Shown one piece after another: positions 1-64,000 of a stretch of 64,000 nucleotides of DNA. The notes below the pieces were generated by a model, which had not been told where the DNA came from, did not search any database, and was given only the letters and a program-made list of their open reading frames with translations. The DNA lies in assembly GCF_018128925.1 (NCBI RefSeq), contig NZ_CP067007.1, forward strand, positions 1,156,164 through 1,220,163, in the 5' to 3' direction. This stretch comes from Nitrosopumilus sp. K4 (lineage in GTDB: Archaea > Thermoproteota > Nitrososphaeria > Nitrososphaerales > Nitrosopumilaceae). A program made the translations under genes and the position numbers. Each line of letters starts with the position of its first letter. Positions within the stretch are counted from its first letter, which is position 1.

Positions 1-631
1 CATCAACTTCTAGTCCTGCAACATCAGCATCAGATGATACCAAGAGAGGCAAATGATCAAGTGATTCAGGATTGAGGTTCATGTCCTGGTCAATGATGCG
101 GATTTGTGCTGTCTGGTCTGTCAAAAAATGGTCTTCTGCAAACTCTATTGTCCCCACATTCCATCTTACAGGCACAGACTCTGTTACAATAACGCCATCG
201 GCAAACTCAAAGGATATCGTTACTGCCGAATCCCTACCAACTTCCAAAAATCCACTGGTAGGCCCGTTTCCACTGGTTCTTGGATTTGTGTCAACGGTAC
301 CATCACCGTCTGCATCATGCAAAAACCCAGTAAGAATTACTTCGGCAGAAAATATTCCAGAGTTTACATCAGTTTCTGTAAATCGATATGGCTTAAGGGA
401 GTGCTCCCTTGTTGAGACCTTGATTGGGTTGTCATTATCACCTCCAATAGAGTCAATCAAGTGATTGTCAGTGTTCCAGCTTGGGGCAATGATCTTCATC
501 TTTATTTTGTCAGTCCATGTGTACACTGGCTTGTCAGTAAAGATTGGAGAGTATGGCTTGTCATAGTCAGGTATTGGCTCAGCATATGCAGGAAAAAGAA
601 ACAATGAAAAAATCAGAAAATATTCTATCAC
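1..631 (-). CDS. Secreted S-layer-like surface protein, 5' part only
   Basis: An open frame on the minus strand starts at a GTG at 631 and runs off the left edge, giving about 210 residues of a longer protein. The N-terminus is a typical signal peptide (about 17 residues, hydrophobic FLIFSLFLF then AYA). Next comes a beta-rich region with the NSGIFSAEV motif and DADGDG, the same style as the large S-layer-like protein at 20966-24163. An upstream in-frame stop leaves GTG 631 as the best start. It is probably a cell-surface protein; its full length and anchor cannot be seen. The plus-strand frames over this stretch are shadows. Confidence 0.75.
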   Translation of the reverse strand, partial: MIEYFLIFSLFLFPAYAEPIPDYDKPYSPIFTDKPVYTWTDKIKMKIIAPSWNTDNHLIDSIGGDNDNPIKVSTREHSLKPYRFTETDVNSGIFSAEVILTGFLHDADGDGTVDTNPRTSGNGPTSGFLEVGRDSAVTISFEFADGVIVTESVPVRWNVGTIEFAEDHFLTDQTAQIRIIDQDMNLNPESLDHLPLLVSSDADVAGLEVD

Positions 632-679
632 AAAGAAAATAGATGCTGTTATGATTTAATGTTTGAGAATAACTTGTAT

Positions 680-910
680 CTAAGATTCTTCGTCTGGTAG
701 AGATACTGCCAGGATATTGTCCCCACGTAACAAGACGGTTCCAAGTGGGACATGTTTTTCTTCAGAAACGTCTTCAGCGTCTTTTAGTGTAAGGTTCATG
801 TGAATGTCAAAGTCTTGCAAGCTTCCTTGTATTGTTTTGTTGTTTCTTAATCGAAGCAAGATTACCTTGTCTTTGCTATTGCTCATAAGTGTGGAAATTT
901 CATCGGCCAT
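680..910 (-). CDS. Archaeal Lsm (Sm-like) RNA-binding protein
   Basis: This 76-residue protein has the Sm fold signatures: Sm1 (VILLRLRNNKTIQGSLQDFD, with hydrophobic and G/D positions conserved) and the Sm2 core LLRGDNILAV (usual consensus I-R-G-x-N-I). Family members form hexa- or heptameric rings that bind U-rich RNA. The length is normal for archaeal Lsm. It lies 11 bases downstream of the fused RNA polymerase A gene on the same strand, so it is probably the last gene of the rpoH-rpoB-rpoA transcript. Confidence 0.93.
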   Translation of the reverse strand: MADEISTLMSNSKDKVILLRLRNNKTIQGSLQDFDIHMNLTLKDAEDVSEEKHVPLGTVLLRGDNILAVSLPDEES

Positions 911-921
911 TTTTTACTCAG

Positions 922-3900
922 CTAACTTCCTGCTTTTTTCTTTGATACTTGCATGTAAAGGTCAACAGTACCACTTCCAATTGGAATGTTGCTTCCAACA
1001 ATAACGTTTTCAGTGATACCCTTTAGTTGTTCAACTTCACCACCTAATGCAGCATGTGCAATTGTTGGGACTGTAATTTCAAATGCTGCTCTTGCAAGAA
1101 CACTGTCTTTGGTTCCGGCAATACCGTGTCTTCCGATTTGTTGCATGTATCCGCGTGAGCACATCAAGTCAGCTACTAACATAATGTAACGATTGTCAAC
1201 TTCAAGGCCTTGGTCTTCTAGTGTGCTGTTTAGTTCATTAATCAATGCGTTTCTTGCAGCCTCAATTCCAAGGGTTCCTGCAAGCTCAAAGACGTTGTTT
1301 GTTCTGACGTTCTTCTTGTCAATTCCCTGGACTTCCAAAACTTTTGCAATGTTTGAACCAGTGGTCTGAATAACCCATTCATCGTCTTTTTGTACCAGGG
1401 TTACACGTTCAATTTCTGGAACGCCCTTTACGGTTGTGTTTAGCACTTTGTTTCTAATTGCAATTACAGTTGGGGCATCAGATTCCTCAACTAGTTTCAG
1501 TGTGATTAACTCGCCAGTGGTTTCCATCTTGAATTTCTTGTTAGAGGATAGTGCTGCTTCTACTTCTCCAATAGTGCATCCTCTTTCTCTGAGTCTGTTT
1601 GGACTCAGGATTAGTTTAATTTCAGAATTGTAATCAGTCTCGCTGTCTGAGATTAATGCGCTAACTTTGGTCTGCAAAACATTTCTTGCAACCTCAATTG
1701 CCTTTTCTCTTGATTTCTTAGAGTCTTCATCAAGATAGATATCCATAGTGGGTGTAACTGGTTTCTTTCTTGCATCTACAAGCTCAATGAGTCTTGGAAG
1801 ACCCAAGGTTACGTTTCTTTCTTTGATTCCTGCAAAGTGGAATGTTCTTAGTGTCATCTGAGTACCTGGCTCACCAATTGACTGTGCAGTGATAATTCCA
1901 ACTGCTTGTCCTGGCTCTACCTTTGCCTTGTTGTAAAGTGTTAGTCCCTTCTTACAGACTGCCTCTACTCCATCCTTGCTTAGTTTTGAGTCAAGTAGTG
2001 CATCAGTTACAATCTCTTTGAGTCTTGGATTGAAGGTCTTTGTGTACTTCTTTGCCAAGTCAGTAATCTCATCTTTTGTTGCCTTCTTTCCAGAATCGAC
2101 AATTGTTTGAGATTCGATTAGTCTGTCTACGTTAAATGCCTCACCGTGGTCAGATTTTGCAACATCTATTCCGTCCTCACCATACAGGAATTGGACGATG
2201 TGACCGTGTGGGTCTCTTACTGTTCCATCATATTCCAGTCTGATGTGTTCAAGTGCATTGATGAGTCTACGCTGCATGTAACCACTTTGTTGTGTCCTAA
2301 CTGCAGTGTCTACCAGTCCCTCTCTACCTCCCATTGCGTGGAAGAAGAATTCAAGTGCTGAGAGTCCCTCCCTATAGTTTGATTTTACAAATCCATGTGC
2401 ATCAGGATTGCTGTCGTGTTCCTGAAAGTGTGGCAATGCACGATTATTGTAACCTGCATGCAATCTGTTTCCACGACGTGATTGTTGTCCTAGTGCTCCT
2501 GCCATCTGACCGATGTTAAGTGCCGAACCTCTTGCTCCAGTTGTTGCCATGATTCTTCCGGCGTTTGCTTGATCAAGGGATTGGTCTGCAGTAGAGCCTG
2601 CCTTGTCTCTTGCTTTACCCAGTTCATTTACAATGTATGCCTCCAGAGCCTCTTCGGGTTTCATACCCCTTGTGAGTTTTAGGGTTCCCTTTTCATATTG
2701 AGAAGTAAGGTCTGAGATCACATCATATGTCTCTTGAATGTCATCTAGGATCTTTTGTTTGTCCTTTTCAGGAACTTCAAGGTCTGCATATCCATAGCTG
2801 AATCCGTAGTGAGTGATGAATTGTTTTACCATAATGAGAATAGAGTTTAGGAAGTTCTTTCCAACTGCGTTGCCATAGTCTTTTGCAATTCTGTGCAACA
2901 CGCTTTCTGGCTCTTCTGCACCAATTGATGATTTGTCAATTACGCCGCTGATGAGCTCACCGTTTTTGATTACAACATCTTTTGGTTGTCCATGGGTTCC
3001 CTTGGACCATTTTGATGTAATGACATAGTTGAAGTCTTTTGGTAAGAATAATGAGAATAGTTGTTTTCCAGTGTATGCAGGACCGTCTTTTGTTTTGGTT
3101 CCTGGTTTTGGAAGTTCTCCTGCATAACCACCAAGCATTGCAAGGTTTGAGAATTCTTGTACAGAAAGTACAGTATCATCTTTAGTTAGAAGATATGCTC
3201 CAGTTACAAAGTCTCTTAGTGCACCGATGATTGGGCCACCATATCTTGGAGAGATCAATTGGTCTTGAACTCTCATCAACAAGATTGCTTCGGCTCGTGC
3301 TTCTTCGCTTTGTGGGACATGTAAGTTCATCTCATCACCATCAAAGTCTGCGTTGTATGGAGGACATACAGATGGGTGCAGTCTGAAGGTTTTGCCTGGA
3401 AGTACGCGAACATAATGTGCCATAATAGACATTTGGTGCAGTGATGGCTGTCTGTTGAACATTACAATATCACCATCTGCCAAGTGTCTTTCAACAAGAT
3501 AACCAATCTCCAAAGTTTCAGCAATAAGAGAACGGTCCTCTACAAAGTCTAGTCTAATTTTTACGCCATCAGGTCTGACGATATAGTTGACACCTGGGAA
3601 TTGGTTTGGGCCGTTGATTACAAGTTTTCTCATTCTTTCAATGTTCCATTCAGTTACGATTTCAGGAATTGTTAGTTTCATTGCAACTGCTTCAGGGACA
3701 CCTACTTCAGATAGGTCCAAGTTTGGATCAGGCGAGATTACAGTTCTGCTTGAAAAGTCAACTCTCTTTCCAGATAAAGAACCTCTGAATCTTCCTTCTT
3801 TTCCTTTGAGTCTTTGAGTTAAGGTTTTGAGAGGACGTCCTGAACGGTGATGAGCTTGTGGAATTCCAGACACTTCATTATCAAAGTATGTGGTGGTGTG

Positions 3901-4722
3901 ATATTGTAGCAAGTCAACGAGGTCCTGTACAATAAGAGGCGGAGTTCCGGCTTCTTTGCTTTCCTTTAGTCTTTGATTAACCCTAATGATATCTACCATT
4001 TTGTGTGTAAGATCATCTTCTGAACGGATTCCAGTCTCTAAGATAATTGATGGTCTAACAGTTACTGGTGGTACTGGCAGGGCCTGCAGAATAAACCACT
4101 CTGGTCTTGCAGTTACAGGATCATAAGATAACAAGTTTAGATCATCATCAATGATTTGTGAGAATCTTTCCCTAATTGTAATTGGTAATAATCTGTGTTC
4201 ACCGATTTCAGTTTTTTCTACAAAGATTGTTGGTTTTGTAAAGATTAGTTCGTATTGGGTCTTTCCACAGTGTGGGCATTCTTTTGCCTTTTTTGCTTTT
4301 TCAATGATTTGCTCTGGAATTCTCTTTTGAGAAATTACAGTGTATGCTGCATGTTTTTCTTTGATTTTTCTAAACTCATCAAGGTCCTCTTGGGGAACTT
4401 TGAGTCTAGCACAAGAGCGGCATGTTGATTGTAATAATTTGTAGATATTATCAATAAATGCAATGTGCAACACTGGTTCTGCAAGTTCAATGTGGCCAAA
4501 GTGTCCAGGACATCTGGCTGCTGTGTTTCCACAAGTGAGACATTTTTGTCCAGGCTCTAGTGTTCCAAGGCGTCCATCCATAAGACCTCCTTGTACTGGC
4601 ATTCCGTCCTCGTCATATGTCTCAGGTGCTGTGATTTCAGCAACAGAATATTTTCTGATTTCAGTTGGAGACCAAACAGAGAATCTGATTCCGTCAATTG
4701 ATTTGATAGCTTGAATCGACAT
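922..4722 (-). CDS. rpoA: DNA-directed RNA polymerase subunit A (A' and A'' fused in one gene)
   Basis: The 1266-residue largest polymerase subunit holds both halves that most archaea encode as separate A' and A'' genes. N-terminal zinc-binding cysteines (CLTCGNTAARCPGHFGH, about residues 60-76) and the catalytic magnesium motif NADFDGDEMNLHVP are in the A' part. The A'' part has the trigger-loop-type segment GEPGTQMTLRTFHFAG and a C-terminal cleft region. There is no internal stop or restart, so the fusion is real. A single-gene A subunit is a known feature of Thaumarchaeota. Its start overlaps the rpoB stop by one base, indicating translational coupling. Confidence 0.97.
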   Translation of the reverse strand: MSIQAIKSIDGIRFSVWSPTEIRKYSVAEITAPETYDEDGMPVQGGLMDGRLGTLEPGQKCLTCGNTAARCPGHFGHIELAEPVLHIAFIDNIYKLLQSTCRSCARLKVPQEDLDEFRKIKEKHAAYTVISQKRIPEQIIEKAKKAKECPHCGKTQYELIFTKPTIFVEKTEIGEHRLLPITIRERFSQIIDDDLNLLSYDPVTARPEWFILQALPVPPVTVRPSIILETGIRSEDDLTHKMVDIIRVNQRLKESKEAGTPPLIVQDLVDLLQYHTTTYFDNEVSGIPQAHHRSGRPLKTLTQRLKGKEGRFRGSLSGKRVDFSSRTVISPDPNLDLSEVGVPEAVAMKLTIPEIVTEWNIERMRKLVINGPNQFPGVNYIVRPDGVKIRLDFVEDRSLIAETLEIGYLVERHLADGDIVMFNRQPSLHQMSIMAHYVRVLPGKTFRLHPSVCPPYNADFDGDEMNLHVPQSEEARAEAILLMRVQDQLISPRYGGPIIGALRDFVTGAYLLTKDDTVLSVQEFSNLAMLGGYAGELPKPGTKTKDGPAYTGKQLFSLFLPKDFNYVITSKWSKGTHGQPKDVVIKNGELISGVIDKSSIGAEEPESVLHRIAKDYGNAVGKNFLNSILIMVKQFITHYGFSYGYADLEVPEKDKQKILDDIQETYDVISDLTSQYEKGTLKLTRGMKPEEALEAYIVNELGKARDKAGSTADQSLDQANAGRIMATTGARGSALNIGQMAGALGQQSRRGNRLHAGYNNRALPHFQEHDSNPDAHGFVKSNYREGLSALEFFFHAMGGREGLVDTAVRTQQSGYMQRRLINALEHIRLEYDGTVRDPHGHIVQFLYGEDGIDVAKSDHGEAFNVDRLIESQTIVDSGKKATKDEITDLAKKYTKTFNPRLKEIVTDALLDSKLSKDGVEAVCKKGLTLYNKAKVEPGQAVGIITAQSIGEPGTQMTLRTFHFAGIKERNVTLGLPRLIELVDARKKPVTPTMDIYLDEDSKKSREKAIEVARNVLQTKVSALISDSETDYNSEIKLILSPNRLRERGCTIGEVEAALSSNKKFKMETTGELITLKLVEESDAPTVIAIRNKVLNTTVKGVPEIERVTLVQKDDEWVIQTTGSNIAKVLEVQGIDKKNVRTNNVFELAGTLGIEAARNALINELNSTLEDQGLEVDNRYIMLVADLMCSRGYMQQIGRHGIAGTKDSVLARAAFEITVPTIAHAALGGEVEQLKGITENVIVGSNIPIGSGTVDLYMQVSKKKAGS

Positions 4723-7700
4723 TATACTTTCTCCTTGATTAACAGTCTAGGTGCGACGTTGAGGCTTTGCATCTCTTGCAGTAATAGTTTGAATGCATAT
4801 GCAACAGATACTGATGATACTTTGGCCTTGTCACCACATACTCTGCAGACATATTTTCTTTGTTTAACATCATGATAAGCTACAAGACCACATCTCTCAC
4901 AGACAAAGATATCTGATTTGTCTGATTCATCTAGCAGTCTGTCTTTGAGGATCATAGATGCACCGTATGCAATCAAACAGTCTCTCTCCATTTCTCCGAA
5001 TCTCAAACCACCACCTCTTGCTCTTCCTTCCGTTGGTTGCTTTGTCAACATCTGAACTTGACCACGTGCTCTTGCGTGTATCTTGTCAGCAACCATGTGG
5101 TGTAGTTTTTGATAATATACAACTCCGATGAAGACTTCGACTGGGAATGATTTTCCAGTTCGTCCATCATACATCTTTTCTTTACCTGAATATTTGAAAC
5201 CTGCAGCATCCATTACTGCCCTAACTTCTTCCATCTTCTCTCCAACAAATGCAGAGCCATCAAACTGACTTCCACGAAATGAAGCAGCTTTGCCACAGAT
5301 TGATTCCATCATCATTCCAACTGTCATTCTAGATGGGAAAGCATGTGGATTAATCAAAACGTCTGGAGAAATTCCATCTGCAGTGTATGGCAAGTCTTCA
5401 TTCTTTGCTAAAATTCCAAGTACACCTTTCTGTCCGTGTCTTGATGCAAACTTGTCACCAATCTCTGGAATTCTCATATCTCTAACTCTAATCTTGTACA
5501 TCTTTCCACCTTCATTTGATTGCGTCATAACTACAGTGTCAACAACACCAGTTTCAGAAGGCCTTACACCAATTGATGTATCTCTTCTATAAGGACCAGA
5601 TGATTCAAACTCTCTATATTCTTCCATGAATCTTGGAGGACTAGTTTTTCCAATCAGGATGTCTCCTCCATGTACTTGAGCTTCAGATGCAACTACACCG
5701 TCTTCTTCTAGTAATCGGTATGACTTTTCACCCTTGTAGCCTCTGATGTTGTCTTCAGCGTTTGGAATCTCAAAGTTGTCTCTCATTCCGCCTGGGTATT
5801 GTTTTGCTTCTGCGTCATAGATTCTAAAGAAGAACGTTCTTCCAAGGCCTCTGTCAACTGATGCCTTGCTTAGAACAATTGCATCTTCAATGTTATAACC
5901 ATCAAAAGGCAATACTGCAACAACACAGTTCTGACCTGCTGGCCTGTCTTCTAGTCCAAGCAGTTTCATTGCCTTTGTGTTTACGATTGGAGTTTGAGGG
6001 TATAGCATAAAGTGCTGTCTGACATAGGTACTGGTATTCATCATCGGTGTTGAGAATCCCAGGCTCTGTTTTGCCATTGCAGATTCGTAAGTGTTTCTTG
6101 GAGACTGGTTGTGTTCAGGATACGGAATTATTGATGCTCCTGCACCCAAGATTGCAGGTGGGAAAACTTCAAGGTGTGTGTGTTTCTTTGCATCTTTCTC
6201 ATCTAGTGTGATGTAGCAGTTTTCTTCTTCGTTTGCATCAATCATTTCTAATACTCCCATTCTAAGCAAGTCGCTCCAGGAAAGCAGTTTCTTTGAAATT
6301 TTATCTAAAAGATCTTGTGTAAGTAATGGCTTGTTATCTTTGATAATAATTAATGGTCTTAATACACGTCCTGCATTACAGTTGACATAGAGTCTCTTTG
6401 TTGCACCTTCAATTTCGGATTTGTGGAAAGAGATTCCAACATGCGGATGAATCTTTGAGTTTCTTCTCAACTCTCTTAGGGATTCGGCTAGTTGTTCACC
6501 ATCTTTGTAATACCCAATTAGTTTTCCATCAACGAAAATTCTGGTTCCGTCTTTTTTGACATCTTCTTTTGCATCAAAGAAATGAACAGTTCCCAAGTCG
6601 TATAGTTTTTCTACAATTTCTTCAGAAGGAACATTCACAGAGATAATTCCAGATAATGCCAAGTTCTTTACAAGACCACAGTTAGATCCTTCAGGTGTTT
6701 CGCTTGGGCAAATTCTACCAAAGTGAGTTGCGTGAAGATCTCTTGCCTCAAAGTTTGGCTGAGTTCTACTAAGGGGAGATTGTATTCTTCTAAGGTGGCT
6801 GATTGTTGAAAGATAGTTTGTTCTATCAAGTAATTGGGTAACGCCAACTCTTCCTCTGCCCCAGTTTCCTGTAGCAATTGCGTTGTTTAGTTTATCAGTA
6901 ATAATACCAGGCCTTATTGCAGCAGCTACTGCATTTATTCCTCTTTTTTGACCAGATCTTTCCAGCTGGTATTTCATGTCCCTTACAAGATTTCTAAATG
7001 CAGTTCTAAACAAGTCTGCAAGCATCTGTCCTGCAAATTTGATGACTTTGTTTCCATAGTGGTCTTTGTCATCAGGTGCAATCCATCCAAGCTTTAATTC
7101 TAATAATTTACATGCTGCCTCACCAAGGAATTGTGCCTTTTCTTTTCTGTTTTCAGGGTGTTTGCCCAAGTGTGGCAATAGACCCCAATCCAATAGCGTC
7201 TCAGCACGTTTGATTTGGAACTCCTCTAACATTCCAGGTGCAATTCTTTTACTGATGTAAACAATTGCGTCTTTAGATGTTGGAACATCACCTGCTTTTT
7301 CAAAAGAGCCTTCAAGCTCATCTTGGATTTCATCAACAAGCGAAACTGCAGCTGCAATCTCTCTGTCAGATTCTAATCCAAGTGCTCTCATCAAAGTCAC
7401 AACTGGGATATCAACTGGAGAACCAGGAATCCTTGCAACAATCAATCCATCGTTTTTCATCACAAGTTCTAGTTTTGCTCTGTAACCAACAATTGAAGAA
7501 TACACCTTTGCCTTAAAGACAATATTTCCTCCAACTGTTTCTCTATCGACAATAATTTTATTGTAAGAAAGATCTTCTAGTCCTACAATTACTCTTTCAG
7601 AACCATTTATGATAAAGTAACCGCCAGGATCATTTGGATCCTCACCATGTTCAACTAATTTTTGAGTTGAAAAGTTGTGTAAGATACATGCATTTGATTT

Positions 7701-8069
7701 TGCCATGACCGGTACATCACCAATGTGAACAAATCTTGATTCCAAAATTTTTCCATCTTCTACAACACTTGCCTCCATCATAACTGGGGCAGAGTATGAA
7801 ACATTTCTCAATCTAGCTTCTGCTGGAGTGATGTGAGTAATGGAGCCGTCAAGTTCCATCATTCTTGGTTGTTGTAGTTTTACTTTACCTAGTTGAATCT
7901 TGTACGGATATTCAGCATTTTCAATTTCAATTTGTCCTACTTCGTTGATGATGCTTTGTAGTCCTCTTTCTAAAAATTCATCAAAAGAGTTTAGATGTTG
8001 TCTTGCAACTCCTTCACGTTTTAAAATATCCTGAATTACAGGCCATCTCTTTACTGAAGGATCTGCCAT
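4722..8069 (-). CDS. rpoB: DNA-directed RNA polymerase subunit B (unsplit)
   Basis: This 1115-residue second-largest polymerase subunit combines B'' and B' in one chain. It shows the hybrid-binding region (GDKFASRHGQKGVLG) and a C-terminal zinc ribbon (CERCGLVAYHD...CRVCGDKA). The length is full for archaeal RpoB of the unsplit type. The gene sits between rpoH (the rpoB start follows the rpoH stop directly) and rpoA (one-base overlap), the conserved archaeal order H-B-A. Confidence 0.97.
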   Translation of the reverse strand: MADPSVKRWPVIQDILKREGVARQHLNSFDEFLERGLQSIINEVGQIEIENAEYPYKIQLGKVKLQQPRMMELDGSITHITPAEARLRNVSYSAPVMMEASVVEDGKILESRFVHIGDVPVMAKSNACILHNFSTQKLVEHGEDPNDPGGYFIINGSERVIVGLEDLSYNKIIVDRETVGGNIVFKAKVYSSIVGYRAKLELVMKNDGLIVARIPGSPVDIPVVTLMRALGLESDREIAAAVSLVDEIQDELEGSFEKAGDVPTSKDAIVYISKRIAPGMLEEFQIKRAETLLDWGLLPHLGKHPENRKEKAQFLGEAACKLLELKLGWIAPDDKDHYGNKVIKFAGQMLADLFRTAFRNLVRDMKYQLERSGQKRGINAVAAAIRPGIITDKLNNAIATGNWGRGRVGVTQLLDRTNYLSTISHLRRIQSPLSRTQPNFEARDLHATHFGRICPSETPEGSNCGLVKNLALSGIISVNVPSEEIVEKLYDLGTVHFFDAKEDVKKDGTRIFVDGKLIGYYKDGEQLAESLRELRRNSKIHPHVGISFHKSEIEGATKRLYVNCNAGRVLRPLIIIKDNKPLLTQDLLDKISKKLLSWSDLLRMGVLEMIDANEEENCYITLDEKDAKKHTHLEVFPPAILGAGASIIPYPEHNQSPRNTYESAMAKQSLGFSTPMMNTSTYVRQHFMLYPQTPIVNTKAMKLLGLEDRPAGQNCVVAVLPFDGYNIEDAIVLSKASVDRGLGRTFFFRIYDAEAKQYPGGMRDNFEIPNAEDNIRGYKGEKSYRLLEEDGVVASEAQVHGGDILIGKTSPPRFMEEYREFESSGPYRRDTSIGVRPSETGVVDTVVMTQSNEGGKMYKIRVRDMRIPEIGDKFASRHGQKGVLGILAKNEDLPYTADGISPDVLINPHAFPSRMTVGMMMESICGKAASFRGSQFDGSAFVGEKMEEVRAVMDAAGFKYSGKEKMYDGRTGKSFPVEVFIGVVYYQKLHHMVADKIHARARGQVQMLTKQPTEGRARGGGLRFGEMERDCLIAYGASMILKDRLLDESDKSDIFVCERCGLVAYHDVKQRKYVCRVCGDKAKVSSVSVAYAFKLLLQEMQSLNVAPRLLIKEKV

Positions 8070-8321
8070 CTAGACTTCCACCACGTATCTATAGTAAAAG
8101 CTCTCACCGGCAGTTGGGCTTTTTCTGGTAATTTTTATCATATCACCTGGTTTTACACCAAGCCCCAGAATTGCAGGATCGTTTACGAAAATTAATGGTA
8201 ATTCAGTTGGTTTGCAATTATATTTTTTTAAAACTTCCTCAGCTTCTTGTTTTGAAATGATTTCATGTTTTGGGACGTAAACATGATCGGGAACTAAAAC
8301 TTGATTCTTTTTGGTTGCCAT
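8070..8321 (-). CDS. rpoH: DNA-directed RNA polymerase subunit H (Rpb5-like)
   Basis: This 83-residue subunit corresponds to the C-terminal domain of eukaryotic Rpb5. Diagnostic pieces are LVPDHVYVPKHEIIS, LPLIFVNDPAILGLGVKPGD and the terminal ITRKSPTAGESFYYRYVV. It is the first gene of the minus-strand rpoH-rpoB-rpoA-Lsm cluster. A TATA-like AT-rich stretch lies about 80 bases upstream (around 8398-8411), suggesting a short 5' leader, in contrast to the leaderless genes nearby. Confidence 0.96.
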   Translation of the reverse strand: MATKKNQVLVPDHVYVPKHEIISKQEAEEVLKKYNCKPTELPLIFVNDPAILGLGVKPGDMIKITRKSPTAGESFYYRYVVEV

Positions 8322-8471
8322 CTAGAGATCACCTCGAAGAACATAAGATGTAGATGAATAGAATACACACAAACTGTCAAAAATTCACTGTGAGGTTAAT
8401 ATATATCTAATCTGAAATTCGTCAAAAAATCTGTGTTTTTTTCTTTTTAGTCAACAAATTTTTTCACAACC

Positions 8472-8478
8472 TTAAATA
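8472..8478 (+). promoter_or_regulatory. TATA-like box of the first PEFG protein gene
   Basis: TTAAATA lies about 25 bases before the ATG at 8502. That spacing is what a leaderless archaeal transcript would need. The shared 180-base divergent region also has to hold the rpoH promoter. Confidence 0.5.
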
Positions 8479-8501
8479 GTATAAATTTAGGCGTAGAATT
8501 G

Positions 8502-9335
8502 ATGAAAGCTCATCTATCGGTGTTTGCCTTATCTGCAATTATTATTGCAAGTATTGGAATGGCACCAGCATTTGGACAAATACAAGACCCGATCGTTGTT
8601 GCCACAGACAAGTCATCCTACAAAGAGGGTGAAACAATCTTGGTGACAGGAGAAGTCAAAGCACTTCTTGGTGGTGAAGCTCTAAGTCTCATTGTAACTG
8701 CACCAAACGGTAACATCGTTACTGTTGATCAGTTAACAGTTGGTTCTGATAAAAAATTCAGTACTGAGTTAACTGCAGGTGGTTCACTAATGAGAGCAGC
8801 AGGAACCTACACGATTACAGTCCAGTATGGAAACCAATCTCGAACAGCAGAAACCACATTTAGCTTTAGCGGTTCTTCAATGATCCCAAGCACTGGTACT
8901 GGTAAAGTTACCGGAACTCAGATTTCAATTGAGGGCTCTGATGAAATGATCGGATACAAGATCACAGGTGGAAAACTACTTAGTGTAACACCTGATGTAG
9001 ACGCAAATTCACTCATCATCGCTATCGAAGCAACAAATGACGGTACGCTAACCCTCACAATCCCAAGATCTATTATGGATGCTACAATTAATGGTGAAGA
9101 TGATACATTCTTCGTTTTAGTTGACGGGGAAGAAGTAGACTTTGAAGAAAAAACAACTTCAAAAGACAGAACATTAACCATAAACTTCCTAGCAGGTGCT
9201 GAGGAGATCGAGATTATAGGTACCTTCGTTGTTCCAGAATTTGGTACAATCGCAGTAATGATCTTAGCAGTTGCAATTATATCAATAATTGCAGTATCTG
9301 CAAAATCAAGACTTAGCATTATGCCAAGATACTAA
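8502..9335 (+). CDS. PEFG-CTERM secreted surface protein 1
   Basis: A 277-residue exported protein. It has an N-terminal signal peptide (about 25 residues, ending near APAFGQ) and an Ig-like beta-sandwich of the type DKSSYKEGETILVTGEV...GTYTITVQYG (about 30-120). A second beta domain follows (about 145-240). The C-terminus has VPEFGT, a hydrophobic helix and a basic end, the PEFG-CTERM signal thought to be cleaved by an archaeosortase. I start at ATG 8502, not the in-frame TTG one codon earlier, because the TATA-like box is 25 bases upstream. The tail is nearly identical to those of the next two genes. Role: cell-surface protein, ligand unknown. Confidence 0.85.
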   Translation: MKAHLSVFALSAIIIASIGMAPAFGQIQDPIVVATDKSSYKEGETILVTGEVKALLGGEALSLIVTAPNGNIVTVDQLTVGSDKKFSTELTAGGSLMRAAGTYTITVQYGNQSRTAETTFSFSGSSMIPSTGTGKVTGTQISIEGSDEMIGYKITGGKLLSVTPDVDANSLIIAIEATNDGTLTLTIPRSIMDATINGEDDTFFVLVDGEEVDFEEKTTSKDRTLTINFLAGAEEIEIIGTFVVPEFGTIAVMILAVAIISIIAVSAKSRLSIMPRY

Positions 9336-9336
9336 A

Positions 9337-9358
9337 TTTTCATCTTTTTTCTCTTTTT
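9337..9358 (+). terminator. T-rich terminator between PEFG genes 1 and 2
   Basis: Two oligo-T runs lie immediately after the stop codon at 9335. Archaeal polymerases terminate at such T tracts. The second run merges into the promoter of the next gene. Confidence 0.5.
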
Positions 9359-9373
9359 AAATATACATAAATA
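9354..9373 (+). promoter_or_regulatory. TATA promoter of PEFG gene 2, identical to that of gene 3
   Basis: The 20-base AT-rich block (T5, AAATATACATAAATA) starts exactly 45 bases before the ATG at 9399. The same 20 bases occur exactly 45 bases before the next gene's ATG. The TTTAAATA-like core fits the archaeal TATA consensus. Confidence 0.65.
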
Positions 9374-9398
9374 CCAAGATAGCTGGTGTTGAGATAGG

Positions 9399-10256
9399 AT
9401 GAATTTTAAACGTTCTACAACATCAATGGCACTAGCCCTTTTGGCACTGTCATTAATTTCAGTAACTTCAATTCAGCAAGATGCTTTTGCTCAAAGTATG
9501 GGTATGACAATTACCGCCACTGCAGCAAAAGGCTCAGACACAATATCAGTAAGTGGACAAACTGCATCAAAGGTCACAGATGTAACATTTAGAGTAACAT
9601 CTCCAAGTGGCAATAATGTAGTAGGTATTGGCCAAGTTTCACCAGATGAAAATGGTAACTTTGCCAAAGAATTCAGAGTAGGTCCAACATGGACAGAAAA
9701 TGGATTCTACAAAATAACAGCTATGCAAAGTGTTGGTTCAAACTCATTGTACACAATGTCTGTTCATGTTGAAGTAAAAAACGGAATGACTGCAAAAACT
9801 TCTGTAACCAATTCAAATATGGAGACAGGAATTTTCAAACCAGTCAATAACAACACAATAGAAAGAGGATTAGAAATCGAGGCAGAAGCATTGATCGGAT
9901 CCACAGAAATTGTAATTACTGGAACCACAGACAGAGTCAGTCAAGATGTCACATTGACAGTAACAGCACCAAACGGAAACAAAGTTTCTGTTGCACAAGT
10001 ATCACCAAGCATTAATGGTGACTTTGCAAAGACCATCGTTACAGGCGGTCCGCTATGGAAACAAGATGGATTCTATACTGTTACAGCAAAACAATTTGAA
10101 TCAGAAGATTATACAAAATCAATTCAAGTTGACATCAAAGAGGGAGTCGTAGTTCCAGAATTTGGTACAATAGCAGTAATGATCTTAGCAGTTGCGATCA
10201 TCTCAATTATCGCAGTATCTGCAAAATCAAGACTTAGCATTATGCCAAGATACTAA
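9399..10256 (+). CDS. PEFG-CTERM secreted surface protein 2
   Basis: A 285-residue exported protein. It has a signal peptide (cleavage near DAFAQ, about residue 32) and two tandem homologous Ig-like domains (about 33-125 and 155-245). Each domain carries V(T/S)xxxPxGNxVxxxxQVSPxxNGxFAK, then W and GFYxxTA. The C-terminus is the same PEFG anchor as in protein 1: VPEFGT, a transmembrane helix and an RLSIMPRY end. The anchor-coding DNA plus the 3' flank is identical over 125 bases to gene 3. Probably a cell-surface or S-layer-associated protein; function unknown. Confidence 0.85.
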   Translation: MNFKRSTTSMALALLALSLISVTSIQQDAFAQSMGMTITATAAKGSDTISVSGQTASKVTDVTFRVTSPSGNNVVGIGQVSPDENGNFAKEFRVGPTWTENGFYKITAMQSVGSNSLYTMSVHVEVKNGMTAKTSVTNSNMETGIFKPVNNNTIERGLEIEAEALIGSTEIVITGTTDRVSQDVTLTVTAPNGNKVSVAQVSPSINGDFAKTIVTGGPLWKQDGFYTVTAKQFESEDYTKSIQVDIKEGVVVPEFGTIAVMILAVAIISIIAVSAKSRLSIMPRY

Positions 10257-10273
10257 ATTCACAACTTTTTTCC
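10149..10273 (+). repeat. 125-bp exact direct repeat, copy A
   Basis: This copy covers the PEFG anchor codons, the stop codon and 17 bases of 3' flank. It is identical to 11084-11208. The equivalent segment of PEFG gene 1 (from about 9225) has several silent differences. Confidence 0.9.
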
Positions 10274-10276
10274 CAT

Positions 10277-10296
10277 TTTTTAAATATACATAAATA
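10277..10296 (+). promoter_or_regulatory. TATA promoter of PEFG gene 3
   Basis: The same 20 bases as at 9354-9373, again 45 bases from block start to ATG (10322). It directly follows the T-rich terminator of gene 2. Confidence 0.65.
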
Positions 10297-10321
10297 GAGA
10301 CATGCTCAAAACGCTAACAAG

Positions 10322-11191
10322 ATGAACATCCGTACGTCGTTCGTGCTACTAGCCGTTTTGACTGCAGTCGGTACTTTAACCATGTCATCAGCATATGCTT
10401 TACCACAAGCATGTCCTGATTGTGAGGGAGAATCTGCAATGACAGCAAGCAAAGTTTTGCGTCAAGAGCTCCCAGTCACTATTTGGACAGATAGTGAATC
10501 ATATGATCACAATAGCATGATTGAAGTTTCAGGCCAAGTAGCAAATATAGCATCTGGTTACCCAGTAACAATTACTGTGGTGAGTCCATTAAATTCAGTT
10601 GTAACAATTGCTCAACTACAAGTAAGTAGCGATGGAACATTTGGAACAACACTCAACACAGCTGGTGCAATGTGGAAATACGACGGTACCTATACCATCA
10701 AAGCTCAATACGGCGAAAACAAAAGCGACAAGGTCCGTGTTGAATTAGCTGGTGGTCAAGCATACAAACCAACTACCCCAACAACATCTGTAAAATGTGG
10801 TGCAAATAGCGTTGCAGTAGCAGATGGAAAATGTGTTAATTACACAATCACTGGAGGAATGGTCACTGGTGCAAAAGTTAACACTGACGATAATTCAATT
10901 ATCGTTAGAATTAGTGCAATGAATGATGGAACAATCACATTATCTCCATCCAAAGAAGTCCTCGACGGTGTCTTTATGGTACTTGTTGATGACCAAGAAT
11001 GGGATGATGTAGTTATTGATGGCAACAAAGTCACAGTAAGTTTCCTAGCAGGCACTGAAAAGATTGAGTTAATTGGTACATTTGTAGTTCCAGAATTTGG
11101 TACAATAGCAGTAATGATCTTAGCAGTTGCGATCATCTCAATTATCGCAGTATCTGCAAAATCAAGACTTAGCATTATGCCAAGATACTAA
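10322..11191 (+). CDS. PEFG-CTERM secreted surface protein 3
   Basis: A 289-residue exported protein. It has a signal peptide (cleavage near SAYA, about residue 26) and a short CPDC pair just after it. An Ig-like domain follows (about 50-145, WTDSESYDHNSMIEVSGQV... GTYTIKAQYG), then a domain with CGAN...GKC (possible disulfide) and NYTITGGMVTGAKV (about 155-255). The last 34 residues form the PEFG anchor, identical to protein 2. The second domain resembles that of protein 1 (YKITGGKLLSV). Likely surface-exposed; no enzyme motif seen. Confidence 0.85.
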   Translation: MNIRTSFVLLAVLTAVGTLTMSSAYALPQACPDCEGESAMTASKVLRQELPVTIWTDSESYDHNSMIEVSGQVANIASGYPVTITVVSPLNSVVTIAQLQVSSDGTFGTTLNTAGAMWKYDGTYTIKAQYGENKSDKVRVELAGGQAYKPTTPTTSVKCGANSVAVADGKCVNYTITGGMVTGAKVNTDDNSIIVRISAMNDGTITLSPSKEVLDGVFMVLVDDQEWDDVVIDGNKVTVSFLAGTEKIELIGTFVVPEFGTIAVMILAVAIISIIAVSAKSRLSIMPRY

Positions 11192-11208
11192 ATTCACAAC
11201 TTTTTTCC
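11084..11208 (+). repeat. 125-bp exact direct repeat, copy B
   Basis: Identical to 10149-10273. The copies are 935 bases apart, and the identity ends in the T-rich 3' flank. Confidence 0.9.
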
Positions 11209-11303
11209 ATTTTTTCATTTTCACATAGTGAAATAGCATTAACGTGTTTTCTATCACTCCAACTAGAGGATTCAAATATCAGAATTCAAGTCTTGAATTA
11301 ATC

Positions 11304-11462
11304 ATGGCATTCAAGAAAGGAATTCACAAATGTGTAGAATGTGAGAAGAAAAAGAAAGAAGATCCTGAAGATATGGGATTATGCAGCAAATGCAGTGCAG
11401 CAGAAACCCGACTTGAAAAAACAATGTACAAAGAAATGATAGATGAGGGAAGTTTTCCTTAG
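11304..11462 (+). CDS. Small zinc-ribbon-like protein, 52 residues
   Basis: A short, charged protein with two Cys pairs (CVEC near residue 9, CSKC near residue 30) separated by a Lys/Glu run. It looks like a small treble-clef or zinc-ribbon fold. I chose ATG 11304; an earlier non-ATG in-frame start at 11244 would add 20 residues without the Cys motif. It sits alone between PEFG genes. Function unknown; nucleic-acid or protein binding is a guess from the charge and Cys pattern. Confidence 0.65.
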   Translation: MAFKKGIHKCVECEKKKKEDPEDMGLCSKCSAAETRLEKTMYKEMIDEGSFP

Positions 11463-11541
11463 ATTTAGTCAAAATCAGTCTAAAAAGATTCCAAACTCGT
11501 AAAAATCAACTTTAATCTATTAGAAAAACTATCAGAAAACA

Positions 11542-11718
11542 TTGGAACAAGATGACAGGTATGAAACAGTAACAATTGAATCAAAAGTCAGAGAAGGAGT
11601 ATTTCATAAAGTCATTAAAGACTTGGAAACGGGAAAGGCTGTTTCATGTTCTTGCAAATGTTGGAGTAAAGGGAACAAACCTTGTGTAGGTATGAGAACT
11701 GTCGGTTTTGATAAATAG
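11542..11718 (+). CDS. Possible small Cys-rich protein, 58 residues
   Basis: An open frame begins at a TTG (11542) just after an in-frame stop and ends at TAG 11718. The product has an acidic/basic N-half (YETVTIESKVREGVF) and a C-terminal Cys cluster (CSCKCWSKGNKPC), which suggests metal binding, perhaps like CDGSH-type or small Fe-S proteins. A TTTAAT element lies about 30 bases upstream. The codon choice resembles that of its neighbours. The non-ATG start and small size keep confidence moderate. Confidence 0.5.
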   Translation: MEQDDRYETVTIESKVREGVFHKVIKDLETGKAVSCSCKCWSKGNKPCVGMRTVGFDK

Positions 11719-11813
11719 ATTCCAAACTGCAAGTATTGAAATTGTTGTAAATGAAGATTAGTCAATTTTTAGATAGTAAAAGAAATATACAAACATCCAA
11801 GATAGGATGATGT

Positions 11814-12614
11814 ATGAATAAGATTTTTTACATAGCAGTAATTTTATTTTCAATTTCATTTTTACCTGTTTTTGGTCAAACTAATCCAATTACAGTTCAG
11901 ACAGACGATAATAACTATGATGAAGGAGACACAATAGTAGTATCAGGACAAGTAGAAACAGTAGTAACTGGAACTCCCATTGTATTACAAATATTCTTTG
12001 AAGGAAACATGATAGATATTGCTCAGATCACAGTAGCCCAGGATGGAACTTACAGCCACACAGTTATTGCAGAAGGGCCTCTATGGAGCAAAGCAGGAGA
12101 CTATCTAATCAGAGCATCATTTGGGGAAGGAAACATTGCAGAATCAGAATTTAATTTTGCTCCAAAAACAGATGTACCTGAGACGACCAATATTTTCGAA
12201 GTCGATGCAGGAAGTTCAGGAACATTTGATGTAGAATATACAATCAAAGGCGGTTCTGTTAAAAACATGGTAATTGATCCGGATATTTTTGCATTAATAG
12301 TTCAAATAGATTCTGCAGATGAAGGAGTGATAACATTGGACTTGCCCAGAGAATTTATCGGTGCAGAAAAACAAGATGGAAAAGACGACCTTTTCATAAT
12401 ACTAATTGATGGAATCGAAGTCCCATACCAAGAATCAGTTACAAACTCAGATTCCAGAATAATCACAATTAATTTCGAGCAGTTGGATTCAGACATAGAA
12501 ATTATTGGAACATATGTTGTTCCGGAATTTGGTACAATTGTGATGATGATTCTCTTGGTAGGAATTGGAACTACAATTGCAATTTCTAGAAGTAAGTTTC
12601 AAGTAAGAGTCTAA
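11814..12614 (+). CDS. PEFG-CTERM secreted surface protein 4
   Basis: A 266-residue exported protein with the same design as PEFG 1. It has a signal peptide (about 20 residues, ending VFGQ), an Ig-like domain TDDNNYDEGDTIVVSGQV (about 27-118) and a second domain with YTIKGGSVKNMV (about 130-225). The anchor is VPEFGT, a helix and a basic tail. Its anchor differs from those of genes 1-3 (MMILLVGIGTTIAISRSK), so it has escaped the homogenisation seen in the others. A TATA-like AAATATACA lies about 27 bases before the ATG. The stop overlaps the convergent cysteine desulfurase gene by 4 bases. Confidence 0.85.
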   Translation: MNKIFYIAVILFSISFLPVFGQTNPITVQTDDNNYDEGDTIVVSGQVETVVTGTPIVLQIFFEGNMIDIAQITVAQDGTYSHTVIAEGPLWSKAGDYLIRASFGEGNIAESEFNFAPKTDVPETTNIFEVDAGSSGTFDVEYTIKGGSVKNMVIDPDIFALIVQIDSADEGVITLDLPREFIGAEKQDGKDDLFIILIDGIEVPYQESVTNSDSRIITINFEQLDSDIEIIGTYVVPEFGTIVMMILLVGIGTTIAISRSKFQVRV

Positions 12615-13771
12615 TTAAAAGAATATTTTTCCTTGAATGGAGAAACAGAACGCAATTCTTTAACGACATTTTTCAACACATCAACGGTTTGTTCAATTTC
12701 ATGTTGTGTGTTGTACACACCAATTGTTAATCTCAAAGAACCTGTAATTTCTTCATGAGAAAAACCCATTGCTTGTAAAACATGTGATGCTTTTTGAGTG
12801 TGGACAGAGCAAGCTGAGCCAGTTGAGGCTGCAATTCCATTTTCGTCTAATTTGATTATCAAATCTTCGCCATTAACTCCAAAAAATGTAAAATGTGCAT
12901 TACCAGGCAATCTATGTCCAGGATGACCATTTAATCTAGAATGAGGTATGTCATTCAAAACTTTTGAAACCAAATGTTCTCTGAGTTTGGTTATCACGGA
13001 AAAATTTTCTTCAAGATTTGATTTTGCAATCTCGCATGCCTTACCAAACCCAACAATGTTTGCAACATTTTCAGTACCAGAACGCATGCCATGTTCTTGA
13101 CCCCCACCTAAAATCACAGGATCTATTTCAATTCCTTTTTTGACAAATAATGCACCAATTCCCTTAGGACCATTAATTTTGTGAGATGAGATGGACAGTA
13201 AATCTATTCCTAGTTTTTTGACATCAAGGGGGATTTTTCCAACTGCCTGGACAGCATCAGTGTGAAAGAAAATGTTTTTCTCATGACAAACAGATGCAAT
13301 TTCTTGAATGGGTTGAATTGTTCCAACTTCATTATTTCCAAACATTACAGATACAAGTGAGGTGTTTTCAGAAATTTTGTTTTTTAATTCCAAAATATCA
13401 ATCAGGCCGTATTTGTCGACAGGCAAATACTCTACAGAAAAACCTATTTCTTCTAATTTTTTACACGGTTCTAAAATTGCATCATGTTCAATAGACGAAG
13501 TAACTATTGAAGAGCCAGGTTTTTGTAAAACAATACCACGTAATGCAGTATTATTTGATTCCGTACCTCCAGAAGTGAAAAAAATTTCTGAGGGTTCAGC
13601 ATTAATCAGTTCTGCAATTTGTTTTCTGGCCTTATCAATTGCTTTACGTGCCAAACGACCATATCGGTGAATAGATGAAGGGTTTCCATACTGTTCTTTC
13701 AGATACGGCATCATAGAAGTTAGAACTTCGTCATGAAGTTGGGTGGATGCGGCATTATCAAGATAGATCAA
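12611..13771 (-). CDS. Cysteine desulfurase (NifS/IscS family, PLP enzyme)
   Basis: The 386-residue class V aminotransferase-fold enzyme releases sulfur from cysteine as enzyme persulfide. Visible motifs: N-terminal YLDNAAST, FTSGGTESNN, the HTDAVQ block, the PLP lysine in SISSHKINGPKG and the catalytic Cys loop ASTGSACSVH. The length fits IscS/NifS. It is the last gene of a minus-strand larC-larE-desulfurase set; its ATG overlaps the larE stop by 4 bases. That coupling suggests it feeds sulfur to LarE as well as to general Fe-S or thio-modification needs. Confidence 0.93.
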   Translation of the reverse strand: MIYLDNAASTQLHDEVLTSMMPYLKEQYGNPSSIHRYGRLARKAIDKARKQIAELINAEPSEIFFTSGGTESNNTALRGIVLQKPGSSIVTSSIEHDAILEPCKKLEEIGFSVEYLPVDKYGLIDILELKNKISENTSLVSVMFGNNEVGTIQPIQEIASVCHEKNIFFHTDAVQAVGKIPLDVKKLGIDLLSISSHKINGPKGIGALFVKKGIEIDPVILGGGQEHGMRSGTENVANIVGFGKACEIAKSNLEENFSVITKLREHLVSKVLNDIPHSRLNGHPGHRLPGNAHFTFFGVNGEDLIIKLDENGIAASTGSACSVHTQKASHVLQAMGFSHEEITGSLRLTIGVYNTQHEIEQTVDVLKNVVKELRSVSPFKEKYSFN

Positions 13772-14565
13772 TCTGCAATCACGTTTATTTTTCCAGGTTT
13801 GTATCCATCTTTGTCAATTTCAATACTTGAAAAACCAACAAGACGAAGTTTATCAAAAATTTGATTGATCATATCAGGATTGAAAATTGGAATATCATTT
13901 TTTTCTACTTCAATTTTTGCCAAACCACCAATATCTCTAACCCTAACTTGTCTAACTTTGGTCATTTGTTTAACAACATTTTCACCATATTCAATTCGTG
14001 CAAGTCTTTCTGCAGTAATTTGTTGACCCCAAGGGATACGAGATGCTAGGCAAGAGTTAGAAGGCTTATCAAAAACAGACAGTCCGACTGATTTTGCAAA
14101 ATCTCTGATTTCTTTTTTTGAAAATTCAGTTTCTACAAGTGGATTTCTAATTCCATTTTTTTTCAATGCCTCCAGTCCAGGCCTATAATCTCCCAAATCG
14201 TCAATATTTGTGCCATCAACGATTACATTAGCACCATAATTTCTTGCAACATCTAGCAAATGTGAGCCCAATTCCAACCTGCAGTAGAAACAACGATTAG
14301 AATCATTTCTGATAAATTCTGGGTTTTCTAATTCATCATAATCAATCAAAATATGAGATATTCCAATTTCAGAACAAATCTGTTTTGCAGAATCAAGTTC
14401 TTCATTTGACAGAGTCTTGTAATCAGCAGTAACAGCAATTGCAGAGTCACCTAATTTTTTATGAGCAGCATAAGCAACTAATGCACTGTCAACACCGCCT
14501 GACAGTGCAACAATGACTTTGTTTTTATCATTAAACCAATTAATCAAATTCTCAAGTTTAGACAT
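13768..14565 (-). CDS. larE: LarE-type ATP-dependent sulfur insertase for the nickel-pincer cofactor
   Basis: A 265-residue PP-loop ATPase. The ATP motif SGGVDS is at residues 22-27. Cysteines lie at 92 and 95 (RCFYC) and at 172 (PSNSCLASRIPWG, the site equivalent to the sacrificial Cys of Lactiplantibacillus LarE). LarE adenylates the pyridinium dicarboxylate intermediate and converts its carboxylates to thiocarboxylates. Three such cysteines match the [4Fe-4S]-carrying LarE subgroup and not the single-Cys sacrificial type (family knowledge plus inference). I start at ATG 14565, one base after the larC stop; a longer non-ATG frame overlaps larC. Confidence 0.88.
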   Translation of the reverse strand: MSKLENLINWFNDKNKVIVALSGGVDSALVAYAAHKKLGDSAIAVTADYKTLSNEELDSAKQICSEIGISHILIDYDELENPEFIRNDSNRCFYCRLELGSHLLDVARNYGANVIVDGTNIDDLGDYRPGLEALKKNGIRNPLVETEFSKKEIRDFAKSVGLSVFDKPSNSCLASRIPWGQQITAERLARIEYGENVVKQMTKVRQVRVRDIGGLAKIEVEKNDIPIFNPDMINQIFDKLRLVGFSSIEIDKDGYKPGKINVIAD

Positions 14566-14566
14566 T

Positions 14567-15790
14567 TTATTCCTCAATCTTTTCAATTTCTTTTCTAATT
14601 AGTGATTCTACTTGCTTTATTGACATGTTTAATTTTTCGGAAACATGTTTCAAATCTTCAAATTCAATCTTAAAATCAGATTTTCCCTTAAATGATGCAG
14701 TTTTGTATTTTATCAAAAAGGACTGACCTTCAAGAGAAACATGGGTTTCGTTTATCTCCCTAGGCAAGATAAATCGTTTTGAAGTAGAAACACGGATTCC
14801 CAGAGTCCCAGTTTCAGAAATTAAAGTATCAACAATATCATGCATCGTATTATCATCACAAATTACAGATACCAAGTTAGTTGGCCTTCCTTTTTTAGTA
14901 ATTCCATGATATATTGATACGTCTTTAGCTCCTTTTTTCATAATTGTCTCAATCAGATTTCCTAAAATTTCTCCAGAAACATCATCAACATTAGTTTCTA
15001 AAATTTTTACTGTGTCCATTTCAGTGGAGTTTTTTTGAGTCCCTCTAACAATTTTTAAAACGTTTGAAAAGGAATCAAAATCCTTTGTTCCTGCACCATA
15101 TCCAATTGATTGAATTTCCATGAGAGGATAATACTCTATACAGGTTTTTGAGAGATTTGCCAATATGCAAGCACCAGTAGGGGTTGTGAGTTCATCTTTT
15201 ACTTGCCCGCCCTGAATCAACAAGCCAGAGTTTTTTAAGATTTCAAGAACAGCTCCAGCGGGATTTGACATTGTTCCATGAGAAAACGTAACACTACCAC
15301 TACCAACGCAAACAGGCAAACATACAATGGTCTCATCAAAAAATCCTAAATCATCTGATGCAATTGCAGTTCCAACAATATCAATCAAAGTATCCATACT
15401 TGAGGCTTCATGAAAGTGAACTGATTCGGCTGAAACGCCATGAATTTTAGATTCAGAATTTATCAGAGTATCAATACAAGATATTGCAAATTTTTTTGCA
15501 GGTTCAGATAGGCCCAAATCATTTACAGAGTCAGATATTGCTTTTTTGATTTCAACGCCCTTTCTTTCATGTACATTTTCATTAATTTTTAAAACCAGTT
15601 GGGTGGAATGAACTCCATGTTTTTCAGTTTTTTTAAAATCAATTTCAGATATAGTTGAATTTGGTAAAAATTTCTCAGAAGACATTATTCCATTAATGAT
15701 CTTTGTTTTATCAGCGCCAATATCCACCAAAGATGAGAGAATCATGTCTCCAGAAATTCCAGCTATTTGTGGATCTATGACAATAACCAT
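14567..15790 (-). CDS. larC: LarC nickel-insertion protein (CTP-dependent cyclometallase)
   Basis: This 407-residue protein of the LarC family inserts nickel into the pyridinium thio-acid precursor to complete the nickel-pincer nucleotide. Family marks are the start MVIVIDPQIAGISGDM, SVHFHEASSMDTLIDIVG, the GTMSNPAGAV and ELTTPTGA blocks and the C-terminal ETNVDDVSGEILG domain. It is one continuous frame, with no programmed frameshift of the kind that splits larC1/larC2 in some bacteria. A TTTATAT box at 15814-15820 lies about 25 bases before the ATG, so the transcript is probably leaderless. Confidence 0.92.
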   Translation of the reverse strand: MVIVIDPQIAGISGDMILSSLVDIGADKTKIINGIMSSEKFLPNSTISEIDFKKTEKHGVHSTQLVLKINENVHERKGVEIKKAISDSVNDLGLSEPAKKFAISCIDTLINSESKIHGVSAESVHFHEASSMDTLIDIVGTAIASDDLGFFDETIVCLPVCVGSGSVTFSHGTMSNPAGAVLEILKNSGLLIQGGQVKDELTTPTGACILANLSKTCIEYYPLMEIQSIGYGAGTKDFDSFSNVLKIVRGTQKNSTEMDTVKILETNVDDVSGEILGNLIETIMKKGAKDVSIYHGITKKGRPTNLVSVICDDNTMHDIVDTLISETGTLGIRVSTSKRFILPREINETHVSLEGQSFLIKYKTASFKGKSDFKIEFEDLKHVSEKLNMSIKQVESLIRKEIEKIEE

Positions 15791-15881
15791 AGTCTGAAAA
15801 TCAGCAAAAATGCATATAAATTCTGTCTAAAATTAAATGAATTTCATTAGATTTAATTATTGAAAATTAAGAGCGATTAGC
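15791..15881. promoter_or_regulatory. Divergent promoter region of larC and malate dehydrogenase
   Basis: A 91-base divergent spacer. The minus-strand TATA-like TTTATAT (15814-15820) serves larC, and the plus-strand TTTAATTA (15852-15859) lies about 25 bases before the mdh ATG. Both transcripts would be nearly leaderless and could be co-regulated from this short region. Confidence 0.55.
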
Positions 15882-16796
15882 ATGATTACTATTATAGGCT
15901 CAGGAAAAGTAGGCGGAGATGCAGCATTATTTTCTGCATTAAAGAGATTAGATGATCAAATTTTGCTATTAGATGTTGTAGAAGGGCTTCCACAAGGAGA
16001 AGCAATGGATATCAACCACATGTTATCAGAGCAAGGAATAGATGTCGAAGTAAAAGGCTCAAATGATTATGCAGATATGAAGGGCTCAGACGTTGTTGTT
16101 GTTGTTGCAGGATCTGGAAGAAAACCAGGAATGACAAGAATGGACCTTTTGAAAATTAATGCAACAATTGTAAAAAGCGTGGTTGAAAATATCAAAAAAT
16201 ATGCAAACGATTCCATGATTATACCAGTAACAAACCCTCTAGACCCAATGGCCTACATTACCTACAAAGTATCAGGTTTTGATAGAAGCAGGGTTTTTGG
16301 AATGGGAGGAATGCTTGATTTATCAAGATTCAGACAATTTATTCATGAAGCAACAGGGCATTCTCGTGATTCAATCAGAGCACTTGTGATTGGAGAGCAT
16401 GGAGAAAATATGCTTCCATTACCAAGATTTTCATCAGTATCAGGAATTCCATTATCATCATTTTTGCCTAAAGAAAAACTAGACGAACTTGTAGTAAATA
16501 CAAAGCAGGTAGCAGCCAAAGTTATTGAATTGAAAGGTGCAACAGTTCATGCACCAGGAAATGCAATATCTGCAATAATTGAATCAGTAGTAAGGGACAG
16601 AAAGCAAGTCATCCCAGTTGCAACTTATCTTGACGGGGAGTATGGCTATTCAGATGTAACAATAGGAGTTCCAGCAGTAATTGGAAAGAACGGTGTTGAA
16701 AAAATCATAGAGCTGGATCTAAACGATGAAGAGAAAAAAGTGTTTGATACAGCAGTTCAAAGTGTAAAGACTGCAATATCAGGCATTGAAATCTAA
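15882..16796 (+). CDS. mdh: Malate dehydrogenase (LDH-like type)
   Basis: The 304-residue NAD(P)-dependent enzyme interconverts malate and oxaloacetate. It shows the Rossmann motif GSGKVGG (about residues 6-12), the substrate loop [10 protein letters not shown] (Arg at the position that selects malate, where lactate dehydrogenases have Gln), NPLDPM, and the catalytic-His block [11 protein letters not shown]. The length is typical. It is divergent from larC and followed 34 bases later by larB, so it lies inside the nickel-pincer cofactor neighbourhood. Confidence 0.93.
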
Positions 16797-16830
16797 GCCT
16801 TTTTTTATTCATTAAGCAGATTACAATCTA

Positions 16831-17610
16831 ATGGAAATTAATGAAATTCTTGAATCCCTAGAATCAGGAAAGATAACAGCTAAAAATGCAAAAAAACTAT
16901 TATCACTTTATTCAATTGAAGAGATTGGAGATATTGCAAAAATCGACATTAACAGAAAAAACAGAAGAGGAATACCAGAGGTAATTTTTGCAGAAAATAA
17001 GGAATTAGACGAAATAAAAAAGATCATAAAGAAAACAATAGACAAAACAAATTCAGTTGTCATATCCAGGATTAACAAAAAAGATTATCAAAAAGTAGTA
17101 TCATTTGTAAAAAAATCAAAATTCAAGTTAAAGACAGGAAAAAAGACATCAACGGTGTTGTTGTTCAAAAAACCCATTAAATTCAAAGGCGGTAAAGTGG
17201 GAATAATTACGGCAGGAACCTCAGATATAGGCGTGGCAGAGGAAGCTCGCTTAATGTGCGAGGCAATGAATTGCAAATGCATTACAAGTTTTGATGTAGG
17301 AGTAGCAGGAATTCAAAGAGTCTTTCCAATTTTGAAAAAAATGATAGAAGAAGAAGTAGACTGCATCGTTGTAGTTGCAGGAATGGAAGCAGCTCTTCCT
17401 ACTTTGGTTGCGTCTTTAGTAGATATCCCAGTGGTGGGCGTACCTGCATCAGTAGGATATGGGTATGGAGAAAAAGGAATTGGTGCTCTTGCATCAATGC
17501 TACAAAGTTGTGCATTGGGATTATCAGTTGTCAACATAGACAACGGTATAGGAGCTGGAGCAATGGCAGCAAACATTGCAAATAGAGCATCTAACAAAAC
17601 TAAACCATAA
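16831..17610 (+). CDS. larB: LarB, pyridinium carboxylase/hydrolase for the nickel-pincer cofactor
   Basis: The 259-residue protein has a C-terminal PurE-like (AIR carboxylase) domain: ITAGTSDIGVAEEAR, VVVAGMEAALPTLVASL, VGVPASVGYGYGEKG and the end block NIDNGIGAGAMAA. LarB carboxylates nicotinic acid adenine dinucleotide and hydrolyses the phosphoanhydride, the first cofactor step. The N-terminal ~110 residues are the usual LarB extension. It follows mdh on the same strand. No larA-like apoenzyme is in the window. Confidence 0.92.
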   Translation: MEINEILESLESGKITAKNAKKLLSLYSIEEIGDIAKIDINRKNRRGIPEVIFAENKELDEIKKIIKKTIDKTNSVVISRINKKDYQKVVSFVKKSKFKLKTGKKTSTVLLFKKPIKFKGGKVGIITAGTSDIGVAEEARLMCEAMNCKCITSFDVGVAGIQRVFPILKKMIEEEVDCIVVVAGMEAALPTLVASLVDIPVVGVPASVGYGYGEKGIGALASMLQSCALGLSVVNIDNGIGAGAMAANIANRASNKTKP

Positions 17611-17656
17611 TGTGGCTACAATAACAAGAAAAATAATCAACTCGTGCTCGTAAATC

Positions 17657-17664
17657 ATATATAC
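17657..17664 (+). promoter_or_regulatory. TATA-like box of the radical SAM gene
   Basis: CATATATA lies about 27 bases before the TTG start at 17690. This supports the TTG start and a leaderless transcript. Confidence 0.45.
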
Positions 17665-17689
17665 CATAGTAAAACGAAGATGGGTAATA

Positions 17690-19267
17690 TTGTCGGGCAA
17701 ACGTATTGTATTGACTGCAGATCGTAGTTTAATGACAAATTACAGAGGAAATTTTCTTTATGGATTTATTGCCTGTGGGCCATACGAGGTTCTTCCAGAA
17801 TGGGTATTTGATAAAGTGTTTTGTCCTGCAGTAGAAACAGACCCAATTACAGGAGAAGTCAAAGTAGCCCAAGTTGGATTAAGAAGAGTAGAAAGTGCAC
17901 TATTACAAGGATACAACCGAGATGAAGTATTTGTAGCAAATCCAGAAATGTTAGAAAAATCAATTGGTCCAGATACCAAAGTGGTTGGAATTAATGTTAT
18001 GGATCCTCTAGGAATGGCCCCAGTTACAACTACAATGTCACCAGAAAAATTATCCTATGTTGCTATGAAATTTAAAAAAATGTGTGCAAGTATAATTCAG
18101 TTAAAGAAAAAATATGATTTTCATGTAGTAGTTGGTGGCAACGGGGCATGGGAGCTTGCAAAATCAGACAGAATGAAGATTCATGGAATTGACACAGTTG
18201 TTGTAGGCGAAGCAGATGAATTAGCTTTAGATTTGTTTAACGATTTAGAAAAAGGAGATGCCCCTGAATTAATGCATTGTTTTGTAAAAAACATACAAAA
18301 CATCCCAGAGATTGAAGGACCTACAATTAATTCACTAATTGAGGCCATGAGAGGATGTGGTAGAGGATGTGACTTTTGCGATGTCAACAAAAGATCAAAG
18401 AAAGATTTACCAGTAGACAGGCTTCAAAGAGAAGCAAAAATTAACTTAGATTATGGATTCGATTCTGTTTGGTTGCACTCAGATGAGATGCTACTTTACG
18501 GATGCGATAACAGAGATTTCATACCAAACAGAGATGCAATTACAGACCTTTGGAAGAGCCTTAAAGGATTAGGAGCTAATTTTATTGGAACAACACATAT
18601 GACATTTTCAGCAGTAGCAGCTGATCCAGTGTTAATGCAACAAATTTCAAAAATTAACAAACAAGATGAAACTGGAAGATGGCTTGCAACTAATTTAGGA
18701 ATTGAAACTGTAGCACCAAAGATGGTCAAAAAACATTTGGGTGTAAAGACAAGACCATTTGCACCAGAAGAATGGGGCAGTGTTGTAAGAGAAGGTGCAA
18801 AAATTCTAAATGAAAATCATTGGTTCCCTGCAGCAACTATCATCATAGGTTGGCCAGATGAAACACCAGATGATGTTCAATATACGATTGATATGATGAG
18901 TGACTTTAGACAGATGAATTTTAGAGGTTTAGTTGCACCATTATTGTATCAAGACTTTAGTGAGAAAAACTCAATGCATTTTGGAAATCTCAATGAGGCA
19001 CAGTTTACCCTCTTTTGGAAATGCTGGGAGAATAATCTCAGGGTAATCAACGATATCATCCCAATCATCCTGAGAAACAAAACATATGGTCCACCAATGA
19101 AAGTTTTCATGTATGGAATTTTGAAAGCAGGTACTTGGGCAATAATGAGATACTTGCGTGGATTATGCAAAGATCTTTTCAACGGCAGAACGCCCGATGA
19201 GATCATAGACAAGTATGCCAGAAGCAGATCAGTGTCTGCACCAAAAATTCAAACAAAGAAATTATAG
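17690..19267 (+). CDS. B12-binding-domain radical SAM protein, candidate GDGT ring synthase (Grs-like)
   Basis: A 525-residue protein. The N-terminal part (about 60-200) looks like a cobalamin-binding Rossmann domain (VVGINVMDPLG...FHVVVGGNGAWEL). The radical SAM cluster motif CGRGCDFCD (C-x3-C-x2-C) is near residue 225. A partial TIM barrel (DSVWLHSDEMLLYG, GTTHMTFSAVAADP, IIIGWPDETPDD) and an all-helical C-terminus follow. The usual B12 DxHxxG histidine motif is not evident. Size and architecture match archaeal Grs enzymes that build cyclopentane rings in GDGT lipids; that role is inference, and other radical SAM methylase-like functions remain possible. Start is TTG; an ATG at 17680 is out of frame. 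Confidence 0.75.
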   Translation: MSGKRIVLTADRSLMTNYRGNFLYGFIACGPYEVLPEWVFDKVFCPAVETDPITGEVKVAQVGLRRVESALLQGYNRDEVFVANPEMLEKSIGPDTKVVGINVMDPLGMAPVTTTMSPEKLSYVAMKFKKMCASIIQLKKKYDFHVVVGGNGAWELAKSDRMKIHGIDTVVVGEADELALDLFNDLEKGDAPELMHCFVKNIQNIPEIEGPTINSLIEAMRGCGRGCDFCDVNKRSKKDLPVDRLQREAKINLDYGFDSVWLHSDEMLLYGCDNRDFIPNRDAITDLWKSLKGLGANFIGTTHMTFSAVAADPVLMQQISKINKQDETGRWLATNLGIETVAPKMVKKHLGVKTRPFAPEEWGSVVREGAKILNENHWFPAATIIIGWPDETPDDVQYTIDMMSDFRQMNFRGLVAPLLYQDFSEKNSMHFGNLNEAQFTLFWKCWENNLRVINDIIPIILRNKTYGPPMKVFMYGILKAGTWAIMRYLRGLCKDLFNGRTPDEIIDKYARSRSVSAPKIQTKKL

Positions 19268-19585
19268 ATGTTCAATAGCCTTGTCAGCTATTGTGTTTCT
19301 TTTTGGAGTCAAAGAAATAAAGTAGTTTTTATCTGCTCGTTCAATTCCTTCAACTTTTTTGTATGATTTTGAGGTCACATCAAATTCATAAATTCCTGGT
19401 TCAAGAGTTCCTTTTGCATAAATCATCAGATATGTATCGCCAGTAGATGGACTCAAGGGAATAAATGCCATGACATATCCTTTGTAGGAGTTTATAGGCA
19501 TAGTATTTTTCATTGGAGGCGCAGCTGAGGCCATATATAGAAAGATGTCTTCGATGGTGTCAAATTCCTCATATTCAACTTGCAT
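19262..19585 (-). CDS. Conserved-looking hypothetical protein, 107 residues
   Basis: A soluble-looking mixed alpha/beta protein with no signal peptide or membrane segment. Features are an acidic N-terminus (VEYEEFDTIEDIF) and a central beta stretch (GYVMAFIPLSPSTGDTYLMIYAKG). I do not recognise the family. The last codons overlap the convergent radical SAM gene by 6 bases, so termination of the two genes is intertwined. Confidence 0.7.
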   Translation of the reverse strand: MQVEYEEFDTIEDIFLYMASAAPPMKNTMPINSYKGYVMAFIPLSPSTGDTYLMIYAKGTLEPGIYEFDVTSKSYKKVEGIERADKNYFISLTPKRNTIADKAIEHL

Positions 19586-19651
19586 GAGAAATAGTGATTT
19601 GTTTCAGTATAATAAGTTAGAGTGGTTTTTGTGAAAAAATACCAAAAATTA

Positions 19652-19810
19652 TCACGGATTATTGGATTTTGACTTTTTGTTTTTTATGACTTTGACAATT
19701 ACTGCAACAGCAAGAATCATAGCAACAATAAAGAAAGCAATTTCTCCAATTTCAAAAGTCAGCAAGTACAAAGAAGAAATTATTGCAAATAAGAGATTTT
19801 CAACAAACAT
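19652..19810 (-). CDS. Small membrane protein, 52 residues
   Basis: The frame ATG 19810 to TGA 19652 encodes two hydrophobic segments (about 5-18 and 22-41) followed by a strongly basic tail (KVIKNKKSKSNNP). The hydrophobicity pattern plus a Lys-rich inside tail is what a real small membrane protein shows. The competing plus-strand frame (19662-19850) gives an unremarkable sequence and is probably its shadow. Function unknown. Confidence 0.55.
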   Translation of the reverse strand: MFVENLLFAIISSLYLLTFEIGEIAFFIVAMILAVAVIVKVIKNKKSKSNNP

Positions 19811-19933
19811 GCAAACACCTAATCAACTTTCTAGAGAGAACATCAATTGATGATCCCTTCTAGGTTGTTGGCGTGCAAACCAATTAAACATCAAAAAAGA
19901 TTGTTTGGCATTAAATGTTTTGAATGTAAAGGA

Positions 19934-20911
<978 letters not shown>

Positions 20912-20965
20912 TTTGAATCTGGTTTGAGAGTATTTATGTATTCAATGAAAGAAAAATTGACCTGA

Positions 20966-23900
20966 TTATACTCGAATTATACCTTTTTTGACTAAGTATT
21001 GAATTGATTTTATAAAATCACTATCAGAGATTTTGTTGTCTGACCACCATCTTGCATTATTCTTTACCCAATCTGGAATAGATCTTTCTGTTGATGAGTT
21101 TCTTTCAGTAGGAGATATTGAAATTATTCCTTCATCAATCAAGTGTTCAAGACTTTCAGCAAATTCACTATCAGACACAGTAGAAGAAGACCACCATCTT
21201 GCATTATTCTTTACCCAATCTGGAATATGAGGGTCATGTACAACAAATGAAACAGTTCCAACATTCACACCACTATGAGAAAGTATTATCTTGTAAGTTC
21301 CAGTTAACGAATTTTCATTTATTGAAAAAACGGTTCTGTATCCCCCACCGCTTGAAAGTGTTGCAGCAAAGTCCTGAATTATTCCATCAGGTCCTGTAAG
21401 CGTGATAGTTAGTGGAACGCCTCTCTTATGATTTGTCAAACTTCCAGACAAGAAGATCTCTTCAATATTTCCTGAGATAGGCTTTTGAACACTAGTACTA
21501 CTCAGAACAGGATTTGATGAAAAAGAAGTCGTAGATTTGCTACGTAGTAAGCTAAAGATGTTAGAATTTCCAGAGCTGTCACGAGAGTCATGATATTTTG
21601 CATCAAGACTGCCTCCAGCAGTTGAGATTAATTTTGTTCCAGATTTGTCACAAATTTTAGATGGCATTTTGAAAACGCCTGTAAAAACTCCAGAATTTGG
21701 AGAAGTTTCAACCAGGGTAAAACCAGTATCGGCCAAACCTCCATGTTCTACTCCATCTACAGTACATCTTTTGTATCGTATGTCTTTGATTAGCACTTCA
21801 AGTAGAACAGTTCCATCTTTTCCAACAGTATCAACATATGGAGAGTTCGGATCATCAATTACAAAGTAGATATCAACTACATCATTTTTCAAATTAAGAT
21901 CAGGATCATTTAGGGTCAGAGTAACTGGTTGACCAAATCTAAATGAAGATGAGCTTGCATATACAGTTCCAGAATTTGTGAATATATCAGATTTTGTTGA
22001 TGTTATAGTTGTAATGCCAACTTGATCAAGATCAGAGTATGAAACTGAAATTCCTTCATCATCAATCAATCTATCAGTTACAATGAATTTTACTTGATCA
22101 TCAATTGGACGAATTGTTTGGATGAAATCAGAATCTAAAATGTTTAATTGGTTTGTTACTGCATACTCAATTGTACCAGTAAATTCTGAAGAGTTGTCAC
22201 TTGTTTCTTCTAGTTCAAATCTATAGATAGCATTATTGATAGTTGTACCATCATCTTCTATTCCAAAAGAAAAGAAATCAAAAACTACCGGTTGGTTATT
22301 TGGCTCATTTGAAATAATTCCTGATGAACCAAAATCAATGACAACAAAAACAGTTCCACTTTTACTTGAGATCGACTGAATGTCGTCATCATCTAATTGA
22401 AAAAATCCTTGGGACGAAGACAAATCTCCAGCGTCAACAAGAGTTACAGGAGACGAACCTAATGAGCCAAAAGAGAGTTGAATACTAGTATTTGAAAAAT
22501 CAGTCAGACCAAAGTCTTTCTCAAATGATCTAAAATCATAATTAAGCCAATTTGTCCCATCAATTCCTGAAGTGGATTGATCAATCAAAACAGAGTTTAA
22601 TTCCGAGGCAGAAAGCCCAAGATTAAAGGATATTTTCTCAAAAGAACCATTGGCAACATTTGAAGTGTCAATATGCAAAATGTCTGAATTGGTATCAGGT
22701 AATGAGGAATTTGCATCATCGCCTGTGGTCAAGGGATCTGCTGAAAGAGAAAAAAATTGGAAGTCAAATGCATTTTGTAAGGTTATTGGATTTCCAATTT
22801 GTAGGCTCGGAAGAAGCGCAGAATCACGGAAAACATCAAGATGATCCCTAGCGCCAGAATTGATGTTTTGATCAGGATCAATCAGAGACAATTTGTATTT
22901 AGTTCCAGGATTCAACTGTTGGGTACTAGAAACAATTGTCAATTGTGGTTCACCTATTGAAACTGACGCAGTAGAAAATCCGGTTAGAACAGACAAAGAC
23001 TTTCTATCATACTCTATTCTACCTGTTTGGCCTCTTGGGGCATTATCCAATATTTGTAGAATTGAATCATCGTTGTCATCTGCAGAATCAAATATTCCGG
23101 AATTTGGTCCATCTTCAACGAGTGTAATTATTTGTGAAAAAGAGTTCACACCATTTGTAATAGAATTTGTTGGCTGTTCAGAATTAACATCTAATTTCAT
23201 TATAGAACCTAAATCCAGAAATAATTTTCCATTATCTTCAAATCCCAAACTAGACAAAAAGGAGTTTAGGTTTACCAAGCCTGCTCCACCATTTGCAGAA
23301 TTTGCACCGTTGCTGTCAAATGCTTGATAAAATGTTGCAGAGTTTGAATCGATGTTAAATGTCCAAGAATCCTCATCTGTAGGATCTTGATTTAGTTGAA
23401 AATCAGTTAAAGTAAGAAACACTTCAGAGTTTTCAGGATATCGTTCTCTATCAATTTTTATTGAGATATTGTCACTTTCATCATATTCCAAGTCTACACT
23501 TTGTATACCTCCACCACGATTGTATTGAACTGTAACATCATCAAAGGAGAATAATTGGATTAACGGCCAAGCATCAGAATCAAGTCCAATTTGTCCTGAT
23601 GGAATGTTTGGATTGGTGTTGATGGATTTTGCATTTCGGACAACATTGTTTAGATTAGCTCCACTTGAGAGACTTCCAGTACATTGAGAAAATCCAGTAT
23701 TTCCATTTGTGAATCCCGAAATTCCAGAATCACGAGGAATGGAAAATCCATCAGTTTCCGATAGAGATATTCCAAAAACAGATGTTGCAGTGTTTCTGCT
23801 ACAGAAAACGCCAAAATCCAGACCTTTGCCAGGTAGTCCCACAGTAGAATCAGCAATCTTGGCTTTGTCGACATTTGCAAAATACGCATACCAGTTTCCA

Positions 23901-24163
23901 TCAGTTGCCTGAACCATCCTGAGAGTTTTTCCATTGATTGTTACATCAGGTTCTCCTTTGCCCTCATCGGTATCTTGTAGATTTGAATCTCGTATTACAA
24001 CTTCAACTACCATAGAGCCAGAAAAGCGATTGTTGAATTGCGGGTTTTCAGCAGAAACAAAGAGGTTTGGATTGCTTGCTGCGTCAGCATGGGTGACAGG
24101 AATTAAAGAAAATAGTGAAAATAACAAAAAAGCATGAAATATTTTCAAATCAATAAAAATCAT
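20966..24163 (-). CDS. Large S-layer-like surface protein with C-terminal WVKNNARWW repeats
   Basis: A 1065-residue exported protein. After a signal peptide (about 29 residues, ending HADAA), the N-terminal region NPNLFVSAENPQFNNRF...GKGEPDVTING...GNWYAYFANVDKA resembles the start of thaumarchaeal S-layer proteins. The middle has repeated beta modules, each with the T/S-PNSGIFD or PNSGVFTG motif and DPD(L/Q)N acidic loops that may bind calcium. The C-terminus has two copies of IPDWVKNNARWW followed by a helical segment (I/V)SDS(E/D)F. No transmembrane anchor is visible at the end. It could be the S-layer protein or a paralogue; the main AOA S-layer protein is usually longer. Confidence 0.8.
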   Translation of the reverse strand: MIFIDLKIFHAFLLFSLFSLIPVTHADAASNPNLFVSAENPQFNNRFSGSMVVEVVIRDSNLQDTDEGKGEPDVTINGKTLRMVQATDGNWYAYFANVDKAKIADSTVGLPGKGLDFGVFCSRNTATSVFGISLSETDGFSIPRDSGISGFTNGNTGFSQCTGSLSSGANLNNVVRNAKSINTNPNIPSGQIGLDSDAWPLIQLFSFDDVTVQYNRGGGIQSVDLEYDESDNISIKIDRERYPENSEVFLTLTDFQLNQDPTDEDSWTFNIDSNSATFYQAFDSNGANSANGGAGLVNLNSFLSSLGFEDNGKLFLDLGSIMKLDVNSEQPTNSITNGVNSFSQIITLVEDGPNSGIFDSADDNDDSILQILDNAPRGQTGRIEYDRKSLSVLTGFSTASVSIGEPQLTIVSSTQQLNPGTKYKLSLIDPDQNINSGARDHLDVFRDSALLPSLQIGNPITLQNAFDFQFFSLSADPLTTGDDANSSLPDTNSDILHIDTSNVANGSFEKISFNLGLSASELNSVLIDQSTSGIDGTNWLNYDFRSFEKDFGLTDFSNTSIQLSFGSLGSSPVTLVDAGDLSSSQGFFQLDDDDIQSISSKSGTVFVVIDFGSSGIISNEPNNQPVVFDFFSFGIEDDGTTINNAIYRFELEETSDNSSEFTGTIEYAVTNQLNILDSDFIQTIRPIDDQVKFIVTDRLIDDEGISVSYSDLDQVGITTITSTKSDIFTNSGTVYASSSSFRFGQPVTLTLNDPDLNLKNDVVDIYFVIDDPNSPYVDTVGKDGTVLLEVLIKDIRYKRCTVDGVEHGGLADTGFTLVETSPNSGVFTGVFKMPSKICDKSGTKLISTAGGSLDAKYHDSRDSSGNSNIFSLLRSKSTTSFSSNPVLSSTSVQKPISGNIEEIFLSGSLTNHKRGVPLTITLTGPDGIIQDFAATLSSGGGYRTVFSINENSLTGTYKIILSHSGVNVGTVSFVVHDPHIPDWVKNNARWWSSSTVSDSEFAESLEHLIDEGIISISPTERNSSTERSIPDWVKNNARWWSDNKISDSDFIKSIQYLVKKGIIRV
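21042..21080 (-). repeat. 39-bp exact direct repeat, copy A (WVKNNARWW module)
   Basis: Identical to 21189-21227. It encodes the IPDWVKNNARWW core of the C-terminal repeat in the S-layer-like protein. Confidence 0.9.
21189..21227 (-). repeat. 39-bp exact direct repeat, copy B
   Basis: Identical to 21042-21080 at DNA level, while the rest of each repeat module has diverged. Confidence 0.9.
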
Positions 24164-24217
24164 GCATTATCACAAATAATCTTGTCGTATGATTCCTCTT
24201 TAGAATAGTTGTAATAC

Positions 24218-25594
24218 ATGTTAAAACAACCCATAGGAGCAATGTTTGTTCAAAGAACTCGGGTTTTACAGATTTCACTTGTAGCTATATTCTCTGCGTT
24301 TATAGTAGAATTTGTGTTTGGAATAACCTCTAATAGTTTAGGACTAATCACAGACAGCATACATGCACTGTTAGATAGTGTTGTAACATTAGTTTTACTT
24401 TTAGCTGCCAGAATGGCGATAAAACCTCCAGATGAAGAACATACCTATGGACATGGCAAAGTAGAGTCACTCGGAGGGTTAATTGGAGGAATAGCAATTT
24501 TTCTTATTGCAATATTTTTCATTTACGAATCCATCCAGAGATTGCAAAGTCCACCGCCAAGCATACTACCTGGAATGTTTGCGATAATTGGAGGATTATA
24601 CACTATAGGGATTGACATTTTTAGGATCGCTTTACTGCGAAGATCAATTAAGAGAATCGGAGGAAGTACACTCAAGGCAGATTTCTACCATGCTTTCATG
24701 GATTTAGGGTCTACAGGAGTGGCAATAGGAGGAATAGTATTTGCAATGTACGGGTTTTACAGTGGTGACTTTATTGCAGCATTAATTTTAGGAGTTGTCC
24801 TAGCAATTCTAAGCATAAAACTCGTTTACAAGACAGCACAAGATCTTACTGACATAATTTCTCCAGACCTTGTCAAAAAGGTTAGAGATATCGTGACAAG
24901 TACAGAAGGAGTAATTGATGCAGATGCAATTCTAATGCGAAGATCAGGAGATACGATTTTTGCAGACATTACAATTTCATTAAGAGGAGATGCAAGTTTT
25001 GAAAACGCTCATGAAATTAGTGACAAAGTAGAAGCCAATATCAAAGAGAAAATTTCAAATGCATCAATAACCATTCATTTTGAACCAGATTGGAAAAATG
25101 TACCATTAGATGCAAAAATTCACGACATTGCAAAAAACATACCAGGTGTAAAAGGGGTTCATAATGTTAGCACACATAAGTCAAAAGGAAAGACATTTGC
25201 AAATTTGCATGTAATGGTAGACAGAGAAATCAATCTGTATTCAGCACATAAAATTTCTGAGACAGTAGAAGAAAGCATTCAAAAAAGCATACCCAAAGTT
25301 GAACATGTTACAATTCATTTAGAACCATTTTTGACTATACCAAAAAATTTCAACGTAGAAGACAAGGAAACTGAAACAAGGATTCGTAGAATTCTAGAAA
25401 AATATCCAGAAATTAAAAAAATAGGGAGAATAGTTTCGTTAAATTTTGAGAATATTCTTAAAATCGATATTGATTGTTCTTTTGATAGAGACTTGTCCAT
25501 TGAGAAGGTTCATGACATAACATCAAAGATAGAACATATCATCAGAGCAGAAATAAAAAATGCAGTAATTACAATTCATCCCGAACCCATATGA
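24218..25594 (+). CDS. Cation diffusion facilitator with three cytoplasmic repeat domains
   Basis: A 458-residue CDF exporter. Six membrane segments span about residues 15-205, with two H-x3-D metal-binding pairs: H49/D53 (SIHALLDS) and H158/D162 (FYHAFMDLG). HD/HD sites are typical of zinc/cadmium CDFs. The C-terminal half holds three consecutive homologous cytoplasmic domains (about 210-288, 289-370, 371-458), each ending with a pattern like ITIHxEP; usual CDF proteins have one. It probably uses proton antiport to expel divalent metal. An internal ATG nine codons in is a possible alternative start. It is convergent with the ZIP gene, with adjacent stops. Confidence 0.88.
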   Translation: MLKQPIGAMFVQRTRVLQISLVAIFSAFIVEFVFGITSNSLGLITDSIHALLDSVVTLVLLLAARMAIKPPDEEHTYGHGKVESLGGLIGGIAIFLIAIFFIYESIQRLQSPPPSILPGMFAIIGGLYTIGIDIFRIALLRRSIKRIGGSTLKADFYHAFMDLGSTGVAIGGIVFAMYGFYSGDFIAALILGVVLAILSIKLVYKTAQDLTDIISPDLVKKVRDIVTSTEGVIDADAILMRRSGDTIFADITISLRGDASFENAHEISDKVEANIKEKISNASITIHFEPDWKNVPLDAKIHDIAKNIPGVKGVHNVSTHKSKGKTFANLHVMVDREINLYSAHKISETVEESIQKSIPKVEHVTIHLEPFLTIPKNFNVEDKETETRIRRILEKYPEIKKIGRIVSLNFENILKIDIDCSFDRDLSIEKVHDITSKIEHIIRAEIKNAVITIHPEPI

Positions 25595-26773
25595 CTAGAT
25601 CAAAATACTTGTCAAATACATAATTAGCATTCCAAGTGCAAATCCAGAGACTGCTGCAGAACTTGATAGAGTCCCGTCTCCTTCCTCACGTATCCATTTG
25701 AGAATAACTACAATGACCTGAAAAATTGCCCCGGCGCCAATTGACAGAAAAATGACCGCAGATAAAGGAGAGTAACTAAAACCTCCCATCCAGCCTCCAA
25801 AAATGGCAGGAGAACCTGCAATCAACCCCAACAGAATTAGTTTTCCTACCTGTAATTTACCGCGTGACATCGGAGCTGCTATGGCTAATCCTTCAGTAGT
25901 ATTGTGCAATGCAAATCCAACTATCAAAAATGTGCTAAATGCAATGGAACCCAAACCGACTGCAGCACCTATTGCAAGACCCTCACCAAAATTATGCAAT
26001 CCAATTCCAATTGCAATCATTAATCCAATTGCAACAGGCTTGGAAATTTTTAGAGAATCAGCTTTACTTGTTAGTTTTTCAGAAGCATAGTAAAGTCCCA
26101 AAAAAGAAAGCACAGTTGTTGTTGCAATAAGCAAAACGCCGTTAAAACTACCACCTAAATTTTCTGCTGTAATATCAAATGCTTCTTCAACAGAATCTAT
26201 TGCTAAAAACAACAAGAGGCCAGCCGTCAATGCGAGAAAGAAATGATATTTGTTTTTGCTGATTTTTTTGATAAAGGGCAACCAAAGCAAACCAATCATC
26301 ACAGGCACAATCCCTACATATGTTCCAATAATTGCAAAAAATCCTACAAACTCTAAATCAGGTTTTAATGCAGGAGCTGCTGCCTCTATCTCTTTTTCAA
26401 ATCTTGTACCGTCATCAATTGTCAATCCAATAATATATGGTTCTGCCTCATTCCATTCAAAAGGGATTCTCACCAGTGCAGTTTCATATCGTTCCAAAAA
26501 TCCATCAGGTTCTATTGCTGCAGGTTGAATTCTGTCATTGACATCGGCCATAGTAATTTGTACTGGAATGGGACCAGTGTTTCTTACAGTTACATGGATC
26601 TCAGATTTTTGAAAATCAACTTTTTCCATATTTATTTCAGGTAAAGGAATACCAAGATCTAACAAGTCTGCACCAGGTCCAAAAATATAGGCAATCATCA
26701 AGACTACAAAAACAAATGGAATCACACCACTTGCAATAACTCGGCCTCTTGAGGTCGTATTGTTAGTTTCCAT
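25595..26773 (-). CDS. ZIP-family metal transporter with extracytoplasmic N-terminal domain
   Basis: A 392-residue membrane protein. An N-terminal membrane helix (about 13-32) is followed by a ~110-residue beta-rich outside domain. The ZIP core of about eight helices comes next, with the metal-site motifs HNFGEGLAIGAAVG and HNTTEGLAIAAP. ZIP proteins import Zn, Fe or Mn. The extra N-terminal domain is unusual for short ZIPs. The start overlaps the multicopper oxidase stop by 11 bases, so the two are translated from one mRNA, which suggests oxidase-linked uptake. Confidence 0.88.
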   Translation of the reverse strand: METNNTTSRGRVIASGVIPFVFVVLMIAYIFGPGADLLDLGIPLPEINMEKVDFQKSEIHVTVRNTGPIPVQITMADVNDRIQPAAIEPDGFLERYETALVRIPFEWNEAEPYIIGLTIDDGTRFEKEIEAAAPALKPDLEFVGFFAIIGTYVGIVPVMIGLLWLPFIKKISKNKYHFFLALTAGLLLFLAIDSVEEAFDITAENLGGSFNGVLLIATTTVLSFLGLYYASEKLTSKADSLKISKPVAIGLMIAIGIGLHNFGEGLAIGAAVGLGSIAFSTFLIVGFALHNTTEGLAIAAPMSRGKLQVGKLILLGLIAGSPAIFGGWMGGFSYSPLSAVIFLSIGAGAIFQVIVVILKWIREEGDGTLSSSAAVSGFALGMLIMYLTSILI

Positions 26774-27812
26774 ATTGTTCTCCCTGTGATTTTACAGAGT
26801 CTTTTACCATAAACAATCCCACCCAGCCTTTTTCAGAAAATTCTACCTTGTGGGCATGAAAGAGATATTTTCCTGGATAGTCATATTGAAATTCCATGAT
26901 TCCACGCTCAGTTTGAGACAATGTTATCATATCAGTATAGGTTGATGGCACCAAATCAGTGCCAGTTGGATAGTATTGGTATAGATTTCCATGTAGGTGA
27001 AAATTGTTTATCGGATCAAACTCAACCATATTCACTACATAGATTCTAATCAATTCGCCAGTGTTGATTTGAATTGGATGATGCTGATAATAGAACGGAA
27101 TAGTGTTTGCAGCATAAAAATTATTTTCTGTATCAAAATCCGTATCAAAACCATTTAGAACCATCACCATCTCATCAGCTGGTGCTCGCCCTTCTTTAGG
27201 ATCAACAATAAAAACACCATACAATCCATGAACAATATGTTCTTCTAATGGCATCACATGGCAATGATATGGATGCACACCTGCTGGACCAGCAACAAAC
27301 TCATAAGTAAATTGTCCACCGTTACCTCCAACAATCTCAAACACACCATCCATTTCGGCCTGATGAATTCCGTGAAAATGCATTGTATGTGATTTGGATC
27401 CATTATTAACAAAATGGATTCTTACCAGATCACCTTCTGTTGCACGAATGGTAGGACCAGGAACAGTTCCATTAAAAGTCCAAACATTATAAAACACACC
27501 GGGAGATATTTCTTGAATTTTATCATCTTCAGCAATTATCGTATATTCTCTGATAGTTTGACCGCTTTCAGATTCTGATACTCGTCCATATTCAAAATTT
27601 CGCAAAAACGCATCAGGATCAAAATCTACTGTTGAAACAGAATAAACTGGATCTAATATCTCACCAGAAGTTTGAATAACCTGACCTGAATGAGTAACAA
27701 ATGTTTTTTCTTCTAATTGGGCATTTGAAAAGACAGGTAATAAGATCATCACAGATAATCCCAATATAGCAAACAAGGAAATTCCCATTACAAGTGTCCT
27801 ACTAGTAATCAT
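26763..27812 (-). CDS. Two-domain multicopper oxidase
   Basis: A 349-residue exported cupredoxin protein with an N-terminal hydrophobic signal (about 8-30). Four HxH motifs supply a trinuclear copper cluster: H145/H147 (HFHGIH), H183/H185 (HCH), H272/H274 (HLHG) and H319/H321 (HAH). The type 1 copper is in domain 1 (C184, H192); the axial position, Met in nitrite reductase, is Leu197 here. The second domain has no type 1 Cys. This fits a type C-like two-domain laccase and argues against classical NirK. Substrate could be Cu(I), Fe(II), Mn(II) or organic; the cotranscribed ZIP transporter suggests metal oxidation. Confidence 0.88.
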   Translation of the reverse strand: MITSRTLVMGISLFAILGLSVMILLPVFSNAQLEEKTFVTHSGQVIQTSGEILDPVYSVSTVDFDPDAFLRNFEYGRVSESESGQTIREYTIIAEDDKIQEISPGVFYNVWTFNGTVPGPTIRATEGDLVRIHFVNNGSKSHTMHFHGIHQAEMDGVFEIVGGNGGQFTYEFVAGPAGVHPYHCHVMPLEEHIVHGLYGVFIVDPKEGRAPADEMVMVLNGFDTDFDTENNFYAANTIPFYYQHHPIQINTGELIRIYVVNMVEFDPINNFHLHGNLYQYYPTGTDLVPSTYTDMITLSQTERGIMEFQYDYPGKYLFHAHKVEFSEKGWVGLFMVKDSVKSQGEQYGN

Positions 27813-27832
27813 AGTTCAGAATCAACCGGTTC

Positions 27833-27843
27833 TTTATTTAAAA
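27833..27843 (-). promoter_or_regulatory. TATA box of the multicopper oxidase-ZIP operon
   Basis: Read on the minus strand this is TTTTAAATAAA, about 21-31 bases before the ATG at 27812. It implies a leaderless mRNA. A palindrome lies directly upstream. Confidence 0.65.
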
Positions 27844-27844
27844 T

Positions 27845-27858
27845 TTAGCCTAGGCTAA
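27845..27858. promoter_or_regulatory. Perfect 14-bp palindrome, probable operator of the oxidase-ZIP operon
   Basis: TTAGCCTAGGCTAA is a perfect inverted repeat abutting the TATA box where TFB would bind. The TTAG...CTAA arms resemble binding sites of DtxR-family metalloregulators. Binding by such a protein would block TFB/TBP and repress. The regulator itself is not identifiable in the window. Confidence 0.6.
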
Positions 27859-27904
27859 CTTTTTTAACCAAATCTAACTTTATACACAGACAAAATTAAG
27901 AAAA

Positions 27905-27919
27905 TTAGGTTTAAACTAA
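27905..27919. promoter_or_regulatory. Second TTAG..CTAA near-palindrome before the 27940 gene
   Basis: TTAGGTTTAAACTAA contains a perfect GTTTAAAC core with TTA/TAA flanks. It lies about 21-35 bases before the ATG at 27940, so it could double as that gene's TATA region. Similarity to the 27845 site suggests joint control; this is inference. Confidence 0.4.
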
Positions 27920-27939
27920 AGATCATTTTTTTAAAAAAT

Positions 27940-28437
27940 ATGCAAAAATCCAGCATTTTAATGGTAATAGTAGGAGTAATGGTAGCAATCGGTATTGTTT
28001 TATCATTTTATGGTAATCAAGTAATTTTCCAGGATCTTGCAAAAGAAGAAGGTGAAGTAAGCTTTGGACAAGAGTTGATAATAGAAATAGAATTAGACCA
28101 AGAGCAAAATGACAATGGGATTTACGCCGTACAGATTCTCAGTTTTAAAGAAGGAGTGTTTTCAGCAGAGGTGTACGATCCATTAGGAATTAAGATAGAT
28201 TCTCAATCAATAAACGAGGAGGTATTTGAAGGAAGTTTTGATATTTTTTCATCTGGAAAGTACCAACTAGTTATCAAAAGCACTGATCAAGAATCAACAA
28301 AAATTTTCGGAGTAATAGGGCCAGAACCAGATGCAGGTGCAAAATCAATTGGATTTATTTCACTTTACATTCTAGTTATCGGATTAATTGGAATGGCAGG
28401 TGTTGGGATTTATGCAATTAAGAATCGAAAAAAGTGA
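27940..28437 (+). CDS. Membrane-anchored hypothetical protein with beta-sandwich domain
   Basis: A 165-residue protein with two membrane helices (about 5-27 and 137-160). The outside domain between them (about 35-130) is beta-rich with GVFSAEVYDPLGIKID and FDIFSSGKYQLVIKS, reminiscent of a GOLD/emp24-like sandwich. The C-terminus KNRKK is basic and cytoplasmic. It is divergent from the multicopper oxidase and shares its promoter region, so a role near the cell envelope in the same response is possible. Function not known. Confidence 0.75.
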   Translation: MQKSSILMVIVGVMVAIGIVLSFYGNQVIFQDLAKEEGEVSFGQELIIEIELDQEQNDNGIYAVQILSFKEGVFSAEVYDPLGIKIDSQSINEEVFEGSFDIFSSGKYQLVIKSTDQESTKIFGVIGPEPDAGAKSIGFISLYILVIGLIGMAGVGIYAIKNRKK

Positions 28438-28438
28438 T

Positions 28439-28750
28439 CTAGTTAAGATAACTATCCATTTTTTCTAGTCCTTCAATTGTTGCATCAAAGTTTTCGTTAT
28501 CTTCTACAATTTTAGTTAGTTTTTCAGAATTTGCAGTGAAAAAAGGGTTTCCACCATCAGAAGATTGATTAACAAAATCATGTTCAATCAAATAAGATAA
28601 TCGTTCTACAACTTCACTTTCAGAAACAAATGCCTGTTCTGCCAGATAAGAGCATGATTTTCCACCATCCTCCAATCCTGCCAAAATTGCAGATGTAACA
28701 GGATCAAACATACAATCTACTACTTTTTCACGATCAAATTCATCTGTCAT
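28439..28750 (-). CDS. Small winged-helix regulator-like protein
   Basis: A 103-residue protein with an HTH-like core (TSAILAGLEDGGKSCSYLAEQAFVSESEVVERLSYLIEHDFV, about 18-60), followed by a wing (GNPFFTANSEKL) and a helical C-terminus that could dimerise. The pattern fits ArsR-like archaeal winged helix proteins. Two cysteines (C13 and C33) could sense redox or metal, but no full metal site is seen. It lies next to the membrane protein at 27940 with nearly abutting convergent stops. Confidence 0.7.
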   Translation of the reverse strand: MTDEFDREKVVDCMFDPVTSAILAGLEDGGKSCSYLAEQAFVSESEVVERLSYLIEHDFVNQSSDGGNPFFTANSEKLTKIVEDNENFDATIEGLEKMDSYLN

Positions 28751-28842
28751 TTTAACAAATTTATCACGTTATAATAAAAAACTTTTTCAGTATTTTTCAG
28801 ATCAATAAGATAATTAGTAAAAAAAACCCACATATGTGACAT

Positions 28843-28995
28843 ATGCAAAAATTGTGTGGTAATGACCCATCTGGCAAAGGAGTCCACTGCTATTGTATAG
28901 ATATTGATTCTCAGAGAGGAGTAAAGAAATGCTGCCAATGTAACCAATGGAATGTTCAAGGAAAGGATTGGACTGAGGATTCAGATTTCAGATAA
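28843..28995 (+). CDS. Small Cys-rich protein, 50 residues
   Basis: The frame ATG 28843 to TAA 28995 encodes a compact protein with six cysteines and one histidine in the pattern C, HCYC, CCQC plus a Trp-rich end (WNVQGKDWTEDSD). It is probably a small zinc- or Fe-S-binding protein. A 10-base palindrome (CACATATGTG, 28829-28838) lies just upstream. The minus-strand frame over this region has no recognisable features and is rejected. Confidence 0.6.
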   Translation: MQKLCGNDPSGKGVHCYCIDIDSQRGVKKCCQCNQWNVQGKDWTEDSDFR

Positions 28996-29070
28996 ACTAT
29001 ATTTTAGATCTAACTAGGAGTGTTTTCATATTTTAACCCAGAAATTCAGCCAGATGACGCCTAGCATGGT

Positions 29071-29080
29071 TTTTATCGGG
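29071..29080 (+). promoter_or_regulatory. TATA-like element before rps13
   Basis: A TTTTTATCGG element lies about 25-33 bases before the TTG start at 29103. The same 10 bases are found before glmS (30313-30322). Confidence 0.4.
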
Positions 29081-29102
29081 GTAACCTAGAATTTTTGAAT
29101 AC

Positions 29103-29669
29103 TTGAGCACTCAAGAATACAGACACATTGTAAGGATTGTAGGAAATGATATTCCTGGAGCTAAAAAGGTTCTCGTAGGCCTGACCCAGATTAAAGGAAT
29201 AGGATACAATTTTGCCACTGCAATATTAGATACTTTGAAAATTAATACAAATTCAAACATTGGGTTTTTGACAGAATCAGATGTACAATCAATTGAGAAG
29301 TTAATTACAGATCCATCATCTGGAAGATTTCCAACATGGTTCCTCAACAGAAGAAAAGATGTAGAAACAGGAAAAGACATTCATCTGCTGACATCTGATA
29401 TTGATTTTACTTTAAGAAATGATATTGAACGTGAAAGAATCACTGCCAGTTGGAGAGGTTATCGCCATCTAAACGGCCTTAAAGTCAGAGGACAAAGAAC
29501 CAGGACTACAGGTAGAAAAGGTGGAGCAGTAGGAGTTGCTAAAGGAGGAAAAGTAGCTCCAGCAAAAACTGCGGCACCAGCAGCAGTAGCTGCACCAGTA
29601 GCAGCTGGCGCAACAGCTGAGGCAGCACCAGCAGAAAAGAAAGAATCTCCAGCGGAGAAGAAAGAGTAG
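29103..29669 (+). CDS. rps13: 30S ribosomal protein S13 (uS13) with Ala/Pro/Lys tail
   Basis: A 188-residue protein. Residues 1-150 match archaeal uS13: [23 protein letters not shown], and the C-terminal tail motif [19 protein letters not shown] that contacts tRNA and 16S rRNA. Residues about 152-188 form a low-complexity [11 protein letters not shown]...EKKE tail not found in most archaeal S13. The start is TTG. It heads a two-gene unit with rps4 (9-base gap). S11 and rpoD, often next in archaea, are absent here. Confidence 0.95.
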
Positions 29670-29678
29670 GTGAATTAG

Positions 29679-30299
29679 ATGGGAGATCCTAAATATCCAC
29701 GAAGAGCTTGGAGAAAACCAAAGAGACCTCTAAATTATGAATTAAAGATGGATGAATTGAAAATTCTAGGAACATTTGGATTAAGAACTAAAAGAGAATT
29801 GTGGAAAGCACATACTGAACTGTCACGAGTCAGACATCAAGCAAGATCATTACTTGCATTAAGACAAGACGAAAGAGAAGAAAAAGAACCAATATTGATG
29901 AAGTCACTAGAAAGAATAGGATTGGTAAGTGGCGGTTCAACGTTAGATGATGTTTTGAATTTACAAGTTGATGATTTGCTTTCACGCAGATTACAATCAA
30001 TAGTTACAAAGAAGCTAGGCTTCAAAACACCATACCAAGCAAGACAAGCAATTATTCATGGACATGTTATGATCGGAGATAGAAAAGTAGACATTCCATC
30101 ATATGTTGTTACACTAACAGAAGAAGACAACATTCATTTTGCACCAGAATCAAAATTACCTGAAATTTTAGAGAAAACAAAACAAGAAGAACCTAAAGCA
30201 GTTACAGAGGAAGCAGAAACAAATACAACAGAAGAAGCAAAGGTTGAGACCACACAAGAACCGGCAACTGAGGCCAAGAGCGAAAGCCCTTCAGAATAA
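29679..30299 (+). CDS. rps4: 30S ribosomal protein S4 (uS4) with acidic tail
   Basis: A 206-residue primary 16S-binding protein. It has an N-terminal block WRKPKRPLNYELKMDELKILGTFGLRTKRELWK and an S4 RNA-binding domain RLQSIVTKKLGFKTPYQARQAIIHGHVMIGDRKVDIPSY (about 107-147). The last ~45 residues are a Glu/Thr-rich low-complexity extension. It follows S13 in the same transcript. Confidence 0.95.
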   Translation: MGDPKYPRRAWRKPKRPLNYELKMDELKILGTFGLRTKRELWKAHTELSRVRHQARSLLALRQDEREEKEPILMKSLERIGLVSGGSTLDDVLNLQVDDLLSRRLQSIVTKKLGFKTPYQARQAIIHGHVMIGDRKVDIPSYVVTLTEEDNIHFAPESKLPEILEKTKQEEPKAVTEEAETNTTEEAKVETTQEPATEAKSESPSE

Positions 30300-30312
30300 T
30301 CCAATAATACGC

Positions 30313-30322
30313 TTTTTATCGG
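30313..30322 (+). promoter_or_regulatory. TATA-like element before glmS
   Basis: TTTTTATCGG matches the element before rps13. It lies about 30-39 bases before the glmS ATG (30352). Confidence 0.4.
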
Positions 30323-30351
30323 TAAATAATCTCAGGAGATAGTATACTGTC

Positions 30352-32109
30352 ATGTGTTCAATAATAGGGTATTATGGAGAGGAAATAGCAGCACCAATAA
30401 TTGTCAAAGGCCTAAAACGAATGGAATATCGTGGGTATGATAGTGTAGGAGTGGCTACAGAATCTAACAATCAGATTGAACTCAAGAAAGGAACAGGTAA
30501 AGTAGACGAGGTAAATTCTAAACTCAACTTAGAGTCATTGCCAGGCAAAATAGGAATAGGACATACAAGATGGGCAACTCATGGAAAAGTAACAGATGTA
30601 AATGCCCATCCGCATAAAAGCACATCAGAAAAGATTGCCATTGTTCACAATGGAATAATTGAAAATTTTCAAGAATTAAAAGCCAATTTAGAAAAAGATG
30701 GATTCAAATTCAAAAGCGATACAGATAGCGAAATAATTGCAAATTTACTGCAGAGAAATTACGACAAAATACAAAATGTTAAAGAAGCAATCATCAAAAC
30801 AGTCTCGGAATTAAAAGGACATTATTCTTTTGTGGCGATGTTTGAGAACGGTCAACTTGCTGCAGCAAGATTTCATGAACCGTTGATCATAGGAGTTGGG
30901 AAAGAAAATTTCTTTTTGTCTAGTGACGTACTAGGATTTATCGAATACACAGATGATGCAATTTACATAGACAATGGAAATTTTGTTTTAATAGATAACA
31001 ATAAGATGGAGATTTTTGATTTCAGAGGAGAATCAGTAAGATCAAAAATCACAAAAGTTTCAAAAGAATTTGCAGATGCATACAAAGGCGAATTTGCACA
31101 TTTTACATTAAAAGAAATTCATGAACAAAATGAGAGTATTCTTGATGCAGGAGTAAAAACAGATGATGCAATTGAAAAGACATCTGATTACATCAAACAC
31201 GCAAAAAACATCTATGTTACTGGAAGTGGAACAAGTTATAATTCTGCATTAATTGCAAAACAAATCTTATCAAAATATGCCAAGATAAAAGCAGAGCCAA
31301 TTATGTCTAGCGAACTCCAATTTTCACCAGACAGCATAGAATCAAATTCAATCCTTATTGCAATATCCCAAAGTGGTGAAAGTGCTGATGTTTTAGACGC
31401 AATAAAGATAGCAAAACAAAAAAATTGTAAAATTATTTCAATCGTAAATATTCTTACGTCATCTTTAGCAAGAGAATCAGATGTTGTTATTGGAATGAAC
31501 TGCGGTCCAGAAATAGGAGTAGCTGCAACAAAGAGCTTTACGTCACAATTGGCAATATTGTTTAAGATTGTTCAAAGACTCGATGATAGTTTCAGAGTGG
31601 ATTTTGGTGAAATTTCTCAATCAATATCAAAAATTTTAGAAAATCCCTTAAAGATTCAGCAAATAGCCAAGGAATTGAAGAAGGTTTCAGATATCTATGT
31701 ACTTGGAAGAGGTATGCATTATCCAATTGCAATAGAAGCAGCACTAAAACTAAAAGAATTAACATACATTCATGCTGAAGGGATTCCGGGAGGAGAGTTA
31801 AAACATGGGCCTCTTGCCCTAATGGACTCAAATGTTTTTGTGATTATCATCAATCCAAATGATTCAACATACACAGACACACTTACTAGTGCAAGAGAAA
31901 TCAGTGCAAGAGGTGCAAAAGTCATTGGAATCTCAGATACAGAGAGTGATGCATATGACTTTTGGATAGAAATTCCAAAATCAAATGAAATATCATTTTT
32001 AATTTCAGAAATCATACCAATTCAACTGCTTTCATACTATGCAGCATTAGAAAAGGATACAGATCCAGACTATCCAAGGAATTTAGCAAAATCAGTTACA
32101 GTGAAGTAA
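30352..32109 (+). CDS. glmS: Glutamine-fructose-6-phosphate aminotransferase
   Basis: The 585-residue enzyme makes glucosamine-6-phosphate, the entry to UDP-GlcNAc and N-glycan or S-layer glycan synthesis. The N-terminal Ntn glutaminase domain starts at the nucleophile Cys2 (MCSIIGYYG) and includes GHTRWATHG and HNGIIENF. Two SIS domains follow (YVTGSGTSYNSA...SQSGESADV; YVLGRGMHYPIA...EGIPGGELKHGPLAL). It ends with the conserved PRNLAKSVTVK. The 3' end overlaps the convergent cobT-like gene by 14 bases. Confidence 0.96.
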   Translation: MCSIIGYYGEEIAAPIIVKGLKRMEYRGYDSVGVATESNNQIELKKGTGKVDEVNSKLNLESLPGKIGIGHTRWATHGKVTDVNAHPHKSTSEKIAIVHNGIIENFQELKANLEKDGFKFKSDTDSEIIANLLQRNYDKIQNVKEAIIKTVSELKGHYSFVAMFENGQLAAARFHEPLIIGVGKENFFLSSDVLGFIEYTDDAIYIDNGNFVLIDNNKMEIFDFRGESVRSKITKVSKEFADAYKGEFAHFTLKEIHEQNESILDAGVKTDDAIEKTSDYIKHAKNIYVTGSGTSYNSALIAKQILSKYAKIKAEPIMSSELQFSPDSIESNSILIAISQSGESADVLDAIKIAKQKNCKIISIVNILTSSLARESDVVIGMNCGPEIGVAATKSFTSQLAILFKIVQRLDDSFRVDFGEISQSISKILENPLKIQQIAKELKKVSDIYVLGRGMHYPIAIEAALKLKELTYIHAEGIPGGELKHGPLALMDSNVFVIIINPNDSTYTDTLTSAREISARGAKVIGISDTESDAYDFWIEIPKSNEISFLISEIIPIQLLSYYAALEKDTDPDYPRNLAKSVTVK

Positions 32110-33160
32110 ATATTCTATGATATTCTTTTTCGACAAGTTCCAAAAATTTTTCAGATGAAAGTCCAGACTTGATCATTGATGCAATAATACTTCCACCTGC
32201 ACCTACACCTTCTTTTGCAAATCCCTCAGAGAATGCTTTTAGTCCAGAAAATTTAGAATTTTCCAAACCAGGATTGACAGATAATGCTGGAATGTCAGCA
32301 ATTTCTGAAATAATTTTTGTAAAATTTGCGTTTGAATCATTTGTGATATAGGATGTAGTTCCAATTGCAGTGTTTTCCTCATTAAATCCAATTTTTGATG
32401 CAAATGCCAATACGGCAGCCATTTGAGTGCCACCAGCTAGTATTACTTTAGATATTTCAGATGCAGAACTTAACATTCCTGTCACAAATGCAATCATTGG
32501 ATCTCCAACACTTGCAACAATTTTGTAGGGATGTTCTGAATCAATTCTTGCCAGTGCAGAAGTTACAATACGATTTTTGAGTTCAACAGGATTATTTGGA
32601 ATGCTAGAACTTACCTTTGCCTCAAATCCCAAACCTCGTAAAACTGCAAGAGCAGTAGTCGTTCCACCCGGAATACTTTCTCCAATCATTAAACAATCAG
32701 TCATAGATGCCAAGCTTCGTCCAACAATTCTTCCATAATCAACTGCCTGAATGATTTGGGAATCGGTCATTGCAAATTCTTCTGAGATGTTTTTTCCATA
32801 AGTCAACCCAGTTTGAATAAAAGGTAATTGAGGTGAAATTTTGCTTCCTGCATTAATTACTAGATGAGGAATGCTAGACGACTCTAATGCAGTTTTTGTC
32901 AATATAGCAGGAGTGGGTTTTCCATCAGGAGTCATAGGAATATTTTTGATTGTTTTGCAATATCCATAGTGAAGATATTCAGCGTCTGCAGGAGGAGTAA
33001 ATTGAATTGAATCTTTATCTGCACCTGCAAAAGTGATTCCAGGAATTTCACATGTTTGAGTATATGAGATTACAAATGAGAATAAGAAATTTCCAGTTTT
33101 GATCGAGTCAATAAAAGATTGAGCCTTACCAGTGTTTCCCAGTAATTCAATATCATTCAA
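32096..33160 (-). CDS. CobT-like nicotinate-nucleotide-dimethylbenzimidazole phosphoribosyltransferase (UPF0284 type)
   Basis: This 354-residue protein belongs to the archaeal CobT-related family. Signatures include SIPGGTTTALAVLRGLG, VGDPMIAFVTGM, ILAGGTQMAAVLAFA and a Gly-rich GVGAGGSIIASMIKSG near the C-terminus. CobT activates the lower ligand base for cobalamin assembly. Ammonia-oxidising archaea are known cobalamin producers, so the role fits. It precedes the MBL hydrolase and NnrE on the same strand in a probable minus-strand operon. Substrate base specificity cannot be read from sequence. Confidence 0.85.
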   Translation of the reverse strand: MNDIELLGNTGKAQSFIDSIKTGNFLFSFVISYTQTCEIPGITFAGADKDSIQFTPPADAEYLHYGYCKTIKNIPMTPDGKPTPAILTKTALESSSIPHLVINAGSKISPQLPFIQTGLTYGKNISEEFAMTDSQIIQAVDYGRIVGRSLASMTDCLMIGESIPGGTTTALAVLRGLGFEAKVSSSIPNNPVELKNRIVTSALARIDSEHPYKIVASVGDPMIAFVTGMLSSASEISKVILAGGTQMAAVLAFASKIGFNEENTAIGTTSYITNDSNANFTKIISEIADIPALSVNPGLENSKFSGLKAFSEGFAKEGVGAGGSIIASMIKSGLSSEKFLELVEKEYHRIFTSL

Positions 33161-33164
33161 ATCT

Positions 33165-33773
33165 CTAACCCATCATATCAACAAATTCTTGTTCTGTTCT
33201 TTTTTGCATAACAAGATTTGTTGTTTTTTCACGTCCAATAGTAGATGTTTCAGCATGTCCATAATTATGACCAGGGTACAAAACAAGATTATCATCTAAG
33301 GAGTACAAGACATCAAAAAGACTGTGATAGAGTTCCTTTGCACTGCCGCCGGGTAAATCAACTCTTCCACAGTTACCAACAAAGAGCGTATCACCAGAAA
33401 AGATCTTCCCATCACCAATTAAACACATACTGTCTTTTGAGTGACCAGGAGTATGATACACAGTTAATTTTGAATTTCCAAACTCTATCACATCTCCATC
33501 CTTTACCGAGACATCATGTTGTAATTCGGACGCTTCATGTTGAATGATTTTGGCATTTGTGGAATTTACCATACCTTCATTTCCCAAAGTATGATCAAAA
33601 TGATGATGAGTGTTTACAATGTATTTTACTTTAAGATCATTTCTTTTGATGATTAATTCTAACTCAATAAGATCCCAGGAAGGATCAATGACTATAGCCT
33701 CCCCAGTATCCTCATCTTCAACTACATATGTAAAATTCTGCATATTTCCTACTTGGATTTGATGGACTTTCAT
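33165..33773 (-). CDS. Metallo-beta-lactamase-fold hydrolase, glyoxalase II-like
   Basis: A 202-residue MBL-fold protein with the dinuclear metal motif NTHHHFDHTLGN (HxHxDH, about residues 55-66), YHTPGHSKDSMCL, FSGDTLFVGNCGRVD and YPGHNYG. The closest functional classes are hydroxyacylglutathione hydrolases and persulfide dioxygenases. Archaea of this kind lack glutathione, so another thioester is more likely. Its start overlaps the nnrE stop by 4 bases. Confidence 0.85.
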   Translation of the reverse strand: MKVHQIQVGNMQNFTYVVEDEDTGEAIVIDPSWDLIELELIIKRNDLKVKYIVNTHHHFDHTLGNEGMVNSTNAKIIQHEASELQHDVSVKDGDVIEFGNSKLTVYHTPGHSKDSMCLIGDGKIFSGDTLFVGNCGRVDLPGGSAKELYHSLFDVLYSLDDNLVLYPGHNYGHAETSTIGREKTTNLVMQKRTEQEFVDMMG

Positions 33774-34417
33774 AATACTCCCTCTTCAGCTTCGGGTGGA
33801 ATTCCTATTTTTTCGGCAAACAGTTCACCTGTCAAATCTTTTCTTTTTGGAATCCCTTGTTTCATTTTGTGAAAGGTTACAGTCATATCGCATTTTGTAA
33901 CAATATTTGCTGTCTCACCAGTTTGTGGATCTAATCCAGATGGCACATCTACTGCAAACTTGAAACAATTCTGACTGTTGATGTAATTAATTGCAGTTGC
34001 ATAAGGTTCTCGAATTTCTCCTGAAATTCCAGTACCTAAAATACCATCAATAATAATGTCAGGAGTTAAATCAAAATTCATTTCATTTCCAGTAAGAAGT
34101 TTAACGGAAGGCATCTTTTGCAAAATGGACCAATTCCATTTACTTTCCTCTGTTTTGATATTTTCTGGAGAGCCAAGTAACTTCACAATAGGTTTAGCGC
34201 CATATCCAGCAAGATGTCTTGCCATAACTAAACCGTCACCACCATTGTTACCCATTCCTACAAAAATCAGAATGTTTTTTGATTTAACATTTCCAAATTT
34301 TTCAATTAGTCTTTTTACAGCAGCAGCTCCTGCATTTTCCATCATAAATTTTTTCAAAAAACCCATAGCATGACCATTATTTTCAATCTGATACATTTGA
34401 TCTACAGTAATTTCCAT
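33770..34417 (-). CDS. nnrE: NAD(P)H-hydrate epimerase (YjeF N-terminal domain)
   Basis: The 215-residue YjeF_N protein repairs damaged NAD(P)H by converting R- to S-NAD(P)HX. Motifs: FVGMGNNGGDGLVMARHLAGYG (nucleotide site), DGILGTGISGEIREPY and FAVDVPSGLDPQTGE. The partner dehydratase domain (NnrD) is not fused and not in the window. It begins the minus-strand nnrE-MBL-cobT set. Confidence 0.9.
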   Translation of the reverse strand: MEITVDQMYQIENNGHAMGFLKKFMMENAGAAAVKRLIEKFGNVKSKNILIFVGMGNNGGDGLVMARHLAGYGAKPIVKLLGSPENIKTEESKWNWSILQKMPSVKLLTGNEMNFDLTPDIIIDGILGTGISGEIREPYATAINYINSQNCFKFAVDVPSGLDPQTGETANIVTKCDMTVTFHKMKQGIPKRKDLTGELFAEKIGIPPEAEEGVL

Positions 34418-34537
34418 AATTTACAAAATCTCACACCAAAATAAGAGCTTTAGGAATGATTTGACAGAAATTAATCATAAAAATTACAGTTGAAAAAGAT
34501 GATTTTCATTTTTATCTGGTATAAATGTAGAAAAAAT

Positions 34538-34840
34538 ATGTCCGGATACAATAACAAAGCAAACAACTCATCTAACAAAAATTCAATTTTTATGGTTGGA
34601 GGTATAATTTTGGTTGGTGCAGTTATACTGTTTGCTTATTTAATGTGGTACGTATCTCCAGAAGAAAACATTGAAAGAGTAAGAGTTGTTGCAGTCACCG
34701 AATCAGGATGCATTGCAGAAACAATGGATGGTCACGCTGTAAACATAGGGGATTGTCAAGCAGAGCCAGACGAATACATAATGGCCTTAGTAGATCAAAA
34801 GCTAAAAGAACGTGCTACAATGATGAATCCAACAAGATAA
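34538..34840 (+). CDS. Small single-span membrane protein, 100 residues
   Basis: From ATG 34538 the protein has an Asn/Ser/Lys-rich N-terminus, one membrane helix (about 18-39, MVGGIILVGAVILFAYLMWY) and a ~60-residue outside domain with two cysteines (SGCIAE...GDCQAE) that may form a disulfide. A TATA-like TGGTATAAAT is about 20 bases upstream, so I prefer this start to the longer non-supported frame from 34490. Function unknown. Confidence 0.7.
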   Translation: MSGYNNKANNSSNKNSIFMVGGIILVGAVILFAYLMWYVSPEENIERVRVVAVTESGCIAETMDGHAVNIGDCQAEPDEYIMALVDQKLKERATMMNPTR

Positions 34841-34900
34841 CCCATAAAGAAATAGCAGTATAGAGCAAACGACTTTATCCTAGTTTTTTGGAAACGTTGT

Positions 34901-35515
34901 ATGACACTAAAGAATGTAAAAACATCTCTAAATAAAATATCAAAAACATTATCAGAAGTTCAGGATTCAAGAGAATTTTTGTTGAAAAACACTAGAGAGG
35001 TTATCATACTGTGTAGCAGGGCAATTATAGCAGTACACAAAGGAGATAAGAAATCTGCAAAAACAAATCTGAAGAAAGCAGAATCATTACTAAAAAAATA
35101 TCAGAAAAAAGCAAAAGGAGATCTTAGAAGATATATCATTACTCCCGAACAAGAATTTGTAGAAGCATCTTGTCTAGTCGCAATTTTTGAAAAAAAAGAA
35201 ATTCCAACAGATAAGAAATTGAATGTGTTACCAGAATCATATGTTCTTGGATTACTAGATTGCGTTGGGGAACTAAAAAGAATGATTTTTGATAAAATCA
35301 GGATCGGTGAAATTTCTGATGCAATAAGAATTTTTGAAATTATGGAAAACATGTATCTCAACTTGTATCCATTTTCAATGTATGATAAAGTGGTAAAAGA
35401 AACTAGAAGAAAAATAGACGTAAATAGAATTTTGGTGGAGGATGCAAGAGGTGCCATAACTGAAGAGAAAAGACGATCTGATCTCATTAATGCAATTAAC
35501 AAATTGCAAAAGTAA
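34901..35515 (+). CDS. Translin-family RNA/ssDNA-binding protein
   Basis: A 204-residue all-helical protein of the translin/TRAX superfamily. The best marker is the segment ESYVLGLLDCVGELKRMIFDKI (about residues 110-130), matching the translin YVxGLxDxxGELRR core. A Lys-rich helix (about 43-70) and helical C-terminus complete it. Archaeal translins assemble into octameric barrels with RNase or RNA-binding roles. Confidence 0.8.
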   Translation: MTLKNVKTSLNKISKTLSEVQDSREFLLKNTREVIILCSRAIIAVHKGDKKSAKTNLKKAESLLKKYQKKAKGDLRRYIITPEQEFVEASCLVAIFEKKEIPTDKKLNVLPESYVLGLLDCVGELKRMIFDKIRIGEISDAIRIFEIMENMYLNLYPFSMYDKVVKETRRKIDVNRILVEDARGAITEEKRRSDLINAINKLQK

Positions 35516-35534
35516 TTTTTTGTAGATTTTGTAT

Positions 35535-35618
35535 GCGGGCGATGGGATTTGAACCCACGAACTCCTGAGAGACTAGCCCCTCAAGCTAGCGCCTTTGGCC
35601 AGGCTGGGCGACGCCCGC
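35535..35618 (-). tRNA. tRNA-Leu (anticodon GAG)
   Basis: On the minus strand an 84-nt cloverleaf runs from GCGGGCG (5' acceptor) to CGCCCGC. The anticodon stem CTAGC/GCTAG holds the loop TTGAGGG (anticodon GAG). It has the long variable arm expected for tRNA-Leu and a GTTCAAATC T-loop. There is no intron and CCA is not encoded. Confidence 0.95.
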
Positions 35619-35670
35619 AAGGAAAATTTCTTGCATGGTTTTTATAATCCTTGATTACTTTTTCGTTCGT

Positions 35671-35907
35671 ATGTTAATTCCTGTCAGATGCTTTACTTGT
35701 GGAAATTTGATTGCAGACAAGTATGATGATTATCAAAATAAAGTTAGATCAGGAGAAGATCCTGCAAAAGTACTAGATTCTTTAGGAATTTCTCGATATT
35801 GTTGTAGAAGAATGTTGCTAACATCTCTTGAAACAATTCAGCAGATAATTCCGTTCTACGAAGCAATACAGAGAAGAAATCAAGAAGTACAATCAGAGTT
35901 AGAATAG
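35671..35907 (+). CDS. rpoN: DNA-directed RNA polymerase subunit N (Rpb10-like)
   Basis: From ATG 35671 a 78-residue protein begins MLIPVRCFTCGNLIADKY, the hallmark Rpb10/RpoN zinc site, completed by YCCRRMLLTS. The upstream in-frame start at 35635 would add 12 residues absent from the family. The stop is followed directly by the enolase start. The gene order rpoN-eno-rps2-MEMO-mvk is common in archaea. Confidence 0.95.
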   Translation: MLIPVRCFTCGNLIADKYDDYQNKVRSGEDPAKVLDSLGISRYCCRRMLLTSLETIQQIIPFYEAIQRRNQEVQSELE

Positions 35908-35908
35908 A

Positions 35909-37147
35909 TTGCCCAAGATCACATCTATTGAAGGACGTGTGTTATACAATAGCAGAGGCAGTAAAACAATCGAAGTAGACATTATTTCAGATAATCAATT
36001 TCTAGGAAGAGTTTGTGCACCATCCGGTGCTAGTGTAGGAAAATATGAAGCAGTAAGTTTTCCAAATGGAAAGCCAGAAGAAAGTCTCAGAATATTAAAA
36101 GAGAATTCTCAAAAGTTTGTAGGTTTAGAATCATCAGATCTCAAATCAATCCATGATACATTAAAGAGTCTTGACAGCTCAACAAATTATTCAGATATCG
36201 GAGGTGCACTTGCATTTGCTGTAACAATTGCATCCATGGAATCAGCTGCAAAAGCAACAAACCAACAAATGTTTCAGATATTATCATCAGAATCATCTTT
36301 CAAATTCCCATTTCCCCTAGGGAATATTTTGGGAGGGGGAGCTCATGCAGGTCCAGGAACACCAGACATACAAGAAATTTTGATTTGTGCAACAGGCTCA
36401 AAAACTATCAGAGAATCTATTGAGACAAACCTACAGGTCCACAAAGAATTACGAAGTGTTTTACAAAAAGAAGATCCAAGTTTTACAAACGGTAGAGGCG
36501 ATGAAGGTGGATGGGCACCAAAAGCCAATAATGAAAAAGCGTTAGAATTATCTGCAAAGGCAATTGAAAATTTAGGATTTACTTTGGGAAAAGAAGTTTC
36601 ATTAGGAGTTGATTTTGCGTCATCAACACAATGGAATGAAAAAAAACAAAGATACATTTACGATAGAGCAGGATTTGAAAATTCCCCATCAGATCAAATT
36701 GAATTTGCATCTGGCATTATTGAAAAATATAAGCTGATCTATGCCGAAGATGCTGTTCATGAAGAAGCATTTTCAGACATGGCAGAAATTACTGCAAGAT
36801 TTCCAAAGACTTTGGTTACAGGAGACGATCTTACAGTTACTAACAAGAATATTTTGGCAAAGGCAATCGAGGCAAAATCTTGTAATGCTGCAATTCTCAA
36901 AGTAAATCAAGCAGGGAGTCTTTTTGACGCAATAGAATTTGCAGATTTGGCAAATCAGAATAATATTCGATTAATCACATCACATAGATCTGGAGAATCC
37001 ACAGATTCACACATTTCCCACATAGGACTGGCTACAAAGTCAAAAATGCTCAAAGTTGGTGTTGTTGGAGGTGAAAGAGTAGCAAAACTCAATGAGTTGA
37101 TACGCCTATCAGAGCATGATTTAATACGCGGTATGGTTGAGATTTAA
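35909..37147 (+). CDS. eno: Enolase
   Basis: The 412-residue enzyme converts 2-phosphoglycerate to phosphoenolpyruvate, in gluconeogenesis here. Conserved pieces: ARGNPT-equivalent NSRGSKTIEVDI, GNILGGGAHAGPGTPDIQE, FTNGRGDEGGWAP, the metal ligands in LGVDFASS, YAEDAVHEEAF and TGDDLTVTN, and the C-terminal SHRSGESTDSHISHI. Start is TTG, one base after the rpoN stop. Confidence 0.96.
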   Translation: MPKITSIEGRVLYNSRGSKTIEVDIISDNQFLGRVCAPSGASVGKYEAVSFPNGKPEESLRILKENSQKFVGLESSDLKSIHDTLKSLDSSTNYSDIGGALAFAVTIASMESAAKATNQQMFQILSSESSFKFPFPLGNILGGGAHAGPGTPDIQEILICATGSKTIRESIETNLQVHKELRSVLQKEDPSFTNGRGDEGGWAPKANNEKALELSAKAIENLGFTLGKEVSLGVDFASSTQWNEKKQRYIYDRAGFENSPSDQIEFASGIIEKYKLIYAEDAVHEEAFSDMAEITARFPKTLVTGDDLTVTNKNILAKAIEAKSCNAAILKVNQAGSLFDAIEFADLANQNNIRLITSHRSGESTDSHISHIGLATKSKMLKVGVVGGERVAKLNELIRLSEHDLIRGMVEI

Positions 37148-37154
37148 AATCGCT

Positions 37155-37778
37155 ATGAGTCAACAAGCAGAAGCAACAGACATCAAAAAGAAGATCCTAT
37201 CTACAGGGATCAGAGTAGGAACTCAGGTAAAAACTACATTCATGAAGCCATTCATCACAAAGGCTAGTCCAGAAGGGCTTTACATGCTTGATTTAGATAT
37301 CACATTAGAGAGAATTCAAACCGCAGCAAAATTCATCAATCGTTTAGGTGCGGACAAATTAATAGTGTGTTCAGCAAGACAGTATGCAAACACACCAATT
37401 GAGAAGTTTTGTGAGGTTTTAGGCTCAAAGAAACTATTGGGCAGATTCATGCCAGGTACTTTAACAAATCCTTCATTGCCATATTATATTGAACCAAAAA
37501 TTTTGCTAATTTCTGATCCTCAAGTAGATGAACAAGCAATCACTGAGGCAACAAACGCAGGAATTCCAGTTATCGGCATTGCCAATACAGATAACATTAC
37601 ATCAAAATTAGATGTAGTCATTCCAGCAAACAATAGAGGAAGAAAAGCTCTTGCCACGGTTTATTGGCTTTTGGTTCGTCAAATTCTCATAGAAAGAGGA
37701 GAATTAAAAGAAGACGATCCAATGAAATACGAAATCGATGATTTTGAAACAAAGATTACGGAAGAGGAAATAGAGTAA
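37155..37778 (+). CDS. rps2: 30S ribosomal protein S2 (uS2)
   Basis: A 207-residue archaeal uS2 (SA/p40 type): GIRVGTQVKTTFMKPFI, LDLDITLERIQTAAKFI, RFMPGTLTNP, PVIGIANTDN and IPANNRGRKALATVYWLL. ATG 37155 is chosen because the longer frame (from 37137) overlaps the end of enolase with non-family residues. The last base of its stop starts the MEMO gene (TAATG). Confidence 0.95.
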   Translation: MSQQAEATDIKKKILSTGIRVGTQVKTTFMKPFITKASPEGLYMLDLDITLERIQTAAKFINRLGADKLIVCSARQYANTPIEKFCEVLGSKKLLGRFMPGTLTNPSLPYYIEPKILLISDPQVDEQAITEATNAGIPVIGIANTDNITSKLDVVIPANNRGRKALATVYWLLVRQILIERGELKEDDPMKYEIDDFETKITEEEIE

Positions 37779-38611
37779 TGCAAATTAGAACACCGGCTGT
37801 AGCCGGAATGTTCTATCCAGGCGAAAAAAATGAATTAAAACAATCAATCAAAGAATCATTTTTGCACAAATTTGGACCAGGAAAATTTCCTCCATCAAAT
37901 GACAGAAAAAAAATTTTTGGGATAATTTGTCCACATGCAGGGTACATGTATTCAGGTCCAATTGCATGCCAATCATTTTATGCAATATCATCAGATATTC
38001 CAGAACTTTTCATAATCATAGGGCCAAATCATTGGGGTGTTGGAAGCAATGTTGCAACAATGAAAGATTGTAAATGGGAAACGCCACTAGGGCAAGTAGA
38101 AGTCGATTCAGATACAGCAGAAAAGATTTCAAAGATTACAAATATTATAGAAATAGACAGTTTTGCACATTCAAGAGAACACAGTCTAGAGGTACAAATT
38201 CCATTCTTGCAAGAAATGGCATCAAATTTCAAAATTGTTCCAATCTCATTAATTGATCAGAGAAAAGATGTTTCCATAGAAATTGGTAAGTCAATTGCAA
38301 AAATTGCTAAAGAAAAGAAAACAATGATTGTAGGTTCATCAGATTTTACACATTATGAACCAAATGAATTTGCTCATGAGCAAGATTTGGCTTTAATTGA
38401 GCCTATTTTAGAATTAGACGTAGATAGATTTTATGAGATTTTACAGGAAAGAAATGTTAGTGCTTGTGGATATGGCGCTATTGCATCAACAATGGTTGCA
38501 TGCAAAGAACTTGGTGCCACAAAAGGAGAATTGCTAAAGTATGCTACAAGTGGAGACATTACAGGAGATAAGAGTTCTGTTGTTGGATACGGGTCGATAA
38601 TTTTCACTTGA
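37778..38611 (+). CDS. MEMO-family protein (AmmeMemoRadiSam system protein B)
   Basis: A 277-residue MEMO protein related in fold to extradiol dioxygenases. It starts QIRTPAVAGMFYPG and includes ICPHAGYMYSGPIA, IGPNHWG, AHSREHSLEVQIPFLQ, VGSSDFTHYEP and a Gly-rich YGSIIF end. The His residues H47-type (CPHAGY) and HSREHS could bind metal. The biochemical role in archaea is unresolved. It is translationally coupled to rps2 and mevalonate kinase. Confidence 0.93.
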   Translation: MQIRTPAVAGMFYPGEKNELKQSIKESFLHKFGPGKFPPSNDRKKIFGIICPHAGYMYSGPIACQSFYAISSDIPELFIIIGPNHWGVGSNVATMKDCKWETPLGQVEVDSDTAEKISKITNIIEIDSFAHSREHSLEVQIPFLQEMASNFKIVPISLIDQRKDVSIEIGKSIAKIAKEKKTMIVGSSDFTHYEPNEFAHEQDLALIEPILELDVDRFYEILQERNVSACGYGAIASTMVACKELGATKGELLKYATSGDITGDKSSVVGYGSIIFT

Positions 38612-39555
38612 AATCTAAAGCATCTGCACCAGGCAAAGTAATTCTTTTTGGAGAGCATTTTGTTGTATATGGAGTAAAAGCAATTCTTTGTGCAATAGAT
38701 AAAAGAATTACAGTTACGGCCGAACAAATTCCAGAAGACAAAATATCAATAAAATCCAATATTGGAAAATTAGAGATTCCAACAAACGAATCAATCACAG
38801 AAATAGATTCACCATTAAAACCATTTTGTTATCTGGCAAGCAAATTGATTCAAAAATATAATTCAAAATCAGGCATAAATATCACGGTAGAATCTGAAAT
38901 ACCATTAGGAGTTGGATTAGGTTCATCATCAGCTTGTTGTGTTGCAGGAGCTGCAGCAATTTCTCAGTTATTTGAAGAAACAAGTAAGGAGAAAATTTTA
39001 GAGTTAGCAATTGAAGCTGAAAAAACGATTTTCCAAAATACATCAGGTGCAGATTGTACAGTTTGTGCCTTTGGAGGACTAATGGAATATGATAAGAAAA
39101 AGGGATTTTCCAAGATTGATACAGAATCAAATTTTCATTTGGTCATAGTAAATTCAAACATAGAGCATTCCACAGATGCAGTCGTGTCAAATGTAAAAAA
39201 ATTCAAAGACAGTAATGAGGAACAATTTTTGAATTTATGCAAAAAGGAATCAGAGTTGATCAATAAAGTAATGAAAAATCTAAAGAACAAGGATTTGAAA
39301 GAGCTTGGAAATATGATGCATAAAAATCAAGAGTTTTTAGAAACCATAGGCATCTCAAATGAAAAACTTCGTCAAATGATCAACGTTGCAGAAACCATAG
39401 CATACGGTGCAAAAATTACAGGTGCAGGGGGAGGAGGATGCATTATAGCATTAACAGATGAGTCAAATCTTGAAAAAACCATCTCTCAATTGAGAGGGAA
39501 AAATTATGATTGTTTTTCTGTAAGAATTGATCATAAGGGATTGGATACTTTTTAA
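38608..39555 (+). CDS. mvk: Mevalonate kinase
   Basis: The 315-residue GHMP kinase phosphorylates mevalonate in isoprenoid synthesis. Motif 1 is KASAPGKVILFGEHFVVYG, motif 2 the ATP loop PLGVGLGSSSACCVAGAAA (about 96-114), and motif 3 GAKITGAGGGGCIIAL. A TTG start overlaps the MEMO stop (TTGA). It opens the isoprenoid run mvk-ipk-idi-prenyl synthase. Confidence 0.95.
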   Translation: MKSKASAPGKVILFGEHFVVYGVKAILCAIDKRITVTAEQIPEDKISIKSNIGKLEIPTNESITEIDSPLKPFCYLASKLIQKYNSKSGINITVESEIPLGVGLGSSSACCVAGAAAISQLFEETSKEKILELAIEAEKTIFQNTSGADCTVCAFGGLMEYDKKKGFSKIDTESNFHLVIVNSNIEHSTDAVVSNVKKFKDSNEEQFLNLCKKESELINKVMKNLKNKDLKELGNMMHKNQEFLETIGISNEKLRQMINVAETIAYGAKITGAGGGGCIIALTDESNLEKTISQLRGKNYDCFSVRIDHKGLDTF

Positions 39556-39578
39556 TGGACTAGATATTTGGTGACAGC

Positions 39579-40331
39579 ATGATTCTCATAAAACTTGGAG
39601 GTTCAATTATAACAAATAAGGAAAAACCATTAACACCAAGAAAAAAAGTTATTGAAAATATTGCAAAGAAACTAAAAAAGATAAATGAGCCAATAATAGT
39701 TGTTCATGGAGGCGGCTCATATGGACACTATTGGTCTGTCAAATATGATATGCACACAAAACCAAAAAAATATGACATGCATGGGGTAGCAATTGTAAAA
39801 AATTCAATGATTGATCTTAACAAAATTATTGTAGATGTATTTGTAAAAAACAAGTTAAACCCATATTCTCTCCCACCAACAGATTTCATGACAGGAAACA
39901 AACCTATTTCAAAAAAAATCAAAGAAATTGAAAAAATTGCAAAGGCAGGATTAATTCCAGTAACTTATGGTGATGCTCTTTGGTATGGAGAGAAAAAGAC
40001 ATACATTTTATCAGGTGACAAAATCATGACACATTTGTCCAAAATTCTAAAACCAAGATTAAGTATTTTTGCATTAAACGAAGATGGGCTTTACTCAGAT
40101 CTTAAAACAAAAGAGTTGATTCAAGAATTGAAAGGAGAGAACCCTACAATCTCTGAAAACAAAATGGATGTGACAGGCGGAATGACTAGAAAAGTTGAAG
40201 AGGCATCAAAAATTGCAAAATTCGGAGTTAGTGTATTTTTTGTAAATGGCAACAAACCAGAAAGGATTGTGAAAGCTGTTAAAAATAGGAAATATGAAGG
40301 AACATTGTTTAGAGGAAAAAGAAATGGCTGA
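39579..40331 (+). CDS. ipk: Isopentenyl phosphate kinase
   Basis: A 250-residue amino-acid-kinase-fold enzyme. It has an N-terminal IKLGGSIITNKEKPLT and the catalytic-His block HGGGSYGHYWSVKYDM. LIPVTYGDALW, ILSGDKIMTHLSKIL and KMDVTGGMTRKVEEA follow. It makes isopentenyl diphosphate from isopentenyl phosphate, the last step of the archaeal modified mevalonate route. It overlaps the next gene by 8 bases. Confidence 0.95.
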   Translation: MILIKLGGSIITNKEKPLTPRKKVIENIAKKLKKINEPIIVVHGGGSYGHYWSVKYDMHTKPKKYDMHGVAIVKNSMIDLNKIIVDVFVKNKLNPYSLPPTDFMTGNKPISKKIKEIEKIAKAGLIPVTYGDALWYGEKKTYILSGDKIMTHLSKILKPRLSIFALNEDGLYSDLKTKELIQELKGENPTISENKMDVTGGMTRKVEEASKIAKFGVSVFFVNGNKPERIVKAVKNRKYEGTLFRGKRNG

Positions 40332-40962
40332 ATATGTAATTTTAGTAGATGAAAATGACAAGCCCATAGGTTCTGAAGAAAAAGTCAAGTGTCACCTACC
40401 AAACGGAAAACTCCATAGAGCATTTACAGCATTATTGTTTGATAAAAATGGCAGGCTGGTATTAACTAGAAGGGCAAAGGAAAAAATGCTCTGGCCAGGA
40501 GACTGGGATGGAACAGTTGCAAGTCATCCCAGAGAGGGAGAGACATATGCATCATCTGCAGAAAGAAGAATGCCTGAAGAATTGGGCATACCCTGTAAAA
40601 TGGATTATTTGATGAAATTTGAATATCATGTCCCATACAAAAACATAGGCTCAGAAAATGAGATTTGTGGAACATTAATAGGAATTGTTGATGAATCAAC
40701 CCAATTCAAAATGGTTGAAGGTGAAATTGATGAGATAAAATGGGCATCAGCAAATGAACTTTTATCTGAAATCAAAAGTAATCCAAAAATTTATTGTCCA
40801 TGGATGTTAATTGCATTAGAATTCTTAGAAAAATCAGACAAACAAATGCTTGAAAAGCACCAAAAGATATTATCATCATGGATAACTGATGAAATGAAAA
40901 ATGAGTTGCTCAAAGCAATCAAAATTCATCTTCCAGAAGAGAAGTGGAGGTTAGTAGAGTGA
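40324..40962 (+). CDS. IDI type 1-like Nudix protein lacking the catalytic cysteine
   Basis: A 212-residue Nudix protein with type 1 isopentenyl-diphosphate isomerase architecture: EYVILVDENDKPIG, HRAFTALLFDKNGRLVLTRRA, WPGDWDGT, the Nudix segment and ENEICGTLIG with the conserved Glu. In E. coli IDI the catalytic Cys is in VCGHP; here the same position reads VASHP (Ala66, codon 40519-40521). Position in the mevalonate operon supports a prenyl-diphosphate substrate. Either it uses another residue or it is not an active isomerase. I start at ATG 40324 inside the ipk end. Confidence 0.85.
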   Translation: MAEYVILVDENDKPIGSEEKVKCHLPNGKLHRAFTALLFDKNGRLVLTRRAKEKMLWPGDWDGTVASHPREGETYASSAERRMPEELGIPCKMDYLMKFEYHVPYKNIGSENEICGTLIGIVDESTQFKMVEGEIDEIKWASANELLSEIKSNPKIYCPWMLIALEFLEKSDKQMLEKHQKILSSWITDEMKNELLKAIKIHLPEEKWRLVE

Positions 40963-41939
40963 AAAAAACAAATTCAATTGAAAAAAATGCCAAAGTTGTA
41001 AATCGATATTTGAATTATAAATTAAAAGGAGACCCAAAAATGCTCTATGATGCAGCAGGTCATCTAATAGTTAACGGAGGAAAAAGATTACGTCCATACA
41101 TGGTTATGAAAAGTTGCCAGATACTTGGAGGAAAAGTGTCAAACGCCATGCCAGCTGCAAGTGCAGTTGAGATGGTTCATAATTTTACCCTAGTTCATGA
41201 TGACATAATGGATAATGATGAAATGAGACACGGAGTTCCAACTGTGCATAAAAAATTTGGAATGCCAATTGCAATACTTGCAGGAGATGTTTTATTTTCA
41301 AAAGCATATCAAGTGATTTCAGATTCAAAGATATCTGAAAAATCAACAATCCAATTGATTTCAAGACTAGCAAAAGCTTGTGTTGATGTTTGTGAAGGTC
41401 AACTACTAGACATCAGAATGGCAGAGCAAAAGAAAATCCCATCACAATCAGACTATATTACAATGATTGGTAAAAAAACAGCAGCGTTATTTGATGTGTC
41501 TTGTGCCATGGGGGCAATTTGTGCTACAGATCAAACAAAAGATATTGCAAACCTTTCGACGTTTGGAAGGAATTTGGGAATTGCATTTCAGATAACAGAT
41601 GATTTGATAGGAGTGATGGGAGATTCAAGGATCACTAAAAAACCCGTAGGAAATGATCTAAGAGAGGGTAAGAAATCACTACCCATACTAATGGCAATAA
41701 AGATGTCAAAAGGTAAAGACAAAAAGACAATCTTAAGGGCATTTGGAAATCCAAGAGCCACCAAAAATGATCTTAAAAACGCTGTTGAAGCAATTCGTAG
41801 GCTCGGAATCGAAGATAATGTGAGAAATCAAGCTCTAAAATACGCAAAAAAGGCAGAAGATTCACTCAAAAAATATTCTGGAAGTTCAAAAAATGAATTA
41901 ATTTCATTGTTAGATTTTGTTGTAAAAAGGAGTTTGTAA
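40959..41939 (+). CDS. Polyprenyl diphosphate synthase (GGPP/FPP synthase family)
   Basis: A ~326-residue trans-prenyltransferase with both aspartate motifs: FARM HDDIMDNDEMRHG (about residues 86-98) and SARM ITDDLIGVMGD. It also has GGKRLRPYMV, the Lys pair GKKTAALFD and KKSLPILMA. It supplies geranylgeranyl chains for archaeal ether lipids. I use GTG 40959, whose GTGA overlaps the stop of the preceding gene; GTG 40944 is an alternative five codons longer. Confidence 0.93.
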   Translation: MKKTNSIEKNAKVVNRYLNYKLKGDPKMLYDAAGHLIVNGGKRLRPYMVMKSCQILGGKVSNAMPAASAVEMVHNFTLVHDDIMDNDEMRHGVPTVHKKFGMPIAILAGDVLFSKAYQVISDSKISEKSTIQLISRLAKACVDVCEGQLLDIRMAEQKKIPSQSDYITMIGKKTAALFDVSCAMGAICATDQTKDIANLSTFGRNLGIAFQITDDLIGVMGDSRITKKPVGNDLREGKKSLPILMAIKMSKGKDKKTILRAFGNPRATKNDLKNAVEAIRRLGIEDNVRNQALKYAKKAEDSLKKYSGSSKNELISLLDFVVKRSL

Positions 41940-41940
41940 C

Positions 41941-43650
41941 TTGAATGAAGATTTAGCAAAGGAAGTTAGGAAATTAGCATTACAGAATGCTTTTGAGCAT
42001 GAAGGTAAAACACAAGATAAAATAATTTTGGCAAAAATTCTTGGGACACAGCCAGAATACAGAACAAAAGTAAAAGAAATCATTGAAGATATTTCCAGAA
42101 TTGTTGCTTCGGTAAATGAATTACCATTTGAACATCAAAAAAAAGAGATTGAAGAAAATTTTCCAGAATTATTAGCCCCAAAAGAAAAAATTGAAGAAAG
42201 AGAGGGACTACCTCCATTAGCTAATGCAGAGCAAGGAAAAGTCATTACAAGATTTCCACCTGAACCGAATGGGTATCCACACATAGGACATGCAAAAGCA
42301 GCCATCATCAATGCAGAATATGCAAAAATGTATGGTGGAAAATGTATTCTAAGAATGGATGATACAAATCCAGAAGCAGAAAGAATGGAGTATCATGCAG
42401 CAATAAAAGTAGGACTAGATTGGCTTGGAATTGAATTTGATACTGTAAAGAGTACTTCTAATGATATGGAATTATTTTATGAAAAAGGAATGGAACTGAT
42501 AAATTCTGGAAAGGCGTATGTATGCACCTGTAAAAGAGACGACATCAGTAAAAACAGAAGAGAAAGAAAGGCTTGCAAGTGTAGTTTTGAAGATATTAAC
42601 AAGAACAACAAAGGATGGGAAAAAATGTTTGATAAATACAAGGCAGGGGAGGCAATTGTCAGATTTCGAGGAGATATGAAAGCAGATAATGCAGTTATGA
42701 GAGATCCAGTATTGTTCAGAATAATTGACGAGAAGCACTACACATTAGGTGATAAATACAGAGTATGGCCCAGTTATGATTTTGCAGTTGCTATAGAAGA
42801 TAGCCATGATGGAATAACGCATGCATTTCGTTCAAAAGAATTTGAGTTAAGAAAAGAGTTGATTGATGCAATTTTAGACGCATTAGGCATGAGAAAACCA
42901 TATCAGGGTTTCTTCTCCAGGCTCGAATTCAAGGGAATGCCCATATCAAAAAGAATTCTCAAGCCATTAATCGAAGAGGGAAAAGTTTCATGGTATGATG
43001 ATCCAAGACTTCCAACATTAGAAGCATTAAGAAGAAGAGGAATAAAGCCAGAAGCCATAAAGAAATTTGTTCTGTCATTAGGATTAACAAAAGCAAATAC
43101 CCTAGCACCATTTGATGCTCTTGAGGCATTTAACAGGAAATTTGTTGATGCAGATAGTATCAGGTTGTTTATGGTGTCAAGACCAAAAAAAATCACAATT
43201 AAGAAAATACCAATGTCATTTGTAGAGATTCCAAATCATCCGATAAAAGATATCGGAAAACGAAGGATTGAGATTGATGAGAATTTTTTGATTGCAGGAG
43301 ATGATGCAGACAACATCAAGGAAGGAGATCAAGTAAGATTACTGGGTTTAGGAAATATTCGTATTAATAAAATCGGTGCAGAATTTGAAAGTGAATTTAT
43401 CGGAGAAGGTGAAACTGCAAACATTCCAAAAATCCAATGGGTTCCAGAAAAAAATTCACATGAAATTAGATTATTGATTCCAAAACAATTGTTCATAGAT
43501 GAGGAATTTAATGAAGAAAGCTTAGAAGAGCTTGACGTTTATACAGAGCCTCAATATTTACAATTAAAAGAAGGAGAAGAAATTCAGTTTGTTAGATTTG
43601 GTTATTGTAGAAAAGACTCACAAAATCAAGCCATCTTCACACACAAGTGA
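41941..43650 (+). CDS. gltX: Glutamyl-tRNA synthetase (archaeal, probably non-discriminating)
   Basis: The 569-residue class I synthetase shows a HIGH motif (PNGYPHIGHAKAA), DDTNPEAERMEYH, a zinc-type insert CTCKRDD...ACKC, the KMSKS-like GMPISKRILKP and a beta-barrel anticodon-binding C-terminal half as in archaeal/eukaryotic GluRS and GlnRS. Archaea without GlnRS use it to charge both tRNA-Glu and tRNA-Gln. TTG start two bases after the prenyl synthase stop. Confidence 0.95.
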   Translation: MNEDLAKEVRKLALQNAFEHEGKTQDKIILAKILGTQPEYRTKVKEIIEDISRIVASVNELPFEHQKKEIEENFPELLAPKEKIEEREGLPPLANAEQGKVITRFPPEPNGYPHIGHAKAAIINAEYAKMYGGKCILRMDDTNPEAERMEYHAAIKVGLDWLGIEFDTVKSTSNDMELFYEKGMELINSGKAYVCTCKRDDISKNRRERKACKCSFEDINKNNKGWEKMFDKYKAGEAIVRFRGDMKADNAVMRDPVLFRIIDEKHYTLGDKYRVWPSYDFAVAIEDSHDGITHAFRSKEFELRKELIDAILDALGMRKPYQGFFSRLEFKGMPISKRILKPLIEEGKVSWYDDPRLPTLEALRRRGIKPEAIKKFVLSLGLTKANTLAPFDALEAFNRKFVDADSIRLFMVSRPKKITIKKIPMSFVEIPNHPIKDIGKRRIEIDENFLIAGDDADNIKEGDQVRLLGLGNIRINKIGAEFESEFIGEGETANIPKIQWVPEKNSHEIRLLIPKQLFIDEEFNEESLEELDVYTEPQYLQLKEGEEIQFVRFGYCRKDSQNQAIFTHK

Positions 43651-43661
43651 GTGAAATAATT

Positions 43662-44531
43662 ATGAAAATCGCGCGTTTGTTAAATGGAAATAATGAAACA
43701 TATGGAATAGTAAAAGGTGACAAAGTTGCCACTAAAGATGAAATCACATATGAAACAGGAGTACCAATCCCTCAGAGCATCAAAGACTTTCTATTTGACG
43801 GGTGGTTTGAGGAAGTAAAAGATCAGCTTGATAAACTTCCATATGCAGAAAATATTTCAAAATTCAAGATTTTAAATCCAATTCCAAACCCAAATAAGAT
43901 CATATGTTTAGCATTTAATTACACAGATCATGCTGAAGAACAAGGTCTTACAGCACCAGAAGATCCTGCAATTGTCATAAAGCCTAGAACAGCATTAAAT
44001 TCTACAGATTCAGAGATTATCTGTCCAGACTTTGTGACTCAATTAGATTACGAGGTAGAACTGGCCATGATAATTGGTAAAAACTGCAAGAATGTTTCTG
44101 AAGAACAAGCAAAAGAGATGATATTCGGATACATGGTTTTCAATGACGTATCAGCCAGAGACATTCAATCAAAAGACAAACAATTTACCAGAGGAAAGAG
44201 TTTTGACACATTTGCTCCATGTGGTCCATGGATAACTACTGCTGATGAAATAAACGATCCTCAAAATCTCAAACTAACAACAAAAATCAATGGAGAGACC
44301 AGACAGAATTCATCTACAAGTAAAATGTTCATAAAAATTCCAGAAATTGTTTCCAAAATAAGCAAAGTCATGACTCTGGAAAAAGGAGACATTATTTCAA
44401 CAGGAACTCCTGCAGGAGTAATGCTCAACAAGCCTAATGCAGTGTTTCTAAAAGATGGGGATAAGGTAGAAATGGAGATTGAAAATGTTGGAATTTTACG
44501 AAATACGATAAAAATTGTCAAAAGCAATTAG
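43662..44531 (+). CDS. Fumarylacetoacetate hydrolase-family protein
   Basis: From ATG 43662 a 289-residue FAH-fold hydrolase or decarboxylase begins MKIARLLNGNN, a usual FAH start. Metal-site residues lie in LDYEVELAMIIGKN and the FNDVSARDIQ, GKSFDTFAPCGPW and GDIISTGTPAGV blocks. The family covers acylpyruvate hydrolysis and oxaloacetate decarboxylation; substrate unknown. A GTG at 43647 overlapping the gltX stop is a possible alternative start. The 3' end overlaps the convergent acetyltransferase by 4 bases. Confidence 0.9.
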   Translation: MKIARLLNGNNETYGIVKGDKVATKDEITYETGVPIPQSIKDFLFDGWFEEVKDQLDKLPYAENISKFKILNPIPNPNKIICLAFNYTDHAEEQGLTAPEDPAIVIKPRTALNSTDSEIICPDFVTQLDYEVELAMIIGKNCKNVSEEQAKEMIFGYMVFNDVSARDIQSKDKQFTRGKSFDTFAPCGPWITTADEINDPQNLKLTTKINGETRQNSSTSKMFIKIPEIVSKISKVMTLEKGDIISTGTPAGVMLNKPNAVFLKDGDKVEMEIENVGILRNTIKIVKSN

Positions 44532-45307
44532 TCTAATAATTTTCTCATTAAATTAAAAGAAAGTTTTTTTTCTAAATTTTTAAAAGATGGTAAAAGATCT
44601 TTAGAAAGAATTTGTATCCGCTCAAAATTATTTTCGTAACCAAAATTTTGTAAAAATGAAAGTAATGATACATTATTTTGTTTAGATCCGCCATGAAATG
44701 TAATGATTAATGTTTTTTCAAAGTGTTCCGACTCAGTAATAATAGCAAAAGAAGCACCACCATTAGTATCACAGAAGATAATTTTTTTGTTATTTTCTAA
44801 AGATTGTAAAGTATTATCATCTATAGGCAACCATCTCCACGATTTAATATAATGACTGAAAGGAATTTTTTTAAAATTACTCCCAAATTTGATATTTTTG
44901 GCTACGTTTGGTTCAGGGTTAATAGAGTAAAAATTCCAAGTTTCCATAATTGCATATTCCAATTTTTGTGCCATATACAAAGAAGAAGTATTTTCAGAAT
45001 CAATCAACATGTATGATGAAACAATATTTTTTTTGATTGCGATATTTTCAACATGAGAAATTAATTTTGAAGCAAAGTGTCTTCTTCGAAATAAAGGATT
45101 TATTCTAATTCCTTCAATCCATACTTGATTTTTTGAAAAAAAAGCATGGCATATTCCTACTGGAATTTTGTCTTCAAGCACAAACAAATTTCCTTCTTTA
45201 ATCCAGTATTTCCAAACACTGTCAATATAATCTCCCCAAGAAAATGTATTCTTACAAAACTCTAGAATATTTGTCACATCTGAATTTTTTGCATTTCTAA
45301 TTTTCAT
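44528..45307 (-). CDS. GNAT N-acetyltransferase-like protein
   Basis: A 259-residue protein. Residues 1-140 form a GNAT domain: KIRNAKNSDVTNILEFC, VWIEGIRINPLFRRRHFASKLISHVE (acetyl-CoA loop in R-R-x-x-x-x-K form) and ENTSSLYMAQKLEYA. The remaining ~120 residues are a second region with no recognised motif. Substrate unknown. Its AT-rich coding resembles neighbouring genes. Confidence 0.8.
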   Translation of the reverse strand: MKIRNAKNSDVTNILEFCKNTFSWGDYIDSVWKYWIKEGNLFVLEDKIPVGICHAFFSKNQVWIEGIRINPLFRRRHFASKLISHVENIAIKKNIVSSYMLIDSENTSSLYMAQKLEYAIMETWNFYSINPEPNVAKNIKFGSNFKKIPFSHYIKSWRWLPIDDNTLQSLENNKKIIFCDTNGGASFAIITESEHFEKTLIITFHGGSKQNNVSLLSFLQNFGYENNFERIQILSKDLLPSFKNLEKKLSFNLMRKLLD

Positions 45308-45354
45308 TCTTGAATATACGAAAAAATATTAAGAATAAAAGGCTAAAAAATGCA

Positions 45355-45663
45355 ATGGGGAAAATTATAGCAGGTAAAGTATCAGACATCACACCTGGAA
45401 AAATGATCAAGGTTTCTGTGGACGGTAGAGATATCCTAGTTGCAAATATTGACGGTGAGTTTTTTGCAACTGATGATTCATGTACGCATTCCGGTGCAAG
45501 TTTGTCTGAAGGAAAATTAGACGGATGTGTAATAACTTGTGGCTGGCATGCTGCAGAATTTGATTGCAAAACTGGAAAATTAATCAAATTTCCAGCAAAA
45601 ATTAGAGATTTGACATCATACAAGGTAAGTGCAGATTCAAATGACGTATTCATAGAGGTGTAA
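45355..45663 (+). CDS. Rieske-type [2Fe-2S] ferredoxin
   Basis: A 102-residue soluble Rieske protein with both cluster boxes: C-T-H in DDSCTHSGASLSEG and C-x-x-H in VITCGWHAAEFD. No signal or membrane helix is seen. The short form suggests a cytoplasmic electron carrier or oxygenase partner. ATG 45355 follows a TATA-like AATATTAAG about 20-30 bases upstream; the longer non-ATG frame is less likely. Confidence 0.93.
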   Translation: MGKIIAGKVSDITPGKMIKVSVDGRDILVANIDGEFFATDDSCTHSGASLSEGKLDGCVITCGWHAAEFDCKTGKLIKFPAKIRDLTSYKVSADSNDVFIEV

Positions 45664-45700
45664 CTATATACTCCGCATATTACAAGAAAAGGTGTAAGAA

Positions 45701-45970
45701 ATGGCCGATGAAAAACAAAACAAGGAATCAATGAAAGAAGCAATTGAGACTTTGAATCAAATTGCATCTAACAATTCTACCCCCAAAACAATCAAAAAAT
45801 CAATCACGGATTTAATTGCAGATTTGAATAATGAAGAGTATTCTCTTTCAGTAAGAGCTGCAAACACAATTAGTATGTTAGATGATGTTACACAAGATCC
45901 AAACATGCCATCATATGTAAGAACTCAATTGTGGCAGGCAGTATCAAAATTAGAGAGTATAAGAGAATAA
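45701..45970 (+). CDS. UPF0147 family protein
   Basis: An 89-residue all-helical protein matching the archaeal UPF0147 family: AIETLNQIASNNSTPKTIKKSI, then LSVRAANTISMLDDVTQDPNMPSYVRTQLWQAVSKLE. It is widespread in archaea with unknown function. It lies 37 bases after the Rieske gene, perhaps in one transcript. Confidence 0.92.
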   Translation: MADEKQNKESMKEAIETLNQIASNNSTPKTIKKSITDLIADLNNEEYSLSVRAANTISMLDDVTQDPNMPSYVRTQLWQAVSKLESIRE

Positions 45971-45995
45971 ATCATCTATTATTTTAGTTACAATA

Positions 45996-46748
45996 TTGAA
46001 AATAGAGGAATATCTAAAGTCACTTCCAGAAAACATTGTTAGTGGAGAGGATGTTCAGCTTCCAGAAAAATCATTCAGAGACATTTTTGATTTTGTAGGA
46101 TTGCAAGAAAATGATATTTTTTATCATTTGGGGTGTGGAGAAGGCAGAGGGATCAAGATTGCAGTTGAAGAATATAATGTAAAAAATGCAAGAGGTATAG
46201 ACAATGACAAAGAGAAAATAAACCTAGCAAAAACAGAATTTCGAAAAAATGGAATATCAGCTGAATTTATCTGTAAGAATATTGAGGATTCAGATATTTC
46301 AGATGCATCTGTTGTATTATTCTGGTTTACAGATGAAAAGATCATCAATTCCATGATGGAGAAATTTAACAAATTAAAACATGGAACAAGGATTGTAACG
46401 ATTTGGGGACCACTTCCAGATTGCATTCCAGAAAAAGTAAAATTCCCATATGTTCTAAATACAGTACCTTTCAAAAAAGCAAAAAACCTACAAGAACAAT
46501 TACTAGCAATATTTGGAGTTAAATGTGTAGATTTTGTAACAGCTTGGGAATTTGCTGAAAGGTATACCAAAGCTATTGGGCCAGTAGCAAATGACAGATT
46601 TTTAACAATTATTCAAACGTTGACCATTTGGATAAATGCAAGAAATCTGGGCGTTTCTTGCGGTGATGAAATTCCTGAATCAATTCAAACATACATCAAC
46701 ATTATGAAAACTCATTTTGACATAGATTTTGAACATCTTTTGAAATAG
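45996..46748 (+). CDS. SAM-dependent methyltransferase
   Basis: A 250-residue class I methyltransferase. It has the glycine-rich SAM loop YHLGCGEGRGIKIAVEE (about 45-60), the acidic motif RGIDNDKEKINLAK, and SVVLFWFTD before the catalytic segment. A C-terminal extension of ~100 residues (about 150-250) may be the substrate domain. The DOT1-like spacing of the SAM loop is suggestive, but the target is unknown. Start is TTG. Confidence 0.78.
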   Translation: MKIEEYLKSLPENIVSGEDVQLPEKSFRDIFDFVGLQENDIFYHLGCGEGRGIKIAVEEYNVKNARGIDNDKEKINLAKTEFRKNGISAEFICKNIEDSDISDASVVLFWFTDEKIINSMMEKFNKLKHGTRIVTIWGPLPDCIPEKVKFPYVLNTVPFKKAKNLQEQLLAIFGVKCVDFVTAWEFAERYTKAIGPVANDRFLTIIQTLTIWINARNLGVSCGDEIPESIQTYINIMKTHFDIDFEHLLK

Positions 46749-46790
46749 ATTCTGTGCAATCCTTTTATTTTGTAAAGGCCCATGTGATTC

Positions 46791-47138
46791 ATGGAAGGCA
46801 GAATTCACATCAACGTGTCTGCAGTAGATTACGATAAAACAAGCAAAGCAATTTCAAGACAACTAGTATTGTTAGAAGAAATGGTTCATGGCCAAGAAGA
46901 TTTCGCTATGACAGATTCTGAATTTGCATTTGGCTGGCATTTTTTTGTTGTAAGTGTTAATCGTTCTTTAGTTGAAAAGCTAGTAGATCAGATGGGTTCA
47001 GACTATGAAAGACTAAAAGGGAAAGGAATTGAAAAGAAATTTCTCACTTGGTTAACCAAAAATATTGAGGGCAAAACACCTAGATTTAAGCTTGCAATAA
47101 AAGAAGAGATGGAGTCTAGCAAGTACGGAATTTTCTAA
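46791..47138 (+). CDS. Hypothetical cytoplasmic protein, 115 residues
   Basis: Begins MEGRIHINVSAVDYDKTSKAIS, then an alpha/beta body (FAFGWHFFVVSVNRSLVEKLVDQMG) and a basic C-terminal helical part. No signal, membrane helix or known motif. It follows the methyltransferase by 42 bases on the same strand. Function not recognised. Confidence 0.7.
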   Translation: MEGRIHINVSAVDYDKTSKAISRQLVLLEEMVHGQEDFAMTDSEFAFGWHFFVVSVNRSLVEKLVDQMGSDYERLKGKGIEKKFLTWLTKNIEGKTPRFKLAIKEEMESSKYGIF

Positions 47139-47210
47139 AAAATTTTGAACCTTATTTGTGTTAAAAGAATCATTTAATGAAATTGAAAAATAAAGAGACA
47201 GTTTTCCAGT

Positions 47211-47651
47211 TTAAATCATGTTTTTTCTATTATTTTTTACTTCATCATGTAAGTCTTTCACCATAGAAATTAACAATTCAACTTCATGTTTTTCTAAATG
47301 TTCTATATCATTGATTTTTTTTATTATTAGAGATTTTGTTGAAGATTCTACAGATTCATGTTTTTTTATTCTAGAGCCTACAAGGATAGCACCCAATGAC
47401 GAAATAATAGTGCCTATAATCGAGATTCCAACAAACATCAATCCAATTCCCATTATTCTTCCAATTTCAGTTACAGGAACAACATCTCCGTATCCTACAG
47501 TAGTTACAGTAGCTGATACCCACCAAAAGGCATCAATGAGATTGGTAATTTGGGCACCCTCATGAGGAGACTCGATTAAATAAATTGCAATTCCGCTACC
47601 CCCAATTACTAATGCAAAGATCACTAGTACAAAAATTAAAAGCCGCAACAA
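47211..47651 (-). CDS. Two-TM potassium channel
   Basis: A 146-residue channel subunit. TM1 (about 3-27) is followed by a pore helix and the K+ selectivity filter TTVGYGD (about 52-58), then TM2 (about 70-95) and a charged cytoplasmic tail with heptad-like helices (about 105-146). A tetramer would be needed. There is no RCK domain and no voltage sensor. Confidence 0.92.
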   Translation of the reverse strand: MLRLLIFVLVIFALVIGGSGIAIYLIESPHEGAQITNLIDAFWWVSATVTTVGYGDVVPVTEIGRIMGIGLMFVGISIIGTIISSLGAILVGSRIKKHESVESSTKSLIIKKINDIEHLEKHEVELLISMVKDLHDEVKNNRKNMI

Positions 47652-47816
47652 GGATATTTAGAAACATAACTACAAAAATACAAAAGGAGATTTTCAATTT
47701 AGATAATGTGTATATTTTATTGATTGAGTAAATATTTCAAAATCCATATTGATAGTATTCAAACATCTTTGAAAGGTATCGATATATGGAAAATCACATA
47801 GAAGTAAGTGAAATGC

Positions 47817-48632
47817 CTAGCCTAGAAATTCAATTCTTTCAGACTGCAAAGCCATACAGACATCCCATGGTGTTATGACTTGTTCTTGATAAATCACATA
47901 TGGGTGGGGGGATGTATACATAATTTTTGAAATTTCAGATAAATTCACATCTTTTGATATCTTTTTTGCCTCCTCTAGTTTGAATAGTTCTTCAATTCTT
48001 CGTTCCAAAAATTTCACATTTCTAAAAAAGTCAAATTCCTGTGCTATGCATTGAATGATCAGACGATCACTGATGAAACTGTGGGTTCCTTCTAGAATGA
48101 GTTTTCGTGTATTTTTTTCTAACATCAAAGCCATAATTTCCTTTAAGGTGGAATTTTGTTTGAAGTACACAATATCTTTTTTTGGTAATTCAGAAACGGT
48201 AAGATCAGTCACGCAGTTAATTCCAATCTCCAATAGTTTTCTTCCAGATATTGCAGAATATCCCCCCAGACTGTTTGGAATGATAGAAAATGCACGTCTT
48301 GTTTGTTTCCATTTGTCTAAAAGTTCACCAAGAGTAGCAGTACCAGACAAAATTATGAGATTAGGATCTGTTATTTGCTCAACTGTTGTATTGTCAAAAA
48401 AATCCGAAGTTGGGTTTTTGATAACATTTTCAATAATCTCTCTTCCTCCAATAACTCCTATGGGTTTTTCATTTTCTTCAGTCACCACAAGAGAATCAGT
48501 AAATGATTCCAAGTAATGGATCAGCATTCCTGTTGCAATCCAAATCTTGTTTTCCTTTCTAATGCTTACAGCAGGAGTATTTGTAAATGATAATGGCAAG
48601 AGTTCCTGTAGAGACTTGTTTGTAATTGTCAT
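47817..48632 (-). CDS. CBS-domain protein
   Basis: A 271-residue protein with at least two, probably four, CBS-like motifs (about 20-80, 85-140, 145-205), seen as VVTEENEKPIGVIGGREIIENVI, LLDKWKQTRRAFSIIP and LKEIMALMLEKNTRKLILEG. CBS modules bind adenosine nucleotides to sense energy state. The C-terminal part is helical. No enzymatic domain is fused, so it is probably a regulatory subunit; partner unknown. Confidence 0.78.
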   Translation of the reverse strand: MTITNKSLQELLPLSFTNTPAVSIRKENKIWIATGMLIHYLESFTDSLVVTEENEKPIGVIGGREIIENVIKNPTSDFFDNTTVEQITDPNLIILSGTATLGELLDKWKQTRRAFSIIPNSLGGYSAISGRKLLEIGINCVTDLTVSELPKKDIVYFKQNSTLKEIMALMLEKNTRKLILEGTHSFISDRLIIQCIAQEFDFFRNVKFLERRIEELFKLEEAKKISKDVNLSEISKIMYTSPHPYVIYQEQVITPWDVCMALQSERIEFLG

Positions 48633-48810
48633 TAGTATCCAATTTTAGAAAATCTTACCTTATTATGTTGATTTATTGTAAAAAAAGAAGACTTTTTACG
48701 AAAATATACTTCATAATTACATGTCACAGACTAAAGGTGACTTGTCAAGTTAGTTCAAGGCCCATTCTTTTTATGTTCAATTTCACATATTTCAGAGAAA
48801 AAAATCAGAT

Positions 48811-49548
48811 TTAGGGCAGACTACAGTTAGCTCTGGGTAATGTTTCCAGTATCACACCATAATACAAGAAGTCATCACTTGGATCTGAACTTGATTGGAC
48901 ATCGGTTCTAACTCCAATCTTTGCTGATGGTGGTAGGACTATAGAATTATTCACATCCAGTGTTGACAAGAGTTCAATGGCACGTAAACTAACTCCTACA
49001 GGAGGATCATAATACAGTCCATCAGAATCAAACCACCAAGATTCAATATCAGGGGATATAGAATCGAATGCGATACCACTGAAGCTAGTATATCGGACAT
49101 CTATATCTCCATCAGGATCGTCAAAATCAAGGTAAAAGGCTTTGATCTCATAGACTTCATTGCAACTAACAATAACATCATTTCTTGATTCAGATAAGTG
49201 TCTAGAATTTTTAAGGAATCGAATAGTCGTATTATCTTCTGTATTCGTTTTTACTGATTCGATATCATCTTGTATGGTCTGAATTTTGTCTGTTTCTGCC
49301 TTAACATCTGCCAGATCGAACTCTATATTGTCAATCTGTCCCTCTGTTTCAGAGCTAATCCCAGTTTCTAGTGATGCAATATCATCTTGTATGGTCTGAA
49401 TTTTGTCTGTTTCTGTCTTTATCAATCCAAGAGTAACTTGAATTTCTTCCAACAAAGGATTTGCTGCTTCAGCAACAGGATTAACAGCTATTGAACCAGA
49501 AAAAAAGGCCACTATCGTAACAATAGTCCATAACATCATTTTGTTCAT
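48811..49548 (-). CDS. Secreted coiled-coil protein with beta C-terminal domain
   Basis: A 245-residue exported protein. It has a signal peptide (about 28 residues, ending VAEAA) and a coiled-coil section (about 33-110) with two copies of TDKIQTIQDDI(A/E)S. A beta-rich domain follows with two Cys (C129 and the terminal C242, perhaps disulfide) and DFDDPDGDIDVRY, a possible calcium loop. Likely an extracellular adhesin- or fibre-like protein; no C-terminal anchor is seen. Function unknown. Confidence 0.75.
   Translation of the reverse strand: MNKMMLWTIVTIVAFFSGSIAVNPVAEAANPLLEEIQVTLGLIKTETDKIQTIQDDIASLETGISSETEGQIDNIEFDLADVKAETDKIQTIQDDIESVKTNTEDNTTIRFLKNSRHLSESRNDVIVSCNEVYEIKAFYLDFDDPDGDIDVRYTSFSGIAFDSISPDIESWWFDSDGLYYDPPVGVSLRAIELLSTLDVNNSIVLPPSAKIGVRTDVQSSSDPSDDFLYYGVILETLPRANCSLP
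49262..49298 (-). repeat. 37-bp exact repeat, copy A (coiled-coil module)
   Basis: Identical to 49379-49415. It encodes ETDKIQTIQDDI in the secreted coiled-coil protein. Confidence 0.9.
49379..49415 (-). repeat. 37-bp exact repeat, copy B
   Basis: Identical to 49262-49298, with a 117-base period (39 codons), so copy-number change would stay in frame. Confidence 0.9.
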
Positions 49549-49611
49549 GAGGATTATGAATTTCGACTAAGGTAAAAACTGAGCTCAACTACTATGTTTA
49601 CTATTCAACAT

Positions 49612-50211
49612 TTATCTCAATCTTGCAAACTGCTCACCAGCATTCCACTTGTATTCAAAAAATGAATTGCACCAATCAAGAAATGGCTTGTCATTTCCTT
49701 TAATCCCCATAATTATGTCAGTCATGTCTTTATTGTCTGGAAGCATCAAACATGCACCACTGTCTGAGAGTATGACATTAGCTGCCACATAACTACACAT
49801 TCGTTTTTCAAATCCTGTATCAAGTTTTGGCTTGTCAAGTTGAAGTTTGTCTACAAGATCATTACAGTCAGGAATATCACTATTTTTTCCAAAAAGAATT
49901 TTCAAGTTTATTCCTGATTCTATTTTAGAAGAAAATGCATCAGCTAACAAAAATGGAGGCTGTGTAAATATACAAAAAATAAAATCTTCAGCATCATCAA
50001 TTATGTTTTTACAAGAAGTATGTGTAGACCATACAGCGTTTAGCAAACTGCAATTTTCAAAACATTCTATTTGTGATAGCATGTATTCTGGAATATCTCC
50101 AAAATTGTGATTCGAAAAATACTGTTCGTTTTCTATTAAAAATTCAAGTCCCTTGGTTTTTTTTCCAATCAGATCACCTAGTACTGAATTTTGCAAAATA
50201 CTACTGTTCAA
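49612..50211 (-). CDS. FilR1-like ligand domain protein without HTH
   Basis: A 199-residue protein homologous to residues ~80-263 of its upstream neighbour: FLIENEQYFSNHNFGDIPEYMLSQI aligns with FLEKFKDYFEAHDFSGVPDHLISRL, ILFGKNSDIP with IVYGKNSSVP, and WCNSFFEYKW with WCEDLVDYYW. The N-terminal winged helix is missing. Its start overlaps the stop of that neighbour by 11 bases, so the two are coupled. It could be a signalling partner or anti-regulator. Confidence 0.75.
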   Translation of the reverse strand: MNSSILQNSVLGDLIGKKTKGLEFLIENEQYFSNHNFGDIPEYMLSQIECFENCSLLNAVWSTHTSCKNIIDDAEDFIFCIFTQPPFLLADAFSSKIESGINLKILFGKNSDIPDCNDLVDKLQLDKPKLDTGFEKRMCSYVAANVILSDSGACLMLPDNKDMTDIIMGIKGNDKPFLDWCNSFFEYKWNAGEQFARLR

Positions 50212-50992
50212 TTAACTCAAAGTCCTTTACTTCAGGCAGGCTCCAGTAATAGTCTACCAGGTCCTCACACCACTTCATAAACTTGGGGTCTTTGCTGAAA
50301 AATATGCTCTTGCAGTCAGGATATCCAAGTTGTTTGTTTGCAAAAATAAGATGTGCCTCATTCTCAGACACTCCAGCTACTAGAGGGACAGACTCTACAA
50401 TTTTTTCTTGCACCTGGCCAGTTTTCTTGTATTCAAGCCATTTTTTCCTTGCAGGGTATTCTGAGAATCCTTTTGGGACAGAGGAGTTTTTTCCATAAAC
50501 TATTTTCTGAGTTGCACCATTTTTTACACTTTCAGAAACTGTATCAAAATATTCTAATGGAATGGTAAATGTAACACCTTTTTCCCATTTTTTCATATTA
50601 GCTGCCCAATCTCTTGCTCTTTGCAACGCCTTCATTTGATTAGTTTCCAATTCGCAGTTTTGCAAATCACCTAATCTAGATATCAAATGATCTGGTACTC
50701 CAGAAAAGTCATGTGCTTCAAAATAATCCTTGAATTTTTCAAGAAACTCAAAGAAAGGGTATTGCTGTAGCATTACATTGCCAATAGAAGTTAGTTTGTA
50801 TGTTCCATCCTCGGTTTTTTCAATTAGTTTGACATTATGCAATCTGTCAATATGACGTGAAATTGCTTGGATTGATGTGTTTGATTTCTTTGCAATCTCT
50901 GAAGCCTTTAGATTAGAAGAAGAGAGTAATTGAAGTACATCCAGTCTTTGTGGACTAGACAATTCCGAAATTAATTCTGTACCATTGACCAA
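50201..50992 (-). CDS. HTH transcriptional regulator, FilR1/ArsR-like
   Basis: A 263-residue regulator. The N-terminal winged helix (about 8-75, ISELSSPQRLDVLQLLSSSNLKASEIAKK then QAISRHIDRLHNVKLIEKTEDGTYKLT) is followed by a ~170-residue sensor domain like that of the methanogen FilR1 middle domain. Ligand unknown. It starts 72 bases from the divergent 51065 gene, with the AT palindrome GTTTAATATTAAAC (51004-51017) between them, a possible operator. Confidence 0.8.
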   Translation of the reverse strand: MVNGTELISELSSPQRLDVLQLLSSSNLKASEIAKKSNTSIQAISRHIDRLHNVKLIEKTEDGTYKLTSIGNVMLQQYPFFEFLEKFKDYFEAHDFSGVPDHLISRLGDLQNCELETNQMKALQRARDWAANMKKWEKGVTFTIPLEYFDTVSESVKNGATQKIVYGKNSSVPKGFSEYPARKKWLEYKKTGQVQEKIVESVPLVAGVSENEAHLIFANKQLGYPDCKSIFFSKDPKFMKWCEDLVDYYWSLPEVKDFELIEQ

Positions 50993-51003
50993 TACATAAC
51001 CCC

Positions 51004-51017
51004 CGTTTAATATTAAA
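51004..51017. promoter_or_regulatory. 14-bp palindrome between divergent regulator and small-protein genes
   Basis: GTTTAATATTAAAC is a perfect inverted repeat about 12 bases upstream of the regulator start (50992). It is AT-rich and may include a TATA box, or be an autoregulatory site. Confidence 0.4.
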
Positions 51018-51064
51018 CGCGTTTGTTGACTAAATGTTTTATGATATCCTAGTATGCCTACAAC

Positions 51065-51346
51065 ATGATTATCCTAAATAAAGAAAATGAGGACATGCCA
51101 GTTTGTGATACTTGTAAGAGACAGATTGAATTTCTTCCATATCGTATTGTTACAGTAGAGGATAACGACATGAGAATTTGGGTTTTGCATTTTCATTACT
51201 TTTTTCCATGCTGGGATCTGGATTACTTTTTTCAAAATCATGCAAATGACAAGATTGTTGCCATGGCATATTCGTGTGATGCAGACATTATCAAAAATCC
51301 AATGGTAGTGAGAAACTACAAGCAAAATATGGATTTATGGACATGA
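51065..51346 (+). CDS. Small Cys/His/aromatic-rich protein
   Basis: A 93-residue protein (83 if ATG 51095, MPVCDTCKRQ, is used). It has CDTCK at its start and a striking HFHYFFPCWDLDYFF segment, then a single SCDAD. The C-x2-C plus H-x-H...C arrangement suggests a zinc site. It is divergent from the FilR1-like regulator and may be its target. Family not recognised with confidence. Confidence 0.65.
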   Translation: MIILNKENEDMPVCDTCKRQIEFLPYRIVTVEDNDMRIWVLHFHYFFPCWDLDYFFQNHANDKIVAMAYSCDADIIKNPMVVRNYKQNMDLWT

Positions 51347-51527
51347 TACCATATAACAACATTGTTACAATCCTCAAAAGGGACTATTGATTTTGGTTCA
51401 AGACCCTCAAGAGAGTTTTTTAAAAATTGAGACAGAAAAGTTCCACTGGCAACGCAAATATCAAAAAGAGAATGGTTTGACAGTTTAGAAAATCAGCAGT
51501 GTGTAGAGTCTTAAAGTAATTTATGTA

Positions 51528-51600
51528 GGCCCTCGAGGGGAATCGAACCCCTGTCCGGGGATCCACAGTCCCCTATACTAGCCACTGTACTACGAGGGCC
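51528..51600 (-). tRNA. tRNA-His (anticodon GTG)
   Basis: A 73-nt cloverleaf on the minus strand with acceptor GGCCCTCG/CGAGGGCC, including the extra G-1 paired to C73 typical of tRNA-His. The anticodon loop is CTGTGGA (anticodon GTG), and the T-arm is CAGGGGTTCGATTCCCCT. No intron; CCA not encoded. Confidence 0.96.
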
Positions 51601-51697
51601 ACGAGAAATCAAAATCGTTTATCCAGTAATAATCTTTGATTTTGTTTTAATGAAAATTAGCCTGTAGATTTATTATTGAGCAGTTTGAAATTCAATT

Positions 51698-51778
51698 ATG
51701 AGATTTTGGTGGGTGGCCATGGCAATTGCAATGGGCCTTACATGGGTTGGCGTAAACTACTTGCTCCCATGGAAATAA
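51698..51778 (+). CDS. Possible 26-residue membrane microprotein
   Basis: ATG 51698 to TAA 51778 encodes MRFWWVAMAIAMGLTWVGVN plus YLLPWK, a single hydrophobic helix with aromatic belts and basic ends. It lies in the gap between tRNA-His and corA. Composition strongly resembles small respiratory-complex or transporter subunits. Being so short, it needs conservation or proteomic evidence. Confidence 0.45.
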   Translation: MRFWWVAMAIAMGLTWVGVNYLLPWK

Positions 51779-51836
51779 ACACAGCATTATACTTTGAGTA
51801 GAAATTTTTGAGAATACGTGAAAAAATTAGCGATCG

Positions 51837-51847
51837 CTTTAAATTTG
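51837..51847 (+). promoter_or_regulatory. TATA-like box of corA
   Basis: CTTTAAATTTG lies about 25-33 bases before the TTG start at 51870, consistent with a leaderless mRNA. Confidence 0.5.
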
Positions 51848-51852
51848 TTGTA

Positions 51853-51861
51853 TTAGGCTAA
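51853..51861. promoter_or_regulatory. TTAGGCTAA inverted repeat in the corA promoter
   Basis: TTAG-G-CTAA lies between the TATA box and the start codon. The 11-mer TAGGCTAACTT (51854-51864) is shared exactly with the oxidase-ZIP operator region (27851-27861). Bound protein here would block initiation. Confidence 0.4.
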
Positions 51862-51869
51862 CTTACATC

Positions 51870-52892
51870 TTGAAGAGAAGTATAATCCCCAACAGATTAC
51901 GTTCAGGGAAAAAATCACAGGAACAAACTGTTGGAAAATCAGTTGAAAGAATACAAGGAAATGAATTCACATGGATAGATATTCAAAATCCAGATAGATG
52001 GGTTATTGAAGAATTAGCACAAGAATTTAACCTAAATGCACTAAACATTGAAGATTGTCTTGCAAAATTTGAACTACCAAAGCTTGATGCATATGATGAT
52101 CACTTCTTTTTGATACTTCATTTTCCTCCATTATTTTCTAAAATTGCAGTACCACAAGTAAGCCAATTATCAGTGTTTATGGGAAAGAATTTTTTGATAA
52201 CAATTCATCAAGGGGATTTGCAACCTCTTGTGGACATTGTTAAAACATGCAAAGAATCTGAAGACAATCAAAGAAGAGAGCAATTGTTGGGAGAATCTTC
52301 TGGTGCATTACTTCATGAGATTATTGATGTTCTAGTGGATGACATGCTGCACACATTAAGACGAATTATGGCAAATTTGGTTGGAATAGAAGAAGGGGTT
52401 TTTGACGAGAAAAAATCTGTTGCAAGACAAATTTCAAGATTAAGAAAAGAAATTACAATTTTGAGGAGAATTTCTAATCCACTAAAGAGATTAGTATTAG
52501 AAACTGGAAAACAAGTGCAACGCTTCATTCCAACTGATGAAGATGATTTAAAATTGTATTTTGATGATGTGATAGACCACCTTGACAGGATTATTGAAAG
52601 TTTAGAAGAATCTCGAGAAACTATGGAAATTTACAAAGATACAGATTTTGTCATAAGTACAGAAAAAACAAACAAAGTATTAGCGGTTCTAACTATGATA
52701 TTCACACTTGCAATTCCAGCAACAATAATTGGAACGTTTTATGGAATGAATATTGCATTACCAGGCGGAATTGATGAAGATTCAAGTATGCTTTTTGGAA
52801 CATATACTACATTCATCATAATAATTTTGGCATCAATTATACCAGCAGGTTTAATGTTTGCATATTTCAAAAAAAGTGGTTGGCTAGGATAA
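51870..52892 (+). CDS. corA: CorA-family divalent cation transporter
   Basis: A 340-residue transporter with a large cytoplasmic N-terminal funnel (about 1-270, with long helices). Two C-terminal membrane helices (about 275-297 and 311-334) are joined by the GMN motif FYGMNIALPGG that selects hydrated Mg, Co or Ni. The TTG start (MKRSIIPNRLRSG) is supported by the TATA-like box upstream. Confidence 0.93.
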   Translation: MKRSIIPNRLRSGKKSQEQTVGKSVERIQGNEFTWIDIQNPDRWVIEELAQEFNLNALNIEDCLAKFELPKLDAYDDHFFLILHFPPLFSKIAVPQVSQLSVFMGKNFLITIHQGDLQPLVDIVKTCKESEDNQRREQLLGESSGALLHEIIDVLVDDMLHTLRRIMANLVGIEEGVFDEKKSVARQISRLRKEITILRRISNPLKRLVLETGKQVQRFIPTDEDDLKLYFDDVIDHLDRIIESLEESRETMEIYKDTDFVISTEKTNKVLAVLTMIFTLAIPATIIGTFYGMNIALPGGIDEDSSMLFGTYTTFIIIILASIIPAGLMFAYFKKSGWLG

Positions 52893-52896
52893 CCAA

Positions 52897-53703
52897 TCAT
52901 ACTTTTTCATGCAAACTAATTCTAACTTTAGTCATAGATAGATTAAGATCGTCTGGAATTATAACAAGCAAGCCTGAGTTTGCCCCAACATTATTACATT
53001 CACCACTAAAGCTTTGATGGTTTGTTGCGTAACAGCCTTGATCTTGATAATAGTTGAACGGTTTGTTTGAGAGATAACTATCTAATTCATCTTCAGAAAG
53101 GACAAAGAAGACATCAAAACCAATATTTTTGTCATTTACAGAAATTGCAAATTCATAGGAAGTATTATCTTTAGACGTACATATCGGAATAAATTGGGCA
53201 TATCCATTTTTTTGAATATCTAATCGTTGTTCCATATCATATTTGTCATTAACAACATTAGGAACTTTTGAAACGTAAGGATCATTACTTAATTGTGTGC
53301 CCTGAGAGAATTCAATATTATTTCTGACAATATCTATAGCATAGCGATATAATGGGGGTTTCCAGCTAGATTCACAATTACTAAATTCATGATTTAGTTT
53401 AACGAATGATTTTTCATTCTGAAATTGGAGTTGGTTTGAGTTGTAATCAAAAAATCCTCCAGGTTCAGATACATCATAAAAAACTCCAGTAGATTTAGGA
53501 TTTGGGTTAGACCACACATTTGTTACATCATAGAAAATATTCCCAGGGTAGCTATTCCATTCAGGTTGGAGATGTACATAGATTGAATATTTGTTTATGT
53601 CTTGGTCATAAGAAGAATCAAAGATCATATGACCAAATAACATGTTTGCCAATATGAGCACAAATGCAATTGCAGGCAGTACAATGTAAAATATTTTTTT
53701 CAA
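52897..53703 (-). CDS. Membrane-anchored or secreted hypothetical protein
   Basis: A 268-residue protein with one N-terminal membrane helix (about 5-26) and a large beta-rich outside region rich in Asn, Tyr and Ser. There are four Cys (in NCESSW, ICTSKD, GCYATN, GECNN) that could pair. No known family recognised. It is convergent with corA, 4 bases apart. Confidence 0.75.
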   Translation of the reverse strand: MKKIFYIVLPAIAFVLILANMLFGHMIFDSSYDQDINKYSIYVHLQPEWNSYPGNIFYDVTNVWSNPNPKSTGVFYDVSEPGGFFDYNSNQLQFQNEKSFVKLNHEFSNCESSWKPPLYRYAIDIVRNNIEFSQGTQLSNDPYVSKVPNVVNDKYDMEQRLDIQKNGYAQFIPICTSKDNTSYEFAISVNDKNIGFDVFFVLSEDELDSYLSNKPFNYYQDQGCYATNHQSFSGECNNVGANSGLLVIIPDDLNLSMTKVRISLHEKV

Positions 53704-53835
53704 GTAAACACCGTTAAAACGTCATGATTTATCGTATTATTTAGTTGCTAAAATTACTCATTTTCAACAAATTTTCAGCAAATAAAATTGTTAATTATCA
53801 GCTTAGATAAATACAAGATATCACAATATGGAGAT

Positions 53836-54108
53836 ATGGGAAAAATCAGAATTAGAACTGGCAGGGGTACCGGAACTAAGGAAATTGAAGACGGTGAGAA
53901 AAAATGGTCAGGAGATGCATATAGAAAACTCCAAGAGGAACGAAAAAAGGCCGCAGCAAATAGAACAGTTCACACGGGTAGAGGAACAGGCTCTAGAAAA
54001 TTAGGAGATATTCCAGAACCAAAATCAAGACCTTCAACAGAAGGAATGACAAGGGTTACAGGTAGAGGAACAGGCTCTAGAAAGAGTAAAAACAAAGGTT
54101 CTTCATAA
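53836..54108 (+). CDS. Small basic TGRGTG-repeat protein
   Basis: From ATG 53836 a 90-residue, very basic, probably disordered protein has three copies of TGRGTG(T/S)(K/R)(K/E) (about residues 8, 47, 75), separated by charged linkers. GGAG just upstream of the ATG may act as a ribosome binding site. RG/RGG-like repeats often bind RNA; that role is inference. The two later repeats share a nearly identical 23-base DNA core. Confidence 0.7.
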   Translation: MGKIRIRTGRGTGTKEIEDGEKKWSGDAYRKLQEERKKAAANRTVHTGRGTGSRKLGDIPEPKSRPSTEGMTRVTGRGTGSRKSKNKGSS

Positions 54109-54217
54109 ATACACCCTGAATTTTCATTTTTGCGTATTATTCTAATGAATATTATGAAATAAGGAATAAAATGAAAAATTTAGAAAATTATATTTATTCA
54201 GAATTAAACTTTTTAAC

Positions 54218-54646
54218 GTGTTGAAAAAAATTAAAAATATCCTAGTACCTCTTGATGGCTCATCAGCATCGCTTAAAGGATTAAAATTGGCACTAACACT
54301 TGCAAAAGGACTAGATGCAAAAATTTTTGGAGTAAACATAATAAGATTTTCAAATGGATTTCAATTTCCTGTCTCATCAGAGATAAAAAAAATGCACATA
54401 AAAAGTGCAGAAGGAATTGTGTCAGAAGCACAAAAAATTGCTAAAAAAGAAAAAATACCATTTGTTGGAAAAATTATCAAAGCAGATAATATCGGTGGAG
54501 AAATAGTAAAAATTTCTAAAACAAAGAAAGTTGATTTGATAATTATTGGCTCACGAGGTCCTTATCCAGGTTCAGAAACATTTCTTGGCAGTGTTGCCAA
54601 TTATGTATTACATAAAACAAATGTTCCAATAACAATAGTAAAATAA
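54218..54646 (+). CDS. Universal stress protein (UspA fold)
   Basis: A 142-residue USP with NILVPLDGSSASLKGLKLAL at the start and the ATP-binding signature IGSRGPYPGSETFLGSVANYVL (G-x2-G-x9-G-S type), ending NVPITIVK. Start is GTG 54218 followed at once by TTG; either would give a family-like N-terminus. Confidence 0.92.
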   Translation: MLKKIKNILVPLDGSSASLKGLKLALTLAKGLDAKIFGVNIIRFSNGFQFPVSSEIKKMHIKSAEGIVSEAQKIAKKEKIPFVGKIIKADNIGGEIVKISKTKKVDLIIIGSRGPYPGSETFLGSVANYVLHKTNVPITIVK

Positions 54647-54652
54647 CTTTTT

Positions 54653-55318
54653 TTAAATTTTAATATCAGAGTTTTCTGATTTTAGTTTTTCCCAATCTGC
54701 CAAAAAGTTTTTCAAGCCAATATCAGTTAGCGGATGCTTTAGCATTTTATCCAATACAGCAGGCGGTAAAGTAACAACATCTGCACCAATTTTTGCAGCT
54801 TCTATAACATGCATTGGATGTCTTACACTAGCAACTAATATCTCAGTTCCAAAATCATAATTTGAAAAAATTTCTTTGATTTCTTTAATTAGATGCATTC
54901 CATCTTGCCCAATATCATCTAGCCTTCCAATAAAGGGACTAACATATTTTGCTCCAGACTTTGCTGCAAGTAATGCCTGATTAGGCGAGAACACCAATGT
55001 AACATTTACAGGAATCCCTTCAGATGAAAGATTCTTGCAAGCTTTTAGCCCATCAGAAGTCATAGGAACTTTGACAACAACATTATCCCCATACTGTCTT
55101 AGCCGTTTTCCTTCTTCAATCATACCAGCATAATCTGTGCTTACAACCTCTAAGCTAACATCACCTTTGATGATGTTAGTGATTTGTTTCATACCGTCTT
55201 TTGGGTTGCCTCCTTCTTTTGACATCAAAGAAGGGTTTGTTGTAATACCGTCAAGTAATCCCATATCATTGAATTTTTTAATAGATTCAAGGTTAGCTGT
55301 GTCTAAAAAAATCTTCAT
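54653..55318 (-). CDS. tal: Transaldolase (short TalA/fructose-6-phosphate aldolase-like)
   Basis: A 221-residue TIM-barrel enzyme of the short transaldolase family. It has [30 protein letters not shown], the Schiff-base lysine in VVVKVPMT, and FIGRLDD. It moves dihydroxyacetone units in the non-oxidative pentose phosphate pathway. It is the last gene of a minus-strand operon with both transketolase halves (4-base overlap). Confidence 0.93.
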
Positions 55319-56289
55319 AGTTTTTTACTCCTGATTTCTTTGACTTGTTTTGCTATATTAAAAGATGTTATTCCATGTTTCTCTAAAAGTTGTGGTATTT
55401 CATTATCTCTTGCAGATTCTCCAAACATGTCCTGAGCTCCAATTCTCTTTATTGGCACAGGATATCGTTCAGATACTGCTTCAGTTACAGCAGAGCCCAT
55501 GCCGCCTAGGATATTATGTTCTTCACAGGTAACAATACATCCAGTTTCGCGTGATGCCTTTTCTAGTAATTCATCATCAATTGGTTTTACAGAAAACATG
55601 TCCAACACTCTGCATGAAATACCCTCTTGTCGTAATGATTCAGCAGCTTCAAGTGCCATTCTAACTGTAATTCCACATGCAACAATAGTACAATCACTAC
55701 CATCACGAAGAGTAATTCCTTTCCCAATCTGAAATTCTTGAGATTCTGAATGAACAACAGGAGTTTTTGATCTGGCCATTCTCATATAGAATGGGCCATA
55801 TTCTTGTGCCATTAATCGTGTTAGTTTTGAAACAGCAAAAGTATCAGCAGGGATAAAGACCCTAAAGTTTGGAATTGCTCTCATTATTGCTATGTCTTCT
55901 ATTTGTTGATGAGAGCCTCCATCAGGACCAACAGATAGACCACCATGGGAAGCGACTAGTTTAACACTGAGTCCTTTTTTTCCAGGAGGTGAAGGGTATG
56001 CAATTCCATTTCTAATCTGGTCTACAGCCCTACCTGGAAGAAAAATTGCATAAGTACTTGCAAATGAAATTTTTCCAGATGCTGCCAATCCAGCAGAAAG
56101 AGAGACAAGGTTTCCTTCTGCAATTCCAACGTTGAAAAAACGATTTGGAAATTCTTTTCCAAATCCAGATGTTTTCAGTGAATCAGTTGTATCAGCGCCT
56201 AAGACAACAATATTTGGATTTTCTTTACCAAGTTGAATCAGAGTTTTAGAGTATTCTGTTCTCATATCAGTCATTTCTGGAGGATTCAT
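55315..56289 (-). CDS. Transketolase C-terminal subunit
   Basis: A 324-residue protein with the pyrimidine-binding and C-terminal transketolase domains: [52 protein letters not shown] (the GGSHQ active site His), and [17 protein letters not shown]-like end. It pairs with the product of the next gene to form the active enzyme. It overlaps the fusion gene by 4 bases. Confidence 0.94.
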
Positions 56290-57953
56290 AGGTAATTTGC
56301 CTCCTCTGCAATCTTCTTAATCTGATCTTGTTTTTCACCAACAACATGCAATCCAATCCATTTCTGTACCAACTCAGAACCACCCAATTCATGTGCTTTT
56401 TGAAGTAAAAGCGATCTTCTTGATTTTAGAACTGCATTTCGAAATTCTCTAATTGCACCTCTAACGTCTTGTTGACCAATTATTGCACTCCCACCAACAA
56501 ATGCTCGTGCGCCATCTGCAAAAATAGAACCAATATTATCCAGCGTAACACCACCATCAGCCTCAACAAAACCAGAAAAATTATTTTCATTCAAAATAGG
56601 TTTCAATCTGATCATTTTTTGATGAGTTTCTTCAATGTACTTTTGTCCAGATTTTCCAGGTACTACAGACATAACTATTAGTTGATCAAGTGTTGAAATG
56701 AATTTGTAAGACCACTCAGGTAGATCAGTATCAGGGTTTATTGCTAGTCCTACTCCTACCTGACTTTGCTTTAACAAATCATGGATTTCACCAAAGCTTG
56801 ATTCATCACATACTTCTGCATGAACTGTGATAATATCGCTACCAGCCTCAATGTAATCCCTTACATGTTTTACAGGTTCATTTATCATAAGATGAGAATC
56901 AAAGGGGATGACTGTTAATGGCCTTAGTTCTTTAATTTTCAAATGATCAAATGTTTTGTTTGGAACAAATTGTCCATCCATGACATCTAGATGAATATAA
57001 TCGGATCTTCCATTAACACAACGCTTTACCTCATTTGCTAAATTAGTCATATCACCAGCAATAATTGATGGTGCAATCATAAATTGAGAGTCTAATTCTT
57101 GATTAATTATTGGCACAACATCAGTATCAGGTGCCTTTCCATGCCATTGTGGATTGTCCTCCATATGTTCAACAGATTTTCCTTTAATTGTTCTTGAAAT
57201 TATTATTGTAGGGACACCTTTTGTCATATGTGCTTTTTTTATAGCTGCATCAATTTGTTCAATTCTATGACCATCAATTTCTATCACATTCCATCCAAAT
57301 GATCTCCATTTGTCACCAGTCTTCCATCTAGATGCATCTTTCCACATTTCAGAAATATCATCACCTTCAAGTCTTTCATCTAATGGCATAATTTTTTCAG
57401 TGTAAGAATCTTGTTGGATGAAGTTCCTGTCTAAAAATACGGTAAGGTTGTCAATCTTATATTTTGCTGCAGTCATTGCAGCCTCCCATACTTGTCCTTC
57501 ATCAGATTCGCCATCACCTACAATTGTATATACACGATAATTTTTTCCATCTATTCTTCCTGCCAATGCAATTCCAATAGAATATGATAATCCAGTTCCA
57601 AGAGAACCTCCACAAAACTCAACACCTGGACATTTTAAATCAGGATGGCCTTGTAGTTTACTTCCAAATTTTCTCAGAGTGTCTAACTCAGATTCTGGAA
57701 AATAACCTGCAATTGCCATATTAGAAAATAATCCAGGTGCAGCATGTCCTTTTGAAAGCACTAATCGATCTCGATCTTCCCAAGAAGGATTTTTTGGGTC
57801 ATACTTTAGATATTTGTAGAAAAGACAGCCCAAGATTTCAGCCATAGAAAAAGAACCCCCAGGATGACCTGAACCTGCAAGATTTGTTGCACGAATAACT
57901 AACTTTCGGGCACTAAGAATATTCTTCTTTATCTGATAATAATTCAGGCCCAT
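56286..57953 (-). CDS. Fusion: transketolase N-terminal subunit + ribulose-phosphate 3-epimerase
   Basis: A 555-residue two-domain enzyme in one open frame. Residues 1-280 are the TPP-binding transketolase half: GSGHPGGSFSMAEI, LSKGHAAP, GTGLSYSIGIAL, GDGESDEGQVWEA at 146-158, and VEHMEDNPQWHGKAPD. Residues 291-510 are the epimerase: MIAPSIIAGD, HLDVMDGQFVP (H321, D323), DSHLMINEP, ITVHAE, VPGKSGQKYI, EADGGVTLDNI and FVGGSAI. A 45-residue tail follows (511-555). The fusion would couple xylulose-5-phosphate formation to its use. It starts the operon with transketolase-C and transaldolase. Confidence 0.93.
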   Translation of the reverse strand: MGLNYYQIKKNILSARKLVIRATNLAGSGHPGGSFSMAEILGCLFYKYLKYDPKNPSWEDRDRLVLSKGHAAPGLFSNMAIAGYFPESELDTLRKFGSKLQGHPDLKCPGVEFCGGSLGTGLSYSIGIALAGRIDGKNYRVYTIVGDGESDEGQVWEAAMTAAKYKIDNLTVFLDRNFIQQDSYTEKIMPLDERLEGDDISEMWKDASRWKTGDKWRSFGWNVIEIDGHRIEQIDAAIKKAHMTKGVPTIIISRTIKGKSVEHMEDNPQWHGKAPDTDVVPIINQELDSQFMIAPSIIAGDMTNLANEVKRCVNGRSDYIHLDVMDGQFVPNKTFDHLKIKELRPLTVIPFDSHLMINEPVKHVRDYIEAGSDIITVHAEVCDESSFGEIHDLLKQSQVGVGLAINPDTDLPEWSYKFISTLDQLIVMSVVPGKSGQKYIEETHQKMIRLKPILNENNFSGFVEADGGVTLDNIGSIFADGARAFVGGSAIIGQQDVRGAIREFRNAVLKSRRSLLLQKAHELGGSELVQKWIGLHVVGEKQDQIKKIAEEANYL

Positions 57954-58042
57954 CTAGTTTCAATTCTTTTAGAAATTTAATAAAAATCTACTTGAATTGC
58001 CAGTCTGCAAAATTTTAATTTGATCGCAACCATACCTAAGTT

Positions 58043-58423
58043 ATGGATTACAAAAAAAATATTCCAATAGTTGTTTTTGATAATCAGTGTTATCTATGTA
58101 TAAAATTTGCAAAAATAATCAACTTTTTTGCAAAAGGCAAGTTTTCGATTATTGGACATTACTCTAAAACAGGCGAAGCAATCAGAAAAGAAATTTTAGA
58201 TGATTCTGCACTTGATATGTTTTGGTTTATTGATGAAAAAAATGCATATGGTGGTAGGGCTGCGTTAATACCATTGCTAAAATCAATGATCACATCAAAA
58301 AACAAACAAAGGGGGCATGTAATTAATGAGGAAGATTGTGGGGAAGAATGTAAAAATCCCAAAGCCGTTTTTCTCCGTTCTACAAGTTTGCTATCTAATA
58401 GCAAAACAATAAAAATTCATTAA
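58043..58423 (+). CDS. DCC-family (DUF393) thiol-disulfide protein
   Basis: A 126-residue protein with the DCC signature VVFDNQCYLCIKFAKI (D-x-x-C-x-x-C) near residue 13, followed by a thioredoxin-like body and GGRAALIPLL. It also has a CGEEC near residue 98. The family is proposed to act in thiol redox or transfer; partner unknown. Confidence 0.85.
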   Translation: MDYKKNIPIVVFDNQCYLCIKFAKIINFFAKGKFSIIGHYSKTGEAIRKEILDDSALDMFWFIDEKNAYGGRAALIPLLKSMITSKNKQRGHVINEEDCGEECKNPKAVFLRSTSLLSNSKTIKIH

Positions 58424-58481
58424 GAAAATCATAAACACATAATGAAAATAGGTATAATAATTCAAAACATAATATCAATTC

Positions 58482-58631
58482 ATGCCTGAGAGAAAAACAA
58501 TTGTTTTAGATGATGAAGTAGTAAAAAAAATTAGGAGTAAACAAGCAAAAAAGATCAAAGATACTGCTAGTTCAGTAAGTTTTTCTTCCATTGTTAACGA
58601 AATGCTTTCTGAATGCATGAAAAATTCATAA
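58482..58631 (+). CDS. Small ribbon-helix-helix-like protein, 49 residues
   Basis: The frame ATG 58482 to TAA 58631 gives MPERKTIVLDDEVVKKIRSK, a Lys-rich helix and FSSIVNEMLSECMKN. The beta strand (KTIVLDD) then two helices match the CopG/MetJ ribbon-helix-helix layout and its usual size, so a DNA-binding dimer is likely. It is located between the DCC gene and the aminopeptidase. Confidence 0.65.
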   Translation: MPERKTIVLDDEVVKKIRSKQAKKIKDTASSVSFSSIVNEMLSECMKNS

Positions 58632-58665
58632 TAAATCTAAATAACACATTAACAATTGTTTTCGT

Positions 58666-60138
58666 ATGAAAATTAAGATTGAAAGTGTGAGATCTATAGG
58701 CAAAAAAACATCATTATTGTGTGCATTTGTGATTGAGGGTTCAGATAAGGCATCAGGCTTGAGTGAGTTAGATTCGAAAACATCAGATCTAATAAAACAA
58801 TCTCTTTCTGACATGGGGGGCAAATTTGGCAAAATTACAGTTATTCCTACAAAATCTCCTGCCCAAAGGATAGTATTAGCAGGCATTGGAAAGAAAGAAA
58901 AATTTACCGAGGATACAATTAGATTTGTTTCAGGCAAAATTGCTCAAAAAGCTAGAGAGTTAAAATTAAAAGATTTTTCTATTATTTTACCACCAAGTTC
59001 AGTTTTTGATACACTTTCTTCAGCATCACAGATTGTTGAAGGTTGTAAGCTATCATTATACAAATTTGATAAATTCAAATCAGAGAAAGAAAATACCATT
59101 CCAGAACTTTCAATAATTGTTCCAAAATCAGAAAAAATTTCCAAATCTGCAAAAATTTCAGAAATAGTTTCAGATGCTACAATTTTTACTAAAAGTATTG
59201 CAAACCTACCACCTAACGAATGTACTCCAACAACACTAGCAAACTTTGCAAAAGAAATGGCAAAAAAGAACAAAATGAAATGCAGTGTTTTTTCAAAAAA
59301 TGAATTAAAAAAACAAGGTTTTGGAGGGATAATTGCGGTTGGTAAGGGAAGTAAGAATGAACCAAAAATGATTGTTTTAGAACATCTTAAAGGAAAGGCA
59401 TCAGAAAAACCAATTGTTCTTGTAGGAAAAGCAGTAACTTTTGACACAGGTGGAATTTCTCTCAAACCAGGAGCCAAAATGGATGAGATGAAGTTTGACA
59501 AATGTGGTGGTTGTACAGTTTTAGGAATAATGAAAGCAGTGTCTGAATTGAAATTACCAATCAATGTTGTTGGAATTATACCATCAGTAGAAAACATGCC
59601 AAGTGGGGAGTCTTACAGACCTGGAGACATCATCAAATTATACAATGGAAAAACTGCAGAAATATTGAATACAGATGCTGAGGGCAGATTGATTTTAGCT
59701 GATGCATTGTCATATGGGGAAAAACACTACAAACCCAGAGCAATAATTGATTTTGCAACATTGACTGGTGCATGCATTATTGCTTTAGGAACTAATGTTG
59801 CAGCAATAGTTTCAAACAATGAAAAGTTAAAACAAAAAATTATTGAATCTTCAAAGAAAACAACCGAAGAAATATGGGAGCTTCCTCTAAATGAAGATTA
59901 CATGAACATGATAAAATCAGACGTTGCAGATATGAAAAATGTGGGCATTGGCAGATCAGCAGGAACGATTACAGCTGCAGCATTTCTTAGGAATGCAATT
60001 AACGATACACCTTGGGTACATGTTGACATTGCAGGAGTTGCATGGACTCAAGAAGCAACAAAAGAAAAACCATACAATCCAAAGGGTGCTACTGGGTTTG
60101 GAGTAAGATTGATTTTAGACTACTTGCAAAACATTTAA
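58666..60138 (+). CDS. pepA: Leucyl aminopeptidase (M17 family)
   Basis: A 490-residue peptidase. The N-terminal macro-like domain spans about 1-160. The catalytic domain has VGKAVTFDTGGISLKPG (metal and Lys ligands), MKFDKCGGCTVLG, the signature NTDAEGRLILADAL and a C-terminal GATGFGVRLILDYL. It removes N-terminal residues with two metal ions, as a hexamer. Some M17 enzymes act as DNA-binding regulators; no evidence for that here. Confidence 0.95.
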   Translation: MKIKIESVRSIGKKTSLLCAFVIEGSDKASGLSELDSKTSDLIKQSLSDMGGKFGKITVIPTKSPAQRIVLAGIGKKEKFTEDTIRFVSGKIAQKARELKLKDFSIILPPSSVFDTLSSASQIVEGCKLSLYKFDKFKSEKENTIPELSIIVPKSEKISKSAKISEIVSDATIFTKSIANLPPNECTPTTLANFAKEMAKKNKMKCSVFSKNELKKQGFGGIIAVGKGSKNEPKMIVLEHLKGKASEKPIVLVGKAVTFDTGGISLKPGAKMDEMKFDKCGGCTVLGIMKAVSELKLPINVVGIIPSVENMPSGESYRPGDIIKLYNGKTAEILNTDAEGRLILADALSYGEKHYKPRAIIDFATLTGACIIALGTNVAAIVSNNEKLKQKIIESSKKTTEEIWELPLNEDYMNMIKSDVADMKNVGIGRSAGTITAAAFLRNAINDTPWVHVDIAGVAWTQEATKEKPYNPKGATGFGVRLILDYLQNI

Positions 60139-60204
60139 CAACCAAGATTATCATTATTGAAAATTAATTTCTATATTATTATACAAAAAACCAATTAATA
60201 ATTT

Positions 60205-60393
60205 ATGACAGTGGAAAATGCAATTATGCGATTAAATGATCTGATTATGGAAAGAGAACAGCTTAAAGTTCTTATTGAAAAAGAGATGAAATATGATATT
60301 TCTGAAGCGGCAAAAACAAGTGTAATTGCAACAGTTGATTTTCTAAAAGATGAAATTGAAACATTAAAGGATATTCTTAGTGAATTAGACTAG
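60205..60393 (+). CDS. Small coiled-coil protein, 62 residues
   Basis: An acidic, helical protein (MTVENAIMRLNDLIMEREQL start, DEIETLKDILSELD end) with heptad-like hydrophobic spacing, probably a helical hairpin. No known family recognised. Its stop overlaps the convergent mini zinc-finger gene by 4 bases (CTAG). Confidence 0.65.
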   Translation: MTVENAIMRLNDLIMEREQLKVLIEKEMKYDISEAAKTSVIATVDFLKDEIETLKDILSELD

Positions 60394-60518
60394 TAGCCTC
60401 TACTATTTCTATCGGGTTTGTCAATATTGGGATTTCTGAATCCATGTTTTTCCATCATATGATTCAGAAATCTAATATCATCAGAAAATTGTTGTCCACA
60501 AACAGAGCAATTTGGCAT
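60390..60518 (-). CDS. 42-residue C2H2 zinc-finger protein
   Basis: ATG 60518 to TAG 60390 encodes MPNCSVCGQQFSDDIRFLNH plus MMEKHGF and a basic tail. C-x2-C-x12-H-x5-H is a classical C2H2 finger with the hydrophobic F and L at the usual positions. Single-finger proteins are known in archaea. A role in DNA or RNA binding is inferred. It is below the usual size limit for gene callers. Confidence 0.75.
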   Translation of the reverse strand: MPNCSVCGQQFSDDIRFLNHMMEKHGFRNPNIDKPDRNSRGY

Positions 60519-60577
60519 ATAATTCAAGATCATTGATCAAGGTCAATATTAAAAGATTGATTGAAGATAATTGAAAA

Positions 60578-60692
60578 TGCCAGCACCGTTGCTTCCCAAG
60601 AGCTCTCGCATCTTAGTAGCACAACAGCGACGTCAGGTTTGACTTCCAAGTTCGGAAAGGGATTGGGTCGCACCCTAACGCTATGGCCGGCT
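60578..60692 (-). rRNA. rrf: 5S ribosomal RNA
   Basis: The minus strand gives a ~115-nt RNA. It begins GCCGGCCATAGCG and holds the universal loop GGGTGCGACCCAATCCCTTT (loop B side) and CCGAACTTGGAAGTCAAACC. It closes with GGTGCTGGC, which pairs with the 5' end. Ends are estimated to within 2-3 bases. It is not linked to 16S or 23S genes. A TTAATAGATAAG stretch about 10-25 bases upstream (60700-60716) may be its promoter. Confidence 0.93.
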
Positions 60693-60785
60693 TGATATAC
60701 AACAACAGATTCTTATCTATTAACGTAACGCCAAATCAGGATTAGTTCAAAAGAGGTATAAAGCAAGGATATATCGAATTACGAC

Positions 60786-62573
60786 ATGACACATAGAGTA
60801 GCAGTATTAGATAAGGATCTATGCCAACCTAAGAAATGTGGCTTGGAATGCATTAAATATTGCCCTGTAAATAAGTCAGGAGCAGATTGTATTGTACTTA
60901 ACGAAGAGACAAAAAAAGCTCAAATTGATGAAAATATCTGCAATGGATGCGGTATTTGTGTCAAAGTCTGTCCATTTGAAGCAATTACAATTGTAAATCT
61001 AGCATCAGAACTTTCAACAGATAAAATTCATCAATACGGTCCAAATTCATTTAGGCTCTATAGATTACCAACTCCAAAAAAAGGAGAAGTGGTAGGATTG
61101 TTAGGCAGGAACGGAATGGGTAAAAGTACTGTAGTAAATATTCTTTCAGGAAATTTAAAACCCAATCTTGGAAGATATGAGAATCCCCCAGAATGGGATG
61201 AGATTCTAAAATATTATAGCGGTACAGAATTAAAAGCTCATTTTGAGAAAATTAAACAGAAACAAATTCGTGCATCAATTAAACCCCAACAAGTACATCA
61301 TATTGCACAAGCCTTTGACGGTACAGGAAAAGAACTCATTGAAAAATATGATGAGAGAGGGGTCTCAAGTCAATTAATCAAAGAATTAGGATTGCAAAAT
61401 TCAGTAGATCAATGCCTAAAGGAGCTTAGCGGTGGAGAATTACAAAGGATTGCAGTTGCAGCTGCAGCATCAAAGGATGCAGAATTTTACTTTTTTGATG
61501 AACCATCATCTTACAATGATGTGTTTCAAAGAACAGGTGTTGCCAGAGTTATTCAAGGATTAGCAAAAATTGGAAAAAGTGTCATGGTTGTAGAGCATGA
61601 TTTAACACTATTAGATTTTCTTAGCGACTACATCGAGGTTCTTTATGGAGAACCAGCAGCTTATGGAATTGTTTCAAATATTTTATCAACCAAAGTTGGA
61701 ATCAATGTTTTTCTTGACGGATACTTGCCAAATGAAAATGTACGATTTAGAGACAAGAAATTTTCATTTGATGTATCATCTTCATCTACGGATGAATTTC
61801 AGGAAGGAAGTGAGATAATCACATATCCAAAATTAGAGAAAAAATACTCGTCATTTTCAGTAACAATTGATCCAGGTGTTGTTAGAAAAGGGGAAATTTT
61901 GGGAATAATGGGTGCTAATGCACTTGGAAAAACAACCTTAATGAAAATGATTGCAGGCGTAGAAAAACCAGACAATGGAGAAATAGATAAGAAAATAAAG
62001 ATTGCATACAAACCTCAATATCTTCAAAATGATATCGATGTAGAGGTTGTAGCCTTGTTGAGCAAGGCAAATGGAAATCCAATAGAAGGAAGTCAAGAAG
62101 AAGAACAAATTCTTGAACCATTAAAAATTAAGAAATTATACAACAAATCTGTCAAAAATCTTTCAGGCGGGGAACTTCAAAAGGTTGCAGTTGCTTCCTG
62201 TTTATTACAAAAGGTCGATCTTTATGCATTAGATGAACCATCAGCATTTTTAGATGTAGAAGATAGAATCGCAATAGCAAAATTCCTACAGAAATTTGTT
62301 CGTTCTTTTGGAAAATCTGCAATAATAATTGATCATGATTTACAGTTAATGGATCTGATTTCAGATTCAATGGTAATTTTTGAAGGAGAATCAGGAAAAT
62401 TAGGACATGCAACATCTCCAATGAACAAATCAGATGCAATGAATAGATTTCTAAAATCACTTGATATGTCATTTAGAAGAGATGAAAAAAGTTTCAGGCC
62501 AAGAGTTAACAAATTAGAAAGTAGATTGGATAAAGAACAAAAAGTATCAGGTAATTTCTATTACAAAAAATGA
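60786..62573 (+). CDS. ABCE1/Rli1 ribosome-recycling ATPase
   Basis: A 595-residue protein. Two [4Fe-4S] domains (about 1-75, with CQPKKCGLECIKYCP and CNGCGICVKVCPFEAI) precede two ABC ATPase domains: Walker A GLLGRNGMGKST and GIMGANALGKTT, signature LSGGELQR and LSGGELQK, and Walker B FFDEPSSYND and ALDEPSAFLD. It splits ribosomes after termination with aRF1/Pelota. Full family length. Confidence 0.97.
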   Translation: MTHRVAVLDKDLCQPKKCGLECIKYCPVNKSGADCIVLNEETKKAQIDENICNGCGICVKVCPFEAITIVNLASELSTDKIHQYGPNSFRLYRLPTPKKGEVVGLLGRNGMGKSTVVNILSGNLKPNLGRYENPPEWDEILKYYSGTELKAHFEKIKQKQIRASIKPQQVHHIAQAFDGTGKELIEKYDERGVSSQLIKELGLQNSVDQCLKELSGGELQRIAVAAAASKDAEFYFFDEPSSYNDVFQRTGVARVIQGLAKIGKSVMVVEHDLTLLDFLSDYIEVLYGEPAAYGIVSNILSTKVGINVFLDGYLPNENVRFRDKKFSFDVSSSSTDEFQEGSEIITYPKLEKKYSSFSVTIDPGVVRKGEILGIMGANALGKTTLMKMIAGVEKPDNGEIDKKIKIAYKPQYLQNDIDVEVVALLSKANGNPIEGSQEEEQILEPLKIKKLYNKSVKNLSGGELQKVAVASCLLQKVDLYALDEPSAFLDVEDRIAIAKFLQKFVRSFGKSAIIIDHDLQLMDLISDSMVIFEGESGKLGHATSPMNKSDAMNRFLKSLDMSFRRDEKSFRPRVNKLESRLDKEQKVSGNFYYKK

Positions 62574-63406
62574 CTCGCATGTTGAAAAACGCATTAGAAA
62601 ATGTGCTTACTCCAGAAGAAAGCGAAGAATTGATTTCAGCGTTCGATCAAATTGGAGATATCATCATAGTAAGAATTCCAGATTCATTGTTAGATAAGAA
62701 AAAGATAATCGGAGAAACTCTTCTAAAAGAAGTCAGTATTGCCAAGAGTGTTTTTTATCAAGCATCAGCAGTAGAGGGAGATTTTCGTACAAGAAGCCTA
62801 GAGATTCTTGCAGGAGAAAATAAGACGGAAACTGAATACAAAGAATTTGGGTGTAGATTCATAGTTGATGTTGAAAATGCATTTTTTTCACCAAGATTAT
62901 CTACGGAAAGGGAAAGAATTGCAAATTTAACTCAAGATGGAGAAGTAGTAGTGAATATGTTTGCAGGCGTAGGAATGTTTTCCATTATGGTTGCAAAGAA
63001 GAAAAGATGTACGGTGTACAGTATAGATATCAATCCCGTAGCATCAAATCTTTGCAAAAAAAACATCGCCTCAAACAAATTACTTGGAAATGTAATTTCT
63101 ATTAATGGGGATGCATCAAAAATTATCAAAGAAAAATTAGAAAATAAATCAGATAGAACACTAATGCTTCTTCCAGAAAGATCTGATGAGTTTTTACAAT
63201 CTGCAATAGACACTACAAAAAATGGTGGAATTATTCATTATTATTCACATATCCATGCAGATAAAAAATCAGATGCAGGAAAACTTTCTGAAAAACACTA
63301 TTTAGAAATAACACCAGTAAAATCTGAAATATTAGGTTCAAAAATAGTTAGGCCTGTAGGACCAAGATATTATCAAACAGTGGTAGACGTAAAAATTTCA
63401 AAATAA
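62570..63406 (+). CDS. trm5: tRNA (guanine-37-N1)-methyltransferase Trm5
   Basis: A 278-residue SAM enzyme with the Trm5 signature ENAFFSPRLSTERERIA and the SAM loop VVNMFAGVGMFSIMVAKK. SIDINPVASNLCKKNI follows. The usual NLP substrate motif appears as MLLPERSDEFL. It methylates G37 of tRNAs to prevent frameshifting. The ATG overlaps the ABCE1 stop by 4 bases, so two translation factors share one mRNA. Confidence 0.93.
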   Translation: MTRMLKNALENVLTPEESEELISAFDQIGDIIIVRIPDSLLDKKKIIGETLLKEVSIAKSVFYQASAVEGDFRTRSLEILAGENKTETEYKEFGCRFIVDVENAFFSPRLSTERERIANLTQDGEVVVNMFAGVGMFSIMVAKKKRCTVYSIDINPVASNLCKKNIASNKLLGNVISINGDASKIIKEKLENKSDRTLMLLPERSDEFLQSAIDTTKNGGIIHYYSHIHADKKSDAGKLSEKHYLEITPVKSEILGSKIVRPVGPRYYQTVVDVKISK

Positions 63407-63407
63407 T

Positions 63408-63626
63408 TTAATCGTCAGAGGTTATGGATGCAGGAGATGGTTTTGTGGTTGCCATTACATATCCAATCCATGCAATTACTCCCAAAATTCCACCGGCAAT
63501 CATCAATACAGAAAGTTGTAGAACAATAGGACTCCATTCAGAAAGCATTAACAGATATGCATAAACAAAGAAGCCTCCAATACACAAAACAAAAATGGTA
63601 ATACCCATTCCTTTGCGTTTGTCCAT
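63408..63626 (-). CDS. Small two-TM membrane protein, 72 residues
   Basis: Two membrane helices (about 7-27 and 31-54, GITIFVLCIGGFFVYAYLLM and LSVLMIAGGILGVIAWIGYV) joined by a short loop, with a basic N-terminus (MDKRKG) and hydrophilic C-terminus. Convergent with trm5. Function unknown. Confidence 0.65.
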   Translation of the reverse strand: MDKRKGMGITIFVLCIGGFFVYAYLLMLSEWSPIVLQLSVLMIAGGILGVIAWIGYVMATTKPSPASITSDD

Positions 63627-63664
63627 TGCGATAAAGTTTTTCGTGAGTTATTTATTGGTTTGAA

Positions 63665-64000
63665 CTAATTCAATTCAATTGCCATCAAATATGCATCCTC
63701 ACCATCACGATAATATGCATTAAGTTGTTGTCTAATCACAAATCCAAGTTTTTCATACAATCTAACAGCATCAGTATTTGAGCATCGAACTTCCAAGTAA
63801 AACTCATCACATTTTTTTATTTTTACACCATTTATTGATTCTTCAACAAGTGCTTTACCAATTCCTTTTTTTCTATATTCATCAAGAACTGCAACTGAAA
63901 CTACGTGTCCTTTTTTTACAAACCCTAATTTTTTAAAGTTTGAAAAACCATATTCAGTTTTACACATAATATATCCAACATGCTTTCCATTAATCTCTGC
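63665..64000 (-). CDS. RimI-type N-acetyltransferase, 3' part only
   Basis: A GNAT enzyme running off the right edge; at least 111 residues are visible. AEINGKHVGYIMCK opens the visible frame, in phase with the Met at 63967 but clearly continuing the family upstream, so that Met is internal. The acetyl-CoA motif VSVAVLDEYRKKGIGKALVEE and the C-terminal SNTDAVRLYEKLGFVIRQQL with YYRDGEDAYLM fit RimI/Ard1, which acetylate protein N-termini. Confidence 0.92.
   Translation of the reverse strand, partial: AEINGKHVGYIMCKTEYGFSNFKKLGFVKKGHVVSVAVLDEYRKKGIGKALVEESINGVKIKKCDEFYLEVRCSNTDAVRLYEKLGFVIRQQLNAYYRDGEDAYLMAIELN

Follow-up and report, generated by a model that had tools for sequence, protein, structure and literature searches.

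Genes for nickel-pincer nucleotide (NPN) synthesis lie around a malate dehydrogenase gene, mdh, in the ammonia-oxidizing archaeon Nitrosopumilus sp. K4, with no larA among them. To our knowledge LarA is the only enzyme family that uses NPN, and the locus raises the question of which protein would use the cofactor if it is made.

Organisation of the lar genes in K4

In the window, the whole stretch of 64,000 nucleotides that was analysed, a cysteine desulfurase gene, larE and larC on the minus strand are opposed by mdh and larB on the plus strand. The features, numbered within the window, are the following.

12611..13771, minus strand: NifS/IscS-like cysteine desulfurase (TIGR03402, E 1.8e-156), overlapping larE by 4 bases
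13768..14586, minus strand: larE, three-cysteine PP-loop sulfur insertase (TIGR00268, E 1.2e-80; structures 5udq and 8cnz matched)
14567..15790, minus strand: larC, nickel insertion, two domains (LarC1, LarC2) fused (PF01969, E 1.1e-108)
15791..15881, no strand: intergenic region between the divergent larC and mdh, containing two conserved elements that resemble core promoters
15882..16796, plus strand: mdh, NAD-dependent LDH-like malate dehydrogenase (NF004863, E 1.5e-115; PDB 7aob, E 8.1e-92)
16831..17610, plus strand: larB, NaAD carboxylase/hydrolase (NF033503, E 7.6e-74)
17690..19267, plus strand: radical SAM/B12-type protein (PF04055, E 4.5e-9), the neighbour downstream of larB

All five genes of the block gave strong family matches in NCBIfam and Pfam. 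Coordinates, strands and matches agree with the divergent layout described in a sequence-only reading of this DNA, and the gene-by-gene family search also bore out its statement that the cluster has no larA; it is therefore not a lactate racemase (lar) operon. The first listed start of larE, a TTG with an ATG at codon 8, gives an overlap with larC of 20 bases. The divergent larC and mdh have 91 bases between them and mdh is separated from larB by 34 bases. When the window and 11 same-family sequences were inspected by eye, the intergenic region showed a AAAATGCATATAAATT-like element towards larC and a TAGATTTAATTA-like element towards mdh, each with small variants; neither was evident in the two f42 sequences inspected in the same way. 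The two elements may act as promoters.

The LarE translation contains SGGVDS and NRCFYC...SNSC, that is, the PP-loop SGGXDS motif and the CXXC-C cysteines as defined in the available part of PMC9283937, in which a CXXC-C LarE is catalytic in vitro with a cysteine desulfurase. As these motifs are of the [4Fe-4S] type, the overlapping desulfurase is the likely sulfur donor to LarE. The desulfurase scored 520.7 bits against TIGR03402, under the NifS cut-off of 530.75, so that 'NifS-like' is a safe description and 'NifS' is not. LarC has both expected domains by NCBIfam (LarC1 5.8e-49, LarC2 9e-31) and its residues 9-350 match PDB 12bi. LarB has an AIRC/PurE-like domain (NF033503, PF00731) with the conserved cysteine, Cys227, aligned to Cys221 of PDB 7mj0, which we take to be catalytic. 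Mdh, with Ldh_1_N and Ldh_1_C domains and a close match to solved malate dehydrogenases, is assigned as an NAD-dependent malate dehydrogenase and appears canonical when compared with PDB 7aob.

These assignments suggest that NPN could be synthesised in K4. LarB would carboxylate and hydrolyse NaAD, the three-cysteine LarE would add two sulfurs via its [4Fe-4S] cluster, the co-encoded desulfurase would recharge this cluster and LarC would insert nickel. The LarB/LarE/LarC pathway of Lactiplantibacillus plantarum uses the same three enzyme families, with key motifs common to both, but the K4 cluster differs in lacking larA, in having LarC in one frame and a three-cysteine LarE, and in including the desulfurase and mdh. 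The [4Fe-4S]-dependent LarE of Thermotoga maritima, as described in the same part of PMC9283937, resembles that of K4 in its CXXC-C cysteines and in that a desulfurase can feed it; however, the T. maritima desulfurase genes are far from larE whereas in K4 the desulfurase gene and larE overlap.

Search for LarA and distribution of larBCE

A genome search for the LarA family, suggested in the sequence-only reading, found no PF09861 LarA over the cut-off in the 1,645,909-base K4 genome (one contig, 99.94% complete); the best match had an E of 0.125 and a stop inside it. A canonical larA elsewhere in the genome, which that reading had named as an argument against itself, was thus not encountered. 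PF09861 on its own was nevertheless rejected as proof of the absence of LarA because alignment A1 later found a distant relative, LarX (E 6.5e-12), and another highly diverged LarA could escape in the same manner.

The combination of larB, larC and larE (each with E below 1e-30) with no PF09861 LarA (E 1e-3) was found in 133 of 139 amoA-bearing genomes, including 31/31 of those on a single contig. The remaining six comprise four drafts of 70-350 contigs without strong larB, larC and larE together, and two genomes, G296 and G344, with LarA, which indicates that LarA is compatible with the lifestyle of an ammonia oxidizer. The available part of PMC8397731, which makes no mention of larBCE, restricts LarA among ammonia-oxidizing archaea to sediment clades, and LarA in G296 and G344 agrees with this. 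Within the order, families f45-f49, which lack amoA, contain larBCE in 9/9 genomes and LarA in 7/9. Genome-wide searches of a separate lineage, f10, for LarC and LarA detected LarC and gave no LarA match above the cut-off. With larBCE near-universal in four amoA-bearing families, the ammonia-oxidizing archaea of this order would appear to have kept these genes almost throughout, canonical LarA being mostly lost or never present. This makes it most likely that the NPN user lies outside the recognised LarA family, and we infer that such a user exists.

Conservation of the mdh neighbourhood

The divergent block recurs in several families despite changing flanks, and its arrangement is therefore not due to chance. 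For 27 of the 31 amoA-bearing genomes on a single contig, coordinates read by eye put larC and larB on different strands with 1.15-1.8 kb between them, enough for one mdh-sized gene. Among the lar regions fetched from 33 genomes of the order, mdh adjoins larB in 19, at 0.5 kb or less, and in a further 6 nothing but fixABC lies between the two genes; fixABC was found in the lar context in families f2 and f47. In G300 and G304 (regions L164 and L165) larB is displaced from larC, and the mdh-larB pair is intact. In f10, larC is near sucC-sucD, with mdh in 3/4 regions. The link is missing in f46 (0/2), f49 (0/1), the same-family genome G346 and the f2 genome G305; the f44 (G280) and f48 (G364) regions are cut by contig ends, G301 gave no call either way and some genes of the GC-rich region L166 escaped the ORF caller. 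The desulfurase adjoins larE in 10/11 same-family regions (missing in L095) and also in f2, f42 and f44 regions. A radical SAM gene of 83-98% identity is present in 11/11 same-family regions, away from larB in L096, and such genes, together with carboxylase genes, are regularly found nearby in some parts of the order.

The synteny check proposed beforehand therefore gave a link conserved across several families, not its loss in relatives. The connection to malate or another 2-hydroxy acid drawn in the sequence-only reading is suggested by this conserved mdh neighbourhood, gene context being the whole of its basis.

Candidate NPN users

DUF362 proteins were rejected as the NPN user in this clade: PF04015 was matched in 15/200 genomes of the class and not in K4. 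The only strong match among amoA-bearing genomes was in G271 (1.9e-30); the hits in G296 and G344 fall on their LarA genes. DUF362-ferredoxin proteins retain the His/Lys/His motif of LarA. In hhalign against LarA the probability was low (19%, E 0.0012) with the His/Lys/His columns lined up, and comparison of one such protein with solved structures gave ferredoxin-type matches among the best 60 of 94 rows.

LarX, found by the more sensitive search with A1, is a 360-residue LarA-fold paralog encoded 1,952 bases outside the window and ∼48 kb from the lar cluster. Its homology to LarA is full-length (hhalign 99.9%, E 1.9e-31), and its predicted fold, from a model with a pLDDT of only 67, matched LarA structures with a highest Z of 19.1, over 323 residues, against 6.3 for the next unrelated row. 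The best match of its C-terminal half was malate racemase NF052593 (2.4e-15, far under the cut-off of that model); Pfam LarA_C scored 22.4 bits, under its cut-off of 25, and Lar_N gave no match. Full-length homology and predicted fold would thus place LarX in the LarA superfamily. However, in 24/24 alignment rows (one a duplicate) the residue aligned with Lys184 is T, V, S or I and in no case Lys, an Asp stands in place of His174 and His108 falls opposite a gap; in the His200 column even the LarA rows are misaligned with one another. The LarX frames of regions L216 and L218 were missed by the ORF caller and were read frame by frame. Without Lys184, the NPN tether, and His174 and His108, needed for catalysis, LarX does not qualify as an NPN-dependent racemase. 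LarX was matched in 138/139 amoA-bearing genomes and also in 7/7 f43 genomes (the protein itself was read for one of them), in which LarC is absent, LarE matches are weak and at PP-loop level, and there is at most one weak LarB match. The loss of the cofactor lysine and of the two catalytic histidines, together with its occurrence in relatives without larBCE, makes LarX a poor candidate for the NPN user.

Discussion

On balance we consider it probable that these archaea have a complete, selected NPN module, a user outside the recognised LarA family and a C4-dicarboxylate or 2-hydroxyacid context, a role suggested by mdh, fixABC and sucCD-mdh. The earlier proposal of an NPN enzyme 'encoded elsewhere or of an unrecognised type' survives in its second part; the search for a hidden LarA has so far produced LarX only.

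The strongest competitor is that mdh is linked for regulatory or positional reasons only, with NPN serving an unrelated enzyme. It could be so, and we give this a substantial, though minority, chance: larC and mdh each have their own core-promoter-like element, Mdh looks canonical, and radical SAM and carboxylase genes are also regular neighbours, from which shared function need not follow. Yet the mdh-larB pair stays joined after separation from larC, and a second lineage, f10, has larC near sucCD-mdh. LarX binding the cofactor in a new way is unlikely; its LarA-like homology and fold, the resemblance of its C-terminal half to malate racemase and its near-universal occurrence speak for it, but its residue losses, its distance from the cluster and its presence in f43 without LarC lower its standing.

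Still less probable is a product other than NPN, such as a thiolated nucleotide used in handling metals or combined with another metal. Ammonia-oxidizing archaea are known for their copper enzymes, which would suit such a product, and NPN is assigned here by sequence; against this, LarC has both domains of the known nickel-inserting LarC and in most of the f45-f49 relatives this module is accompanied by LarA. Finally, the lack of LarA in most of the clade might mean that larBCE are relics kept by chance. This was already unlikely from their distribution, with three genes retained across four amoA-bearing families, and, the motifs of the window copy being intact, it is extremely improbable.

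Cyanobacterial genomes with larBCE, mostly without LarA, were already known from the available part of PMC11796402, in which cyanobacterial LarB/E/C produced NPN when tested qualitatively in E. coli and NPN is predicted in non-LarA proteins of some organisms, many cyanobacteria being named. The archaeal case is alike in having the pathway, mostly no LarA-like gene and a predicted non-LarA user, but differs in being nearly universal in amoA-bearing genomes and clustered with mdh; DUF362, present in the S. elongatus control, was not found in K4. The clade-wide archaeal larBCE without larA, the mdh/fixABC linkage and LarX appear to be new.

A more specific form of the favoured explanation, which we regard as speculative and rather unlikely, is a new class of NPN enzyme with an active site unrelated to LarA, a C4-hydroxyacid oxidoreductase and not a racemase, in which NPN would accept a hydride from malate, or from an acid related to it, and the electrons would go on to the FixABC flavoproteins. 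If true, this would explain why larB occurs with mdh and, in some families, with fixABC. Recognising LarX removes a trap, a distant LarA-fold protein that could be mislabelled as a lactate racemase. The occurrence of larBCE beside mdh without LarA points to an undiscovered nickel enzyme in ammonia-oxidizing archaea. The clade turns the prediction of PMC11796402 into a testable case: its members are abundant and have small genomes, and their cofactor module is tied to genes of central carbon metabolism. The NPN user, if found, would be an additional nickel enzyme in organisms central to the nitrogen cycle.

Genes of the lar cluster

The features of the window considered here are as follows.
8499-12614: run of secreted-looking proteins flanking the lar block; the protein at 11814-12614 has a PEFG-CTERM domain, and a similar C-terminal tail is common to the three proteins before it
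12611-17610: lar cluster; cysteine desulfurase, larE and larC (minus strand), mdh and larB (plus strand)
17690-19267: radical SAM/B12-type protein, strongly conserved (83-98% identity across 11 same-family regions)
19934-20911: further run of secreted-looking proteins flanking the lar block

The positions and identities of the five cluster genes proposed in the sequence-only reading were all borne out by gene coordinates and family profile matches. The cysteine desulfurase, larE and larC genes overlap one another, mdh and larB are separated by 34 bases and larC and mdh by 91 bases. The LarE translation contains SGGVDS and the CXXC-C cysteines, the LarB cysteine is conserved at the aligned position matching Cys221 of 7mj0, both LarC domains are present and solved malate dehydrogenases are close matches of the cluster MDH. 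By eye, the larC/mdh intergenic region shows two core-promoter-like elements, with small variants, in the window sequence as well as in 11 from the same family. PMC9283937 describes a CXXC-C type LarE from Thermotoga maritima that binds a [4Fe-4S] cluster and is catalytic when a cysteine desulfurase supplies the sulfur. The desulfurase genes of T. maritima lie far from larE (same source) whereas those of the window overlap, thus the lar operon here probably brings its own sulfur supply. The pairing is not absolute, as locus L095 is without it.

Absence of canonical LarA

LarB, LarE and LarC synthesise the nickel-pincer nucleotide (NPN) and LarA (PF09861) is the recognised family using it. The lack of larA, noted previously for the cluster, extends to the whole genome, a single contig of 1,645,909 bases (99.94% complete), in which a PF09861 search gave nothing above cut-off. 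One set of 200 class genomes was searched for LarC, LarA, AmoA, LarB and LarE and counted by eye, with LarB, LarC and LarE scored as present at E below 1e-30 and LarA as absent when there was no PF09861 match at 1e-3. AmoA was found in 139/200 genomes, 135 of which had LarC and two of which (G296, G344) had LarA. All three synthesis genes without a PF09861 LarA were present in 133/139, including all 31 single-contig genomes. Of the four AmoA genomes lacking LarC (G266, G350, G354, G361), all are drafts, in 70-350 contigs, and none has a strong LarB or LarE match, as though a single island were absent. No AmoA was found in families f45-f49, which belong to the same order; LarBCE were present in 9/9 of their genomes and LarA in 7/9 (not G339, G364). 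In the seven genomes of family f43, AmoA, LarC and LarA were all absent, the LarE matches were all weak and LarB gave a single match, also weak (5.3e-18, G264). The simplest history, judged from distribution rather than a tree, is that the ammonia oxidizers lost LarA and kept the synthesis genes.

PMC8397731 confines LarA in these archaea to sediment clades, and PMC10579303 describes a separate 'lactate racemase' cluster for one lineage from soil. As no PF09861 match was found in the genomes of family f42 sampled, this cluster might be the paralog LarX described below; the soil lineage is perhaps outside our sample.

Other arrangements were also observed. LarA was present with LarB and LarC not found in family f50 (G200, G203, G206, G209, G212) and without LarC in family f7 (G006, G015, G039, G055). 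Family f46 contains a 666-residue protein with LarA behind a fused cytidylyltransferase domain (PF02348; L085:754-2754) and a 655-residue open frame containing LarA (L084). Intermediate LarA-like proteins of family f10 (L109, L110) retain His174 with Lys184 replaced by His; their host genomes (G122, G057) have LarC and no LarA over cut-off.

Candidate NPN-using proteins

Nine LarA and LarA-like proteins used as queries against the genome identified LarX (E 6.5e-12), a 360-residue protein on the minus strand at G000:C1:1222115-1223197 (L173:1492-2574). It starts 1,952 bases beyond the right end of the window, and its distance to the lar cluster is ∼48 kb. In Pfam only LarA_C was matched, below cut-off, and the best NCBIfam match, made by the C-terminal half of LarX, was to the LarAH6 malate racemase (2.4e-15; score 56 bits, cut-off 500). 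Profile comparison with LarA gave an end-to-end alignment (99.9%, E 1.9e-31). Using an AlphaFold model of a Nitrosarchaeum ortholog (pLDDT 67, pTM 0.66), strong Foldseek matches were to LarA structures only, and VIA aligned 323 residues with Z 19.1 and rmsd 4.2, the next unrelated structure scoring 6.3. The fold of LarX, as modelled, is that of LarA. The active site, as judged from aligned residues, is different: across 24 LarX rows (one duplicate), Lys184 is replaced by T, V, S or I and His174 by Asp, and a gap stands at His108 (residue roles from PMC11770544 and PMC9283937). Asp125 is invariant in LarX, and in this genome the LarX gene lies beside what look, from sequence, like pyrE and a gene for an S2P-like protease. 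The LarX alignment matched 182/200 class genomes and 138/139 with AmoA. It also matched, as profile matches alone, f50, f52 and f54 genomes, those of f50 perhaps being its own LarA. Matches in 7/7 f43 genomes (one protein read), a family lacking the NPN pathway, show that LarX does not track that pathway.

Weak PF09861 matches in nine relatives were DUF362 proteins with ferredoxin motifs (one confirmed by Pfam), from genomes with LarC and no LarA (G014, G145, G030, G231), with both (G080, G148) or with neither (G022, G083, G169). These proteins (L108, L111-L118) retain the LarA His174/Lys184/His200 spacing. The motif H-x3-G-x-G-G-x2-K-x15-H occurred in 30/1,672 open reading frames of at least 200 residues from all fetched loci, 20 in LarA loci and 10 (one a repeat) in DUF362-ferredoxin loci, the latter having been fetched because of this very region; the LarAs of L032 and L078 are without it. 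Among 80 genomes chosen from the phylum but outside the order, DUF362 (E 1e-12) was found in 19/26 with LarC only, 24/25 with LarC and LarA, 6/9 with LarA only and 0/20 with neither, this last figure not being truly zero because the group was drawn from genomes without any PF09861 match and omits G022, G083 and G169. DUF362 thus accompanied LarC in 43/51 genomes and occurs in these three LarC-lacking genomes; the pattern is an association only since the lineages are clumped. In one genome without LarA (G161), the gene immediately downstream of larB-larC encodes a DUF362 protein lacking the strict motif (L124:10503-11399). Two papers came up in the literature on DUF362 and nickel, one using DUF362 as an outgroup and one unrelated. 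The DUF362-ferredoxin proteins are candidates for a family of NPN enzymes that would carry their own iron-sulfur clusters. They do not account for the genome carrying the window, which has no DUF362 match.

Gene neighbourhood

The linkage of mdh to the lar genes, seen originally in one sequence, was looked at in the 33 genomes of the order whose lar regions were fetched and was kept in most. In 19, mdh is within 0.5 kb of larB (11 same-family, seven of f42 and G319 of f45); in six more only fixA-fixB-fixC intervenes (five of the six f2 genomes and G357 of f47). The sixth f2 genome, G305, has fixABC-larB without mdh, and the link is also absent from G346, two f46 genomes and f49. These five make up the remaining eight together with G280 (f44) and G364 (f48), whose regions end at contig ends, and G301, left unclassified. 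FixABC identity was checked in L099 and L107. Of the 31 single-contig genomes, 27 have larC and larB on opposite strands with 1.15-1.8 kb between them, the exceptions being G192, G300, G301 and G304; in G300 and G304 larB is away from larC yet still with mdh. The flanks are rpoB/rpoH and PEFG-CTERM genes in f1 and ribosomal-protein or acetyl/propionyl-CoA carboxylase genes in f42, the latter (checked in L155) also being near lar in f2 and f44. Outside the class, LarC and LarA searches of f10 found LarC and no LarA over cut-off, with larC near sucC-sucD in 4/4 regions (identity checked in one) and mdh in three. In L234 and L235 (G184, G112) larC and larE, with larB too in L235, are near genes resembling what we take to be a CbiM-type nickel/cobalt importer.

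Use of the cofactor

PMC11796402 gives ∼15% of over 1,000 genomes, many cyanobacteria included, as having larB, larE and larC without larA, and predicts non-LarA NPN proteins; PMC8305020 places larBCE in Haloferax. Among the papers listed in searches of mostly non-subscription literature (25 of 225 for one of them), none described larBCE in ammonia-oxidizing archaea in its title or abstract opening. Most likely, NPN would be made here and would serve an enzyme that cannot be recognised as a LarA. From the gene neighbours, we favour C4-dicarboxylate or 2-hydroxyacid metabolism as its setting and, speculatively, the FixABC link would suit an electron-passing dehydrogenase over a racemase.

Follow-up and report, generated by a model that had tools for sequence, protein, structure and literature searches.

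The question raised by this locus is how a protein with the features of a type 1 isopentenyl-diphosphate (IPP) isomerase can serve its cell without the catalytic cysteine. Work on the E. coli, yeast and human Cys-type enzymes (IDI1) holds that protons are added and removed by Glu116 with Tyr104 and, on the opposite face, by Cys67, and the E. coli and yeast proteins retain little or no activity once the Cys is exchanged for Ala. The epoxide inhibitor EIPP alkylates this Cys in Cys-type enzymes. The gene in question lies in a 64,000-nucleotide stretch of the Nitrosopumilus sp. K4 genome, henceforth referred to as the window, and carries Ala at this position. A preliminary description made from the window had noted the substitution and offered three explanations: a type 2 isomerase encoded elsewhere, activity on another diphosphate, or a different chemistry. 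The reading put forward here, to which we assign a probability of about 0.85, is that the gene encodes the cell's only IPP delta-isomerase, a member of a Cys-less type 1 subfamily that took over the operon position of the ancestral, flavin-dependent type 2 isomerase.

The gene is an intact ORF of 639 bases at 40324-40962 on the forward strand, which carries all features described below, and encodes 212 amino acids. Bases 40516-40530 read gtt gca agt cat ccc (V65-A66-S67-H68-P69), and Ala66, encoded by the GCA codon at 40519-40521, is placed opposite catalytic Cys67 of E. coli Idi in a phmmer alignment. Codon reading and alignment thus agree with the preliminary description, and the glutamate block that it reported as kept is present as E111-N-E113. 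The protein scored 118.8 bits against TIGR02150 (curated cut-off 105.8) and 142.7 bits against NF002995 (curated cut-off 127); haloarchaeal members fall just below the curated IDI1 cut-off (97.6 versus 105.8).

An AF2 model of the protein was obtained with a mean pLDDT of 97.2 and a pTM of 0.93. The best 16 PDB matches of the model are all type 1 IPP isomerases from E. coli, Salmonella or human, the next being Nudix proteins of the YfcD and DR0079 kind, and the TM-score to E. coli and human IDI1 reaches 0.85 by target length. The fold is the Nudix-derived alpha/beta fold of IDI1 and not the FMN TIM-barrel of the type 2 enzymes. About 40 extra C-terminal residues (40833-40959), apparently absent from E. 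coli Idi and from the majority of haloarchaeal copies, form helices at 173-202 and a strand at 208-211 and are confidently placed in the model.

Residues H24, H31, R50, K54, H68, R82, E86, Y101, E111, E113, E134 and W160 are invariant in a 44-row mixed alignment of Ala- and Cys-type sequences, from which the plasmid rows were left out. The window protein keeps the metal site (H25/H32/H69/E114/E116 plus E87 in E. coli numbering), and the catalytic residues Glu116, Tyr104 and Trp161 of E. coli correspond to E113, Y101 and W160. The Nudix box is incomplete, with Arg (R82) in place of the catalytic Glu of the REUXEE motif. At this position, R83 in E. coli numbering, 37/37 Cys-type rows and 167/168 Ala-type rows have Arg and 38/40 non-IDI Nudix relatives have Glu, and the presence of Arg in both IDI types argues against a hydrolase. 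Two cysteines conserved in the Ala-type subfamily lie close to these residues. C115 (E. coli position 118) follows E113 by two residues in the segment E111-N-E113-I-C115 (40654-40668), which holds the metal-binding and catalytic Glu pair, and alternates with E111 and E113 on one strand (109-121) of the AF2 model. C158 (E. coli position 159) precedes W160, the Trp expected to face the carbocation, by two residues in C158-P159-W160 (40795-40803).

Conservation of the Ala was assessed in a phylum-wide search of 300 genomes, 44 of which belong to the window's family (Nitrosopumilaceae-like) and 256 to other groups. An IDI1 homologue was found in all 44 family genomes, and every copy carries Ala within V/F-A-S-H-P, encoded by GCA in 30 genomes, GCT in 12, and GCC and GCG in one each. 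The dN/dS ratio between close family pairs is 0.04-0.09, which shows strong purifying selection on the protein. The Ala shared by 44/44 genomes, its four different codons and the low dN/dS together indicate that the residue is kept at the protein level and is no sequencing error. Sequencing error and gene decay were both ruled out as explanations by the 44/44 count and the dN/dS values.

The gene lies in the mevalonate operon. As the preliminary description had proposed, the neighbours are an isopentenyl phosphate kinase (IPK) at 39579-40331 (NF040647, 204.9 bits, cut-off 120) and an IdsA-like short-chain prenyl diphosphate synthase at 40944-41939, which matches NF041003/NF040698 with E of about 1e-89 while remaining under the curated cut-off. 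Mevalonate kinase (MVK) precedes them at 38608-39555 (TIGR00549, 228.7 bits, cut-off 163). The isomerase ORF shares its first 8 bases with IPK (40324-40331), and the IdsA-like gene starts within it, an overlap of 19 bases (40944-40962); these overlaps suggest translational coupling. Genes for enolase, uS2 and a MEMO-like protein (35909-38611) upstream and for glutamyl-tRNA synthetase (41941-43650) downstream, all named by eye, serve as syntenic markers by comparison with the loci of same-order relatives outside the family (L248 for the upstream genes, L248-L250 for the downstream gene) and, for the downstream gene, also with the other family loci.

In two of these relatives (L248 and L250) the gene order is eno-uS2-MEMO-MVK-IPK-IDI2-IdsA-GluRS, and in a third (L249) IPK-IDI2-IdsA-GluRS is kept; the identity of the type 2 isomerase (IDI2) in this slot was confirmed. 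The window and other family loci have the identical gene order with the Cys-less IDI1 sitting in the IDI2 slot, and the same swap is present in L056, from a branch adjoining the family in the tree. Within the mevalonate operon, IDI1 and IDI2 have thus been swapped in place. This exchange is the strongest evidence that the window protein is an IPP isomerase.

The occurrence of the Ala form outside the family was surveyed by two routes. A DNA pattern scan, which required Ala and G/C-ending codons and was therefore unable to measure the frequency of Ala, returned 120 stretches, all encoding a Cys-less IDI1 except for two chance matches in Caulobacterales. The members are mostly haloarchaea, together with a Marine Group IV archaeon, a Woesearchaeote, one Nitrospirota MAG and thaumarchaea. 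The Caulobacter and Asticcacaulis matches were rejected, as no IDI homologue is present there. The motif WDGTVASHP (W61-P69, 40504-40530 in the window) is an Ala-type signature that recurs in haloarchaea, Hikarchaeia, Woesearchaeota and Nitrospirota.

Because the scan selects for Ala, a separate set of 145 genomes was drawn evenly, without regard to the motif, from the class that contains Haloferax (Halobacteria). An IDI1 homologue was detected in 144/145 of these genomes and IDI2 in 51/145, leaving 94/145 with IDI1 only. Both the Cys-less IDI1 and IDI2 are carried by 50/145, and one genome (G762) has IDI2 only. WDGTVASHP was present in 50/50 haloarchaeal copies read, comprising the 30 strongest matches and 20 among the weakest. 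The Ala is therefore conserved in thaumarchaeal and haloarchaeal homologues alike and is not peculiar to the window. Haloarchaeal genomes hold one full-length Ala-type locus each, with second matches short or weak only, and no hidden Cys-type paralogue was found in them. The 94 Halobacteria with IDI1 only, together with the window's family, separately imply an essential role of the Cys-less IDI1 in two archaeal lineages.

A signature for the subfamily was derived from an alignment of 168 Ala-type and 37 Cys-type sequences in E. coli numbering; the Ala-type rows come mostly from the pattern scan, so that the counts are weighted heavily towards haloarchaea. Bacterial Cys-type idi genes and distant Nudix proteins in the plasmid and phage records read served as the contrast set. 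The Ala-type signature is W[DE][GA][TS]xAS, G112, Cys118 and Cys159. Position 63 is D/E in Ala-type rows versus S/T/A in Cys-type rows, position 64 is G/A in all Ala-type rows but one versus N in every Cys-type row, position 68 is S in every Ala-type row, and G112 is nearly fixed among them. Cys118 occurs in 167/167 readable Ala-type rows versus 10/37 Cys-type rows, and Cys159 in 161/168 versus 0/37. At position 74 the Nudix-box Glu is changed to Gln in 104/168 Ala-type rows (97% of haloarchaeal copies), a further change near the site that is specific to this lineage. Among the plasmid records, 64 from E. coli carry an idi homologue (35% identical), which in one record (L239) follows a gene for a "class 1 isoprenoid biosynthesis enzyme"; this plasmid appears to carry an isoprenoid module.

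In the tree, a branch with support of 98/93 sets the Cys-type rows apart. The Ala-type rows other than L048 group at 87/81, and the Nudix outgroups attach between the two. Either Ala or Cys may be the older state. L048 has Ala and lies on a long branch outside the Ala clade, and it was not counted as typical. It is a very divergent IDI-like protein that reads WEFP-ASHI, keeps the metal and Glu residues and has Thr at the Arg83 position; its genome (G218) holds no IDI2 over the cut-off. A Cys-type IDI1 reading WSNTCCSHP (L046) comes from a MAG of the window's phylum with 62% completeness (G234) and groups with DPANN sequences.

The explanations other than an IPP isomerase encoded by this gene were weighed against the content of the genomes. 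Were an IDI2 or the MEP pathway to supply dimethylallyl diphosphate (DMAPP) from elsewhere while the window gene decays, a corresponding gene would be expected in the genome, and IDI2 is indeed present in most archaea, including 243/256 of the genomes from the rest of the phylum. The window's genome is a single contig with 99.94% completeness, and within the sensitivity of the search it contains no IDI2 (TIGR02151), no IspH and no second IDI1 homologue, the IDI1 profile giving one match only. The sole IDI2 match, at 18 bits, is to a protein that reads as TrpA, and no IDI2 over the cut-off occurs in any of the 44 family genomes. The first explanation of the preliminary description, a type 2 enzyme elsewhere, did not survive these searches, and with a dN/dS of 0.04-0.09 also speaking against decay, supply from elsewhere is considered extremely improbable. 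A Nudix-type hydrolase or regulator acting on IPP, isopentenyl phosphate or another diphosphate, with an unknown enzyme making DMAPP, fits the loss of the catalytic Cys and the resemblance of D62 and the small residues at 66-67 to YfcD-like hydrolases. This proposal conflicts with R82, the Arg found at the hydrolase Glu as in all IDI1, and with E111, Y101 and W160, which are IDI-specific and missing from YfcD-like relatives. The gene also occupies the slot of IDI2, which is absent wherever the swap occurred, and the proposal needs an unknown DMAPP-forming enzyme separately in Nitrosopumilaceae and in most Halobacteria. We consider such a role improbable. The preliminary suggestion of another diphosphate substrate is accordingly unlikely, since the gene holds the IDI2 slot of the relatives and two separate archaeal lineages offer no other IDI candidate.

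IPP isomerase activity is inferred for the window protein with high confidence, and its active site is probably a modified one. Of the three early explanations, different chemistry fares best and is probably right for one catalytic step, the other IDI1 residues all being kept. In the proposed mechanism, H24, H31, H68, E111 and E113 would form the metal centre, with E86, Y101 and W160 used as in IDI1, and the diphosphate would be bound by the basic residues that align with K21, R51, K55 and R83 of E. coli. The C3-C4 double bond of IPP would receive its proton from E113 and Y101, W160 would face the carbocation, and the C2 proton would be taken by a group, speculative in its identity, that stands in for the thiol of position 66. 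The leading candidate for this role may be the substrate diphosphate or an ordered water, either one positioned by the D62/T64/S67 loop, followed by E113 acting on both sides and then by a relocated thiol (C115 or, less consistently, C158). Catalysis by the Cys-less archaeal subfamily without any thiol, with water, diphosphate or one Glu taking the second proton, is judged to have roughly an even chance of being correct, and possibly entails suprafacial instead of antarafacial stereochemistry. A moved thiol, in which C115 or C158 replaces the Cys at position 66 and two-base Cys/Glu chemistry is kept, would explain the enrichment of Cys118 and Cys159 in Ala-type rows, the position of C115 on the E111/E113 strand of the model and the closeness of C158 to W160. 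Against it, wild-type E. coli Idi has Cys118, yet its C67A form is reported to be inactive, and position 159 is Ser, Thr or Val in 6 rows from DPANN, Nitrospirota and others. The moved thiol is therefore regarded as a tentative and rather unlikely account.

That the IDI1 genes of Haloarchaea and Thaumarchaeota are horizontal transfers from bacteria was already known (Lombard and colleagues, PMC3533463). H. volcanii HVO_2506 and H. mediterranei HFX_2519 have been named as isomerase by homology only (PMC13358004, PMC6282799), the H. mediterranei IdI assignment resting on 32% identity to the E. coli protein. In the open-access literature we found no report of a missing Cys in an archaeal IDI1, nor any assay or knockout of an Ala-type member. 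The Cys/Glu pair is the textbook account of type 1 IPP isomerase. If the abundant Nitrosopumilaceae and the tractable Haloferax rely on an IDI1 that lacks the Cys, a thiol is one solution and not a requirement, and, should this hold for Haloferax, a genetic model is at hand for dissecting the mechanism. In the ammonia-oxidising archaea of the sea and in most of the salt-loving ones, the enzyme appears to supply one of the two membrane-lipid building blocks. The results also warn against using the Cys as a diagnostic residue in IDI1 annotation and pinpoint an archaeal lipid operon in which an unrelated enzyme has taken the place of a flavoenzyme.

Compared with known systems, the window protein has in common with E. 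coli Idi, human IDI1 and yeast Idi1 the fold, the metal ligands, E87/Y104/W161, the phosphate-binding residues R51/K55/R83 and the TIGR02150 HMM, whereas its subfamily has Ala at Cys67, [DE][GA] instead of [STA]N at positions 63-64, G112, Cys118 and Cys159. Human IDI2 (PDB 2PNY), which presumably has Ser at the catalytic Cys position, is likewise an IDI1 without the Cys, but it is a paralogue beside an intact IDI1 and does not serve whole lineages as their only such enzyme. The engineered E. coli C67A enzyme (PDB 1OW2) shows the same residue as the window protein at position 67 and is a laboratory mutant. YfcD- and DR0079-like proteins share the Nudix fold, a small residue at 67 and D63, but keep the Nudix catalytic Glu and lack E114, Y104 and W161. 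The type 2 enzyme (fni/IDI2, TIGR02151) catalyses the same reaction and holds the same MVK-IPK-x-IdsA slot in relatives, but is an unrelated flavin-dependent FMN TIM-barrel that is absent from the window's genome. Haloarchaeal IdiA is about 40% identical to the window protein, with Haloferax gibbonsii (L054) as a member and WDGTVASHP in the 50/50 copies read, which are haloarchaeal copies other than HVO_2506 and HFX_2519.
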